This document shows, piece by piece, positions 1 to 40,342 of a stretch of 40,342 nt of DNA. The translations under genes and the position numbers were made by a program. The notes beneath the pieces were generated by a model. It searched no databases. It saw only the letters and a list, made by a program, of their open reading frames with translations, and was not told the DNA's origin. Each line of letters begins with the position of its first letter. The stretch's first letter is position 1. Source of the stretch: a virus. Location: the IMG/VR virus record IMGVR_UViG_3300023174_000325, positions 1 to 40,342 of that record; one strand, 5' to 3'.

Positions 1-66
1 GCTATTGGTGGAGATAGTTTTGCTGCTGGAGCAACCTTTACCCTATACGGAATCGCGGCGGCATAA
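1..66 (+). CDS. C-terminal end of a receptor-binding-like tail protein (partial)
   Basis: Frame 1 is open from the first base and encodes 21 residues ending in LYGIAAA before a TAA stop. All 66 bases are identical to the 3' end of the 166-aa gene at 39260-39760. This is therefore the cut-off end of that same gene on a circular map, not a separate gene. The LYGI ending is the family signature seen in the neighbouring small tail proteins. Confidence 0.85.
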   Translation, partial: AIGGDSFAAGATFTLYGIAAA

Positions 67-68
67 CT

Positions 69-581
69 ATGGCAAATACATACGTACAAATTGGCAGTAC
101 CGTAACTGTTGGCTCAGGTGGGGCGGCTACTATTGACTTTACTTCTATCCCTGCAACTTTTACAGATTTATGTTTAAAGTTTTCGCTTCGTTATGGTGAT
201 TATGCTTCTTGGAATTATGCTTATGTTCAACTTAATTCAACAGCAGGAACAACAAGAACTCTTATTGGTAGCGGTTCTTCCGCTAGTTCTTATAGCGTAG
301 GCAGTAGTTTAAGAATTGACTATGTTGCTGGAACTGGACAAACAGCCAGCACTTTTAGTAATGGCGAACTTTATATTCCTAACTACACATCATCTAATGC
401 TAAATCTGTATCTTTAGACCACGCTGCAGAAAACAATGCTACGGCAGCATACGCAGAAATTGTTGCTGGTTTATTTAGCACAGTCACTTCAGCCGTAACA
501 TCTGTAAGTTTATTAACAGATTCAGGATTAAAATTTGCCCAATACTCAACCGCTTCACTCTACGGCATCAAATCATCATAA
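69..581 (+). CDS. Small receptor-binding-like tail protein, allele A
   Basis: A 170-aa Ser/Thr/Gly-rich protein with no Cys-based motif beyond one Cys, predicted by composition to be beta-rich. It opens with MANTYVQIGSTVTVGSGG and closes with QYSTASLYGIKSS, and both ends are identical to those of the protein at 39763-40269. The middle third differs strongly. Two further relatives (38700-39257, 39260-39760) share the TVGSGGAAS and LYGIK signatures. It sits among tail genes, two bases after the previous stop, and is followed by the 75-aa gene at 592. I infer a role at the tail tip or fibre end in binding the host surface, because it is the variable module in a tail locus. No catalytic motif is visible. 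Confidence 0.7.
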   Translation: MANTYVQIGSTVTVGSGGAATIDFTSIPATFTDLCLKFSLRYGDYASWNYAYVQLNSTAGTTRTLIGSGSSASSYSVGSSLRIDYVAGTGQTASTFSNGELYIPNYTSSNAKSVSLDHAAENNATAAYAEIVAGLFSTVTSAVTSVSLLTDSGLKFAQYSTASLYGIKSS

Positions 582-591
582 GGAGAAAAAA

Positions 592-819
592 ATGACAACA
601 GCAATTGAAGTTAACTGCACTACTGGCGAAGTTACAGAACGTGAACTAACAACAGAAGAACTAGCACAACGTGAAGTAGATGCAGCAGCAGCCGCAACAC
701 GCAAGGCAGAAGAAGATGCAGCAGCAGAAACACTTGCTGCACTTAAAGCATCTGCTAAGGCTAAGTTAATTGCAGGTCAGCCATTGACCGAAGAAGAAGC
801 AGCAACAATCGTTCTTTAA
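592..819 (+). CDS. 75-aa charged alpha-helical protein after the tail-tip genes
   Basis: Start chosen at 592 because AAGGAG sits 6-8 bases upstream. The longer frame to 535 would run into the previous gene. The protein begins MTTAIEVNCTTGEVTEREL and then becomes an Ala/Glu-rich helix ending in a short LTEEEAATIVL segment. Small acidic helical proteins like this are common after tail fibre genes and sometimes act as assembly chaperones, but that role is only a guess here. Its first 63 bases recur at 40280-40342. The stop overlaps the next start (TAATG). Confidence 0.7.
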   Translation: MTTAIEVNCTTGEVTERELTTEELAQREVDAAAAATRKAEEDAAAETLAALKASAKAKLIAGQPLTEEEAATIVL

Positions 820-905
820 TGTGCAAACAATGTGGTAACTGTTCTCAAGAACATGGGCGTTCAATTGATGACGCAGTAGACGAAGCAGAAGCATCTAATT
901 TATAA
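819..905 (+). CDS. 28-aa Cys-rich mini-protein
   Basis: A very short gene that starts inside the stop of the previous gene (TAATG at 817-821). It encodes MCKQCGNCSQEHGRSIDDAV followed by an acidic tail. The CxxCxxC cluster could bind one metal ion together with the His that follows. AAGGAG for the next gene overlaps its stop. The tight overlap and the Cys cluster, a pattern repeated elsewhere in this genome, are the reasons to accept it. Function unknown. Confidence 0.5.
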   Translation: MCKQCGNCSQEHGRSIDDAVDEAEASNL

Positions 906-914
906 GGAGATACA

Positions 915-3110
915 GTGACAAGAGACATAACCGAAGGTCGTAGTACCCGTGCTATTGCCGTGGATATTGGTCTTAACGCACAAACTATCTGGCAAAATAC
1001 AGGCAATTCATTTGATTGTGCTATTGCTGGCATCCCTTTCCTTACTGCTATTAGAGATGACCGTCCTTACGAACGTGCTACTGCACCATTTCGTAAACAA
1101 CAGTTTGACTCACAACGTGACCCAGGAGAGCAGTCGCTTTCTGCTTGGTGGTTACGTAGCCAGTCTTCATTCCATACTGGTGAAGGCATTAAATTTTATG
1201 ACCCATTGGCTAACCCATACTCAACTACAATTGCATCTAACTCATACCGTTACAAGGTATCACGTGGTGTAGAGGTAATGGATGTGCAGGGCAATGTAAC
1301 TTTGTTGCGCCGTCCTGCTAAAACACAAACTACAAGCACGGCTGTTAGTCTTGAAACTGTAACAGTATCAGGTGCTGACCGAGTGCTTGTGCAAGATGCA
1401 ACCACATTAAAAATTACTGATGGCACAACTAGTGCCATGACTACCATTTCTGCTGGTGTATCAACTGGTATTTATGCATCATGTAATGATGGACTTAATG
1501 CATATTATTTAGATGCATCTAATGTTGTAAAGGTTGCGCTTACAGGAGGTTCTACTTCTTCTGTGCGTGCCATTTCAGGCACTACTACTGGCACAATGGC
1601 TTATGTTAAACAGCGTCTTGTAGTCGGTTCTAACAATAAATTGTATGAATTTGCAGCCAGCGGTTCTGGTCCATATACTGTAACTAATTCGCAAGTTGCT
1701 AATAAAGTTGTAACTTTAACTACTAGTATTAATCATTCTTTTCGTATTGGTGATAGCATTACAGTTGCTTCTATTGCTACATCATCAACTTCATATAACG
1801 GTTCATATACTGTTACCGCTGTTACTCCTAATACTGTTTCTTATTACCACGATAACGTAGACCGTGCTTATGAAACACAATCTGCAGGTACTATTACTCT
1901 TGCTGCTAACACACCTATTTATACACATCCCAATACTTCATGGGTATGGACATCTATTGTAGAAGGTGGCACAGCCATCTATGCTTCTGGTTATGCTGGG
2001 GCTAACTCTGCTATTTATAAGTTTAATCTTGACACTGCTGGTGTCATGCCAACGCTTACATCAGGTATTATTGCAGCGCTTCTTCCAGATGGTGAAGTTA
2101 TTCATAATACATATGTGCATCTTATGTCTTATATATTAATTGGAACTAACAAAGGTGTACGTGTAGGAACTATTGACCCCAACAATGGCAATATAACTTA
2201 CGGTCCGCTTATGATTCAAACTGAACGCCCCGTACGTGGTTTTGATGCACACAATTCATATGTATATGCATGTTCATCTTTTTATGACAGTGTAACTAAT
2301 ACAAACATTCCTGGTATTTATCGTATTGATTTATCTACAGAAATTGATAACTTGCGCTTTGCTTACCAAGCAGATTTATATCCAGAAGATATTAATAGTG
2401 GAGAAGCAATTGACGTATGCTGGTTAGGACGTAGCGACCAACTTGTTTTTCTTTGTGGAACTGTAAATAATGCTGTGGTTACTGTAGGTGACTTAGGTAT
2501 ATATACACAATCTGCTACAGAATTATATTCTTCAGGTTATGTTGAGACTGGACAGATTAGATACAATACTTTAGAGCCTAAAAACTTTAAGCGCATTGTT
2601 GCGCGTGGTGAGTTTACTAATGGTTCTATGTCTATTAGTACAATAGATAGCACTAATAATCAATATGATTTAATTAACTATGATACTGTAGTTGGTTCAC
2701 CTGAGGTTACAATTACACAGCCATCTGGCGCACAAGATTCTATTGGCTTGCGCTTTACTTTATATCGGGATAGCACAACTGTTTCATCTGGTCCTACATT
2801 CCATGGGTATCAGTTAAAGGCTGTACCTGCTACTCCACGTAGCAGATTAATTACTGTTCCATTGATGAACTTTGATACTGAAACAGACAAGTACAACTCA
2901 ACAATTGGATATGAAGGCAGAGCAATTGAACGATTAGCCGCGTTAGAAAACGCGGAATCAACAGGTGACGTAGTCACTTGGCAAGACTTCCGTACAGGTG
3001 AACTGGCACAGTGCCTCATTGAAGAGGTTAAGTTTACTGACATTACACCACCAGATAAAAGACTGACTGGTTATGGCGGAATCATCACACTCACAATCAG
3101 AACGGTATAA
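915..3110 (+). CDS. Large tail protein, nozzle/hub candidate
   Basis: 731 aa with a GTG start, AAGGAG six bases upstream. The N-terminal 100 residues carry DDRPYERATAPFRKQQFDS and PGEQSLSAWWLRSQSSFH, a block I associate with large tail proteins of actinobacterial and aquatic phages. The rest is beta-rich with repeated strand patterns, including a small beta domain around residues 255-335 (RIGDSITV followed by TVTAV). The length, the composition and its place between the receptor-binding genes and the lysis cassette fit the beta-propeller nozzle (tail tubular protein B-like) of short-tailed phages. A minor tail protein of a siphovirus is the alternative. No protease or lysin motif is visible. 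Confidence 0.6.
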   Translation: MTRDITEGRSTRAIAVDIGLNAQTIWQNTGNSFDCAIAGIPFLTAIRDDRPYERATAPFRKQQFDSQRDPGEQSLSAWWLRSQSSFHTGEGIKFYDPLANPYSTTIASNSYRYKVSRGVEVMDVQGNVTLLRRPAKTQTTSTAVSLETVTVSGADRVLVQDATTLKITDGTTSAMTTISAGVSTGIYASCNDGLNAYYLDASNVVKVALTGGSTSSVRAISGTTTGTMAYVKQRLVVGSNNKLYEFAASGSGPYTVTNSQVANKVVTLTTSINHSFRIGDSITVASIATSSTSYNGSYTVTAVTPNTVSYYHDNVDRAYETQSAGTITLAANTPIYTHPNTSWVWTSIVEGGTAIYASGYAGANSAIYKFNLDTAGVMPTLTSGIIAALLPDGEVIHNTYVHLMSYILIGTNKGVRVGTIDPNNGNITYGPLMIQTERPVRGFDAHNSYVYACSSFYDSVTNTNIPGIYRIDLSTEIDNLRFAYQADLYPEDINSGEAIDVCWLGRSDQLVFLCGTVNNAVVTVGDLGIYTQSATELYSSGYVETGQIRYNTLEPKNFKRIVARGEFTNGSMSISTIDSTNNQYDLINYDTVVGSPEVTITQPSGAQDSIGLRFTLYRDSTTVSSGPTFHGYQLKAVPATPRSRLITVPLMNFDTETDKYNSTIGYEGRAIERLAALENAESTGDVVTWQDFRTGELAQCLIEEVKFTDITPPDKRLTGYGGIITLTIRTV

Positions 3111-3117
3111 CGCGCAA

Positions 3118-3342
3118 ATGTCATTTGACCTTAATAATGTTTCCATGTTGGCTACTGCAGTAAGTGGTTATTTATTTGTAGTCCTTACAGCAGGTGCTTG
3201 GTTTCGTTGGTGGTTTAAACACCACATTAAAGAAACATTAGCCGAACTTAAACCCAATCATGGCAGCAGTGTAAAAGACCAAGTGACTAGATTAGAAAAA
3301 CGCGTTGATGATATATACAAGATTTTATGTGAGCGTAACTAA
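3118..3342 (+). CDS. 74-aa one-helix membrane protein of the lysis cassette
   Basis: Start set at 3118 because the longer frame (3073) would overlap the tail gene by 38 bases with a sequence unlike the rest. A single hydrophobic helix (about residues 8-28, MLATAVSGYLFVVLTAGAWF) is followed by a Trp/Lys-rich edge and then a charged helix ending in RLEKRVDDIYKILCERN, likely a short coiled coil. It lies just upstream of the endolysin and holin-like genes. By position it could be a second holin, an antiholin or another lysis accessory protein, and the sequence does not decide which. The stop overlaps the next start. Confidence 0.6.
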   Translation: MSFDLNNVSMLATAVSGYLFVVLTAGAWFRWWFKHHIKETLAELKPNHGSSVKDQVTRLEKRVDDIYKILCERN

Positions 3343-3431
3343 TGGGATTTATATTACCTGAACCAGACTGGGGCAATCCGTTTCCAAATGTAGACCCAGA
3401 TGAATGGATTGATGAAGATGACGAAGATTGA
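3342..3431 (+). CDS. 29-aa acidic mini-protein
   Basis: Begins in the stop of the previous gene (TAATG). It encodes MGFILPEPDWGNPFPNVDPD followed by an acidic end (EWIDEDDED). It overlaps the endolysin start by 14 bases. Short proteins of this Pro/Trp/Asp type occur beside endolysin genes in many phages, but I know no function. The ORF is short, so it could be a non-functional leader that couples translation of the endolysin. Confidence 0.45.
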   Translation: MGFILPEPDWGNPFPNVDPDEWIDEDDED

Positions 3432-3915
3432 AGAGTTTATAGCAGTAGCCACAAAAGAAATTGGCACGGTAGAAGAGGGTAATAACCTCACAAAGTATGG
3501 TGCTTTTACCAAGCACAATGGTCAGCCATGGTGCGGGTCGTTTGTCATGTGGTGTGCTAATGAAGTTAAACAAAAGATGCCTAATGTGGTCTGGACACCT
3601 GGCGGTGTTGAGGCATTTAAAGGCACTGGAGGCTGGTCTAACGCTGCTACAGCCAAGCCTAAGGCTGGAGACATAGTCTTCTTTGATTTTGTAGAAGGCG
3701 GTGCTCCTGTGGAGCACGTTGGAATTGTGGTCAAAGACAATCTTGATGGAACAGTTACTACTATTGAAGGCAATACCTCACCTGAGCATAAGGCTAAAGG
3801 CTCGCAAGCAAATGGTGGCGAAGTGGCACAGCGTATTCGTGCTTATAAAAAAGACAACAAGCGTAAACTCTCAGCATTTATTGTTGGGTTTGGTACGCCG
3901 AAATGGAGTAAGTAA
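3418..3915 (+). CDS. CHAP-domain endolysin
   Basis: 165 aa from the ATG at 3418. In-frame ATGs at 3400 and 3412 are possible, and none has a strong ribosome site. The fold is a CHAP amidase/peptidase, with catalytic Cys at about 39 (QPWCGSFVMWC), His at about 100 (VEHVGIV) and the acid/Asn at 117-119 (IEGNTS). The central KPKAGDIVFFDF strand is typical of CHAP. There is no signal peptide and no separate wall-binding domain, so it is a minimal lysin that needs the holin for export. It cuts peptide or amide bonds in peptidoglycan at the end of infection. The stop overlaps the start of the holin-like gene. Confidence 0.88.
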   Translation: MTKIEEFIAVATKEIGTVEEGNNLTKYGAFTKHNGQPWCGSFVMWCANEVKQKMPNVVWTPGGVEAFKGTGGWSNAATAKPKAGDIVFFDFVEGGAPVEHVGIVVKDNLDGTVTTIEGNTSPEHKAKGSQANGGEVAQRIRAYKKDNKRKLSAFIVGFGTPKWSK

Positions 3916-4109
3916 TGAATGCAAAAACTAAAGAACAACTAACAAGCATTGGCGGTACATACCTCCGTGCCTTTATTACTGGTGCAGTTACTGCCTTTAC
4001 ACTAGGCAAGACTGACCCTAAAGACTTTCTTACTGCTGGTGTAGCAGCAATTATCCCAATCGTTATGCGTTGGGCTAACCCTAAGGATGCGTTCCCTAAG
4101 AAGGGATAA
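3915..4109 (+). CDS. Holin-like small membrane protein
   Basis: 64 aa, start overlapping the endolysin stop (TAATG). Two moderately hydrophobic segments are visible, about residues 12-30 (GTYLRAFITGAVTAFTLG) and 38-53 (FLTAGVAAIIPIVMRWA), with a charged N-terminus and a Lys-rich C-terminus (NPKDAFPKKG). This layout and the placement after an endolysin fit a class II holin that opens the membrane for the lysin. It is the last gene before a strong terminator. Confidence 0.75.
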   Translation: MNAKTKEQLTSIGGTYLRAFITGAVTAFTLGKTDPKDFLTAGVAAIIPIVMRWANPKDAFPKKG

Positions 4110-4128
4110 CACCCACACAATTAAGAAG

Positions 4129-4177
4129 CCCCCGCTCTGGTACTTTAACCTACCAGGCGGGGGTCTTTTTTGTTTTT
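4129..4177 (+). terminator. Rho-independent terminator after the lysis cassette
   Basis: The left arm CCCCCGC-T-CTGG (4129-4140) pairs with CCAGGCGGGGG (4153-4163): 11 base pairs with one bulged T and a 12-base loop. A T-rich tract follows (4164-4177). It lies 20 bases after the last plus-strand gene and just before the end of the convergent minus-strand block. Read on the minus strand the downstream tract is weaker, so two-way action is possible but less sure. Confidence 0.9.
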
Positions 4178-4334
4178 AATCTATATCTTTGTCTTTATCC
4201 CAACCAAGACGGTCAAGGATTGAACCATGTTGTCTAACGTGGATACGATAGCCAATCTCACCAATGATACGAGCAATAATGTCTCGTACTACTAGTGCTC
4301 CTGCTACTGCAATAAATACATTCCATGTTGTCAT
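4176..4334 (-). CDS. 52-aa membrane-anchored mini-protein, last gene of the leftward block
   Basis: It starts at 4334 inside the stop of the WhiB gene (ATGA overlap). The protein begins MTTWNVFIAVAGALVVRDII, a hydrophobic helix, then RIIGEIGYRIHVRQHG, and ends in an acidic tail (DKDKDID). One N-terminal membrane helix with a charged cytoplasmic part is likely. Function unknown. It is too short for most gene callers, but the overlap and regular composition support it. Confidence 0.6.
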   Translation of the reverse strand: MTTWNVFIAVAGALVVRDIIARIIGEIGYRIHVRQHGSILDRLGWDKDKDID

Positions 4335-4600
4335 GCTGTGTACCTTTCAACTATAACTGGTATTGGATTTATATTAAGTTGTTTACGCAATCGCTTGCGT
4401 TGCCATTCTGATTTACCGCCCCACCAACCTGACACATTATGATGTAATGCATAGTCAAGACATTCAGTTTTAACTAAGCATGCATCACATGTACGTTTAA
4501 GAAAGTTTTCTTCTTTAAATGTACCACTGCCTTCTTCTGTAAAAAACATATTAACATCTATGCCTATACAGTTTGCTTGGTCGGTGAAGTTATACATCAT
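4331..4600 (-). CDS. whiB: WhiB-family iron-sulfur transcription factor
   Basis: 89 aa. The four cluster ligands are Cys 11, Cys 38, Cys 41 and Cys 47 (RTCDACLVKTECLDYALHH), with the acidic FFTEE segment between the first two. The turn motif SGWWGG (about 57-62) is followed by a basic tail (KSEWQRKRLRK), which in this family contacts DNA. WhiB proteins bind a [4Fe-4S] cluster and region 4 of the host principal sigma factor. The phage copy probably redirects or represses host promoters. AGGAGG touches the first ATG, so the second ATG (4597) may be the true start. It overlaps its neighbours on both sides and lies five genes from a sigma-like gene. It is the best host marker in the window. Confidence 0.93.
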   Translation of the reverse strand: MMYNFTDQANCIGIDVNMFFTEEGSGTFKEENFLKRTCDACLVKTECLDYALHHNVSGWWGGKSEWQRKRLRKQLNINPIPVIVERYTA

Positions 4601-4758
4601 CCTCCTGTTGAGTAGAAACCACTACCGTTAAACTTAACGGCTACAGTAGACCATACACGTGTCATAGTCCCACTGCAAGTGGTGCATACTGGTGGTATGT
4701 TTTCATTTGTTTCTACAACTGATAAACATGTACTACATTTGAAATCGTAATTAGGCAT
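4597..4758 (-). CDS. FmdB-like zinc ribbon protein
   Basis: 53 aa, missed if short ORFs are ignored. The pattern MPNYDFKCSTC followed by PPVCTTC gives two CxxC knuckles at about 8-11 and 25-28. The ending VKFNGSGFYSTGG matches the FmdB regulatory-protein family, whose members usually end in a GSGFY motif. The family binds zinc; its role is poorly known but is often regulatory. The stop overlaps the WhiB start, and its last codons supply that gene's AGGAGG site. The start overlaps the methyltransferase end by 8 bases. Confidence 0.8.
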   Translation of the reverse strand: MPNYDFKCSTCLSVVETNENIPPVCTTCSGTMTRVWSTVAVKFNGSGFYSTGG

Positions 4759-5326
4759 TTTTTCTAATCCAAACTTGGTGACCCTTATTCATTAAAGTAT
4801 ATTGTCCTACATGCTCATCTAGGAACTTATCAATCCCCATACGTGGTGCAAGGGTTTGGTCTGCAAGACCATCACCCCACATGTAGTCGTCAAAGGCTAG
4901 TATGCCGTTAGGTTTAAGGTCACGCCATCCATTGACACCATCTGTATATGCTGCGTGTGCAGTATGGTCTGCATCAACATATACAAAGTCGTACCACCCA
5001 TTAGAGTGGTCAGCAAAGTATTCATCACTTGTCATTTTGTGCTTAAAAACAGTGCTGTACACTGATAATTTAGCATCATAGACTTGTTCTACATCTTGCC
5101 AATCCATGACATGATGAGCACCCTCATCACTACCTTGCCATGTATCAACATCTGTAAGTATACAGTTTCTACCAGTAAGTATGTTATCAAGTAACCACTT
5201 ACTTGCATCTCCTGTATATGCACCTATCTGTAGAAAATGCAAGTTGTTTTGTCCTGCAAGATAAGACAGATGCAAATCAAAGTTAGTGCTTGCAGCACCT
5301 TGAAACCAATTAGGATAATCAGTCAC
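4751..5326 (-). CDS. SAM-dependent methyltransferase (class I)
   Basis: 191 aa. Motif I is LQIGAYTGD (about 32-40), the glycine loop that holds S-adenosylmethionine. The acidic end of strand 2 is TDVDTWQG, and YVDADHTAHAAYTD (about 116-129) followed by LKPNGILAFDDY is characteristic of the Methyltransf_24-type group that modifies small molecules or sugars. The glycosyltransferase nearby suggests the pair modifies a glycan or nucleotide-linked target, either on the virion or on the host. The target itself is not visible. The N-terminus is 8 bases inside the preceding gene. Confidence 0.8.
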   Translation of the reverse strand: MTDYPNWFQGAASTNFDLHLSYLAGQNNLHFLQIGAYTGDASKWLLDNILTGRNCILTDVDTWQGSDEGAHHVMDWQDVEQVYDAKLSVYSTVFKHKMTSDEYFADHSNGWYDFVYVDADHTAHAAYTDGVNGWRDLKPNGILAFDDYMWGDGLADQTLAPRMGIDKFLDEHVGQYTLMNKGHQVWIRKNA

Positions 5327-5501
5327 AGTCCATCCAATCTATAGGTGTAGGTGCGGTTGTAATTGTTCCACACTCTTTGCATTTCTGAGCAAGGTCATAC
5401 CAACTTACTTCTCTTGATTCCATATCCCACATGACTGTTATCTCAAACATCATGCAGCCACAGATACAAGCGAAGGCTGGCTCACCCCTCAGGTCGTTCA
5501 T
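5319..5501 (-). CDS. 60-aa zinc-ribbon protein
   Basis: Two Cys pairs, CICGC (about 12-16) and CKECG (about 41-45), flank a beta-rich middle (EITVMWDMESREVSWYDLAQ), which is a standard zinc-ribbon layout. Ends in an acidic WMDCD. Overlaps both neighbours by 8 and 20 bases inside the glycosyltransferase/methyltransferase cassette. It may be an accessory subunit of one of these enzymes or an independent regulator. Function unknown. Confidence 0.65.
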   Translation of the reverse strand: MNDLRGEPAFACICGCMMFEITVMWDMESREVSWYDLAQKCKECGTITTAPTPIDWMDCD

Positions 5502-6219
5502 TGTTCCAGAAGAACTTGTAATATTCTACATCAAGAGAGAACCGTTTCATATGTTGAACAACGGCTCCTGTATGAGAGTAGAGTGGGACATCTGCTTTAC
5601 CCATGAGTCGGAAGAAGTTGATGTCTTCTGATACAAACTTTTCTCCCACTCCAGTTTCATTAAAGTATGGGATAGCACCATGCACCTTGCGCATTTTGGT
5701 GATTGCACTGCGGTGCATAAGCACAAATCCAAATCCTGCTGAACCAACTTTGATAAGCGCATTTGCTGGCAAAGGGTGAACATATTGAATCTTGTACTCT
5801 TCTCCGTCAACCCAATTAAATATGGCTGGATATGGCGCCATCATTGCACGTTCATTTTCTTTTGAGATGAAGTAAGTACCTGTAACTACTGGTCGCTCTA
5901 CTGCATCTGCTGCTTGCCATACCTTATGTAGTGCATCATTGGTAAGAACAATGTCGCTATCTACCCATAGCACCCAGTCAAAGTCTGTCTTCTCATACCA
6001 GAACTCCAGCGCTTCTTGGCGCTGTCGTCCTATCTGATTGCCTTGCACACGCATGGCTGATGCAATAGGTAGACCAGATGAGATAATGCTATAAACTAAA
6101 CCTTCAGTAAACTTACCGTCTGTTGTGCCGTTGTCGCACCAACATACAATGATTTTATCTTTCGGCTGAACTTGTTGTTTCTGTGGTATCTGACTTACTT
6201 TCTTGTGAGTCTTGGTCAT
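5482..6219 (-). CDS. GT-A-type glycosyltransferase
   Basis: 245 aa. After a Gln/Lys-rich leader (1-20), strand IIVCWCDNG starts the nucleotide-sugar-binding fold. The metal site is VLWVDSDIVL (DSD at about 87-89), the acceptor-side acid pair is SEDINFF (about 197-203), and SHTGAVVQHMKRF (about 215-227) may give the third metal ligand. These match family-2-like GT-A transferases. GGAG lies eight bases before the ATG. The start lies 65 bases inside the sigma-like gene, whose low-complexity end is read in another frame. Likely transfers a sugar to a phage protein, DNA base or host surface glycan; the acceptor cannot be told. Confidence 0.8.
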   Translation of the reverse strand: MTKTHKKVSQIPQKQQVQPKDKIIVCWCDNGTTDGKFTEGLVYSIISSGLPIASAMRVQGNQIGRQRQEALEFWYEKTDFDWVLWVDSDIVLTNDALHKVWQAADAVERPVVTGTYFISKENERAMMAPYPAIFNWVDGEEYKIQYVHPLPANALIKVGSAGFGFVLMHRSAITKMRKVHGAIPYFNETGVGEKFVSEDINFFRLMGKADVPLYSHTGAVVQHMKRFSLDVEYYKFFWNNERPEG

Positions 6220-6817
6220 GGTGTGGTCTCCAACCGCCTAAGTTTTTTACGAGTGAGTTAAGTGAGCGTTGCACTTTCATGCGTGCTCCGTCTGGTGTGC
6301 TGTCCATTTCTTTGGCAAGTGTTGCCCAATCAGGTTGCTCTACGCTAAAGCGTAGGCGGAGTATGTTTTGTTTGGCTTCTGATAGTTTGTAGTAAGCGGC
6401 TGCAATATCAGAGCGAAGTACTAGCCAATTCATACCATCACTTACATCTCCACCTTTAACGGAGTTACCTAAGTCTTTAATCTTAGATGGCATTTCATAT
6501 GATTCTGAAATGATTGTAGGTAAGAAGGCTTCAACTACCGAGACGTCATAGTAATACAAATCTCCAGTATCATAACCAACCTTCTTGGCTTTTTCTTTTT
6601 CGCAGTATTTAAGTGCAGCATTACGCAGTGACTTGGCTATTAACTTGTCCTTGTCTTTTTGTTCTAATGCTGACCATTCTTTGTACTTACGTGGGTGTCC
6701 TACGAACCACACCCACAACTCTTGTCCTATATCATCACGTTCAATCATGCTATATTTACGTGCGTATTCAGATGCAAGAGTCTGTACTAAATCGTTGTAC
6801 TCTTCAATGTAATTCAT
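6155..6817 (-). CDS. Sigma-70-like transcription factor
   Basis: 220 aa. The N-terminal part (about 12-75) has the helical pattern of sigma region 2 (ASEYARKYSMIERDDIGQEL). The C-terminal part (about 144-195) has the region-4 helix-turn-helix (LSEAKQNILRLRFSVEQPDW followed by ATLAKEMDSTPDGARMKVQR). The last 25 residues are hydrophilic (DSQESKSDTTETTSS) and overlap the next gene. It could direct host RNA polymerase to phage promoters. WhiB proteins contact sigma region 4, so the two factors may work on the same enzyme. A diverged DNA-binding protein that is not a true sigma is the alternative. Confidence 0.72.
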   Translation of the reverse strand: MNYIEEYNDLVQTLASEYARKYSMIERDDIGQELWVWFVGHPRKYKEWSALEQKDKDKLIAKSLRNAALKYCEKEKAKKVGYDTGDLYYYDVSVVEAFLPTIISESYEMPSKIKDLGNSVKGGDVSDGMNWLVLRSDIAAAYYKLSEAKQNILRLRFSVEQPDWATLAKEMDSTPDGARMKVQRSLNSLVKNLGGWRPHHDQDSQESKSDTTETTSSAER

Positions 6818-7563
6818 TATGGAATGATTACCTCACCATTAACAATGGGTACTGCAAATGGTGTGACTTTACGATTATGTTCTACCAAGATTCCAATGCC
6901 GTGTTGCCAGTTAGCACTGCCTGATGTGAGGTAACTAGCCTGTTTGACATCCATCATATGCCCAACTTCTAATCCATATAAAGTAGAAGTCTTGCCATAA
7001 AAGCCAGTGGTTTCATGTTGTAAACCAATTCTATGCGTGTGTCCACACACTACTGATTTACCTAAACGCTTGGCTAGATTTAAAGCGGTAGCCCCTGGTG
7101 CACGGTTGAGTGCGCCTTCATCACCATGTGCCATTACCCAGCCAGGCAATAGTTCATGCATCTTATGTAAGTAATTAATTTTTAACTTCTCATAGCCAAG
7201 TAGTTGTTCAATTTCTAATGACTTGAGTGACATAAATGCTGGCGCATACTTGCGCATGTATGTATCAATGCGGTCAGTATGATTACTTCGTTGAATGTAA
7301 AATGGCTTGTTACCTAGTGCCTTACGGTAACGAGCCATGATGTCGTGCGTTAAATCAATGCTATCTTGTAGCGTCTCTGCATATTCCCCTGCCATACCTT
7401 TGTTCCAACGACTAGGTTCGGGTGCATCTAGTTCGTCTCCTACGCACCAGAGTTCATCAGGTTTATAATCCTGAATAAACTCTAGCGTAGCATCTACAGT
7501 CTTGTCATGTTGATATGGTATCTGTAAATCACTGAGTACTACTACTCTTTTTTGATTTGCCAT
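6817..7563 (-). CDS. Calcineurin-like metallophosphoesterase
   Basis: 248 aa. Motifs in order are SDLQIP (11-16), VGDELDAPE (41-49), RSNHTDR (92-98), MAHGDEG (145-151) and CGHTHRIG (173-180). These give the two-metal site of the phosphoesterase superfamily. Two details deviate: the first motif is D-L-Q rather than the usual D-x-H, and the third is SNHTD instead of GNHE/D. Phage members act on nucleotides, DNA ends or RNA ends, and the target here is unknown. It ends at the sigma-like gene start (TAATG-type join) and overlaps the DUF1599 gene by 35 bases. Confidence 0.82.
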   Translation of the reverse strand: MANQKRVVVLSDLQIPYQHDKTVDATLEFIQDYKPDELWCVGDELDAPEPSRWNKGMAGEYAETLQDSIDLTHDIMARYRKALGNKPFYIQRSNHTDRIDTYMRKYAPAFMSLKSLEIEQLLGYEKLKINYLHKMHELLPGWVMAHGDEGALNRAPGATALNLAKRLGKSVVCGHTHRIGLQHETTGFYGKTSTLYGLEVGHMMDVKQASYLTSGSANWQHGIGILVEHNRKVTPFAVPIVNGEVIIP

Positions 7564-7849
7564 TTAAATTGGGTAAACCTTCCCACTGTCCACGTTGGAC
7601 AAGCAACCCAATTATGGCATAGTTTGCAAGGTCAATTAGGGTATCTTCAATTGATTCGTAGTTCGGCGTGTCGCCAGTATCTGTCAGGTTATTAAGTCTA
7701 GCCAACTTGTCATACATCCGTACACGTAGCCCATTCATAGGACCACCTGGTGCTCCAGCAATATTCATTGGACCATAATCTGCATGCTTCTTGTACATAA
7801 TCTTGGCTAGTTCATTCAAGATTACATCTAGGTCTGCGCTATCCTTCAT
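7529..7849 (-). CDS. DUF1599-like protein (nucleotide-modification-associated domain 1)
   Basis: 106 aa. The signature is KHADYGPMNI (about 21-30), then GLRVRMYDKLARLNNL (about 40-55), then SIEDTLIDLANYAIIGLLV (about 66-84). This matches my recollection of DUF1599/NMAD1, an all-helical MazG-like group common in phages and linked to nucleotide metabolism or modification. It contributes hydrophilic last residues from the overlap with the metallophosphoesterase gene. The overlap with the preceding gene is 11 bases. Confidence 0.7.
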   Translation of the reverse strand: MKDSADLDVILNELAKIMYKKHADYGPMNIAGAPGGPMNGLRVRMYDKLARLNNLTDTGDTPNYESIEDTLIDLANYAIIGLLVQRGQWEGLPNLNGKSKKSSSTQ

Positions 7850-8156
7850 TGAGTATCTCCCTTAGGTCTGTATCAAATGATTTCATTGACTCACGTACAG
7901 CAAACTCTTCCCATACTTCATCTGCTTTACCGTGGCTTGATGCCACAAATATAGCACTCAACATAATCAAACACTCTTTAGCCTCGGCTGGGTCAGCATC
8001 TATAGTCATGTATATATCTTCAAGCGCACCTATAATGTTAAGCATCTTCTTGTCCGATACTGGGATACCAATATATGCTTCGTTGTTACGTGCATAGTCC
8101 CAAAACTTTTCATCAAGGGGTAACGCATTCTTTGATTCGTCCGTCAAGCCATTCAC
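7839..8156 (-). CDS. 105-aa helical protein, function unknown
   Basis: Acidic, helix-rich protein with the segments KKMLNIIGALEDIYMTID and ECLIMLSAIFVASSHGKADE. No recognised motif. It sits between the Toprim half of the primase (44-base overlap) and the DUF1599 gene (11-base overlap), so it is likely co-translated with the replication genes. Confidence 0.65.
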   Translation of the reverse strand: MNGLTDESKNALPLDEKFWDYARNNEAYIGIPVSDKKMLNIIGALEDIYMTIDADPAEAKECLIMLSAIFVASSHGKADEVWEEFAVRESMKSFDTDLREILNEG

Positions 8157-8745
8157 TTCCCATCTTTATCATCATGCTGTTTACGTCTTCGCCATCTGGC
8201 ATTGAGATAATGTTTACATTACCTAGTTCTCTACTAATCTTCTTGCCAAACTCTAACCCTGCTGAGTCACCATCTGCAAGAACAATGACTACATCAAAGT
8301 CATCTAGTATCTTGGCATAGTGGGGCTTCCAATTGTTAGCCCCAGGAATACCAATGGTCGGGTGAATAGTTTTAACTGACATCATAATACAATCAAACTC
8401 ACCTTCGGTGACACAGATATATTTGTCTGCGGCAAAGCAAGCCTGCGTATTAAACATAGTAGTTTTAGCACCAACTAATCCCATGTACTTGGCATCATGT
8501 ATACCAGTCAAGTCACGGAATCTAATATCAACTACACCTGACGGTGTAATGTAAGGGATAGCAAGCCGTCCTTTGTACGGCTCATGTCCTGGAAGTGGGT
8601 CGTCTACCACTCCCAAGTGAAAGATGCTTGCCTCGTCTACCGAGAGTTGACGGCTTAACAGATAATCTTGTGCGAGTTCTATCTTGCTGGCGTACCTCTG
8701 TGTTGCCTGAAGTAAGAACTGACGCTGCGAACTGGACAGCCTCAC
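8113..8745 (-). CDS. DNA primase, Toprim catalytic half
   Basis: 210 aa from a GTG at 8745. GAGAGGA lies nine bases upstream and a TAA stop in the same frame lies three codons upstream. An RNA-polymerase-basic-like segment (PYKGRLAIPYITPSGVVDIR) is followed by the Toprim domain: VTEGEFDCIM (112-121) with the catalytic Glu, and VLADGDSAG (155-163) with the metal-binding Asp pair. It overlaps the zinc-finger half (8582-8959) by 164 bases in the +1 frame. Together they make a DnaG-like primase that starts lagging-strand synthesis. It is either a separate subunit or the product of a frameshift. Confidence 0.82.
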   Translation of the reverse strand: MRLSSSQRQFLLQATQRYASKIELAQDYLLSRQLSVDEASIFHLGVVDDPLPGHEPYKGRLAIPYITPSGVVDIRFRDLTGIHDAKYMGLVGAKTTMFNTQACFAADKYICVTEGEFDCIMMSVKTIHPTIGIPGANNWKPHYAKILDDFDVVIVLADGDSAGLEFGKKISRELGNVNIISMPDGEDVNSMMIKMGSEWLDGRIKECVTP

Positions 8746-8959
8746 GATAATTTATCCTCTCTCTATCCATTATTAGGGAATACGTATCACCTTTGATGCC
8801 ACAACCATGGCATACAAATGCGTTCTTGTCATAGTTAACTGCTGCTGATGCATGACTGTCATCATGGAACGGACACTTCATCTTGCGCCAACCGCTGCCC
8901 CTTGCAGGCACGGTGGCGCCTATGTAATTGAGGTATTCCTCAATGCTTGGCTTCTCCAA
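8582..8959 (-). CDS. DNA primase, CHC2 zinc-finger half
   Basis: 125 aa. The zinc ligands are Cys 29 and His 32 (KCPFHDD) and Cys 50 and Cys 53 (FVCHGCGIKGD), the CHC2 pattern of DnaG primases. The family-typical helix YREAVQFAAS follows. After about residue 85 the sequence turns into low-quality Arg/Thr-rich text (QQDRTRTRLS), which looks like out-of-frame translation of the Toprim gene start. This suggests that the functional protein leaves this frame before residue 85. Start at 8959 overlaps the resolvase stop by 20 bases. Confidence 0.8.
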   Translation of the reverse strand: MEKPSIEEYLNYIGATVPARGSGWRKMKCPFHDDSHASAAVNYDKNAFVCHGCGIKGDTYSLIMDRERINYREAVQFAASVLTSGNTEVRQQDRTRTRLSVKPSTLGRRGKHLSLGSGRRPTSRT

Positions 8960-9287
8960 GTGCTTTCCTCAACAATTCTACCCATACATGTGCAGGCATA
9001 GTGCAGTACCAATCGCCAGGACTTCCCCTACCCTTGCGCTTGTGCCACACTACACCTGTCCATGCTTTATCGTTAGCCATTTCGGTTAACAATTCTTCTG
9101 TCCACTCTGACAACTTCATTGTCGCGTGGTTTTTAATTTCAATTGTAACTCCAGGTATACCTGATATGTCACCTTTGTCTAGTGTTGCACCAGCCAAACG
9201 CCTGTCTACATAAGGGAACCATTTTTTTAAATACTTAACTACATCACGTTCGGCTCCCGAACCTTTGGCTTTGGCTGCACTACTCAT
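8940..9287 (-). CDS. Holliday-junction-resolvase-like PD-(D/E)XK nuclease
   Basis: 115 aa from the ATG at 9287, which overlaps the stop of the upstream gene (TAATG). The longer frame to 9305 lacks such support. Active-site residues follow the Hjc/VRR-type order: GSGAERDVVKYL with Glu 13, DKGDISGIPG with Asp 40, and VTIEIKNH with the E-x-K pair 50/52. It probably cuts branched DNA during replication, recombination or before packaging. Its place between primase and ATPase fits a replication-repair role. Confidence 0.72.
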   Translation of the reverse strand: MSSAAKAKGSGAERDVVKYLKKWFPYVDRRLAGATLDKGDISGIPGVTIEIKNHATMKLSEWTEELLTEMANDKAWTGVVWHKRKGRGSPGDWYCTMPAHVWVELLRKALGEAKH

Positions 9288-9424
9288 TAGTAAATCCAGT
9301 TCCATCCTGTGATTGACTTGTCATCTTCTTCCATCTTACATAGTGAAGTCATGTTAATGTCTTCAACAATGCTTTCTGGTTCTATGTTGTCAGCCACTTC
9401 TATGATTAACATTAATTTACTCAT
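9287..9424 (-). CDS. 45-aa mini-protein between ATPase and resolvase
   Basis: Starts at 9424 in the ATGA overlap with the ATPase stop and ends in the TAATG overlap with the resolvase start, so it exactly fills the gap. Sequence begins MSKLMLIIEVADNIEPESIV and ends TGWNWIY. A strand-helix pattern is visible but no motif. Function unknown. Confidence 0.6.
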   Translation of the reverse strand: MSKLMLIIEVADNIEPESIVEDINMTSLCKMEEDDKSITGWNWIY

Positions 9425-10236
9425 ACTATCATTTCTTGTTGCGTATGGTCTTTGATTGTATCTTCTAAGTGCATCTTTGCTGGGTCAAAGGATAGTGTTA
9501 TGTAAGTTGCACCTGTCGGGTCAGCCTTACCATATCTATTTTTAACTGGTGCTACGCATAAATATGAATCTACACCTTGCATCATCTGTCCTACAGTCAA
9601 CACCATTGCTGGAATCTGTGCAACTTTACCTTGCAATGCAGAACGTGGCTGACATGGATACCCTGGCGCACCTTCTTGTGTATGGTGCAAGACAAGAACT
9701 GCTGCGTTGGTATCACGTGCAAGATACTTTAACTCTTTCATAACTGCACGCATACCAGCAAACTCTTCGTGTCCATCAATGGCTATGTCCATAAGGTTAT
9801 CTACAACTATAAGTGTAGGGCTTCTGCCCCACATAGTTTCAAATGCAGATACTTCTTCGTCTAAATCTTTGAGTGTAGGTGATGGTTCAAACGACCAATA
9901 CATACCAGAAAACTCACGTAAGTAATGCTCTGCTGTTTCAGGCTTGGTCTTAATCATGTACTCAGCATCTTGCTGAGTTATCTTGGCTTTCATAGCAAGC
10001 AAACGCATAGCCATGGTGTGTGCATTGGTATCAGCAGAGAAGTATAAGGTTGGTTGTTTTAGTCTTGCTGCGATATGCAATGCAATGGATGACTTACCTG
10101 CGCCTGGAGTACCTGCTATGACGGTGACTTCTGCTCTACGCAGAATGATTCCTTCACGTTGGAAAGCCTGAAAAGGTGGGGGTAATGGTTCTCCCCCCAC
10201 CTCTGGCTTACCGATACTTCGGCGGAGTGTTTTCAT
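9421..10236 (-). CDS. DnaB/RepA-like RecA-fold ATPase (replicative helicase candidate)
   Basis: 271 aa. Walker A is AGTPGAGKSS (41-50), Walker B is LIVVDNLMD (142-150), and a later motif LVLHHTQE fits the glutamine/histidine sensor of DnaB-type helicases. A DnaB N-terminal domain is missing, so this is a compact RepA- or helicase-core-like ATPase of the kind many actinophages encode. It would unwind DNA or load a helicase together with the split primase. It abuts the next upstream gene (stop 10237) with no gap. Confidence 0.8.
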   Translation of the reverse strand: MKTLRRSIGKPEVGGEPLPPPFQAFQREGIILRRAEVTVIAGTPGAGKSSIALHIAARLKQPTLYFSADTNAHTMAMRLLAMKAKITQQDAEYMIKTKPETAEHYLREFSGMYWSFEPSPTLKDLDEEVSAFETMWGRSPTLIVVDNLMDIAIDGHEEFAGMRAVMKELKYLARDTNAAVLVLHHTQEGAPGYPCQPRSALQGKVAQIPAMVLTVGQMMQGVDSYLCVAPVKNRYGKADPTGATYITLSFDPAKMHLEDTIKDHTQQEMIV

Positions 10237-10704
10237 TTATGCCTTTGTTTGGTCGGCTACGAATGTAGCAAACTCTGGTGAGCCTGCCTTAACATATACT
10301 GTTGTGCATTTGGTTGGGTCGCCTTGCTTGGCTGGACAGAAGTGTCCCTTGTATGGACCAAACTTGCCAGTCATACCATGAATACGTGTCATTGTACCGT
10401 GAGGACAATTGCGTGCGCCTGCACCTGGAGATACAAACGCTGGTGGTCCTGCTGGTGTATCACTGATTACAGTTGCACCTAGTGTGTTGGCAAGCATGCC
10501 AACTACAGGTGATGGTGGTACTGCTGTATTAACTGGTGCTGCGCCACGGATGGCTGCTTCTAGTTCTTGTGTTGCTGATGCAAGAGATGCAAGTGATAGC
10601 GCAACTCTTTGGTCTAGTTCTTCTGCTGTTTCAGCACGCAAAGTAATAAGAGAACCTGCTGCTGATTTAACTGTGATGCTGATAGGTGCTTCGGTTGAAG
10701 ACAT
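10237..10704 (-). CDS. Protein with C-terminal topoisomerase-type zinc ribbon
   Basis: 155 aa. AAGGAGAAAC precedes the ATG. The N-terminal half is a beta strand plus helix (TVKSAAGSLITLRAETAEEL), and the middle is a Pro/Ala-rich linker. The C-terminal part has four Cys: NCPHGTMTRIHG, then GPYKGHFCPAKQG and KCTTVYV. The G-K-F-G-P-Y-x-G-x-x-C spacing resembles zinc ribbons at the end of type IA topoisomerases, which bind single-stranded DNA. It is directly upstream of the ATPase gene, so a role as ssDNA-binding or helicase accessory factor is plausible but unproven. Confidence 0.65.
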   Translation of the reverse strand: MSSTEAPISITVKSAAGSLITLRAETAEELDQRVALSLASLASATQELEAAIRGAAPVNTAVPPSPVVGMLANTLGATVISDTPAGPPAFVSPGAGARNCPHGTMTRIHGMTGKFGPYKGHFCPAKQGDPTKCTTVYVKAGSPEFATFVADQTKA

Positions 10705-10816
10705 GTTTCTCCTTGATAGTAGTTATAACTCCACAACTACGACATATATATTCTTTGCCATTAGTTGTAAATTGATACAGCATTACATCTCTGCTCATGC
10801 AGTTGATGCATAGCAT
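10667..10816 (-). CDS. 49-aa zinc-knuckle protein
   Basis: Starts in the stop of the exonuclease gene (TAATG at 10816). CINC (3-6) and CRSCG (25-29) form two zinc knuckles separated by 18 residues, with the strand YQFTTNGKEYI between them. It overlaps the next gene by 38 bases, and its codons there contain that gene's AAGGAG site. If the true protein stops being conserved after the second knuckle, the tail may only be overlap. Function unknown. Confidence 0.55.
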   Translation of the reverse strand: MLCINCMSRDVMLYQFTTNGKEYICRSCGVITTIKEKHVFNRSTYQHHS

Positions 10817-11586
10817 TAATGAATATCCGTAACCAATTTCTTTTTAGTATCTCTGAAGGCTCGCACCTTCATTGCTAACTGGATACCTTTCCATCCTTCT
10901 TTGATGTCAACAAAGTGCAGTTCACATTTACCACTACCTGCTGGCAGATGGACAATGATTCCCTTTTCTGTATTGACGTCACCCCAAGACGAACGGGTTG
11001 CCGTAGCGGGGTCATACGGCAAGCCGTTTGCATACACCGCTAACTGCATAGCAATTTTATTTGGGTAGGAAATACTACCAGTCTTTAAGTCAGAGATAAA
11101 CAACTCACCTTTGTATCTAACAATACGGTCAGGTGTACCTGCAATCTTAAACTTATCTAGTACGCAGAACTGTTCAATGAATACATTCTCAAAGTCTTTA
11201 GTTGCTGCATCATAGGCTTGTATGTCAGCGACATAATCCTCAGGGATTACACCTAAGTCAATGCCTCTGTCATGTTTTTCTGTAAGTGTATGAATGGCTG
11301 TACCTATAGTTGCTTGCTTGGTTGCACCTGCTGCTTCCATTGCATCTTCAACTAACTTGTCCATCTCCAACTTGTTATCTCTTACAGCACTGGCTGCTAA
11401 CAATAAGTCAGGACGCAGCGTTAAACCCGCTGCTGCCATACGTAACTTCCATGCTACTAGTGCAGTGCCATCATCTAATGAACCTGCAACTGTAGTGGTA
11501 CGTGTGTACGGTACTGGCTTACCACCTTTAGGCGGCACAACCATTGGTCGTCCGTATCTATCTCTGGGTACTTCTACTTCTGACAT
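10816..11586 (-). CDS. RecB/Cas4-like PD-(D/E)XK exonuclease
   Basis: 256 aa from the ATG at 11586, which has AAAGGAGAAGC just upstream. The longer frame to 11637 would run through a strong hairpin. Catalytic motifs are TAIHTLTEKH (His 99), AGTPDRIVRY (Asp 153), LFISDLKTG (D-x-K at 166/168) and QLAVYA (Q 181, Y 185). These define the Cas4/RecB nuclease family. Such phage enzymes degrade double-stranded DNA ends for recombination or host DNA turnover. The hairpin at 11609-11653 may control its translation. Confidence 0.8.
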   Translation of the reverse strand: MSEVEVPRDRYGRPMVVPPKGGKPVPYTRTTTVAGSLDDGTALVAWKLRMAAAGLTLRPDLLLAASAVRDNKLEMDKLVEDAMEAAGATKQATIGTAIHTLTEKHDRGIDLGVIPEDYVADIQAYDAATKDFENVFIEQFCVLDKFKIAGTPDRIVRYKGELFISDLKTGSISYPNKIAMQLAVYANGLPYDPATATRSSWGDVNTEKGIIVHLPAGSGKCELHFVDIKEGWKGIQLAMKVRAFRDTKKKLVTDIH

Positions 11587-11608
11587 GCTTCTCCTTTGAT
11601 TAAGTAAC

Positions 11609-11653
11609 CAGTGGGGGTAGGACAAGGAGAGAGCCAAAACCTACCGCCCACTG
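11609..11653 (-). promoter_or_regulatory. Hairpin whose loop can pair with the exonuclease ribosome site
   Basis: On the minus-strand transcript CAGTGGG-C-GGTAGG pairs with CCTACC-CCCACTG: 13 base pairs, one bulge, 18-base loop. The loop contains TCTCCTT, which is complementary to the AAGGAGA of the exonuclease ribosome site only 13 bases downstream. There is no T-tract, so it is not a terminator. The arrangement could form a pseudoknot that hides the site until something opens it. Confidence 0.6.
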
Positions 11654-11681
11654 ATTGTCCCCATCATAGCATAGGTGACGG

Positions 11682-12056
11682 CTATGCATTGACGTCATGC
11701 CCACAATTGGGGCAAAGTTTTTCTCGTTTCTTATATGGTTCTATTTTAACTTCATCTTTAAAGTTCTGATGCACATACACTTTACATCTGTTACGTACTG
11801 TATACGTACGTACTATAGCACCAGCCAAATGCATTACTGACAACACGCCACTTGTTGTGCCGTGATGCCAACCTGTTGCTGTGGCTAACTCTTTCCAAGT
11901 TAACCCTGTAGTACCTGCTTTCTTTAACAGGTGTAACGCTTTTACTTGGTTACTTAATTCCCGACCTGAATGAATGTTATCTAATGCACGCTGTTCAGAT
12001 GTGTCAGTACCTGACCAACCAGCAGTGCCGTTATATGGTACGTATGCACTAGTCAT
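11682..12056 (-). CDS. Winged-helix DNA-binding protein with C-terminal zinc knuckle
   Basis: 124 aa from the ATG at 12056, which overlaps the previous stop by 8 bases. The longer frame would add MMMMEDIYH from inside the neighbour. The middle (about 35-95) reads as a winged helix: KALHLLKKAGTTGLTWKELA, then ATGWHHGTTSGVLSVMHLAG as recognition helix, then a beta wing (AIVRTYTVRNRCKVYVH). It ends in CPNCGHDVNA, half of a zinc knuckle. Likely a phage regulator or replication-initiation-type DNA binder. No partner is visible. Confidence 0.68.
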   Translation of the reverse strand: MTSAYVPYNGTAGWSGTDTSEQRALDNIHSGRELSNQVKALHLLKKAGTTGLTWKELATATGWHHGTTSGVLSVMHLAGAIVRTYTVRNRCKVYVHQNFKDEVKIEPYKKREKLCPNCGHDVNA

Positions 12057-12168
12057 GTGGTATATGTCCTCCATCATCATCACACATACACCAGCCGAAC
12101 TGTTCTACTTGTTCAGCATGGCTCATCTTTAATCGTTGATAATATTCTTTTGTAACTGCATCAATCAT
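12049..12168 (-). CDS. 39-aa mini-protein with CxC and His pair
   Basis: Start at 12168, 8 bases inside the stop of the previous mini-gene. Sequence MIDAVTKEYYQRLKMSHAEQ followed by VEQFGWCMCDDDGGHIPHD. The Cys-x-Cys plus two His could bind metal. A longer reading to 12237 exists, but its extra residues coincide with the Cys-rich gene in another frame and look like a shadow. Function unknown. Confidence 0.45.
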   Translation of the reverse strand: MIDAVTKEYYQRLKMSHAEQVEQFGWCMCDDDGGHIPHD

Positions 12169-12262
12169 GTCCGCAATCTCCCCAACAATTACAACATACT
12201 GATTTAGAATCAATACCATGTGTGGCTGGGTCGCCACAATTATAACATTCTTGTTCGCTCAT
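12161..12262 (-). CDS. 33-aa Cys-rich mini-protein
   Basis: Starts in the ATGA overlap with the preceding gene. Six Cys in 33 residues: CYNCGD, then VCCNCWGDCGHD, the last followed by His. This could hold one zinc in a treble-clef-like fold. The translational overlaps on both sides support it as a real gene. Function unknown. Confidence 0.55.
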   Translation of the reverse strand: MSEQECYNCGDPATHGIDSKSVCCNCWGDCGHD

Positions 12263-12501
12263 TCAGACTCCTTGTGCCAACCAGCAGTTGCTAACTTGCT
12301 ATCTTCTAGCGCTTCAATTACTTCTACAATAAACTCTTCTGCTTCTATTTCACTATTCTCAAAGCGTTCAGATAGTTTAAGTATACGTGAAGGTGCTCGC
12401 ATAATTTTAACTGCTGATGCTTTGCAATCAGGACAAAAGAATTTAATCATTGCCTTGTTCATTTCATATTCAACCATATGCTGTTTACATTCGCATATCA
12501 T
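12259..12501 (-). CDS. 80-aa zinc-knuckle protein
   Basis: Cys pairs CEC (3-5) and CPDC (23-26) with a His between them form a probable zinc ribbon in the first third. The rest is an acidic helix (SERFENSEIEAEEFIVEVIE). The ATGA overlap at 12498-12501 ties it to the upstream gene, and its stop overlaps the next start. Function unknown. Confidence 0.6.
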   Translation of the reverse strand: MICECKQHMVEYEMNKAMIKFFCPDCKASAVKIMRAPSRILKLSERFENSEIEAEEFIVEVIEALEDSKLATAGWHKESE

Positions 12502-12650
12502 TTGCTTGCTCTCCTTGTTAGTTCATCACTTATTTGTTTCTTTTTTTTTTCTGTTAAGTTAGCCCAAATATAACCAAGTAAATAATGTGCTGCTGTTTCG
12601 CCTTCTTTGACACGGCATAAATTAAGTACATTAGTTAACGTTACACTCAT
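12498..12650 (-). CDS. 50-aa basic mini-protein
   Basis: Begins in the TAATG overlap with the acidic 139-aa gene and ends in the ATGA overlap with the zinc-knuckle gene. Sequence MSVTLTNVLNLCRVKEGETA, then AHYLLGYIWANLTEKKKKQI. A run of ten A in the coding strand (12541-12550, seen as T on the plus strand) encodes the Lys cluster. This is a site prone to sequencing or polymerase slippage. The helix pattern suggests a small DNA- or protein-binding module. Function unknown. Confidence 0.55.
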   Translation of the reverse strand: MSVTLTNVLNLCRVKEGETAAHYLLGYIWANLTEKKKKQISDELTRRASK

Positions 12651-13069
12651 TAGTTATCTTCCTCAACATCATCTACTTCAACGTTATCTACACGTATGTC
12701 AGCGGATGAACCAACATCTACAGTGATGTCGTCTGCAATGCAGTCTGCTGCATCATCTTCGTCTTCGGCTTCGTATCCTGTAACGTAAGCAGTAATTGTA
12801 ACAGTTGCTTTATATTCTGCTCGGATGACGTCACATCCGATTGACTTGAGTAACTTGTTGACTTCACTACGAGTGATTGTTGCTTCATTACTTTCCCATT
12901 CAAGTTCACTAAAGAAGTCACGTACTTGATATTTAACGTCTCTGATTTTGTCACTAAGTTCAACAGATTTTTCTGCACTTTTAACTCCGTTGCCTATGAT
13001 TGTAGTTAGTTCTGAATCGGTATAGGTAACTGTATCACCCATAGAGTTTACTAATTGGATTGTGTTCAT
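12650..13069 (-). CDS. Acidic 139-aa protein, function unknown
   Basis: Start at 13069, preceded by GAGAGGGAAAC. The longer frame to 13201 would translate the intergenic hairpin region and is rejected. N-terminal beta part (MNTIQLVNSMGDTVTYTDSE), a central helix (KSVELSDKIRDVKYQVRDFF), then a strand-rich part (YKATVTITAYVTGY) and a very acidic end (EDEDDAADCIADD and VEVDDVEEDN). The acidic tail could mimic DNA or bind a basic partner. No family recognised. Confidence 0.65.
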   Translation of the reverse strand: MNTIQLVNSMGDTVTYTDSELTTIIGNGVKSAEKSVELSDKIRDVKYQVRDFFSELEWESNEATITRSEVNKLLKSIGCDVIRAEYKATVTITAYVTGYEAEDEDDAADCIADDITVDVGSSADIRVDNVEVDDVEEDN

Positions 13070-13209
13070 GTTTCCCTCTCGTTGTTTGAATAAGCCTTTT
13101 ATCCACATGCTCAGGTGGTGGTATAAACTACCTGCATCTCGGTTACCCTTACGCTGGTTCACTATACCTATCCGCGCTATCGCTGCCTTGGCAGTATGCA
13201 TACGGAATA
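13070..13209 (-). other. 140-base intergenic stretch with a stem-loop
   Basis: No acceptable gene is seen between the DUF932 gene and the acidic protein. On either strand CAGGTGGT (13112-13119) pairs with ACTACCTG (13127-13134), 8 base pairs including one wobble, around a 7-base loop. It has no T-tract. It may be a 5' leader structure for the 139-aa gene or a processing site. I looked for a tRNA here and did not find one. Confidence 0.4.
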
Positions 13210-14229
13210 TTATGCAAGGATTAAGTCTAATGCTTTATCCTTGATGCGGTCATTGCGTCCACTGATGGTGGCGATTGCACGGCGGTCAGAGCCACCAGAA
13301 GCATGATGGTCTGCATGTTCAATCACTGCTTGCCATGCACCAAAGGCTGTGCCTCTAATGTTTTCTTGGGTAGGTGATTGGCTGTAGATATTCCATGCTG
13401 AGTCACGTCCATTGAGTGCAATGGTACGTTGACGGCGCTGTCCTTGTGATAGTAGGTGGTCTGGTGCTTCTTCAATCTCTGATGGTAATGACCATACAGA
13501 CTTGAAGATGTTGCGTACCTGACGGTCATCAACCTTACGCTGCAATAGCGTACCCGCTACTGTTTCATACTGTTGAATAGAATCATAAGTCAACTGAGTG
13601 ATGTTACGGATGTCTTGCACTGACAACTCAGAGTTTGTGGTGTGCTTCATAACATAGGTGTAAGCGTTCTTATGCTTACCCTTAATGATACGATTGATTT
13701 GATTCATGCAATACAAACGCTCAATGATTGGGCGAATACGTACTGCACATGAACCATCATGTGATGACTGCACCAATAAGAATGCAGCGTGTGGGTCATT
13801 GGCTACCTGTATACCTACAGGTAATTCCATAACCATCCAGATGTTAGCACCGTTGTTGTACTCACCTGCTGCTGTATAGCGTGCTTCACCTGAGTCAACC
13901 AGTGTATCTAGTGCAGAGAATACTTCCATGTTCTGCACAATTTTGTACTTGTCACCAACTACACCAATGACTGACTCGCCTTCTTCAGTACGCTTGATAA
14001 CTGCTTGGCGTTTAGGTACATCTAACTTATCAGTTAGAGTTTCATATGGAGATACGATTGTCTTACGTTCAACAAACATATCTGATAGTTCAACAGTCCA
14101 GTCAAGACCAGCCTGTCGTGCTGCTTCTGATGCAGACCCTGCGTTAACCGCAGTGCCTGCTTGTACCCAAGACTGTTTGTTTAGTCGTTGGATTTGTTTG
14201 TTATTATATGCTTCGCTAACTTGTAGCAT
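13210..14229 (-). CDS. DUF932-family phage/plasmid protein
   Basis: 339 aa from the ATG at 14229, with AAAGGGAGAGC upstream; five extra residues are possible from 14244. The layout matches the DUF932 family: VERKTIVSPYETLTDKLD, the VIGVVGDKYKIVQNMEVFSA segment, then HDGSCAVRIRPIIERLYCMN with NQINRIIKGKH. The later part is a helical bundle ending in a basic segment (SGRNDRIKDKALDLILA). Members are common beside phage replication genes and often tied to DNA metabolism, but no activity is established. Confidence 0.82.
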   Translation of the reverse strand: MLQVSEAYNNKQIQRLNKQSWVQAGTAVNAGSASEAARQAGLDWTVELSDMFVERKTIVSPYETLTDKLDVPKRQAVIKRTEEGESVIGVVGDKYKIVQNMEVFSALDTLVDSGEARYTAAGEYNNGANIWMVMELPVGIQVANDPHAAFLLVQSSHDGSCAVRIRPIIERLYCMNQINRIIKGKHKNAYTYVMKHTTNSELSVQDIRNITQLTYDSIQQYETVAGTLLQRKVDDRQVRNIFKSVWSLPSEIEEAPDHLLSQGQRRQRTIALNGRDSAWNIYSQSPTQENIRGTAFGAWQAVIEHADHHASGGSDRRAIATISGRNDRIKDKALDLILA

Positions 14230-14383
14230 TGCTCTCCCTTTCATCTAACCAAGTTGTATGCCACTTGAACTCAAGACCATACAACTTGCAGGCATCTGCA
14301 ACCATTGCAATTGCCTCATCATCTGACTTACAGTTGGCTGTAACGGTACACTCTACAGCATAATATGATTTAGTACCATCCAT
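14216..14383 (-). CDS. 55-aa small protein before DUF932
   Basis: GGAGGAAAT directly before the ATG is one of the best ribosome sites in the block. Sequence MDGTKSYYAVECTVTANCKS, then a helix (DDEAIAMVADACKLYG), then strand LEFKWHTTWLD. The beta-alpha-beta pattern resembles a small ferredoxin-like fold. It overlaps the DUF932 start by 14 bases and the upstream gene stop by 14. Function unknown. Confidence 0.6.
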   Translation of the reverse strand: MDGTKSYYAVECTVTANCKSDDEAIAMVADACKLYGLEFKWHTTWLDERESNATS

Positions 14384-14807
14384 ATTTCCTCCAATGCGCC
14401 CATGCTACTGAAGGCTTGTCATATCTGTGAACGATATACTCCAGCCCCTTCGCAACTTGCAGGGGGGCTGGGGTCTCAGGACTTGTACCTAATACTTGTG
14501 CAACACCATACGCTGTTGAGTTAGGGTTGTCTGCTTTGTGATTCCATGCTGACTCTTTGCCCCATAGATTAAGCAATGCTCGCCATTCACCACGTCCCCA
14601 TTTAGGGTACGTCTCATTGATGTATGCTTTAGCGTATGCTTTGATAGTAAACTTGTTCCATACTTGGACCAATCTTACTTCTTTCTTGGGTTCAATTGGT
14701 TGCTTGATACTAAGTGCAGCAGCCTTAATAGGGATACCAATCAGGGAAGCAACTGATAACATAATTGTACTGCCTACGGATATATACTTTGCTATTCGCT
14801 GTTGCAT
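14370..14807 (-). CDS. Secreted lytic-transglycosylase-like protein
   Basis: 145 aa with TAAGGAGTAAT before the ATG. Residues 1-33 form a signal peptide or signal anchor: basic start (QQRIAKY), hydrophobic core (ISVGSTIMLSVASLIGIP), then IKAAALS as a possible cleavage site. Residues 60-145 look like a lysozyme/SLT-type domain: EWRALLNLWGKESAWNHKAD with the catalytic Glu near 85, then STAYGVAQVLGTSPE, and AWAHWRKYGWY at the end. It would cut peptidoglycan glycan strands outside the membrane. Its place in the early block rather than the lysis cassette is unusual. Confidence 0.75.
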   Translation of the reverse strand: MQQRIAKYISVGSTIMLSVASLIGIPIKAAALSIKQPIEPKKEVRLVQVWNKFTIKAYAKAYINETYPKWGRGEWRALLNLWGKESAWNHKADNPNSTAYGVAQVLGTSPETPAPLQVAKGLEYIVHRYDKPSVAWAHWRKYGWY

Positions 14808-14815
14808 ATTACTCC

Positions 14816-14947
14816 TTACTCTTCGTGCATTTCATCATGCATTCTGTCTGGGTCTTCTGATTCACATACACATGTATGTATAAAGTTACCGCATTCATCA
14901 CACTCATCATGGAATGCTACGTCATCTTCTAGTCTTGGCTCAGTCAC
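14816..14947 (-). CDS. 43-aa acidic Cys-rich mini-protein
   Basis: A GTG at 14947 inside the stop of the preceding gene (GTGACTGA) is the likely start. ATG 14962 is an alternative that overlaps more. Sequence contains DECDECGNFIHTCVCESEDP: four Cys and a His in 15 residues, a compact metal site, followed by DRMHDEMHEE. Function unknown. Confidence 0.5.
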   Translation of the reverse strand: MTEPRLEDDVAFHDECDECGNFIHTCVCESEDPDRMHDEMHEE

Positions 14948-15209
14948 GGTCAATACCTGCATCTTCTGGGTCGCCAGGTACAGGGATTGTATACACATCT
15001 GAATCATCCTGTTGTTCTACTACTTCAATAGATACTTGCTTGATGAATGACTTGGTGCTTGTTACCCACTCATCACCATACTCATCAGCCAATCGCTTCC
15101 ATGCTGCTGCTTCTACATCCCTTGTGTCAGGGCTGTAGTCTGTTATGATTGTAGTTACCATTACAAAATGGTCAGCCATAAACAGTACGTCTGTGTTTAT
15201 CTTTGGCAT
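14940..15209 (-). CDS. 89-aa protein, function unknown
   Basis: Start at 15209, with GGGGAGAATA just upstream and a TAATG overlap with the previous gene. The longer frame to 15260 is less likely. Strand-rich N-terminus (KINTDVLFMADHFVMVTTII), a helix (RDVEAAAWKRLADEYGDEWV) and an acidic C-terminus (VVEQQDDSDVYTIPVPGDPE). No motif recognised. Confidence 0.6.
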   Translation of the reverse strand: MPKINTDVLFMADHFVMVTTIITDYSPDTRDVEAAAWKRLADEYGDEWVTSTKSFIKQVSIEVVEQQDDSDVYTIPVPGDPEDAGIDRD

Positions 15210-15373
15210 TATTCTCCCCAGTATTTCATGATAGTTTCCATTGTTATATGTAAGCGGCAATCACATGCTTCGCCACCCATGTTCTCGTCAAATTCAAAAT
15301 GAGAATAGTTATCCTCATAGATTTCATTGACAAGTTCATTGATAGTATACGGCTTGTACTTTACTTCTGTCAT
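15209..15373 (-). CDS. 54-aa protein, function unknown
   Basis: Short gene filling the gap between two neighbours: it starts in an ATGA overlap and ends in a TAATG overlap. Sequence MTEVKYKPYTINELVNEIYE, then DNYSHFEFDENMGGEACDCR. Mostly helical and acidic with a single CxC. No motif recognised. Confidence 0.55.
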   Translation of the reverse strand: MTEVKYKPYTINELVNEIYEDNYSHFEFDENMGGEACDCRLHITMETIMKYWGE

Positions 15374-15630
15374 GGTTTGTTCCATTCAAAAGTTAGTTCA
15401 TCCAGCATGGGTTCAAAGTCATCTTGCTGCATAAGGTCAATCATACCATTAGATATTGGTACAATGTTTAATGGTATGAACTCATAGCCATCATAGGTAT
15501 CCCAGATAAGCAATGCTTTGTATTCTGTACCATTTGCATCTCTGATTATCATGGTGCGTTTCCACCCTAAAGTTTCTTCGCTTGTTACTTCCACTCCACA
15601 TACATTAAGTATGTCTTTGGTAGTAGTCAT
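15370..15630 (-). CDS. 86-aa protein, function unknown
   Basis: Start at 15630 in an ATGA overlap; the longer frame to 15693 begins inside the neighbour. Beta-rich: ILNVCGVEVTSEETLGWKR, TMIIRDANGTEYKALLIWDT, then EFIPLNIVPISNGM. The strand order suggests a small barrel or sandwich. No motif recognised. Confidence 0.6.
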   Translation of the reverse strand: MTTTKDILNVCGVEVTSEETLGWKRTMIIRDANGTEYKALLIWDTYDGYEFIPLNIVPISNGMIDLMQQDDFEPMLDELTFEWNKP

Positions 15631-15863
15631 GACTTGTATAGTACTGCAGTGTAGATGTCGCCTGCATATCTGCGTGCATCCATCCAAGCACACTCACCAT
15701 AGAAGTATTTCATTCTATATCCTTTGACCATTGGTTTGACGCGTAAGAATGCGTCATCAATGTCGGCATAGTGTACTTGTGCTGACTGGTTACTTTCTTC
15801 TGGCATCAATAGCCATTTACTTACCTCTGATACTTTGGGTTTAGATAGACGTGAGTGCATCAT
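15627..15863 (-). CDS. 78-aa protein, function unknown
   Basis: Begins MMHSRLSKPKVSEVSKWLLM and ends DARRYAGDIYTAVLYKS, with aromatic-rich YRMKYFYGECAWM between. It overlaps the upstream stop by 23 bases and the downstream start by four. It may start at the second Met. No motif recognised. Confidence 0.55.
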   Translation of the reverse strand: MMHSRLSKPKVSEVSKWLLMPEESNQSAQVHYADIDDAFLRVKPMVKGYRMKYFYGECAWMDARRYAGDIYTAVLYKS

Positions 15864-16011
15864 TGTACTCCTCTACTACTATGTCTACTTGCTTGTAGAT
15901 GTTGGCATGTTCATAGCATACACGTTCAGTTGGTACGCCTAGTATCATGGCATCAATGCCTGAATATACTAGGCTAGTACTTGTACAGTTCTTAACAATA
16001 CATTCTTTCAT
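15841..16011 (-). CDS. 56-aa protein with paired Cys
   Basis: Start at 16011 (ATGA overlap with the upstream stop) rather than 16026. Sequence MKECIVKNCTSTSLVYSGID, then VPTERVCYEHANIYKQ. The pattern C-x4-C, strand, C-x2-H resembles a small zinc finger of the type found in many phage proteins (VCYEH). Function unknown. Confidence 0.58.
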   Translation of the reverse strand: MKECIVKNCTSTSLVYSGIDAMILGVPTERVCYEHANIYKQVDIVVEEYNDALTSI

Positions 16012-16202
16012 ACTACTACCAGCCATTTACCTACAGTGGCTACTAGATTTTCGTAGTCACCCGACATTGACTCTTTAAGGTACTCGTCAATCTCTTCAGG
16101 TGTAGCACCTGCCTTCTTTAGTATGCGTTGGGCTGCGCCCATAATAGCATACGCATTACCATCAATAGATGATAGGTCAATCTCCATATAGTACTTACTC
16201 AT
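16008..16202 (-). CDS. 64-aa conserved-type phage protein
   Basis: Sequence MSKYYMEIDLSSIDGNAYAI, then GAAQRILKKAGATPEEID and SGDYENLVATVGKWLVVV. I recognise the arrangement DGNAYAIMG followed by a helix and SGDYENL as a frequent small phage protein of unknown function. The alpha-beta pattern is compact and without Cys. The overlap with both neighbours fits tight co-translation. Confidence 0.65.
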   Translation of the reverse strand: MSKYYMEIDLSSIDGNAYAIMGAAQRILKKAGATPEEIDEYLKESMSGDYENLVATVGKWLVVV

Positions 16203-16353
16203 TGCTCTCTCCTTGTTCTTTCCATGGTATATATTTGTCGTTATCTATTTCCATTAGGTTAGTATAGATAATTAGTTGTCCACTATTATCTACATCTATA
16301 GCATAGTCAGGCGCTATCATTGCAAGCAATGACCTGAATATATATCCGTCCAT
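16195..16353 (-). CDS. 52-aa protein, function unknown
   Basis: Start set to 16353 because that ATG overlaps the stop of the membrane mini-protein (TAATG). Sequence MDGYIFRSLLAMIAPDYAID, then VDNSGQLIIYTNLMEI. A helix-strand-strand pattern. No motif recognised. Confidence 0.58.
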   Translation of the reverse strand: MDGYIFRSLLAMIAPDYAIDVDNSGQLIIYTNLMEIDNDKYIPWKEQGESNE

Positions 16354-16532
16354 TAGAATGGACGTGGACTGTGGTAGTTGCGGCATTGCTCAGACTGACG
16401 TCTGATTCTGCCCCGTAATATTCTGTTTTCATGGAGCAGTGTATGGTTGGCATAGATTGTGATACTGATTAGTAATATACTGGCAACTAGTGCGATACTG
16501 ATGCCGAGTATATCAAACATAGATAAAAACAT
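16353..16532 (-). CDS. 59-aa single-helix membrane protein, first gene after the internal terminator
   Basis: AAGGAGAGCCAC precedes the ATG. A long hydrophobic helix (residues 1-28: MFLSMFDILGISIALVASIL, LISITIY) is followed by a basic tail (HENRILRGRIRRQSEQC), so the tail should face the cytoplasm. It is the first gene downstream of a terminator, so a promoter is expected in 16533-16606, but I cannot point to a clear one. Function unknown. Confidence 0.62.
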   Translation of the reverse strand: MFLSMFDILGISIALVASILLISITIYANHTLLHENRILRGRIRRQSEQCRNYHSPRPF

Positions 16533-16606
16533 GTGGCTCTCCTTGTGTAGTAGATAGATTGTTGATGACTTGTCCGTTGCTTCTGATTACCTTAAGCCCC
16601 CGACTG

Positions 16607-16651
16607 AAAAAAAGAGGAGAGTGAGCGGCTATCTCTAGCCACCCACCCTCC
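16607..16651 (-). terminator. Rho-independent terminator inside the leftward block
   Basis: On the minus strand GGAGGGTGGGTGGCTA (16651-16636) pairs, with two mismatches, with TAGCCGCTCACTCTCC (16631-16616) around a 4-base GAGA loop. It is followed by TCTTTTTTT (the A-run at 16607-16613 on the plus strand). It lies just after the SSB-like gene stop, so it separates the first three early genes from the rest of the block. Confidence 0.85.
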
Positions 16652-16657
16652 TGTCTT

Positions 16658-17005
16658 TTAGTTTACGCTTACCTCAAACACTTCAAACTGAAGTTGAGGT
16701 GCACGCTTCTCTGGCACGTCACGGCGGTCAAAGCGTGTAATCATACGACCCTTTAGCGTTACTTGCTGGGTTGTTTCGTTACCTTGACGTGCTTTGTCAA
16801 GGTCTACAAGGTCACCCACTGTAGAGTCATCTAGTGCTACGATATTCATACCTACTACGTAGACTGCGCGGTCTGCTGTTCCGTCTGGCAGACGTGAGTA
16901 TGTGCGTTGGTCAAGCCAACCTGTTGCGAGTGTACCCTTAGAACCTGTGAATGTACGGATGTTCTTGAGTGTACCTGTTACTGTGTATTCGTTCTTGATT
17001 TCCAT
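16658..17005 (-). CDS. Single-stranded-DNA-binding-like OB-fold protein
   Basis: 115 aa with AAGGAGAAACAACAG before the ATG. Strand-rich: MEIKNEYTVTGTLKNIRTFT, then AVYVVGMNIVAL, TTQQVTLKGRMITRFD and a closing strand LQFEVFEVSVN. The order and the acidic and aromatic points fit an OB fold of SSB or RecT-accessory type. It lacks the usual acidic tail with a Phe end. It sits alone between a strong hairpin and a terminator, so it may be made in larger amount than its neighbours, as expected for an SSB. Confidence 0.6.
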   Translation of the reverse strand: MEIKNEYTVTGTLKNIRTFTGSKGTLATGWLDQRTYSRLPDGTADRAVYVVGMNIVALDDSTVGDLVDLDKARQGNETTQQVTLKGRMITRFDRRDVPEKRAPQLQFEVFEVSVN

Positions 17006-17045
17006 CTGTTGTTTCTCCTTGTTTCGTAGTTAGTTTGTTGGGGGT

Positions 17046-17080
17046 GATAGCCCCCTGTCGCAAGGCGCAGGGGGTCTATC
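17046..17080 (-). promoter_or_regulatory. Strong stem-loop before the SSB-like gene
   Basis: GATAG-CCCCCTG (17046-17057) pairs with CAGGGGG-T-CTATC (17068-17080), 12 base pairs with one bulged T and a 10-base loop. No T-tract follows on the minus strand, and the start of the SSB-like gene is about 40 bases further on. It may stabilise or attenuate the transcript. Terminator function is unlikely. Confidence 0.6.
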
Positions 17081-17087
17081 AGCCTGT

Positions 17088-17174
17088 TTATTTGTGTTGG
17101 TAATTTGTTGGGCAAGAACCACCCATGAAGCATGGGCAGTCCTCTTCCGCAATTAGTTCGGGTTTGTTTGTCAT
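17088..17174 (-). CDS. 28-aa Cys-rich mini-protein
   Basis: Starts in the ATGA overlap with the 151-aa gene. Sequence MTNKPELIAEEDCPCFMGGS followed by CPTNYQHK. Three Cys and a late His could bind a metal. It is short, but the overlap is the same join used throughout the block. Function unknown. Confidence 0.45.
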   Translation of the reverse strand: MTNKPELIAEEDCPCFMGGSCPTNYQHK

Positions 17175-17626
17175 CTTACGTTCACCTCCAGTTCTGCGTC
17201 ACATGATTGGCATTGGTTGAACATTTTGGGTGTGGTGAGGTGGCACATATGGCACACAACCTCACGTTGTGACTGGGTGTAGTCATCAAGTGACCAGATG
17301 TTATCAAGTTCACCACCATCCTGTAGTAGTACGATTGGGAGTTTGAACTCTTCACGCATGATGTGGTCAATCTCGTTGCCATCATCATCCAGTATGGTGC
17401 GTGAGACTGTAGTGCTACCGACCCAGTCGTGTCCGCTTGGCTCTGTTTGTACAAGCCATTGTGCTTTGTACATAAGGTTTCCTTCGGACGCCGCCTCATA
17501 CGCTCTGTCTGTGAGGCGAGCGTCTGCTGCATCTACACAATCTACGCAGAGGGTTTCCTGTGCTATGCACTCGGAACATACGTTGGAGATTGTGAGTGAG
17601 TCCTGTGTGTATGTTACTTCGTTCAT
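17171..17626 (-). CDS. 151-aa double zinc-knuckle protein, first leftward gene
   Basis: The first gene of the leftward block, with AGAAAGAAG upstream. The N-terminal part has a Cys cluster (NVCSECIAQETLCVDCVD, residues about 16-33). The C-terminal part has CHMCHLTTPKMFNQCQSCDA (about 125-144), a clean zinc ribbon. The middle is acidic with helix and strand (RTILDDDGNEIDHIMREEFK). Being first to be transcribed, it could be an early takeover protein. No family recognised. Confidence 0.65.
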   Translation of the reverse strand: MNEVTYTQDSLTISNVCSECIAQETLCVDCVDAADARLTDRAYEAASEGNLMYKAQWLVQTEPSGHDWVGSTTVSRTILDDDGNEIDHIMREEFKLPIVLLQDGGELDNIWSLDDYTQSQREVVCHMCHLTTPKMFNQCQSCDAELEVNVR

Positions 17627-17650
17627 TTTCTACTTCTTTCTAGTAGCGGG

Positions 17651-18312
17651 GTATCCACCTGATGTGAATACGCGTACAGAAATACTCCAATGTCACTCAG
17701 ACAGCCAATGCTTTGGCTGGCTGCGGGGCGAGACTTTAGGCTCGGCAGAGGCGTGGTTTACCACGCCGAGAGCAATCAGACCTGCTCACATAGTCCGAGT
17801 AAGCGAGGACTATAGGGCTGATTTGACATTAGGAGTATGATGGGAGCACCGTAGGAGGACGAGCCTGACGGTGGCGTAGCGTGGCTTTAGACACGCCGAC
17901 AACGTGGCGAGAGATGAGGGCTGAGTGCATGTCAGCATGAGGATGCAATAGACCAAGAGGCTATGCATCCGATTGCGACAGGCGAGACCACGTGGTTTAC
18001 CACGGGGGCGGACAGCCTTCGGTCCGACCAGTCGCTGCGGTAGAAGCGGTGGGGGTTTCCACCAACGGCAGACTGCAGGGTTTGGGATGCAATCCCAATT
18101 AAGCACCGCAGGTTTCAATGGAACATTGAATAGAATAGATTTAAACAGACTGCCTCCCAGTCTGACATAAATCCTATAGTGGGCGACAGCCCGACAGACA
18201 GTATCTCTACGCAGACTACGTCCAGTAGTGACAGTCTGTACAGATTAGAACATGTCTGGGCTTGACCCAGACTGTTTTAATCTGTCTGCCTGATACTGTT
18301 GGTATCTCTGTC
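17651..18312 (-). ncRNA. Large multi-stem structured RNA, candidate ornate phage RNA (GOLLD/ROOL-like)
   Basis: No credible gene lies in 17640-18530, but stems fill it. Examples: CAGCCAA/TTGGCTG (17702-17719); GGCGTGG/CCACGCC (17750-17767); AATCAG/CTGATT enclosing ATAGTCC/GGACTAT (17774-17823); CACCGTAGG/CCT-G-ACGGTG (17847-17873); GGATGCA-A-TAG/CTATGCATCC (17941-17970); CGTGG/CCACG (17991-18004); CTGCGGT/ACCGCAG (18035/18105) enclosing two hairpins; TTCAATG/CATTGAA (18114-18130); GATTTA/TAAATC enclosing CAGACTG/CAGTCTG (18138-18173); ACAGTATC/GATACTGT (18198/18292) enclosing ACAGATTA/TAATCTGT and GTCTGGG/CCCAGAC. The region looks GC-richer than its surroundings. Minus strand is favoured because 17651-17671 becomes a full 8-bp stem only there (U-G pair), but other stems favour plus. 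Size and lake-type phage context recall GOLLD; the class is unproven. Confidence 0.7.
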
Positions 18313-18478
18313 TATAAATATTTCTGTATATAGTGACTGGGGATACAGTCTGAACAGGACTTTTATATCTATTTAGAACCTGATAGTTCGTTTTAGCAGT
18401 TTGAACGGATTAATATATATGTACAGTAAAATATATTCGGAAGTCTTTTTATAGCCTTCCTCATACTGTGACAGACTG
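18069..18478. repeat. Seven CAGACTG/CAGTCTG heptamers
   Basis: Exact copies at 18069, 18146, 18268 and 18472 (CAGACTG) and at 18158, 18232 and 18346 (CAGTCTG). Random expectation for both orientations in 410 bases is about 0.05. Near copies occur at 18212 (CAGACTA) and 18510 (AAGTCTG). GTACAGAT follows two of them (18238 and 18481). Some copies are arms of RNA stems, but 18346 and 18472 lie outside the structured core. They could be operator, origin or packaging sites just upstream of the terminase gene. Confidence 0.7.
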
Positions 18479-18533
18479 TTGTACAGATATACTTCTATAC
18501 GGCGGGACAAGTCTGCCTTCAGCAAGGGGATGA
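18313..18533. promoter_or_regulatory. AT-rich divergent promoter region
   Basis: This 220-base stretch between the structured RNA and the terminase gene is rich in TATA-like text (for example 18411-18420 and 18427-18437). One possible leftward promoter is TTCAGA (18354-18349) and TATATA (18332-18327) with a 16-base spacer, which would start RNA just before the outer stem at 18312. The rightward promoter for the terminase operon should also lie here, but I found no clear -35/-10 pair. AAGGGG at 18524-18529 is the terminase ribosome site. Confidence 0.4.
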
Positions 18534-20426
18534 ATGATGTCAGGCTTTAAATCAGGGGATGAGCACCACCTCTCCAAGGGTGTGGCAAAGGCTAAGGCTG
18601 AAGTTTTAGATAAGGTGAGGGTGGGCGTCTCCCCTCAGGCGGCTATGATTGCTATAGGCAGGAAGCCAGACACAATCCGACAATGGATGGTTAGAGACCC
18701 ACTTTTTGCGGCGGCACTGGAAGAAGCAAAAGAAGAAGGAAGTAAACAATCCTTTGATGCCCTGGGTGTCCAAAAGGAGAGTATCCCCTTTGCGGACTTC
18801 TCCAAGATGTTTTTTGACCAGACGGTCTTCCCTCACCACCAGAACTGGATTGACCTTCTGGAGGGACGCGAACCATCATGGCAACACAAGAATATTATAT
18901 ATGAGCCAGGTGAAGGAAACCGCCTCTTAATCAACGTGCCACCTGAGCACGCTAAGTCCACCGTTGTAACGGTGAACTATCCAACTTACCGCATTGCCCT
19001 CAATCCTAATATCCGCATCATTGTGGTTTCTAAGACTATCACTAAGGCACGCGAGTTCGTATACGCTATCAAGCAACGATTGTCCCACCCACGCTGGCTT
19101 AAACTGCAGACCGCTTATGGTCCAGAAGGCGGCTGGAAACAGGACGCAGATACTTGGCGTACCGATACAGTCTACCTTGGGGGTGATGCGCGTAACTCAT
19201 CTGAAAAAGACCCAACTATTCAAGCACTAGGTATGGGTGGTCAGATTTACGGCGCTCGCGCAGACTTGATTATTCTAGACGACTGTATTACCACCGCTAA
19301 CGCGCATGAGTGGGAAAAGCAGTTGGACTGGTTACAGAAAGAAGTTATTACTCGTTTGGGTAAGAACGGTAAATTGCTAGTCGTAGGGACACGAATTGCA
19401 GCCAATGATTTATATAAAGAACTTCGTAACCCGAAGCACTGGTCTGGTGGTAAAACTCCATTTACTTATATGGGTATGCCTGCTGTACTGGAGTATGGCG
19501 AGAAGCCAGAAGACTGGGTCACGCTTTGGAAAGAGTCGGATGTCCCGTGGGATGGGGATGATGAGACTCCTCAGGAGAACGGCTACTACCCCAAGTGGGA
19601 CGGCAAGACCCTCAACAGACGAAGAAGTGAAGTTACACCCTCAACCTGGGCGCTCGTCTACCAACAAGAAGACATCATGGAAGACTCAATCTTCCCACCA
19701 GTTCTCTTACAGGGAAGTACCAACGGGATGCGAAAAAGAGGTCCACTACGGGCTGGGGCAGTGGGACACCCATCACAAGTAGAAGCATTTACTGTAGTTG
19801 GGTTTGACCCTGCTATGACTGGTAACTCAGCATTTGTGGTTTGTTCTTACAACCGTGCTGATGGAAAGATTTATGTGTTGGACTCTATCAATATGGAAGA
19901 CCCAACACCTCAAAAGATTAGAGCAACAATTGAAGAACTGGTTCTCAAGTATAAGCCGCAAGAGTTTCGCGTTGAAATCAACGCCCACCAAAAAGCCTAT
20001 GCCCTTGATGACGAACTACGCAACTGGCTCTCTGTCCACGGCGTACGACTTGATGCTCACTTTACAGGCAAGAACAAATGGGACACATCTTTCGGCGTTG
20101 CCTCCATGTCAAACCTCTTTGGTACGGAGCGTGATGGAAAGTTCCAAAACAATAACATTATTGAACTACCATCATCAGAAGGTAGCGAAGGACTAAAGGC
20201 TTTAACTCAACAACTGTTAACTTGGAAACCTCAAACAAGAGGCAAGACAGATACCGTTATGGCTCTATGGTTTGCAGTTATTCGCATACGCGAAATAATG
20301 CAACAAGCAAGCAGAACATCTCAGTACCTTACTAACCGTTGGGCTACTAGAGCACAAATGGATAATAGATACGCAGTCAACCTTGATGATGCCTTTGCAG
20401 AACAATGGCAAGAACAGTATGGATAG
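18534..20426 (+). CDS. terL: Terminase large subunit with N-terminal helix-turn-helix
   Basis: 630 aa (Met 1 or Met 2), AAGGGG upstream. Residues 15-65 form a helix-turn-helix domain (VLDKVRVGVSPQAAMIAIGR, then KPDTIRQWMVRDPLFAAALE) of the kind seen in small terminases. The ATPase has a variant Walker A, NVPPEHAKST (134-143), and Walker B LIILDD (245-250), with motif III-type LLVVGTR (281-287). The nuclease carries VGFDPAMTG (Asp 425), VEINAHQ (Glu 481) and KTDTVMALW (Asp 573). It cuts and pumps genome DNA into the prohead. No separate small terminase gene is visible, so DNA recognition may be fused in this protein. Confidence 0.93.
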   Translation: MMSGFKSGDEHHLSKGVAKAKAEVLDKVRVGVSPQAAMIAIGRKPDTIRQWMVRDPLFAAALEEAKEEGSKQSFDALGVQKESIPFADFSKMFFDQTVFPHHQNWIDLLEGREPSWQHKNIIYEPGEGNRLLINVPPEHAKSTVVTVNYPTYRIALNPNIRIIVVSKTITKAREFVYAIKQRLSHPRWLKLQTAYGPEGGWKQDADTWRTDTVYLGGDARNSSEKDPTIQALGMGGQIYGARADLIILDDCITTANAHEWEKQLDWLQKEVITRLGKNGKLLVVGTRIAANDLYKELRNPKHWSGGKTPFTYMGMPAVLEYGEKPEDWVTLWKESDVPWDGDDETPQENGYYPKWDGKTLNRRRSEVTPSTWALVYQQEDIMEDSIFPPVLLQGSTNGMRKRGPLRAGAVGHPSQVEAFTVVGFDPAMTGNSAFVVCSYNRADGKIYVLDSINMEDPTPQKIRATIEELVLKYKPQEFRVEINAHQKAYALDDELRNWLSVHGVRLDAHFTGKNKWDTSFGVASMSNLFGTERDGKFQNNNIIELPSSEGSEGLKALTQQLLTWKPQTRGKTDTVMALWFAVIRIREIMQQASRTSQYLTNRWATRAQMDNRYAVNLDDAFAEQWQEQYG

Positions 20427-20435
20427 GATTATTAA

Positions 20436-22208
20436 ATGCTAAGTATGGACCAGATTGGTGCACGTGTACAAACACTACGCTACCGTGCGCATGGTCGTGA
20501 CCAGCGCAATGGTGATGTCCAGATGGTACGTCAGGGTAAAATCTCTCAGGTCTATCCTAACTTCTTTCCAGATGGTATTGACCAAAACGTAGTAGCAAAC
20601 TTTATTGATATTGTTGCACGCGATTTATCTGAAGTTATTGCACCGCTTCCAGCGGTCAACTGTTCTGCTGCTAACCAGACTAATGACCGTGCTCGTAACT
20701 TTGCTGACAAGCGTACTCGCATTGCATCAAACTATTTCCAGCACTCAGATTTGCAAGTACAGATGTACAACGGTGCAGACGCGTACATCACATATGGTTT
20801 CCTCCCGTTCATTGTTGAACTGGATGATGAAGCGCAAATGCCACGTATCCGCTTAGAAAATCCTGTTGGGGCTTATCCCGAATTTGACCGCTATGGACGC
20901 TGCGTTGCTTTTGCTAAACGATACTCAATGACACTAGGTGAACTAGTGGCTATGTTCCCAGAACATGAGTATGAATTGTTAGGCAAGATGGGTTACAAGC
21001 AAGAACTCAATGGCATGGTAGAGATGATTCGCTATTATGACAAAGACCAATCTGTGCTTTATTTACCATCCCGCAATAACATGTTGTTATCTCATGCATC
21101 TAATCCGCTTGGTGTAATGAATGTTATTATTGCAAAGCGACCATCTGTAGATGGCGAGTTGCGTGGACAGTTTGATGACGTACTTGGTATTCAGTTGCTT
21201 CGCAACCGATTTGCATTACTTGCAATGGAAGCAGCAGAGAAGTCAGTACAAGCACCAATTGTTTTGCCACAAGATGTACAAGAACTTCAACTTGGTGGAG
21301 ACGCGGTTATCCGCACAAACAATCCTGCAGGAGTACGCCGAGTTGAACTTACACTGCCACAAGGTGCATTCACTGAACAAAACATTCTTAATGAAGAACT
21401 TCGTGTTGGTGCTCGTTATCCTGAATCTCGTACGGGTAATGTTAATGCAAGCATTGTCACTGGACAGGGTGTACAAGCACTGCTTGGTGCATTTGATACT
21501 CAAATCAAATCAGCACAGGCTATCCTTACTGCAGCACTACGTGATGTAATCACGCTTTGCTTTAGAATTGATGAGCAGATTTATAATATTGAAAAAACTA
21601 TTCGTGGTGTAGATGCTGGTTCACCGTATGTTCTTACATACTTACCAAGCAAAGACATTAAGAAAGACTATTCTGCAGACGTCCGATACGGAATGCTTGC
21701 AGGACTTAACCCAGCACAGGGACTTATTTTCATGCTTCAGGCGTTAGGTGGCGGTCTTATCTCTAAAGATATGGCTATGCGTGAACTTCCATTTGGAGTT
21801 AACGTAACACTAGAACAAGAGAAGATTGAAATTGAAAAAATGCGTGAGGCTCTTGTTGGTTCACTCCAGCAAATGACTCAAGCAATTCCTCAAATGGCTA
21901 TGCAAGGACAAAACCCATCCGCATTAGTGCGACAGATTGCAGATGTAATTACTGCACGTAAAAAAGGTATGTCTATTGAAGATGCTATTGAGGATGTTTT
22001 CAAACCTGAGAATCCTCCTGCTGGTGCTGAAGAGTCAGTTGAGCAACCTGTCCCCTCTGCTCCTGGTGAACCACCAGTAGGAGGCGCTCAAGGCGCGGCT
22101 CCACAATTACCTCCAGCAAAACCAGAATTACAAACACTATTAAGCACAATGACAGGCAATGGAGCGGCACGTTCCAGCGCCCAGATAAGTAACAAACGCC
22201 CACGATAG
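20436..22208 (+). CDS. Portal protein
   Basis: 590 aa, immediately after the terminase. The composition and layout fit a phage portal: an N-terminal wing region (VVANFIDIVARDLSEVIAPL), a core with DAYITYGFLPFIVELD, the clip/stem region, and a long helix near residues 455-500 (VTLEQEKIEIEKMREALVGS). The last 70 residues are Pro/Glu/Ala-rich (NPPAGAEESVEQPVPSAPGE) and likely flexible. Identification rests on position, length and general pattern rather than one decisive motif. Its dodecamer would form the packaging ring and tail attachment site. Confidence 0.75.
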   Translation: MLSMDQIGARVQTLRYRAHGRDQRNGDVQMVRQGKISQVYPNFFPDGIDQNVVANFIDIVARDLSEVIAPLPAVNCSAANQTNDRARNFADKRTRIASNYFQHSDLQVQMYNGADAYITYGFLPFIVELDDEAQMPRIRLENPVGAYPEFDRYGRCVAFAKRYSMTLGELVAMFPEHEYELLGKMGYKQELNGMVEMIRYYDKDQSVLYLPSRNNMLLSHASNPLGVMNVIIAKRPSVDGELRGQFDDVLGIQLLRNRFALLAMEAAEKSVQAPIVLPQDVQELQLGGDAVIRTNNPAGVRRVELTLPQGAFTEQNILNEELRVGARYPESRTGNVNASIVTGQGVQALLGAFDTQIKSAQAILTAALRDVITLCFRIDEQIYNIEKTIRGVDAGSPYVLTYLPSKDIKKDYSADVRYGMLAGLNPAQGLIFMLQALGGGLISKDMAMRELPFGVNVTLEQEKIEIEKMREALVGSLQQMTQAIPQMAMQGQNPSALVRQIADVITARKKGMSIEDAIEDVFKPENPPAGAEESVEQPVPSAPGEPPVGGAQGAAPQLPPAKPELQTLLSTMTGNGAARSSAQISNKRPR

Positions 22209-22216
22209 GAGTAAAA

Positions 22217-22456
22217 ATGGCAATCCCTAAGAAGAAGCCAGTTACTCGTAAGCGTACTGTAAAAGAAAATGAATATACAAAATTAGATGAGTATTGTATT
22301 TGGTTAAATGAATACTACAAGGCATTACGCCGCTCAGGTTTTAATAATGACAATGCACTCTGGATGGTTGCAACTAAAGAATCATTTCCAGATTGGGTAC
22401 AAGAACCTACGTTAGATGATATTAGAAAACACATTGATGAGGAGGACGAAGACTAA
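22217..22456 (+). CDS. 79-aa protein after the portal
   Basis: A basic N-terminus (IPKKKPVTRKRTVKENEY) leads into an acidic helical body (LDEYCIWLNEYYKALRRSGF and DDIRKHIDEEDED). GGAG lies seven bases before the ATG. The stop overlaps the next start. No known family, but small helical proteins between portal and head genes are common. Confidence 0.65.
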   Translation: MAIPKKKPVTRKRTVKENEYTKLDEYCIWLNEYYKALRRSGFNNDNALWMVATKESFPDWVQEPTLDDIRKHIDEEDED

Positions 22457-22863
22457 TGGCACAACATGGTGGTTATCGTCAACCTAATAATCCAGCACCT
22501 GTATCAGGACCTGGTGCGCTTTCACAGCGCACTGATGGCGGAGCAATTGATGGAATGCAGCAACCAATGCAAACATACACTGGTTTTGAATACGGTGAAA
22601 ATAAATCATTAAATGAACAACAGGCTGGTGCGCCTATGGCTGCAACGCCAGTACCAGATATGTTGACACTTGATGCTCCTACTGCTTTACCAGACCAACC
22701 AATTTCACATGGTGCTGACTGGGGAGAAGGACCAGGCGTAGATTTATCAGGTATTCGTACTCTGTCATCTCAACCAGACCCATCATCTGTTATTTATAAC
22801 ATGATGAGAAACGACCCATCAGGACAATTAGAATCACTTTACAATAGAATTAATTTGGCGTAA
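22456..22863 (+). CDS. 135-aa Gln/Pro-rich protein, function unknown
   Basis: Low-complexity, Gly/Gln/Pro-rich first two thirds (QPNNPAPVSGPGALSQR, QQPMQTYTGFEYGENKSLNE), then a short conserved-looking end (SSVIYNMMRNDPSGQLESLY). It looks largely unstructured with a terminal helix, which would suit a head-internal or scaffold-type accessory. The stop overlaps the start of the giant protein (TAATG). Confidence 0.6.
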   Translation: MAQHGGYRQPNNPAPVSGPGALSQRTDGGAIDGMQQPMQTYTGFEYGENKSLNEQQAGAPMAATPVPDMLTLDAPTALPDQPISHGADWGEGPGVDLSGIRTLSSQPDPSSVIYNMMRNDPSGQLESLYNRINLA

Positions 22864-25800
22864 TGTCTCTGATAAATCCTAATCAGCCGTTTCAGCAGCC
22901 GACTAACAACATACTAGCAACACAAAACCCAACGCTGTATGCTGCCTCCCTTGCGGGACAACCAACGCAAGAAGAACGTGCTATTCAGGAAAACATTCAA
23001 CGTCTCCTAAATAAAGACCGTGAACTTACGCGCATTACTGACAAGACTCAGGCATACAAGGCTTTTGATAAATTAGACCCTGAAATTAAACAGGGTTTAA
23101 AGTTTATTAATGAAGGTGCTCAATATCAAATTGCACCACCATCAGTGCTTGGCATGATTGGTGGCGCTGTACTTGCTGGTATTACTGACCCATTCCGTAT
23201 GGTTTTTAAAGCGGGACAAACTTGGGGCAAGGCTTATAACACACCATACAAAGTTGCAAGAAATGTTATTGATACTGGTGGAGAAGGCAGCGGACAGGCT
23301 CTCAAAGCACTTCTTTCCAAAAAGACTTGGTCAGATGCATGGGATGGACATAACCAGTGGGACACTGGTGCTACCGCTGCACTTGCACAAAAATATGGCA
23401 AGGCACAAGACTTTTTAGTACGCGGACTTATTGATGGCAAAAAGCCTGGAGATATTATTCGTGAGTATGGTCAACTAGATACTGCAATGGTTGATGCTGT
23501 GCGTCAAATGTCAGCAAATGAATCAACATGGAAGAACATGTTTGGTGAGTACAAGGCTGCACAAATTAACCCAGGAAATGATTTTACAAACTGGATGAAC
23601 CGTAACCATCCGCCTAAAGAAGGCGGTCCATGGTCATGGTTTATGCTTGCAGAACAATCAATTTTTGCTGGTCCTGCAGGAAACATTGCTGATGTACCAG
23701 GGGCATATAAAGAATCTAAAGAAAAAAACAAATGGGTTGTTGCTAATCCTAATCCTTTTTCAAAAGAAAAATATGTTTCTCCATCTGGAGTAATTAACTT
23801 TACTTATCAAATTGCTGCTGACCCACTAACATGGCTTACTGCAGGTTCTTCTAAGGCTATTACTAAGTCAGAAAAACTTGCTGAGATATTTACACAGGCT
23901 GGTAAAAATAACAGTGCTACTCGCGTAGCAGATTTGTTTGCAGACCCAGCAGTTGCTAAATTGCATGCAGGTTTGGCTGTTGAAGTTAATGCACTTCGTA
24001 CAGCACGTGAGGCTGGCAATGATGCTGAGGCTGCATTAGTGCGCATGCGCATTGCCCGTGATTATACAAAGTATGACAACGAAGGCGTGCTTGACCTTCT
24101 TACTAAGACTAAAGTTCTTAATGATGAAGAAAAATTAGTTCCAATTACTGACCTACCTACAATGGTTAAGTTCTTTGAACAAGGCGAAAACATGAACCAT
24201 ATTCTTTCTGGTCGTGTTGAAGGTACACGTTACTATACTGAAAACCATGTGGCAATTGAACGTTCTACTCGTAAGATTACAACTGGTATTAAAGAAGCAT
24301 TTGACCAGATATTTAATGGTGTAGACCGCCGTATAGCAGCAGGTAAAGAACCTATTCCAGAAGAAGTGCTAGATAGCGCAAAAGCATTTGACCGTTACTT
24401 TGCTAACCGTCCTGAGTTTAGACTTATTGACCCTAAACAAGATGAAGTTATACAGTCTCTTACCAAGAGTGGTAATAACTTACAACAGTTCTATAACAAG
24501 ATGATGTCTAAGCATCCAGAGAACGTAATGCTTTATACAGAAGACAACATGGTTGTAAAATCTGCAAATGCATTCCGTGACTTTTCACGCGTACTTGTTG
24601 GAGATAAGTTTCGTGCTAATGCATTGACTGAGCGTTTCTTACGCGTTAGTCCAGAAGAGCGTATCAATATGCTCTTTACAATGTTTAAACTTTATACAGA
24701 TAAACTAGGATTGTCTTCAACTGTACGTGGACTTGATGTTCAACGTGCTTGGCTTGAATCAATCTTTGGTCCAATCAAGGGTATGGGTCCAATTGCTGAT
24801 GTACAAATGCCAGCGCATTTGATTTCAGATGGAATGATTGATTTGCCTGCTGGTCCAAGTCAGATTCTACATACAACTGAAGGCATCTCTATGCCTAAGT
24901 TTGACCTTATCTCTGAATGGGTACACAGCAACACTGGTCTTAATGCAGGGTTCCGCCGTCACTTTGGCATCAGTGGTCTTACCAATGAATCTTGGGCTAA
25001 GAACATTATGGGTGGCTGGACAATTGGAACTCTTTTCCCTAAGTTGGGTTTAAAATCTGCAGTTGACGAAGGCACAATTGGGCTAATGGTTCAACATCCC
25101 CGTGCTATTTTAGATTTCTTTACTGGTAAAGGTAGCGCAATTGCTAATACAGTTGCAGCATACCGTGGTAGTGATGCAACTTATGGTCTTGTTAAGAGCA
25201 AGTTACTGTCTAAGGCTGGTAAAAACCCAGCAGAGTATGTATCTGCAGCAGAACGCCGTGCTATGCAGGCTCCGCAGATGGTTGATGTTAGTTATACATT
25301 GCCTAATGGCAAGTATATTCCACGTAACCAGTTGGTTTCTGCTGATGAATACTGGGGTGCGCCCTTTGAAGAGCGCCTAGCCGCTAGAGTTATTGCAAAA
25401 TATGCAGGTAAGTTATCTGAAAAAGAAAAACAATACCTAGCAACGCATCTTATAAACAATTCACATGCCGTAGAAGGCATGGTGCAGTCGCAAGTAGCAC
25501 GTTCTTTTGGTAACACAATGGTTGATGGCAGCATTGCTGCCGAAATGTATGGCAAGTCTACCCTTACTGAGGCTGTTGAGTCTTGGGGTCGCAAGGATAT
25601 GGGAACATTCCTTTCAGATGAGAAGATGATGCTTACACATTCAGAGCGTACAGCCGTACACTTTGATGCTTTCTACCGTTACTTTGGTAAGAACGTATTT
25701 AAGACATCATATGGTCGTGTAGTTGACTTTGGTTCTCTATTCATTAAGCACAACGGTTTAAAAACAGCAGAAGATGGTGCTGCTTACGTTGATGAAGTAA

Positions 25801-28358
25801 TGGAAACTATTGGATGGACTAAACTTAGTGACGGTTCATGGGCTGTAAAGCCTAAGGTGTTTAATGAGGGTACTGAGTTTGAAAAAACTATCTCTCAAGA
25901 ACAATTACTTACATCTATTAAGCGTTTTAATGGACGATTTGGGCAGACATTTGGTTTGCGCGCAGCAGGTAAATCTGCTTCACAGATTACAGATGCAATT
26001 GTACGCAAAAGCATGGGTGAGTTATACAACGTATTCCATGGTGGGGCAGAACAGTTTAACGACACGTTGCTTAACTATATTCGCAAGCAATTAGATGATG
26101 CTGCTGTTAAAATTAAAGACCGCAAGGCATTTGAGAAGTCAGATGAATACATGCGTGCATATGCTGGCAAAGAATTGCCAACAACTGAGCAAACTGCAAA
26201 GTTCCGCCGTGAGTATGAATCACGCGTAATGTCTCCAGCACACCATGTACGTCAAACTCCATATGCTGACTTTGAAGTATTAGTTAAAGATAACCCTATT
26301 CAGGGTATGTTAAAGACTCAATACGATTTTCCTGGTCTTATTGATAGTGCGCAAAGCGCATATCAAAAGTTTACTGAGATTCCATGGAAGATGATGGATA
26401 GGCAGATTACTGACCTATACCGTGCTGATGCATTTGGTATTAAAGTTATGGAACAGCGCACAAAAATGGCTGCTGATGAAGAGCAAATGGTTAGAGACCT
26501 TATTGCCCGTGATGTAGACCCAGATGCTGCTCGTTTGCAGGCTGACTTTTTCTTTGATAGCCGTGCTACACATAATGCTGCTGATGAACTACTGAAGTAC
26601 GCTGATAACCCAGATGTACGTTCACAGATGGCATGGAACTTGCGTGGTGTTGGGCGTTTCTATCGTGCATCTGAAGACTATGTTCGCCGTTATACACGTT
26701 ATCTTATTGCACACCCAGACAAAGTTATCTACCGTACTGCACACCTAAGCCAAGCAACATCTGGTTCTGGTGTTATGTACACAGATGACAAGGGTAATCA
26801 GTATGTAATGCTTCCTAATGATGGCATCATCTGGAACATGGTAGCACCTGCGCTTACAGCGCTTACTGACCCTGTTAAGGCTGCAGTTAACCTAGCACAA
26901 GGTAACTGGGACTTCTTTAAGCAGCCACAGTGGAACCAATTCAGTATGAAACTATCGTTACTTAATCCATCATACAATGATGCTGCTGGTGTTCCATCAC
27001 TTACTGGTCCAACTATTGCTATCCCTGCACTTGCAGCGCAATCATTACTTAGCCTTGTTGGACGTACTATTAATAGCGAAGGCACTCTAAAGATTGCCGA
27101 TAACATTGATAACATTGTACTTGGACCTGGTTCTGATAACACAAACTGGATTCGTGCATCTGTTCCTCAAGACTTAATGGCTTTGTGGAATCAATTTGAC
27201 CCACAACATAAGACTGCTATACAAGCATCTACTCTTATGCAGGCTGCGGCTAACATTGAGGCTGCTGGTAATACAAAGATGAAGCCAGAAGACTGGTTAA
27301 ATGCAGAGAAGACACAGCAATACTATGACCGTTTAGGTATTGCAGTACATAATCTTATTGCAGTTAAGGTTGGATTTAACACTATTGTGCCTACAACACT
27401 AAGCACAAATGATGCTGATTTCCCTAATGAACTGCGTAGAGTTGGCGTGCTTAGTTTCCGTCAAGAGTTTAGCGACATCCTTCGTGCTGTTATTGATGTG
27501 AACTCTAAGTATGGCTATTACATGGATGACCCAATTGGTACAGCAGTATCTATGTTTACAGCATCTAACCCAGATAAACTTATCTATACCGTTGGTGCTA
27601 ACAACAAGGCTGCTAAGGCAGCCATCTCCTACACCAAGGAGACTAAGTTGTGGACCATGAAAAACAATGATTTGCTTACAGATTACAATGACGTAGCATG
27701 GGTATTTGCACCTAACATTGGCAAGTACGACCCATCTGTGGTTAAGTATCTAGAAGCAGCAGACATTATTCCAGGCAAGACTAATCCGTTTAATGACAAC
27801 GCTGGTGTATTAAAGAAGTATCTTCTTGATATAGCAACTGTGCGTGCGCGCAATGATTACTACAACATTGACCGTCAGGTTCAAGAATTGTTTGCAGATG
27901 AAAACAATCCTGACCGCAATCGTGCTACATATCGTGCAGAGATTCTACGTCAAGCACGTGATATTAAGTTTGCAATGAAACAGGCTAACCCTGCATTGGC
28001 ACTACAATTGGGTACTAACCCAATTATTCCACGCCAAGAATTGATTACTCGCTTTAATCACTTAGACCAAATGGTTAATAATCCTAAGTATTTTGACAAG
28101 TTACCTAAGGGTCAGCGCCTACAGATGGCACAGATGACAGCGTTAACAAACAGAATGCTCATGGTTCTTGAAGATACTAACGTGCGTTCACAGTTTAATG
28201 GTGCAGAAACTGTAGATAAAGTCCGTCAAGAAGGACTTGATTACTTAAAGAACTTTGCAGCGGGTAATGCTCCGCTTGTAGAAGCATACCAAAGCATTAT
28301 CAAACCACTTATTGATGATGTATATACCACTCCGACTTTAGCAATGAGTAAGGGATAA
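22863..28358 (+). CDS. Giant 1831-aa virion protein, ejection/internal protein candidate
   Basis: By far the longest gene, 14% of the genome. No enzyme motif stands out. Hydrophobic or amphipathic helices are visible near the N-terminus (SVLGMIGGAVLAGITDPFRM, about residues 95-114). Long helical stretches alternate with Trp-rich segments (GPWSWFMLAEQSIFAGPAGN). It lies after the portal and before the scaffold and capsid genes. Because no tape measure, tail tube or sheath gene is visible, it is best read as an internal or ejected protein of a short-tailed phage, perhaps forming a conduit through the cell envelope. A tape-measure-like role is the alternative. Base composition matches its neighbours, so there is no sign of recent transfer. 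Confidence 0.6.
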   Translation: MSLINPNQPFQQPTNNILATQNPTLYAASLAGQPTQEERAIQENIQRLLNKDRELTRITDKTQAYKAFDKLDPEIKQGLKFINEGAQYQIAPPSVLGMIGGAVLAGITDPFRMVFKAGQTWGKAYNTPYKVARNVIDTGGEGSGQALKALLSKKTWSDAWDGHNQWDTGATAALAQKYGKAQDFLVRGLIDGKKPGDIIREYGQLDTAMVDAVRQMSANESTWKNMFGEYKAAQINPGNDFTNWMNRNHPPKEGGPWSWFMLAEQSIFAGPAGNIADVPGAYKESKEKNKWVVANPNPFSKEKYVSPSGVINFTYQIAADPLTWLTAGSSKAITKSEKLAEIFTQAGKNNSATRVADLFADPAVAKLHAGLAVEVNALRTAREAGNDAEAALVRMRIARDYTKYDNEGVLDLLTKTKVLNDEEKLVPITDLPTMVKFFEQGENMNHILSGRVEGTRYYTENHVAIERSTRKITTGIKEAFDQIFNGVDRRIAAGKEPIPEEVLDSAKAFDRYFANRPEFRLIDPKQDEVIQSLTKSGNNLQQFYNKMMSKHPENVMLYTEDNMVVKSANAFRDFSRVLVGDKFRANALTERFLRVSPEERINMLFTMFKLYTDKLGLSSTVRGLDVQRAWLESIFGPIKGMGPIADVQMPAHLISDGMIDLPAGPSQILHTTEGISMPKFDLISEWVHSNTGLNAGFRRHFGISGLTNESWAKNIMGGWTIGTLFPKLGLKSAVDEGTIGLMVQHPRAILDFFTGKGSAIANTVAAYRGSDATYGLVKSKLLSKAGKNPAEYVSAAERRAMQAPQMVDVSYTLPNGKYIPRNQLVSADEYWGAPFEERLAARVIAKYAGKLSEKEKQYLATHLINNSHAVEGMVQSQVARSFGNTMVDGSIAAEMYGKSTLTEAVESWGRKDMGTFLSDEKMMLTHSERTAVHFDAFYRYFGKNVFKTSYGRVVDFGSLFIKHNGLKTAEDGAAYVDEVMETIGWTKLSDGSWAVKPKVFNEGTEFEKTISQEQLLTSIKRFNGRFGQTFGLRAAGKSASQITDAIVRKSMGELYNVFHGGAEQFNDTLLNYIRKQLDDAAVKIKDRKAFEKSDEYMRAYAGKELPTTEQTAKFRREYESRVMSPAHHVRQTPYADFEVLVKDNPIQGMLKTQYDFPGLIDSAQSAYQKFTEIPWKMMDRQITDLYRADAFGIKVMEQRTKMAADEEQMVRDLIARDVDPDAARLQADFFFDSRATHNAADELLKYADNPDVRSQMAWNLRGVGRFYRASEDYVRRYTRYLIAHPDKVIYRTAHLSQATSGSGVMYTDDKGNQYVMLPNDGIIWNMVAPALTALTDPVKAAVNLAQGNWDFFKQPQWNQFSMKLSLLNPSYNDAAGVPSLTGPTIAIPALAAQSLLSLVGRTINSEGTLKIADNIDNIVLGPGSDNTNWIRASVPQDLMALWNQFDPQHKTAIQASTLMQAAANIEAAGNTKMKPEDWLNAEKTQQYYDRLGIAVHNLIAVKVGFNTIVPTTLSTNDADFPNELRRVGVLSFRQEFSDILRAVIDVNSKYGYYMDDPIGTAVSMFTASNPDKLIYTVGANNKAAKAAISYTKETKLWTMKNNDLLTDYNDVAWVFAPNIGKYDPSVVKYLEAADIIPGKTNPFNDNAGVLKKYLLDIATVRARNDYYNIDRQVQELFADENNPDRNRATYRAEILRQARDIKFAMKQANPALALQLGTNPIIPRQELITRFNHLDQMVNNPKYFDKLPKGQRLQMAQMTALTNRMLMVLEDTNVRSQFNGAETVDKVRQEGLDYLKNFAAGNAPLVEAYQSIIKPLIDDVYTTPTLAMSKG

Positions 28359-28360
28359 AG

Positions 28361-29899
28361 ATGGCAAACCCAACACCTAAACCAACACCCGCAGCATCAT
28401 CATCATATGGTCCTGCCGTTGCTGGCAATAACGCCATTAAACCTACTCCTAAAGCAACAGTAAAACCTAAGCCAACTGCTTCTACTGCATCTAAACCACA
28501 GGCTCCAGGAACAGGTAATACTAACCCTATTGCTGAAATCCCTAAAGGTATTCAGTCAGACTATAGTGCGTTTACTAATGGTTCTATTGTTCTTAATAGT
28601 GGTGGTAGTTCGGGTGGAGTTCAAACAGAACCATATGTATCTGCAGTACCAACTACTAGCAATACACAACCTAAGGCTCTTGTAGTTCTACCGCATTTTG
28701 ATGCGGGTGGCACACAAACTGGTTTTACTGTAACTGATATTGATTCAGAAGTAGATAAGATTCTTGGCGCACTTCCACGTGCAAACATTGATTTTTATAA
28801 ACAACAGTTACGTGCTTATTATCCAAATGCCGCTGCTTATAAAACTTCTATAACTGCTGGTCCTATGACCGATAAAGACCTTGGTTTCCAACAGGCAATC
28901 AAGAAAGCATTGATGGCTGCATCTGTAGATAACTACAATACAGGTAAGCAGATAGCAGAACAAGTTGCTAAAGGTGGTACAGCCACTGCAAAAATGTATG
29001 GCTTTGAATCATTTGTAGCCTCACGTATTCAAGCACCTAGTTCTACTAGTGCATCAGACCGCAGCAGTGGACTTACAGTTAAGGCTGACGCATATGCTGA
29101 GTTTGACCGTACAGTAAAGCAGTATGTTGGAGACCCAACACTTGTTAATGAAGTTGCTAAACTTCGTGAAGAATACTGGACACGTTTACACAATCAAGAA
29201 CTTGCTCGTCAATCAACAAGCGTAAGTACAACTGACCCACTGGGTAACCGTACAACTAATACAACAGCCTATGCTCAGATGTCTGAACAAGACCGCCAAG
29301 ACCTTCGCCTTGGGCTTATTGTTAATGGCGCCACTGTTACTGACCCTAAAACTAAGGCTAAGACTGTTATTAGTACTGGTATCAGTCAGACTACATATGA
29401 TGACCTAGAACGCACAGGCGGTCTTATTGGTCAAACTTATTCTAAGTTGCAGTCTACTGCTGCTGATTATGGTATTGAACTAACACATACTGATTTGCTT
29501 AACCGCGCTCGCAAAGCGTTGCTTCCTGGTGGAGTTGCTACTGGCATTAGTACAGCAACAATGGATACTGGTGTTACACAAGAAGCCAATAGCATTAAGC
29601 AAGCAGCCAAGATTAAGTTTGCAAATCTTGCTAGTTATATTGACCAAGGCTTAAAGGTATCTGATATTGCATCTAACTATCAACGTCTTAAAGAATCTGA
29701 GTATGGTCTTGTTAATAACTCGGTAAACATCTACGACAATGATGTACAGAAGGCTCTTAGTGGCGACAAGGTTGCATCTAATAATGATTTTATTCTAGGC
29801 ATTCGTTCTAATCCTGCATGGCGTAAAACACCAAAGGCTAATGAAATGGCTGCAACATTTGTTAATACGTTACTCAAGAGTTGGGGCAAGGTAGGATAA
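28361..29899 (+). CDS. 512-aa virion-associated protein, function unknown
   Basis: An N-terminal Pro/Thr/Lys-rich arm (about residues 1-55, NPTPKPTPAASSSYGPAVAG) precedes a largely helical body (FYKQQLRAYYPNAAAYKTSI; AYAEFDRTVKQYVGDPTLVN). The arm resembles cell-wall or DNA-threading linkers. It sits between the giant protein and the LysM protein, so the three probably form one internal or ejection complex. The stop overlaps the next start (TAATG). No family recognised. Confidence 0.6.
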   Translation: MANPTPKPTPAASSSYGPAVAGNNAIKPTPKATVKPKPTASTASKPQAPGTGNTNPIAEIPKGIQSDYSAFTNGSIVLNSGGSSGGVQTEPYVSAVPTTSNTQPKALVVLPHFDAGGTQTGFTVTDIDSEVDKILGALPRANIDFYKQQLRAYYPNAAAYKTSITAGPMTDKDLGFQQAIKKALMAASVDNYNTGKQIAEQVAKGGTATAKMYGFESFVASRIQAPSSTSASDRSSGLTVKADAYAEFDRTVKQYVGDPTLVNEVAKLREEYWTRLHNQELARQSTSVSTTDPLGNRTTNTTAYAQMSEQDRQDLRLGLIVNGATVTDPKTKAKTVISTGISQTTYDDLERTGGLIGQTYSKLQSTAADYGIELTHTDLLNRARKALLPGGVATGISTATMDTGVTQEANSIKQAAKIKFANLASYIDQGLKVSDIASNYQRLKESEYGLVNNSVNIYDNDVQKALSGDKVASNNDFILGIRSNPAWRKTPKANEMAATFVNTLLKSWGKVG

Positions 29900-31281
29900 T
29901 GGCAGCACCTAAAGCAACGGTAACTGTAGCAAAAGGCGATACCCTTAGCGCAATTGCAAAAGCAAACAATACAACTGTTGCAGCAATTGCTGCTGCTAAC
30001 CCACAAATTACTAACGTAAACAAAATCAGTGTAAATCAAAAGATTACTTTACCTGCAGCAGCATCTAGTAATGCTGCACAAGGTGTTCCTAATGGAGGAT
30101 ATACAACTGGCTCTGGTGTAAATACAAATACACTTGCTGGTATTGCTGCTGCTTCTGCTGCAGCCACACCTAAATCAACATCTTCTGCAAGTACAAGTTC
30201 TGCTACTACAAGTAAGACTACATCTTCTGCTACAACTAGCAAGGCTACTACTTCTTCAACAACTAGCAGTACAGTTAAAACTGTAGTTGGTACATATGAA
30301 GACCCTGTAAGTGGTGACATTTATCAAGTATGGTCTGATGGTACAAAGACTCTTCTTGCTTCTGGAACTAGAGAAGAAGATGCAGCAGCCGCTGCTAATA
30401 AAGCGGCATATGATGCGCAGCAAGCAGCGCTATCAAAGCAAGCACAAGAGCAGGCTGACAAACGTGATGCATTTGCGCTTATCCAAGACACTATGCGTGC
30501 TTATGGGTTTACTGATACTGAGTTATCGGAACTATCTGGTTTTATTGAAAAGTCAATCATTGACCCAAATGTGGGTCCAAACCAAGCAATTCTTAATATG
30601 AGAAACCTTGCAGTTTATCAAGGCAGATTTGTTGGTAATAAAACTCGTTTAGATAAAGGACTCAATGCGCTATCTGAGGCTGATTATCTTCAGCAAGAAA
30701 AAGATTACGGTCAGTACTTCCAGCAGTATGGTGTTGCAAATCTCGCAACGCGTTCGCAAATGGCTACTATGATTGGTAATGATATATCACCAACTGAGGC
30801 TAAGACTCGTATTGGATTAGCGGTTGACCGTGTTAAGAACTCTGACCCTCAAGTTATGGCACAGTTAAAGACATACTACCCAACACTTACTGATGCTGAT
30901 TTAGTTACATACTTCTTAAAGCCAGAGCAAGTACTTCCAGAATTGCAGAAGAAAGTTACTGCATCTGAGATTGGTGCTGCTGCTGTTGGACAGAACCTTG
31001 CTACAACTAATGCACTTGACTTGGCTAACTATGGTGTTGACCGCGCAACTGCACTTGCTGGTTATTCAGATATTAAAAGCGTATTGCCTATATCTGGAAA
31101 ACTTAGTGACATCTATGGTGAAGCAAATATTAAATATGACCAAACAGCGGCTGAGTCTGAGTTCTTTAAGCAGAACCAAGATGCTGCTGAAAAGCGTAGA
31201 CGTTTGAAGTCAATGGAACGTGCATCATTTACTGGTGCTACATCAGCAAACTTGAGCAGAACCCAACAAGGTCAGTTCTAA
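29899..31281 (+). CDS. LysM-domain virion protein
   Basis: 460 aa from ATG 29899 in a TAATG overlap. Residues 6-52 are a LysM domain (VTVAKGDTLSAIAKANNTTV, then IAAANPQITNVNKISVNQ), which binds N-acetylglucosamine chains of peptidoglycan. A Ser/Thr/Ala-rich linker follows (about 60-130). Then comes a short beta segment (GTYEDPVSGDIYQVWSDGTK) and a long helical body of about 280 residues similar in style to the previous gene. The combination suggests a virion protein that contacts the cell wall during entry rather than a lysis enzyme. No catalytic site is visible. Confidence 0.72.
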   Translation: MAAPKATVTVAKGDTLSAIAKANNTTVAAIAAANPQITNVNKISVNQKITLPAAASSNAAQGVPNGGYTTGSGVNTNTLAGIAAASAAATPKSTSSASTSSATTSKTTSSATTSKATTSSTTSSTVKTVVGTYEDPVSGDIYQVWSDGTKTLLASGTREEDAAAAANKAAYDAQQAALSKQAQEQADKRDAFALIQDTMRAYGFTDTELSELSGFIEKSIIDPNVGPNQAILNMRNLAVYQGRFVGNKTRLDKGLNALSEADYLQQEKDYGQYFQQYGVANLATRSQMATMIGNDISPTEAKTRIGLAVDRVKNSDPQVMAQLKTYYPTLTDADLVTYFLKPEQVLPELQKKVTASEIGAAAVGQNLATTNALDLANYGVDRATALAGYSDIKSVLPISGKLSDIYGEANIKYDQTAAESEFFKQNQDAAEKRRRLKSMERASFTGATSANLSRTQQGQF

Positions 31282-31293
31282 AATAATAGATTC

Positions 31294-31365
31294 CTACATG
31301 GACCTACCAGCCCCATGTGGTGTATAAGACTGGGAGTAGAAGCCAGCCTAGTTTCCCCAAACTAG
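31294..31365 (+). promoter_or_regulatory. Two stem-loops in the leader of the scaffold-capsid genes
   Basis: In the 131-base gap before the scaffold gene, CTACATGG (31294-31301) pairs with CCATGTGG (31313-31320), one wobble included. CTAGTTT (31348-31354) pairs with AAACTAG (31359-31365) around CCCC. A TGTATAAG stretch (31321-31328) between them could be an extended -10 element, but no -35 match is seen. The gap is unusual in an otherwise packed operon, so extra control of the capsid genes is likely. Confidence 0.5.
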
Positions 31366-31412
31366 AACTGTGGTCTGCGATTCAACTAATGAAATATGGG
31401 AGGACGGTTGCT

Positions 31413-31895
31413 ATGACCAACCAATACTGGGACGAAGAAGAAGATGAAGTAGATAACACTTCAATGAGCAACGATTCAGATGCAATGAAGCAATTGCGTA
31501 AAGCAAAGCGAGCAGATGAAAAGCGCATTAAAGAACTATCTGAAAAACTAGAAGCCTTTGATAAGGCTCAACGTGAAACTGTCATCAAGAAAGTCCTAGA
31601 ACTTAAAGGCGTAAGTCCAAAGGCTGCACGTCTGATTGTCCGTGAACTAGAAGGCGATATAACAGAAGACTCAGTTTCTAACTGGGTTGATGATAACGCT
31701 GACATGTTTGGACTTCAGGTGCAGGAACAGCAAACGCCTGAACAAACACTGGACCGTGCTGCATTACGTCAGCAGGACATTGTAACTCAGGCTGCTATTA
31801 CGCCTGACCGCTCACAAGATACATTGCTTAAACTTAATAATGCTGCTAGTGCAGAAGAGATTATTGCAATGATTCAATCGGGCGATTTTAACTAA
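31413..31895 (+). CDS. Scaffold protein candidate
   Basis: 160 aa from the ATG at 31413, with GGGAGGAC upstream. The longer frame to 31317 would read through two hairpins. Very acidic N-terminus (DEEEDEVDNTSMSNDSDAMK), then a coiled coil (RADEKRIKELSEKLEAFDKA), a central helical domain (KKVLELKGVSPKAARLIVRE) and a C-terminal helix (NNAASAEEIIAMIQSGDFN). Length, charge, coiled coil and position directly before the major capsid gene are those of head scaffolds. It should guide capsid assembly and then leave. Confidence 0.78.
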   Translation: MTNQYWDEEEDEVDNTSMSNDSDAMKQLRKAKRADEKRIKELSEKLEAFDKAQRETVIKKVLELKGVSPKAARLIVRELEGDITEDSVSNWVDDNADMFGLQVQEQQTPEQTLDRAALRQQDIVTQAAITPDRSQDTLLKLNNAASAEEIIAMIQSGDFN

Positions 31896-31935
31896 CAACC
31901 AACCGAATCTAACATCCTCATAAGGAGGTGCAAAA

Positions 31936-33102
31936 ATGGCTAATGCATATACAACCACAGGTTCCGCTTCTCTAGGCGGTACAGTTGGTGGTGCTGGTCT
32001 CGTACAAAAGGCGTATGACCGTCTAATCGAGTTCGCACTCCGTGCACAACCACTCATTCGCTCAGTAGCCGATAAGACTCCTGCGCGTCAAAGCATCCCT
32101 GGTTCATCTGTTGTCTTGCAGCGTTACGTAGACCTTACAAAGGTTACTTCAACTCTTACAGAAACAACTGACCCAGATGCTGTAGCAATGGCTACACCAA
32201 CATACACAACCATTACTCTTGCTGAGTATGGTAACGCAGTACTCGTTACACGTGCTTTGGAACTCTTCAGCCTTGCTGACGTAGACCCAGCAGTTGCTAA
32301 CGTAATCGCGTTCAACATGGCAGACTCAATTGATGATGTTGCTCAGACAGTACTTCGCGGCGGAGACAACGTCTTCTATGCTGGTGGACGTACATCAACA
32401 GCAACACTTACATCATCAGACACATTTACTTCAGCACTTGCTCGTAAGACAACTGCTAAGTTGCGTGCTAACAAGGCTATCCCACGTAAGGGTTCACTCT
32501 ACTGGGCTGGTATCCACCCAGAAGTAGCGCACGACCTTCGTGCTGAGACAGGTGTTGGTTCATGGCGTCAGCCACACGAATACCAGTCAAATGATTCAAT
32601 CTGGGCTGGCGAAATTGGTACATACGAAGGTGCATTCTATGTTGAATCACCACGTCTGTATAACGACACAGTAGGTGCTGCTAAGTCAACATCTACAACA
32701 ACAACAACTGCTTCAGGTGCAACAGGACAAGCAGTGCTTGCTCTTACATCTACTTCAGGCATTCTTGTTGGTGACCTTGTTGCAGGAACTAACATTCCTA
32801 CAGGTGCAAACGTAATTGCAGTTGGAACTGGTACAGCAACACTTGACCAGAACATCACAACACAGGTTACATCTGGTGCGTCTATCACCTTCACACACGA
32901 AACACGTACATTCAACACCTACTTCTGTGGACAGCAAGCACTTGCTGAAGCAGTAGCAGAAGAACCACACGTTGTTATCGGACCAGTCGTTGACAAGTTG
33001 ATGCGTCACCGTCCACTCGGATGGTACGGCGTACTTGGCTTCTCACGCTACCGTGAAGAAGCGCTTTACCGCGTTGAGACTTCATCTTCAATCAACTACT
33101 AA
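31936..33102 (+). CDS. Major capsid protein (N4-gp56-like, HK97 fold) with inserted beta domain
   Basis: 388 aa. TAAGGAGGTG before the ATG is the strongest ribosome site of the window, fitting the most abundant protein. Family pattern: AYDRLIEFALRAQPLIRSVA, GSSVVLQRYVDLTKV, TYTTITLAEYGNAVLVTRAL, then SLYWAGIHPEVAHDLRAE and the end segment GWYGVLGFSRYREEALYRVE. Residues about 250-321 (nt 32683-32898) are a Ser/Thr-rich insertion with a beta pattern (GILVGDLVAGTNIPTGANVI) that probably stands out on the capsid surface. Confidence 0.88.
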   Translation: MANAYTTTGSASLGGTVGGAGLVQKAYDRLIEFALRAQPLIRSVADKTPARQSIPGSSVVLQRYVDLTKVTSTLTETTDPDAVAMATPTYTTITLAEYGNAVLVTRALELFSLADVDPAVANVIAFNMADSIDDVAQTVLRGGDNVFYAGGRTSTATLTSSDTFTSALARKTTAKLRANKAIPRKGSLYWAGIHPEVAHDLRAETGVGSWRQPHEYQSNDSIWAGEIGTYEGAFYVESPRLYNDTVGAAKSTSTTTTTASGATGQAVLALTSTSGILVGDLVAGTNIPTGANVIAVGTGTATLDQNITTQVTSGASITFTHETRTFNTYFCGQQALAEAVAEEPHVVIGPVVDKLMRHRPLGWYGVLGFSRYREEALYRVETSSSINY

Positions 33103-33109
33103 TAGTTAA

Positions 33110-33160
33110 TTGACGGCAGTGCAGGGGTTGCATGTGCGCCCCTGCATTGCAGTAAGTCAA
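33110..33160 (+). promoter_or_regulatory. Very stable stem-loop after the major capsid gene
   Basis: GCAGTGCAGGGG (33116-33127) pairs with CCCCTGCATTGC (33139-33150): 12 base pairs with one wobble and an 11-base loop. An outer TTGAC/GTCAA stem (33110-33114 and 33156-33160) extends it. No T-tract follows and the next gene's AAGGAG is 3 bases away, so it is not a classical terminator. A 3' stabiliser or partial stop that keeps capsid mRNA in excess is plausible. Confidence 0.65.
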
Positions 33161-33172
33161 CTAAGGAGACTA

Positions 33173-33433
33173 ATGACTAAGTATTACCTAACACCACCAG
33201 TGGTGGAGTACGGACCAGCAGGCGGAGGACGTTTGTTTATTCGTTATCGTCTGAACCGTGGCGAGAGCCTTATGCGTAATAACGGAGTCTGGACTCAAAC
33301 AGCATTTCCTACGGAAGATGTAATCAAAGCCGCTGAATTATTTTATTTAGGTGGACGTGATTATGAGATTCCTCAAAGTGTATACACAGAACTAATCAAT
33401 CAAGGGTTTGGGGCAAACGTAAGGGCGGTTTAA
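33173..33433 (+). CDS. 86-aa protein after the capsid gene
   Basis: Start at 33173, with AAGGAG five bases upstream; the longer frame runs through the hairpin. Strand-rich first half (YYLTPPVVEYGPAGGGRLFI, RYRLNRGESLMRNNGVWT) and a helical second half (EDVIKAAELFYLGGRDYEIP). Position suggests a head-completion or connector protein, but no motif proves it. The stop overlaps the next start. Confidence 0.65.
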   Translation: MTKYYLTPPVVEYGPAGGGRLFIRYRLNRGESLMRNNGVWTQTAFPTEDVIKAAELFYLGGRDYEIPQSVYTELINQGFGANVRAV

Positions 33434-33876
33434 TGGAGCACCAACATGTAAGCAAGGTGCTTGAATGGGGATTCAGCGCAGACCATAATTTTACAGCAAG
33501 CCTTTGGGGTTGCACATTATGTGATGTAACAGCAGATAAACCATTTGAGTATGAAGATATTTTTATTGACCACACAATATGTAGTGATGATTGCTTTGGT
33601 TGTAAAGCCAAAGGATTACAACTAGCAACAGGTGATGCAGCAGGCAACATTGTTGCTAGTGGTACTACTCAGAAAAAATGGGATAGTGAATTAAATTTCT
33701 ACAAGCAAGCAAGAGCACAAGGCGTTCAGCCTGAAGGCACATCTCGTAAGTCTGTAGAGAAAGCGTTAGAAGCCTCAGAGGTTTTAAACAAACCTTATGA
33801 CGGTGGCAAGATGCCAAAGGCACAAGACATCAACAAAGAAGTCGTGTCCGTAATGAAAGAGATAGGAAAAATATAA
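33433..33876 (+). CDS. 147-aa zinc-binding-type head-region protein
   Basis: Metal-type residues are grouped in the first half: WGCTLCDVT (about 26-34), DHTICSDDCFGCKAKG (about 46-61), with a His nearby. The second half is helical and charged (EKALEASEVLNKPYDGGKMP). It may bind zinc through four or five Cys. It lies between the capsid and the Lys-rich mini-protein cluster. No family recognised. Confidence 0.65.
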   Translation: MEHQHVSKVLEWGFSADHNFTASLWGCTLCDVTADKPFEYEDIFIDHTICSDDCFGCKAKGLQLATGDAAGNIVASGTTQKKWDSELNFYKQARAQGVQPEGTSRKSVEKALEASEVLNKPYDGGKMPKAQDINKEVVSVMKEIGKI

Positions 33877-34073
33877 TGGCTGCAATGAAACCAATGTCTA
33901 GCAAAGCGGACATGAAGCAAGATGCAAAGATGATGAAGGGCATGAAGCCTGCTCAGAAGTCTGCATTTAAAAAGGCTGATGTCAAGATGGATAAGAAAAA
34001 GCCAACGGCTAAGGCTGACATGAAGATGGATATGGCTCTTCGCAATCGTATTATGAAGAAAAAAGGTAAGTAA
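33876..34073 (+). CDS. Lys/Met-rich 65-aa basic protein
   Basis: About a third Lys, a sixth Met, no aromatic except one Phe (AAMKPMSSKADMKQDAKMMK; MDKKKPTAKADMKMDMALRN). It is the first in a cluster of small basic proteins between the capsid and connector genes. Such composition suggests a nucleic-acid-binding or disordered protein packaged in the head. TAATG overlap with the previous gene. Confidence 0.6.
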   Translation: MAAMKPMSSKADMKQDAKMMKGMKPAQKSAFKKADVKMDKKKPTAKADMKMDMALRNRIMKKKGK

Positions 34074-34075
34074 TT

Positions 34076-34261
34076 ATGTGTACACAATGTGGATGCATGG
34101 ACCGTCCAGTAACAATTGACGCACCAGTGCGTACAAACACCAAGCATGTTGCTCCTTCTTACACAGGTGCATCAAAGGTTGGTGGGCAGGAGTTGCATAA
34201 CTCTGATGCCTCAGTAATCAAAGGCTGGAACATCCCAGCACCATACGGAAAAGGAAAGTAA
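34076..34261 (+). CDS. 61-aa protein with N-terminal Cys cluster
   Basis: Starts MCTQCGCMDRPVTIDAPVRT; three Cys in the first seven residues (CTQCGC) may bind metal. The rest is Pro/Gly-rich and ends in a basic NIPAPYGKGK. It follows the Lys/Met-rich gene with two bases between. Function unknown. Confidence 0.6.
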   Translation: MCTQCGCMDRPVTIDAPVRTNTKHVAPSYTGASKVGGQELHNSDASVIKGWNIPAPYGKGK

Positions 34262-34263
34262 CA

Positions 34264-34497
34264 ATGGCTAACGAATATATGAATAGCAACGTAACTGGTG
34301 CAGGACTCGTTGTTCCTGCAAAGGTACGCAAGGCTGCAACAGACAAGTCATCTGTCAACAAAGATTTTGGTGGCGGAGTTGGACCAGGACAAGCACCTAT
34401 GTCAGCACCACGCTCAGGCGGAGGAACTGCTAGTGGACCAGCAACAGTCATCCAGGGCATTTACACACAGCCTTCTGGTGGCGGACGAAAGATTTAA
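34264..34497 (+). CDS. 77-aa Gly/Pro-rich small virion-region protein
   Basis: A basic first third (GLVVPAKVRKAATDKSSVNK) and then a Gly/Pro-rich flexible part (DFGGGVGPGQAPMSAPRSGG). It looks disordered. AAGGAAAG precedes the ATG. It belongs by style to the basic mini-protein cluster. Function unknown. Confidence 0.58.
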   Translation: MANEYMNSNVTGAGLVVPAKVRKAATDKSSVNKDFGGGVGPGQAPMSAPRSGGGTASGPATVIQGIYTQPSGGGRKI

Positions 34498-34499
34498 TC

Positions 34500-34796
34500 A
34501 TGGCGGGTACACGTAACTCCGCTGAAGACCGTTCAAATATGAACTCAATCTACAAGCCTATTGCTGGCTATGTAGGTAATGTAGTTAAAGAATATCGTCA
34601 ATGGAATAACCAAACTAATGCTCCTGCCCGTGGTCCAGCCACAGGGCAGTTCTATGGTGCGTTACTTCAGGGTCGCCGTTATGACGATAAAACTGGTAAT
34701 CAAATTAAAAAACCAGAAATTAAAAAGTCAAATCTTGATTCAAACCCAATGGGCATTAAGAAGATGGACCTTGACAAGAAAGCAAAGAAAAAGTAA
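34500..34796 (+). CDS. 98-aa basic protein of the head cluster
   Basis: The first 60 residues look folded (NSIYKPIAGYVGNVVKEYRQ; RGPATGQFYGALLQGRRYDD), and the end is a Lys-rich tail (KKPEIKKSNLDSNPMGIKKM, then DLDKKAKKK). The tail resembles those of neighbouring genes, so a common nucleic-acid or capsid-interior role is plausible. Function unknown. Confidence 0.6.
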   Translation: MAGTRNSAEDRSNMNSIYKPIAGYVGNVVKEYRQWNNQTNAPARGPATGQFYGALLQGRRYDDKTGNQIKKPEIKKSNLDSNPMGIKKMDLDKKAKKK

Positions 34797-34958
34797 ATGG
34801 CTAAAGGCATGGGCTTTAAAGCCGCTCAGAAATCTATTGCTAAAAAGTCAGGTGTATCTATGAAATCTGCTGGAGCAATCCTTGCATCATCTACACGCAA
34901 GGCAAGCCCAGCAGCAAAGAAAGCAAACCCTAATTTAAAAAAGGTTAAAGGAAAGTAA
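34797..34958 (+). CDS. 53-aa Lys/Ala-rich basic protein
   Basis: Begins AKGMGFKAAQKSIAKKSGVS and ends PNLKKVKGK. It has no acidic residue at all and about 14 basic ones. Ala/Lys/Ser composition recalls histone-H1 tails. Too short for most callers, but it exactly fills the gap between two genes with the same TAAATG junctions. Probably binds DNA in the head; not proven. Confidence 0.58.
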   Translation: MAKGMGFKAAQKSIAKKSGVSMKSAGAILASSTRKASPAAKKANPNLKKVKGK

Positions 34959-35222
34959 ATGGCTAAATCACCAGCATGGCAACGTAAAGAAGGACAGAAC
35001 CCTAACGGCGGTCTTAATGCAAAAGGTCGTGCTAGTGCCAAAGCCCAGGGCAGTAATCTCAAGCCACCAGTAAAATCAGCAGAAGCAAAAAAATCTCCTG
35101 CAGCAGCAGCACGTAGAAAATCATATTGTGCTAGGTCAGCGGGTCAAGCAAAGATGTTTCCTAAGGCTGCTAAAGACCCTAACAGTAGATTAAATAAAGC
35201 AAGAAGGGCTTGGGATTGCTAA
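34959..35222 (+). CDS. DUF6321-like basic protein
   Basis: 87 aa. The start AKSPAWQRKEGQNPNGGLNA with KGRASAKAQGSNLKPPVK matches a motif I know from small basic phage and virus proteins (DUF6321 type). The C-terminal half has YCARSAGQAKMFPKAAKD and a closing RRAWDC. The basic charge and the conserved Trp and Gly points suggest a structured nucleic-acid-binding protein. It ends in a TAATG overlap with the next gene. Confidence 0.68.
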   Translation: MAKSPAWQRKEGQNPNGGLNAKGRASAKAQGSNLKPPVKSAEAKKSPAAAARRKSYCARSAGQAKMFPKAAKDPNSRLNKARRAWDC

Positions 35223-35383
35223 TGCCTGCAAAAAAAGTTTGGGATACACCTAATCCAAAAAAAAAATCAACACCACTAACACCTGCTGCTAAAGCATCAG
35301 CCAAGGCTGCTGCTAAAAAGGCTGGCAGAAAATATCCTAATCTTGTAGACAATATGAGAGCAGCGCAAAAGAAGGGTAAGTAA
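35222..35383 (+). CDS. 53-aa Lys/Ala-rich basic protein
   Basis: Starts in the previous stop. Sequence opens PAKKVWDTPNPKKKSTPLTP, then AAKASAKAAAKKAGRKYPNL, ending RAAQKKGK. The central Ala/Lys run is the type found in eukaryotic H1 and bacterial nucleoid proteins. A run of ten A (35259-35268) lies in its 5' part. It overlaps the next gene by the TAATG join. Confidence 0.58.
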   Translation: MPAKKVWDTPNPKKKSTPLTPAAKASAKAAAKKAGRKYPNLVDNMRAAQKKGK

Positions 35384-35715
35384 TGACCACATACGGCACG
35401 GCTAGATATAACGGCACTACATACACATTGTATGGTCGTCCAGGTTCTACTCTTCGTGATGAAATTAATCGTCTTGCTAATGGCGGGGAGTACCCACCAT
35501 ATACAGCATACCAAGATGAAGATGGCGCAGTTAATGACTGGGCTGGTACGCCCAACGGTACACCTATGTCATCTGCTCTTAATCTTAAAGCAGACCCTAA
35601 CCGTAAGTATCCGCAATACAAAGGTAACAATGCTGTTGCGTCAGAACTTGCTGGGATTACAGACCCAGCCAAATACCTAGAGATTGTTACGGCTCTCAGA
35701 TTGATTGCATCCTAA
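35383..35715 (+). CDS. 110-aa protein next to the connector gene
   Basis: Strand-rich, beginning TTYGTARYNGTTYTLYGRPG, with an acidic middle (AYQDEDGAVNDWAGTPNG) and a helical end (PAKYLEIVTALRLIAS). It may be a head-completion or connector-associated protein. No family recognised. The stop overlaps the next start. Confidence 0.62.
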   Translation: MTTYGTARYNGTTYTLYGRPGSTLRDEINRLANGGEYPPYTAYQDEDGAVNDWAGTPNGTPMSSALNLKADPNRKYPQYKGNNAVASELAGITDPAKYLEIVTALRLIAS

Positions 35716-36611
35716 TGGCAACTACATTTCAAAATCTTATTGATGACGTACAGTTAGACCTTGCAGGTTTTACGTACCGTCAAGACCGTGTTACTTATAT
35801 TACTGCTGCTATCACAGCAACTGACCTTACAATTAAAGTCTCATCTACTGAAAACATTGGTAAAGGTATTGTTGAAATTGATGACGAGATGATGTGGGTA
35901 GACTCATATGACCGTCAATCAAACACAATTACTATTGCACCATTTGGTCGTGGCTATAACGCCACTACTGCAGCAACACATGCGGTAAATGCAAAGATGA
36001 CTATTGCACCTACGTATCCACGTCAGGCTGTTAAGCGTGCAATTAACGATACAATTAATGCTGTATACCCAAAGGTATTTGGTATTGGCTCTACTACCGC
36101 TTCATTCCTTGCAAGCCGTACTACATATTCGCTGCCATCAAATGCTATTCAAATTCTTTCAATGGCTTGGCAATCAGTTGGACCAACAAAAGAATGGCTA
36201 CCTATCCGTCAATGGCGTTGGGACCCTATTGCTAACACAACCGCTTTTACTACTGGCAAAACCGTATCAATTTATGACAACGTCCTTCCTGGACGTACTA
36301 TCCAAATTGTATACGCAGCCCTACCCGTAAACTTTACTAACCTTACAGATGACATGGAAACAACAACATTGTTGCCTTCATCTATGCGAGACGTTCTTGT
36401 TTATGGCGCAGCATGGCGTCTATCTTCATACATAGACCCAGCGCGTATTTCTATTTCATCACCACAATCAGATGAGATTGATGCTAAGCGTCCATATGGA
36501 ACTGGCTCAAATGTAACAAAGCAATTGCAAACGCTTTACATGATGCGTCTTGAAGAAGAATCATTAAAGCAAAAACTTCAGTACCCAACCCGCGTCCACT
36601 ACAGCCGATAG
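35715..36611 (+). CDS. Head-tail connector-like protein
   Basis: 298 aa. A beta domain near residues 18-95 (TDLTIKVSSTENIGKGIVEI, then DDEMMWVDSYDRQSNTITIA, FGRGYNATTAATHAVNAKM) is inserted in a helical frame. The helices are TFQNLIDDVQLDLAGFTYRQ and RQAVKRAINDTINAVYPKVF. The C-terminal part (about 190-298) has strands and closing helices. Helix-strand order and location just before the fibre genes fit a gp11/tail tubular protein A-type adaptor joining the portal to the nozzle. Inference only; no single decisive motif. Confidence 0.6.
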   Translation: MATTFQNLIDDVQLDLAGFTYRQDRVTYITAAITATDLTIKVSSTENIGKGIVEIDDEMMWVDSYDRQSNTITIAPFGRGYNATTAATHAVNAKMTIAPTYPRQAVKRAINDTINAVYPKVFGIGSTTASFLASRTTYSLPSNAIQILSMAWQSVGPTKEWLPIRQWRWDPIANTTAFTTGKTVSIYDNVLPGRTIQIVYAALPVNFTNLTDDMETTTLLPSSMRDVLVYGAAWRLSSYIDPARISISSPQSDEIDAKRPYGTGSNVTKQLQTLYMMRLEEESLKQKLQYPTRVHYSR

Positions 36612-36619
36612 GTAAATAG

Positions 36620-38230
36620 ATGACAGTCAGAAAATATACATCCCGTTCACAGCAAACAACACTAACTGCTGCCGTCACATCTGGTGCTTCATCAATGACT
36701 GTTGCATCTGCTACTACACTCCTTGGCACAATTGCAGGAGCGGACATTACTGGTGGCGTTACATTTACTGTAGTACTTGACCCAGATACAGCCCTTGAAG
36801 AAATTGTAGATATTACCTCTGCTTCAAGTAATACATTTAGTATTACCCGAAGTGTTGATGCTACTGGTACAGCACAGTCTCACTCTGCTGGTGCAGTAGT
36901 ACGACATATGATTATTGGTCGTGACCTTCAAGAAGCAAACAACCACACAGAAGCATCATCATCTGTACACGGACTTGTTGCTACATCAGGTGTGGTAGTA
37001 GGTACGACTGCTACTCAAACACTTACAAACAAAACTCTTACAGCCCCAACCATTACAGGATTGTCTAATCCTACAAATGGTGGAGATGCTGCTAACAAAA
37101 CTTATGTAGATAGCATTCTTGGTTCAGCAACTGCTGCATCAACTTCTGCAACATCAGCAGCAACTAGCGCATCAAGCGCTGCAACTAGTGCATCTTCTGC
37201 AGCAACATCTGCTTCTAGTGCAGCAACATCAGCAAGTTCAGCAGCAACATCACAATCTGCTGCAGCAACTTCAGCAACATCTGCTGCCGCATCTGCAACT
37301 ACTGCAATTAGTAGTGCTGCAACTGCAACTACACAGGCTGCTGCTGCGTCAACATCTGCTAGTTCTGCATCCACATCTGCTTCATCTGCTGCTACATCTG
37401 CTACATCAGCAGCCGCTTCTGCGTCTGCTGCTGCTACCAGTGCTACATCAGCGGCGGCTAGTGCCACCGCTGCTGGCAGTTCTGCTACATCTGCATCTAA
37501 TAGTCTAACTAGTATAACAGGACTTACTGGTTCTGGTCTAGTCAGAGACATGGGTTCCATTACTGAGTCAGATACAACTACAGCCACATATATAAATATA
37601 TCTACAGTTGCAGATGCTGCTGCTACAAGCGCAGCCTCGGCATCTACTTCGGCTAGTTCTGCTGCTACTAGCGTTACCTCTGCTGCTAACTCAGCCACGG
37701 CTGCATCTACTTCTGCGTCCTCTGCGTCAACCAGTGCTTCTAGTGCTTTGACCTCTCAAACCGCAGCAGCCACATCAGCATCTTCGGCTGCTACAAGTGC
37801 CTCCAGCGCCTCTACAAGCGCTTCTAGCGCCCTTACAAGCCAGTCTGCAGCCTCAACCTCAGCCTCTAGTGCAAGTACTTCAGCCTCTAGTGCGGCTACC
37901 TCAGCCTCATCCGCTGCAACCTCACAGTCAGCCGCTGCTACGTCAGCGTCTTCTGCGTCTACCTCAGCGTCAAGTGCTGCTACATCTCAAAGCGCTGCTG
38001 CTACTTCAGCATCTAGTGCTTCTACTTCTGCTTCATCTGCAGCCACAAGTGCTAGCAGCGCAGCCACATCTGCTACATCCGCAGCAAACTCGGCTACGGC
38101 AGCAGCATCATCTGCTACAACAGCAGCCTCTTATATTCCCAGTATCACCTCTGGTGTTAATGGGTATTTCTTAACAAACAATGGAACATCCGCTTCATGG
38201 ACTAGCCTCTCAGATTGGGGAACCGTATAA
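36620..38230 (+). CDS. Tail fibre with long Ala/Ser/Thr repeat shaft
   Basis: 536 aa. Residues 12-100 are a beta domain of the same type as in the connector gene (ITSASSNTFSITRSVDATGT with SHSAGAVVRHM). A motif common in phage fibres follows (TLTNKTLTAPTITGLSNPTN and DAANKTYVDS, 134-164). Then about 330 residues are low-complexity Ala/Ser/Thr built on a seven-residue unit (ATSASSA), interrupted near 295-330 by GLTGSGLVRDMGSITESDT. The unit should form a trimeric coiled shaft. The C-terminal SITSGVNGYFLTNNGTSASW is a compact end. It is followed by the small receptor-binding family. Confidence 0.78.
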   Translation: MTVRKYTSRSQQTTLTAAVTSGASSMTVASATTLLGTIAGADITGGVTFTVVLDPDTALEEIVDITSASSNTFSITRSVDATGTAQSHSAGAVVRHMIIGRDLQEANNHTEASSSVHGLVATSGVVVGTTATQTLTNKTLTAPTITGLSNPTNGGDAANKTYVDSILGSATAASTSATSAATSASSAATSASSAATSASSAATSASSAATSQSAAATSATSAAASATTAISSAATATTQAAAASTSASSASTSASSAATSATSAAASASAAATSATSAAASATAAGSSATSASNSLTSITGLTGSGLVRDMGSITESDTTTATYINISTVADAAATSAASASTSASSAATSVTSAANSATAASTSASSASTSASSALTSQTAAATSASSAATSASSASTSASSALTSQSAASTSASSASTSASSAATSASSAATSQSAAATSASSASTSASSAATSQSAAATSASSASTSASSAATSASSAATSATSAANSATAAASSATTAASYIPSITSGVNGYFLTNNGTSASWTSLSDWGTV

Positions 38231-38700
38231 TGCCAACATTTGCATTTCAACGCCGCAGAGGTACTACCGCTGCACACACATCCTTTACAGGTCTTGCTGG
38301 AGAACTAACAGTAGACACAACAAAGAACACAGTAGTAGTACATGATGGCTCAACTGCAGGTGGTGTTCCACTTTCTAAACAGCGTGCTACTACTGGTACA
38401 ACATCTGGTACAACATACACATTAGCCTTGGCTGATGCCAACAACATTGTTACTACAACCAACGCAACAGGTGTAACTGTTACCGTTCCAGCCAGCGTAT
38501 TTGCTGCAGGAGATAACATTACAATCCTTCAAGATGCTGCAGGTCAAGTTACATTTGCTGCTGGCTCAGGCGTAACAATCGTTTCAACTGGTGCTACAAC
38601 AGCAGCACCCAAGATTCGTGCAGCCTACGCAGGTGCTACCGTCTACTACAAAACAGGAGGCGCTTCACCTACGGTTACAATCGTGGGAGATATTGCCTAA
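38230..38700 (+). CDS. Fibre-tip protein with MTD/hyaluronidase-type N-terminal domain
   Basis: 156 aa from ATG 38230 (TAATG overlap with the fibre). Residues 1-47 (FAFQRRRGTTAAHTSFTGLA, GELTVDTTKNTVVVHDGSTA, GGVPLS) match the small N-terminal domain of phage fibre proteins that attaches to the shaft. The remainder is a beta-rich Thr/Ala/Val tip domain (NITILQDAAGQVTFAAGSGV). A structural adaptor between the shaft and the receptor-binding tips is likely. Confidence 0.7.
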   Translation: MPTFAFQRRRGTTAAHTSFTGLAGELTVDTTKNTVVVHDGSTAGGVPLSKQRATTGTTSGTTYTLALADANNIVTTTNATGVTVTVPASVFAAGDNITILQDAAGQVTFAAGSGVTIVSTGATTAAPKIRAAYAGATVYYKTGGASPTVTIVGDIA

Positions 38701-39257
38701 TGAGTCCTATATTAAAAGGCGTAATTGCTTCGCAGATAACGGGGCATTTGAATAATAACTCTTATGAGTCTATTGCTACCGTCACGGTAGGTTCGGGTGG
38801 AGCAGCATCCGTAACATTTACTTCAATACCTAGTACATATAAGCATTTACAAATCCGTACCTTATATCTAAATACATCAGCACAATCTAATATTCGTATG
38901 ACTTACAACAGTGATACAGCCGCTAATTATTCTTGGCACGAACTAGATGGTTACGGACAGCCAAGTCCAGAGGCAAGTGGTACAGCAAATGCCTCATTTA
39001 TGTCAATCATTCTTGGTGCAACAGGAACTACTAATCAAGCAGTCGGCATTACAGATATTTTGGAATATGCAAATACAAACATTTACAAAACTTGCAAAAC
39101 TTTAACAGGTGCAGACACTAATGGCGGTATTAATTACATTTTATTTAGAAGCGGCAACTGGCGTAGCACGAGTGCTATAACAAGAATTGATTTAACCGCC
39201 TCTGCTGGAAATTTTGGTCAGTATTCCAGCATTGCACTCTACGGAATTAAGGGGTAA
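38700..39257 (+). CDS. Receptor-binding-like tail protein, paralog 1
   Basis: 185 aa. An N-terminal extension of about 20 residues (SPILKGVIASQITGHLNNNS) is absent from its relatives. From residue 25 it shares the family frame: ATVTVGSGGAASVTFTSIPS at the start and GNFGQYSSIALYGIKG at the end. The middle is Thr/Asn/Ser-rich and varied. TAATG overlap with the previous gene. Probably part of the tail tip. Confidence 0.7.
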   Translation: MSPILKGVIASQITGHLNNNSYESIATVTVGSGGAASVTFTSIPSTYKHLQIRTLYLNTSAQSNIRMTYNSDTAANYSWHELDGYGQPSPEASGTANASFMSIILGATGTTNQAVGITDILEYANTNIYKTCKTLTGADTNGGINYILFRSGNWRSTSAITRIDLTASAGNFGQYSSIALYGIKG

Positions 39258-39259
39258 TC

Positions 39260-39760
39260 ATGGCAGCGGGAAGTACATATACACCGATAGCAACTACTAC
39301 GCTGGGTAGCGCAGCATCTTCTTATACTTTTACTGGTATTAGTTCTGCTTATACAGACCTTATTTTAGTTGCAACAACACCACCATCTGCTGGCGGTTCT
39401 GTGAACTTAACAATGGGAAATGGTTCAATAGATACTGGAACTAATTATTCTTGGACATATCTAAGAGGCAATGGAACAGCGGCATCAAGTTCTCGCGGTT
39501 CAACAGATAGTCGTATTTTTTCAGGAGAAAATGCTACGGCAGGTTTGCAATCAAATTTAATTATTCACTTTCAAAACTATTCTAATACTACAACTTACAA
39601 AACTTGTATATCAAGATATAATTGTACTGACACCGTTACTCAAGCAACTGTTGGACTTTGGCGTTCAACTTCTGCAATAAATCAAATTAGGCTTGCTATT
39701 GGTGGAGATAGTTTTGCTGCTGGAGCAACCTTTACCCTATACGGAATCGCGGCGGCATAA
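39260..39760 (+). CDS. Receptor-binding-like tail protein, paralog 2
   Basis: 166 aa. Family features are YTPIATTTLGSAASSYTFTG near the start and FAAGATFTLYGIAAA at the end; a segment STSAINQIRLAI parallels SAITRIDLTA of paralog 1. The last 66 bases are identical to the beginning of the window, so this gene crosses the contig junction when the map is closed. Confidence 0.7.
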   Translation: MAAGSTYTPIATTTLGSAASSYTFTGISSAYTDLILVATTPPSAGGSVNLTMGNGSIDTGTNYSWTYLRGNGTAASSSRGSTDSRIFSGENATAGLQSNLIIHFQNYSNTTTYKTCISRYNCTDTVTQATVGLWRSTSAINQIRLAIGGDSFAAGATFTLYGIAAA

Positions 39761-39762
39761 CT

Positions 39763-40269
39763 ATGGCAAATACATACGTACAAATTGGCAGTACCGTAAC
39801 TGTTGGCTCAGGTGGGGCGGCAAGTATTGCTTTTACTAGCATACCTGCTACTTTTACAGACTTATGTGTAAAATTTAGTGTGAGAAAAGATGTGGCGAGT
39901 ATAGATACTACTTTGACATTTAATGGCAATTCTGCCAACGTCTCTTCTAAATACATTTATGGAACAGGTAGCGCAGCAGGAAGCGCCAGTGCTGGTAGTA
40001 CTATTTATTCACTTGCAACTCAAAGTGGCGATACAGCAAATACATTTTCAAATGGTGAGTATTACATACCAAATTATGCCTCTACATCTGCATATAAATC
40101 ATTATCTCACGACGTAGTTAATGAAAACAATGCTACAGCAGCACAGTCATATTTAACGGCTGGACTTTTTTCTAGTAATAGTGCAATTTCTACAGTTACT
40201 ATTGCTCCAACTTCCGGCAATTTTGCCCAATACTCAACCGCTTCACTCTACGGCATCAAATCATCATAA
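39763..40269 (+). CDS. Small receptor-binding-like tail protein, allele B
   Basis: 168 aa. The first 20 or so residues (MANTYVQIGSTVTVGSGGAA) and the last 15 (AQYSTASLYGIKSS) are identical to the left-end gene (69-581). The inner part differs at roughly half of positions while some anchors remain (FTSIPATFTDLC, TFSNGE, YIPNY, NENNATAA, AGLFS). This is the pattern of one gene under selection for variety in its exposed middle. Its role is probably host recognition. Confidence 0.72.
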   Translation: MANTYVQIGSTVTVGSGGAASIAFTSIPATFTDLCVKFSVRKDVASIDTTLTFNGNSANVSSKYIYGTGSAAGSASAGSTIYSLATQSGDTANTFSNGEYYIPNYASTSAYKSLSHDVVNENNATAAQSYLTAGLFSSNSAISTVTIAPTSGNFAQYSTASLYGIKSS

Positions 40270-40279
40270 GGAGAAAAAA

Positions 40280-40342
40280 ATGACAACAGCAATTGAAGTT
40301 AACTGCACTACTGGCGAAGTTACAGAACGTGAACTAACAACA
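40280..40342 (+). CDS. Start of the 75-aa charged protein (partial copy)
   Basis: The 63 bases up to the window end are identical to 592-654 and encode MTTAIEVNCTTGEVTERELT plus one residue. AAGGAG is in front. It is the same gene as at 592-819, cut by the end of the contig. Confidence 0.85.
   Translation, partial: MTTAIEVNCTTGEVTERELTT

Follow-up and report, generated by a model that had tools for sequence, protein, structure and literature searches.

The viral window analyzed here (the whole stretch of 40,342 nucleotides, corresponding to positions 1 to 40,342 of IMG/VR record IMGVR_UViG_3300023174_000325) raises the question of what fills the gap between a leftward gene for a CxxC protein and the gene for the terminase large subunit (TerL). 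A sequence-only reading had flagged basepairs 17651–18312, which lie within that gap, as a single large RNA of nested stems, possibly of the GOLLD/ROOL class. Our analysis instead divides the region into two elements (modules A and B), with structure continuing beyond 18312 to the start of TerL. The locus is organized as follows:

17171–17626, minus strand: divergent gene for a 151-residue, zinc-ribbon-like CxxC protein; left flank of the slot
17651–17671, minus strand: 8-bp inverted repeat GTATCCAC-N5-GTGAATAC, fully paired on this strand only
About 17681–18120 (ends approximate), plus strand: module A, the ornate RNA proper
About 18129–18531, plus strand: module B, a second structured region reaching the TerL start
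18534–20426, plus strand: TerL (phrog_38, E 6e-73); right flank of the slot

The CxxC protein matched no Pfam or PHROG family, and tblastn places its gene next to the RNA in almost every homologous contig.

The phage and its probable host

An actinophage had been suggested as the carrier of this region, and the gene content of the window agrees with that suggestion. The window encodes a WhiB protein (4331–4600), a phage sigma factor (6155–6817) and a glycosyltransferase (5482–6219), in agreement with the genes reported for E7 and F5, cultured phages of Planktophila for which a cultured host also exists (PMC10202952). Those phages are also the nearest database records (LanE43-AprE7, OX376640, and AprF5, OX376641), with 62% identity in TerL and 66% in the capsid protein. 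The shared gene set and the relatedness of TerL and capsid point to an actinobacterium of the Nanopelagicales type as the host. A search of 84,980 bacterial and archaeal species genomes returned no match by RNA pattern or by TerL, and we therefore name no prophage or host species. The window contains no tRNA or tmRNA gene. A protein of 1831 residues encoded within the structural gene block (22863–28358) has no PHROG match.

Fold strength and coding potential

The region 17640–18535 has a folding energy of −346 kcal/mol, corresponding to z scores of −10.0 on the plus strand and −12.2 on the minus strand, with none of 20 shuffled sequences folding as well. We compared the equivalent slots of related phages with TerL coding DNA from the same phages, using at most two representatives from each of 18 BLAST clusters that are mutually unrelated by BLAST (n = 27). 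The slots gave a median z of −4.4 (20 of 27 below −3), versus a median of −0.9 for the TerL coding DNA (1 of 27 below −3). The dense stems noticed in the flagged stretch therefore stand as an observation beyond chance.

The absence of a credible coding frame, also proposed earlier, holds in part: open reading frames of 102–180 residues do overlap the stretch (17298–17840 on the plus strand and 17810–18118 on the minus strand), but no frame is kept among the homologues, because these differ by one-base insertions and deletions and by swapped hairpins.

Module A has a conserved, covarying fold

Module A is defined by an nhmmer profile (17651–18076), by a covariance model (match in the window at 17773–17913, E 1e-28) and by alignments A1, A4 and A5. 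It is read in the same sense as the TerL gene, and comprises a long helix (P1) closing a multi-branch domain, followed by a covarying arm and finally by a second branched domain. Its predicted parts, all on the plus strand, are listed below:

17682–17838: domain I, the multi-branch loop closed by P1 (descriptor fit)
17682–17688 with 17832–17838, and GTCA (17692–17695) with TGAC (17824–17827): P1
17698–17723: domain I hairpin CAGACAGCCAA / TTGGCTGGCTG, with two-sided changes (A1 helix 3); it folds, and relatives carry other hairpins
17750–17767: domain I hairpin GGCGTGGTTTACCACGCC, a perfect inverted repeat (A1 helix 5)
17774–17823: last branch of domain I, AATCAG (17774–17779) with CTGATT (17818–17823), with two-sided AU/GC and UA/GC changes
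17790–17796 with 17807–17813: ATAGTCC/GGACTAT within that branch, a GAAUA-loop hairpin in most relatives
17861–17910: arm II, GAGCC...GGCGAG (A4 helices 5 and 6)
17879–17896: hairpin GCGTG(GCTTTAGA)CACGC closed by arm II
17908–18026: domain III, closed by GAGGGCTG (17916–17923) with CAGCCTTC (18013–18020) (RNAalifold on A5)
17926–17984 and 17988–18007: long arm and hairpin inside domain III
18034–18111: variable 3' arm with two inner hairpins at the end of module A (minimum-energy fold)

Covariation among collected homologues had been suggested as a check on the proposed RNA, and it exceeds chance in module A. In alignment A1 (11 sequences, unfitted), 17 of 62 pairs show two-sided change, a count reached in none of 500 shuffles. 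In alignment A4 (28 distinct sequences) the corresponding count is 26 of 33 pairs, with 93.8% of cells paired; A4 is fitted to the model and leans towards it, making A1 the cleaner test. Slid versions of the two alignments left 28–40% of cells paired. RNAalifold found poor structure in the full mixed alignment because hairpins are swapped between relatives, and class-wise alignments were used in its place.

P1 (ATACTCC...GTCA / TGAC...GGAGTAT in the window) and the last branch of domain I (AATCNN/NNGATT) together form a descriptor that fits 52 loci, with one match in a reversed-sequence control. Variants of P1 include ATACTCC/GGAGTAT, GTATCGC/GCGATAC, AATCTGC/GCAGATT and TAGCCTATG/CATGGGCTA, among others. 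Every cell pairs in 14 rows fitting the P1 descriptor, with two-sided change in 9 of 16 pairs, a count that serves as an illustration and not a test since the rows were picked by the descriptor itself. Under one and the same P1, relatives hold anything from two hairpins up to a long branched set. Arm II shows two-sided change in 12 of 15 pairs, and domain III in nine pairs; the closing helix of domain III is nearly invariant and includes a conserved G.U pair. An inner hairpin of the 3' arm (GGGATGCAATCCC) changes in step among relatives. The sequence-only reading had described this arm as enclosing two hairpins at 18035–18111, and the arm does appear in the predicted fold, but comparison of homologues does little to support its closing stem. 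Taken together, the alignments show module A to have a conserved, covarying predicted fold made up of the P1-closed multi-branch domain, arm II and domain III.

The hairpin GCGTGGCTTTAGACACGC (17879–17896) recurs with an identical loop in loci L007, L020 and L062 and in other slots that otherwise share little. This loop could possibly make a tertiary contact.

The plus strand carries the fold

By consensus energy, alignments A1 and A2 and three of four further families fold better on the plus strand; the fourth family is about equal. Interior mismatches in helices common to the folds of both strands, counted over all slots, comprise 63 G.T and 35 A.C, and the A4 helices contain 17 G.U versus 4 A.C cells. 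Counts of mismatch type within single sequences are too weak to fix the strand; folds and homologue comparison together settle it as plus.

The inverted repeat at 17651–17671 behaves differently. It is the first stem of the flagged stretch but does not belong to the plus-strand RNA: its variants across homologues, when read on that strand, are 11 A.C and no G.U mismatches. This bias assigns the repeat to a divergent transcript or to a DNA site, and it is best read as a putative hairpin of the divergent mRNA leader (minus strand) or a putative DNA operator.

Module B and its near-universal element

Module B was recognized by blastn and in alignments, and is present in most TerL relatives. Its main features are:

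18193–18308, plus strand: three-level arm (z −5.7 for 18190–18312; alignment)
18386–18413, strand not assigned: near-universal palindromic element GTTCGTTTTAGCAGTTTGAACGGATTAA (GTTCGTTT...GTTTGAACGGATTAA), with 8-mers in 13–14 of 15 clusters
18501–18517, plus strand: small hairpin GGCGG/CTGCC with G.U, folding on this strand only, just 5' of the TerL ribosome-binding site (fold and alignment)

The three-level arm previously noted at 18198–18299 is thus present in the fold, and the 3' part of the flagged stretch (18190–18312) is a portion of module B. RNAalifold gave no usable structure for module B across 25 loci because of swapped hairpins, and covariation was therefore read from six close relatives. 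The inner hairpin at 18254–18272 (GTCTGGG/CCCAGAC) becomes CTAGGGG/CCCCTAG or GTAGGGG/CCCCTAC in relatives.

The palindromic element occurs once in the window, and its exact pattern, where found, is present in one copy per locus; phages E7 and F5 carry an altered form. It is a candidate late promoter for the phage sigma factor, or a candidate packaging site.

In locus L001 a tRNA-Arg (ACG) gene lies between module B and TerL (5908–5980, plus strand of that locus). Loci L004 and L008 have a T-arm-like sequence at the same position that was not called by ARAGORN.

A fixed slot with rapid turnover of its RNA

A TerL search yielded 80 loci, with module B upstream of terL in most and module A in some. 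A degenerate pattern for the module A core, applied without regard to context, identified 39 viral contigs, all of which retain one or both slot flanks. We trained a covariance model on 11 loci; at E < 1e-6 it matched 23 of 75 loci, with a single match in each that fell invariably within the slot, and only two of the 23 belonged to the training set. Two pattern scans with a 3' motif added only three new loci, and a nucleotide search of annotated phages returned only 30-base chance matches.

The relatedness of the RNA does not follow that of terL. Locus L001, with a TerL 93% identical to that of the window phage, has an RNA profile score of 40 bits, whereas L051 (76%) scores 484 and L092 (54%) scores 309, and many relatives with TerL 84% identical have no RNA profile score. 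Close TerL genes often stand beside RNAs unrelated by BLAST, and distant ones may adjoin the same RNA. Together with the existence of 18 BLAST clusters, this argues that the slot is stable and its RNA replaced, with the proviso that clusters called unrelated by BLAST may conceal common ancestry (for example through a common GTCA/TGAC closing stem). That stem occurs in 36 loci versus at most 13 for other permutations of its sequence; the homologues are non-independent, and a stem uniting all slot RNAs is therefore a lead only.

In L001 and L004, TerL is intact but module A is either replaced or shortened to at most a few hundred bases. In the Planktophila phages E7 and F5 it is not recognizable; these phages share with the window phage module B sequence elements such as GTTCG...TTTGAACGG, but in their slot stands a different sequence that is less strongly structured (z −2.2 and −4.4). 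Judged across these homologues, the slot is fixed, and hairpin modules and whole RNAs are rapidly exchanged within it.

Two further kinds of slot were seen. The slots of L070, L004, L064 and L075 carry an outer stem topped by a GTCA/TGAC hairpin, and may encode very small RNAs, perhaps a minimal form. Those of L005, L042, L044 and L072 hold a second, highly conserved RNA family of ∼480 nucleotides, in which a separate set of stems varies (alignment A6).

We tentatively suggest, at clearly less than even odds, that freshwater actinophages reserve the slot in front of terL as a cassette site where large structured RNAs can replace one another. Several sequence-unrelated families would there serve one role and diversify by stem swapping, as a hypervariable system for host interaction or packaging. 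If so, it would be a cassette-site RNA system without a described counterpart.

Possible functions

We favor, with a probability of roughly 0.55, the reading that module A encodes, on the TerL strand, a large noncoding and structured RNA that has its own transcript and serves as a folded scaffold somewhat like GOLLD and ROOL. Its synthesis would accompany or precede expression of the late genes for packaging and structure, and the RNA would function either by itself, assembling into an oligomer like GOLLD and ROOL, or together with a protein of phage or host origin. Its shape would be dictated by the conserved core, and the stems that are exchanged would adjust how it binds its partner, while module B would carry a late promoter or packaging site together with the TerL leader. 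We recognized neither a convincing terminator nor a convincing sigma-70 promoter that would delimit module A as its own transcript, and the divergent start codon lies only ∼50 bases from P1, so that a promoter would overlap the CxxC gene. Phages E7 and F5, with no recognizable module A, also count against a scaffold.

The same arrangement could instead reflect an exceptionally long leader at the 5' end of the late operon, starting to the left of module A and either controlling TerL translation or conferring terminator resistance in the manner of put/EAR elements. Such a leader would account for a structure that lies on the TerL strand immediately 5' of the first late gene and that extends, through module B, down to the ribosome-binding site, in a phage encoding its own sigma factor. 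We nevertheless regard it as fairly unlikely: a near-universal promoter- or site-like element sits between module A and TerL, known leaders of the put/EAR kind are several times smaller, and module A is replaced or shrunken in the close relatives L001 and L004 with TerL intact. A decoy or sponge RNA engaged in an arms race with host defences would explain the turnover of hairpin modules and the replacement of whole cassettes among close relatives, but a conserved core and long P1 exceed what a decoy needs, and no resemblance to a catalogued RNA family was found; we judge this reading unlikely.

It is rather improbable that the RNA partners TerL in packaging, in a role like that of the phi29 pRNA and at a position where terS often lies. 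It invariably adjoins terL, and the scanned ORFs include no clear terS (a weak match of 31317–31895 to phrog_426, E 0.001, was the sole candidate). Against this, TerL is an ordinary phrog_38 terminase rather than an ATPase of the phi29 kind, replacement of the RNA is not mirrored in terL (the same RNA standing beside terminases 54–93% identical), and E7 and F5 package their DNA without a recognizable copy. Finally, inverted repeats also arise as protein sites, and module B contains repeated CAGACTG/ACTGTACA motifs as well as its unique palindrome, as might be expected if the stems were DNA elements (a packaging or replication site, or operator arrays). DNA sites do not predict the long-range helices, the two-sided changes of many types or the one-strand excess of G.U over A.C in module A, and we consider this explanation very improbable.

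Comparison with known RNA families

Very few large ornate phage RNAs are known, and none has a settled function. The search suggested by the sequence-only reading (GOLLD, ROOL, OLE and HEARO) was run on the region with Rfam 15, both at the gathering score and at E ≤ 10, and none of the four models matched. The region gave no credible family at E ≤ 10 (a chance microRNA match, E 6.2, was the only hit there), and no family reached its gathering score in the whole window or in 42 related loci. Matches to microRNA, Plastid-ycf2, ceN23-1 and SPRY4 models fell far under their gathering scores and were rejected. The proposed identity with GOLLD or ROOL thus finds no support in the window or its relatives, and by these model searches the module A family lies outside Rfam; we found no description of it in the open-access literature. 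A large structured phage RNA is strongly supported by the covariation, by the strand signal and by its retention in dozens of contigs from phages. The fallback offered earlier, that of a new large phage RNA, is the reading favored here, with novelty judged against Rfam 15 and the open-access literature.

Resemblance to OLE and HEARO (omega RNA) is limited to size class, and no partner genes of either were recognized among the window proteins scanned. The phi29 pRNA is likewise a phage RNA, and the position of module A could relate to packaging, but the terminase is of another type, the pRNA has no Rfam match here, and the window RNA is exchanged independently of terL. The likeness to GOLLD is broader, extending to large size, many nested stems, a phage carrier, a lake habitat, a variable region and, in relative L001, a tRNA gene separating the RNA region from TerL. 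GOLLD entries in Rfam derive from lakes and Lactobacillales. GOLLD measures ∼800 nucleotides, compared with ∼440 for module A and ∼850 nucleotides of DNA for both modules together. ROOL is also a large ornate phage RNA with covarying stems.

The module A family occupies one genomic slot in many freshwater phage contigs and changes faster than its flanking genes. Its long, short and absent natural forms could be used to ask what such RNAs do, a question standing since the discovery of GOLLD and ROOL, and expression of the locus is testable with phages E7 and F5 and their cultured host (PMC10202952). GOLLD forms a homo-oligomeric, RNA-only cage of 14 subunits and ROOL an RNA-only octameric cage, although the two are unrelated in sequence (PMC12286853). 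Since cage formation is common to both without shared sequence, it is possible that the module A RNA works as they do while belonging to neither family.
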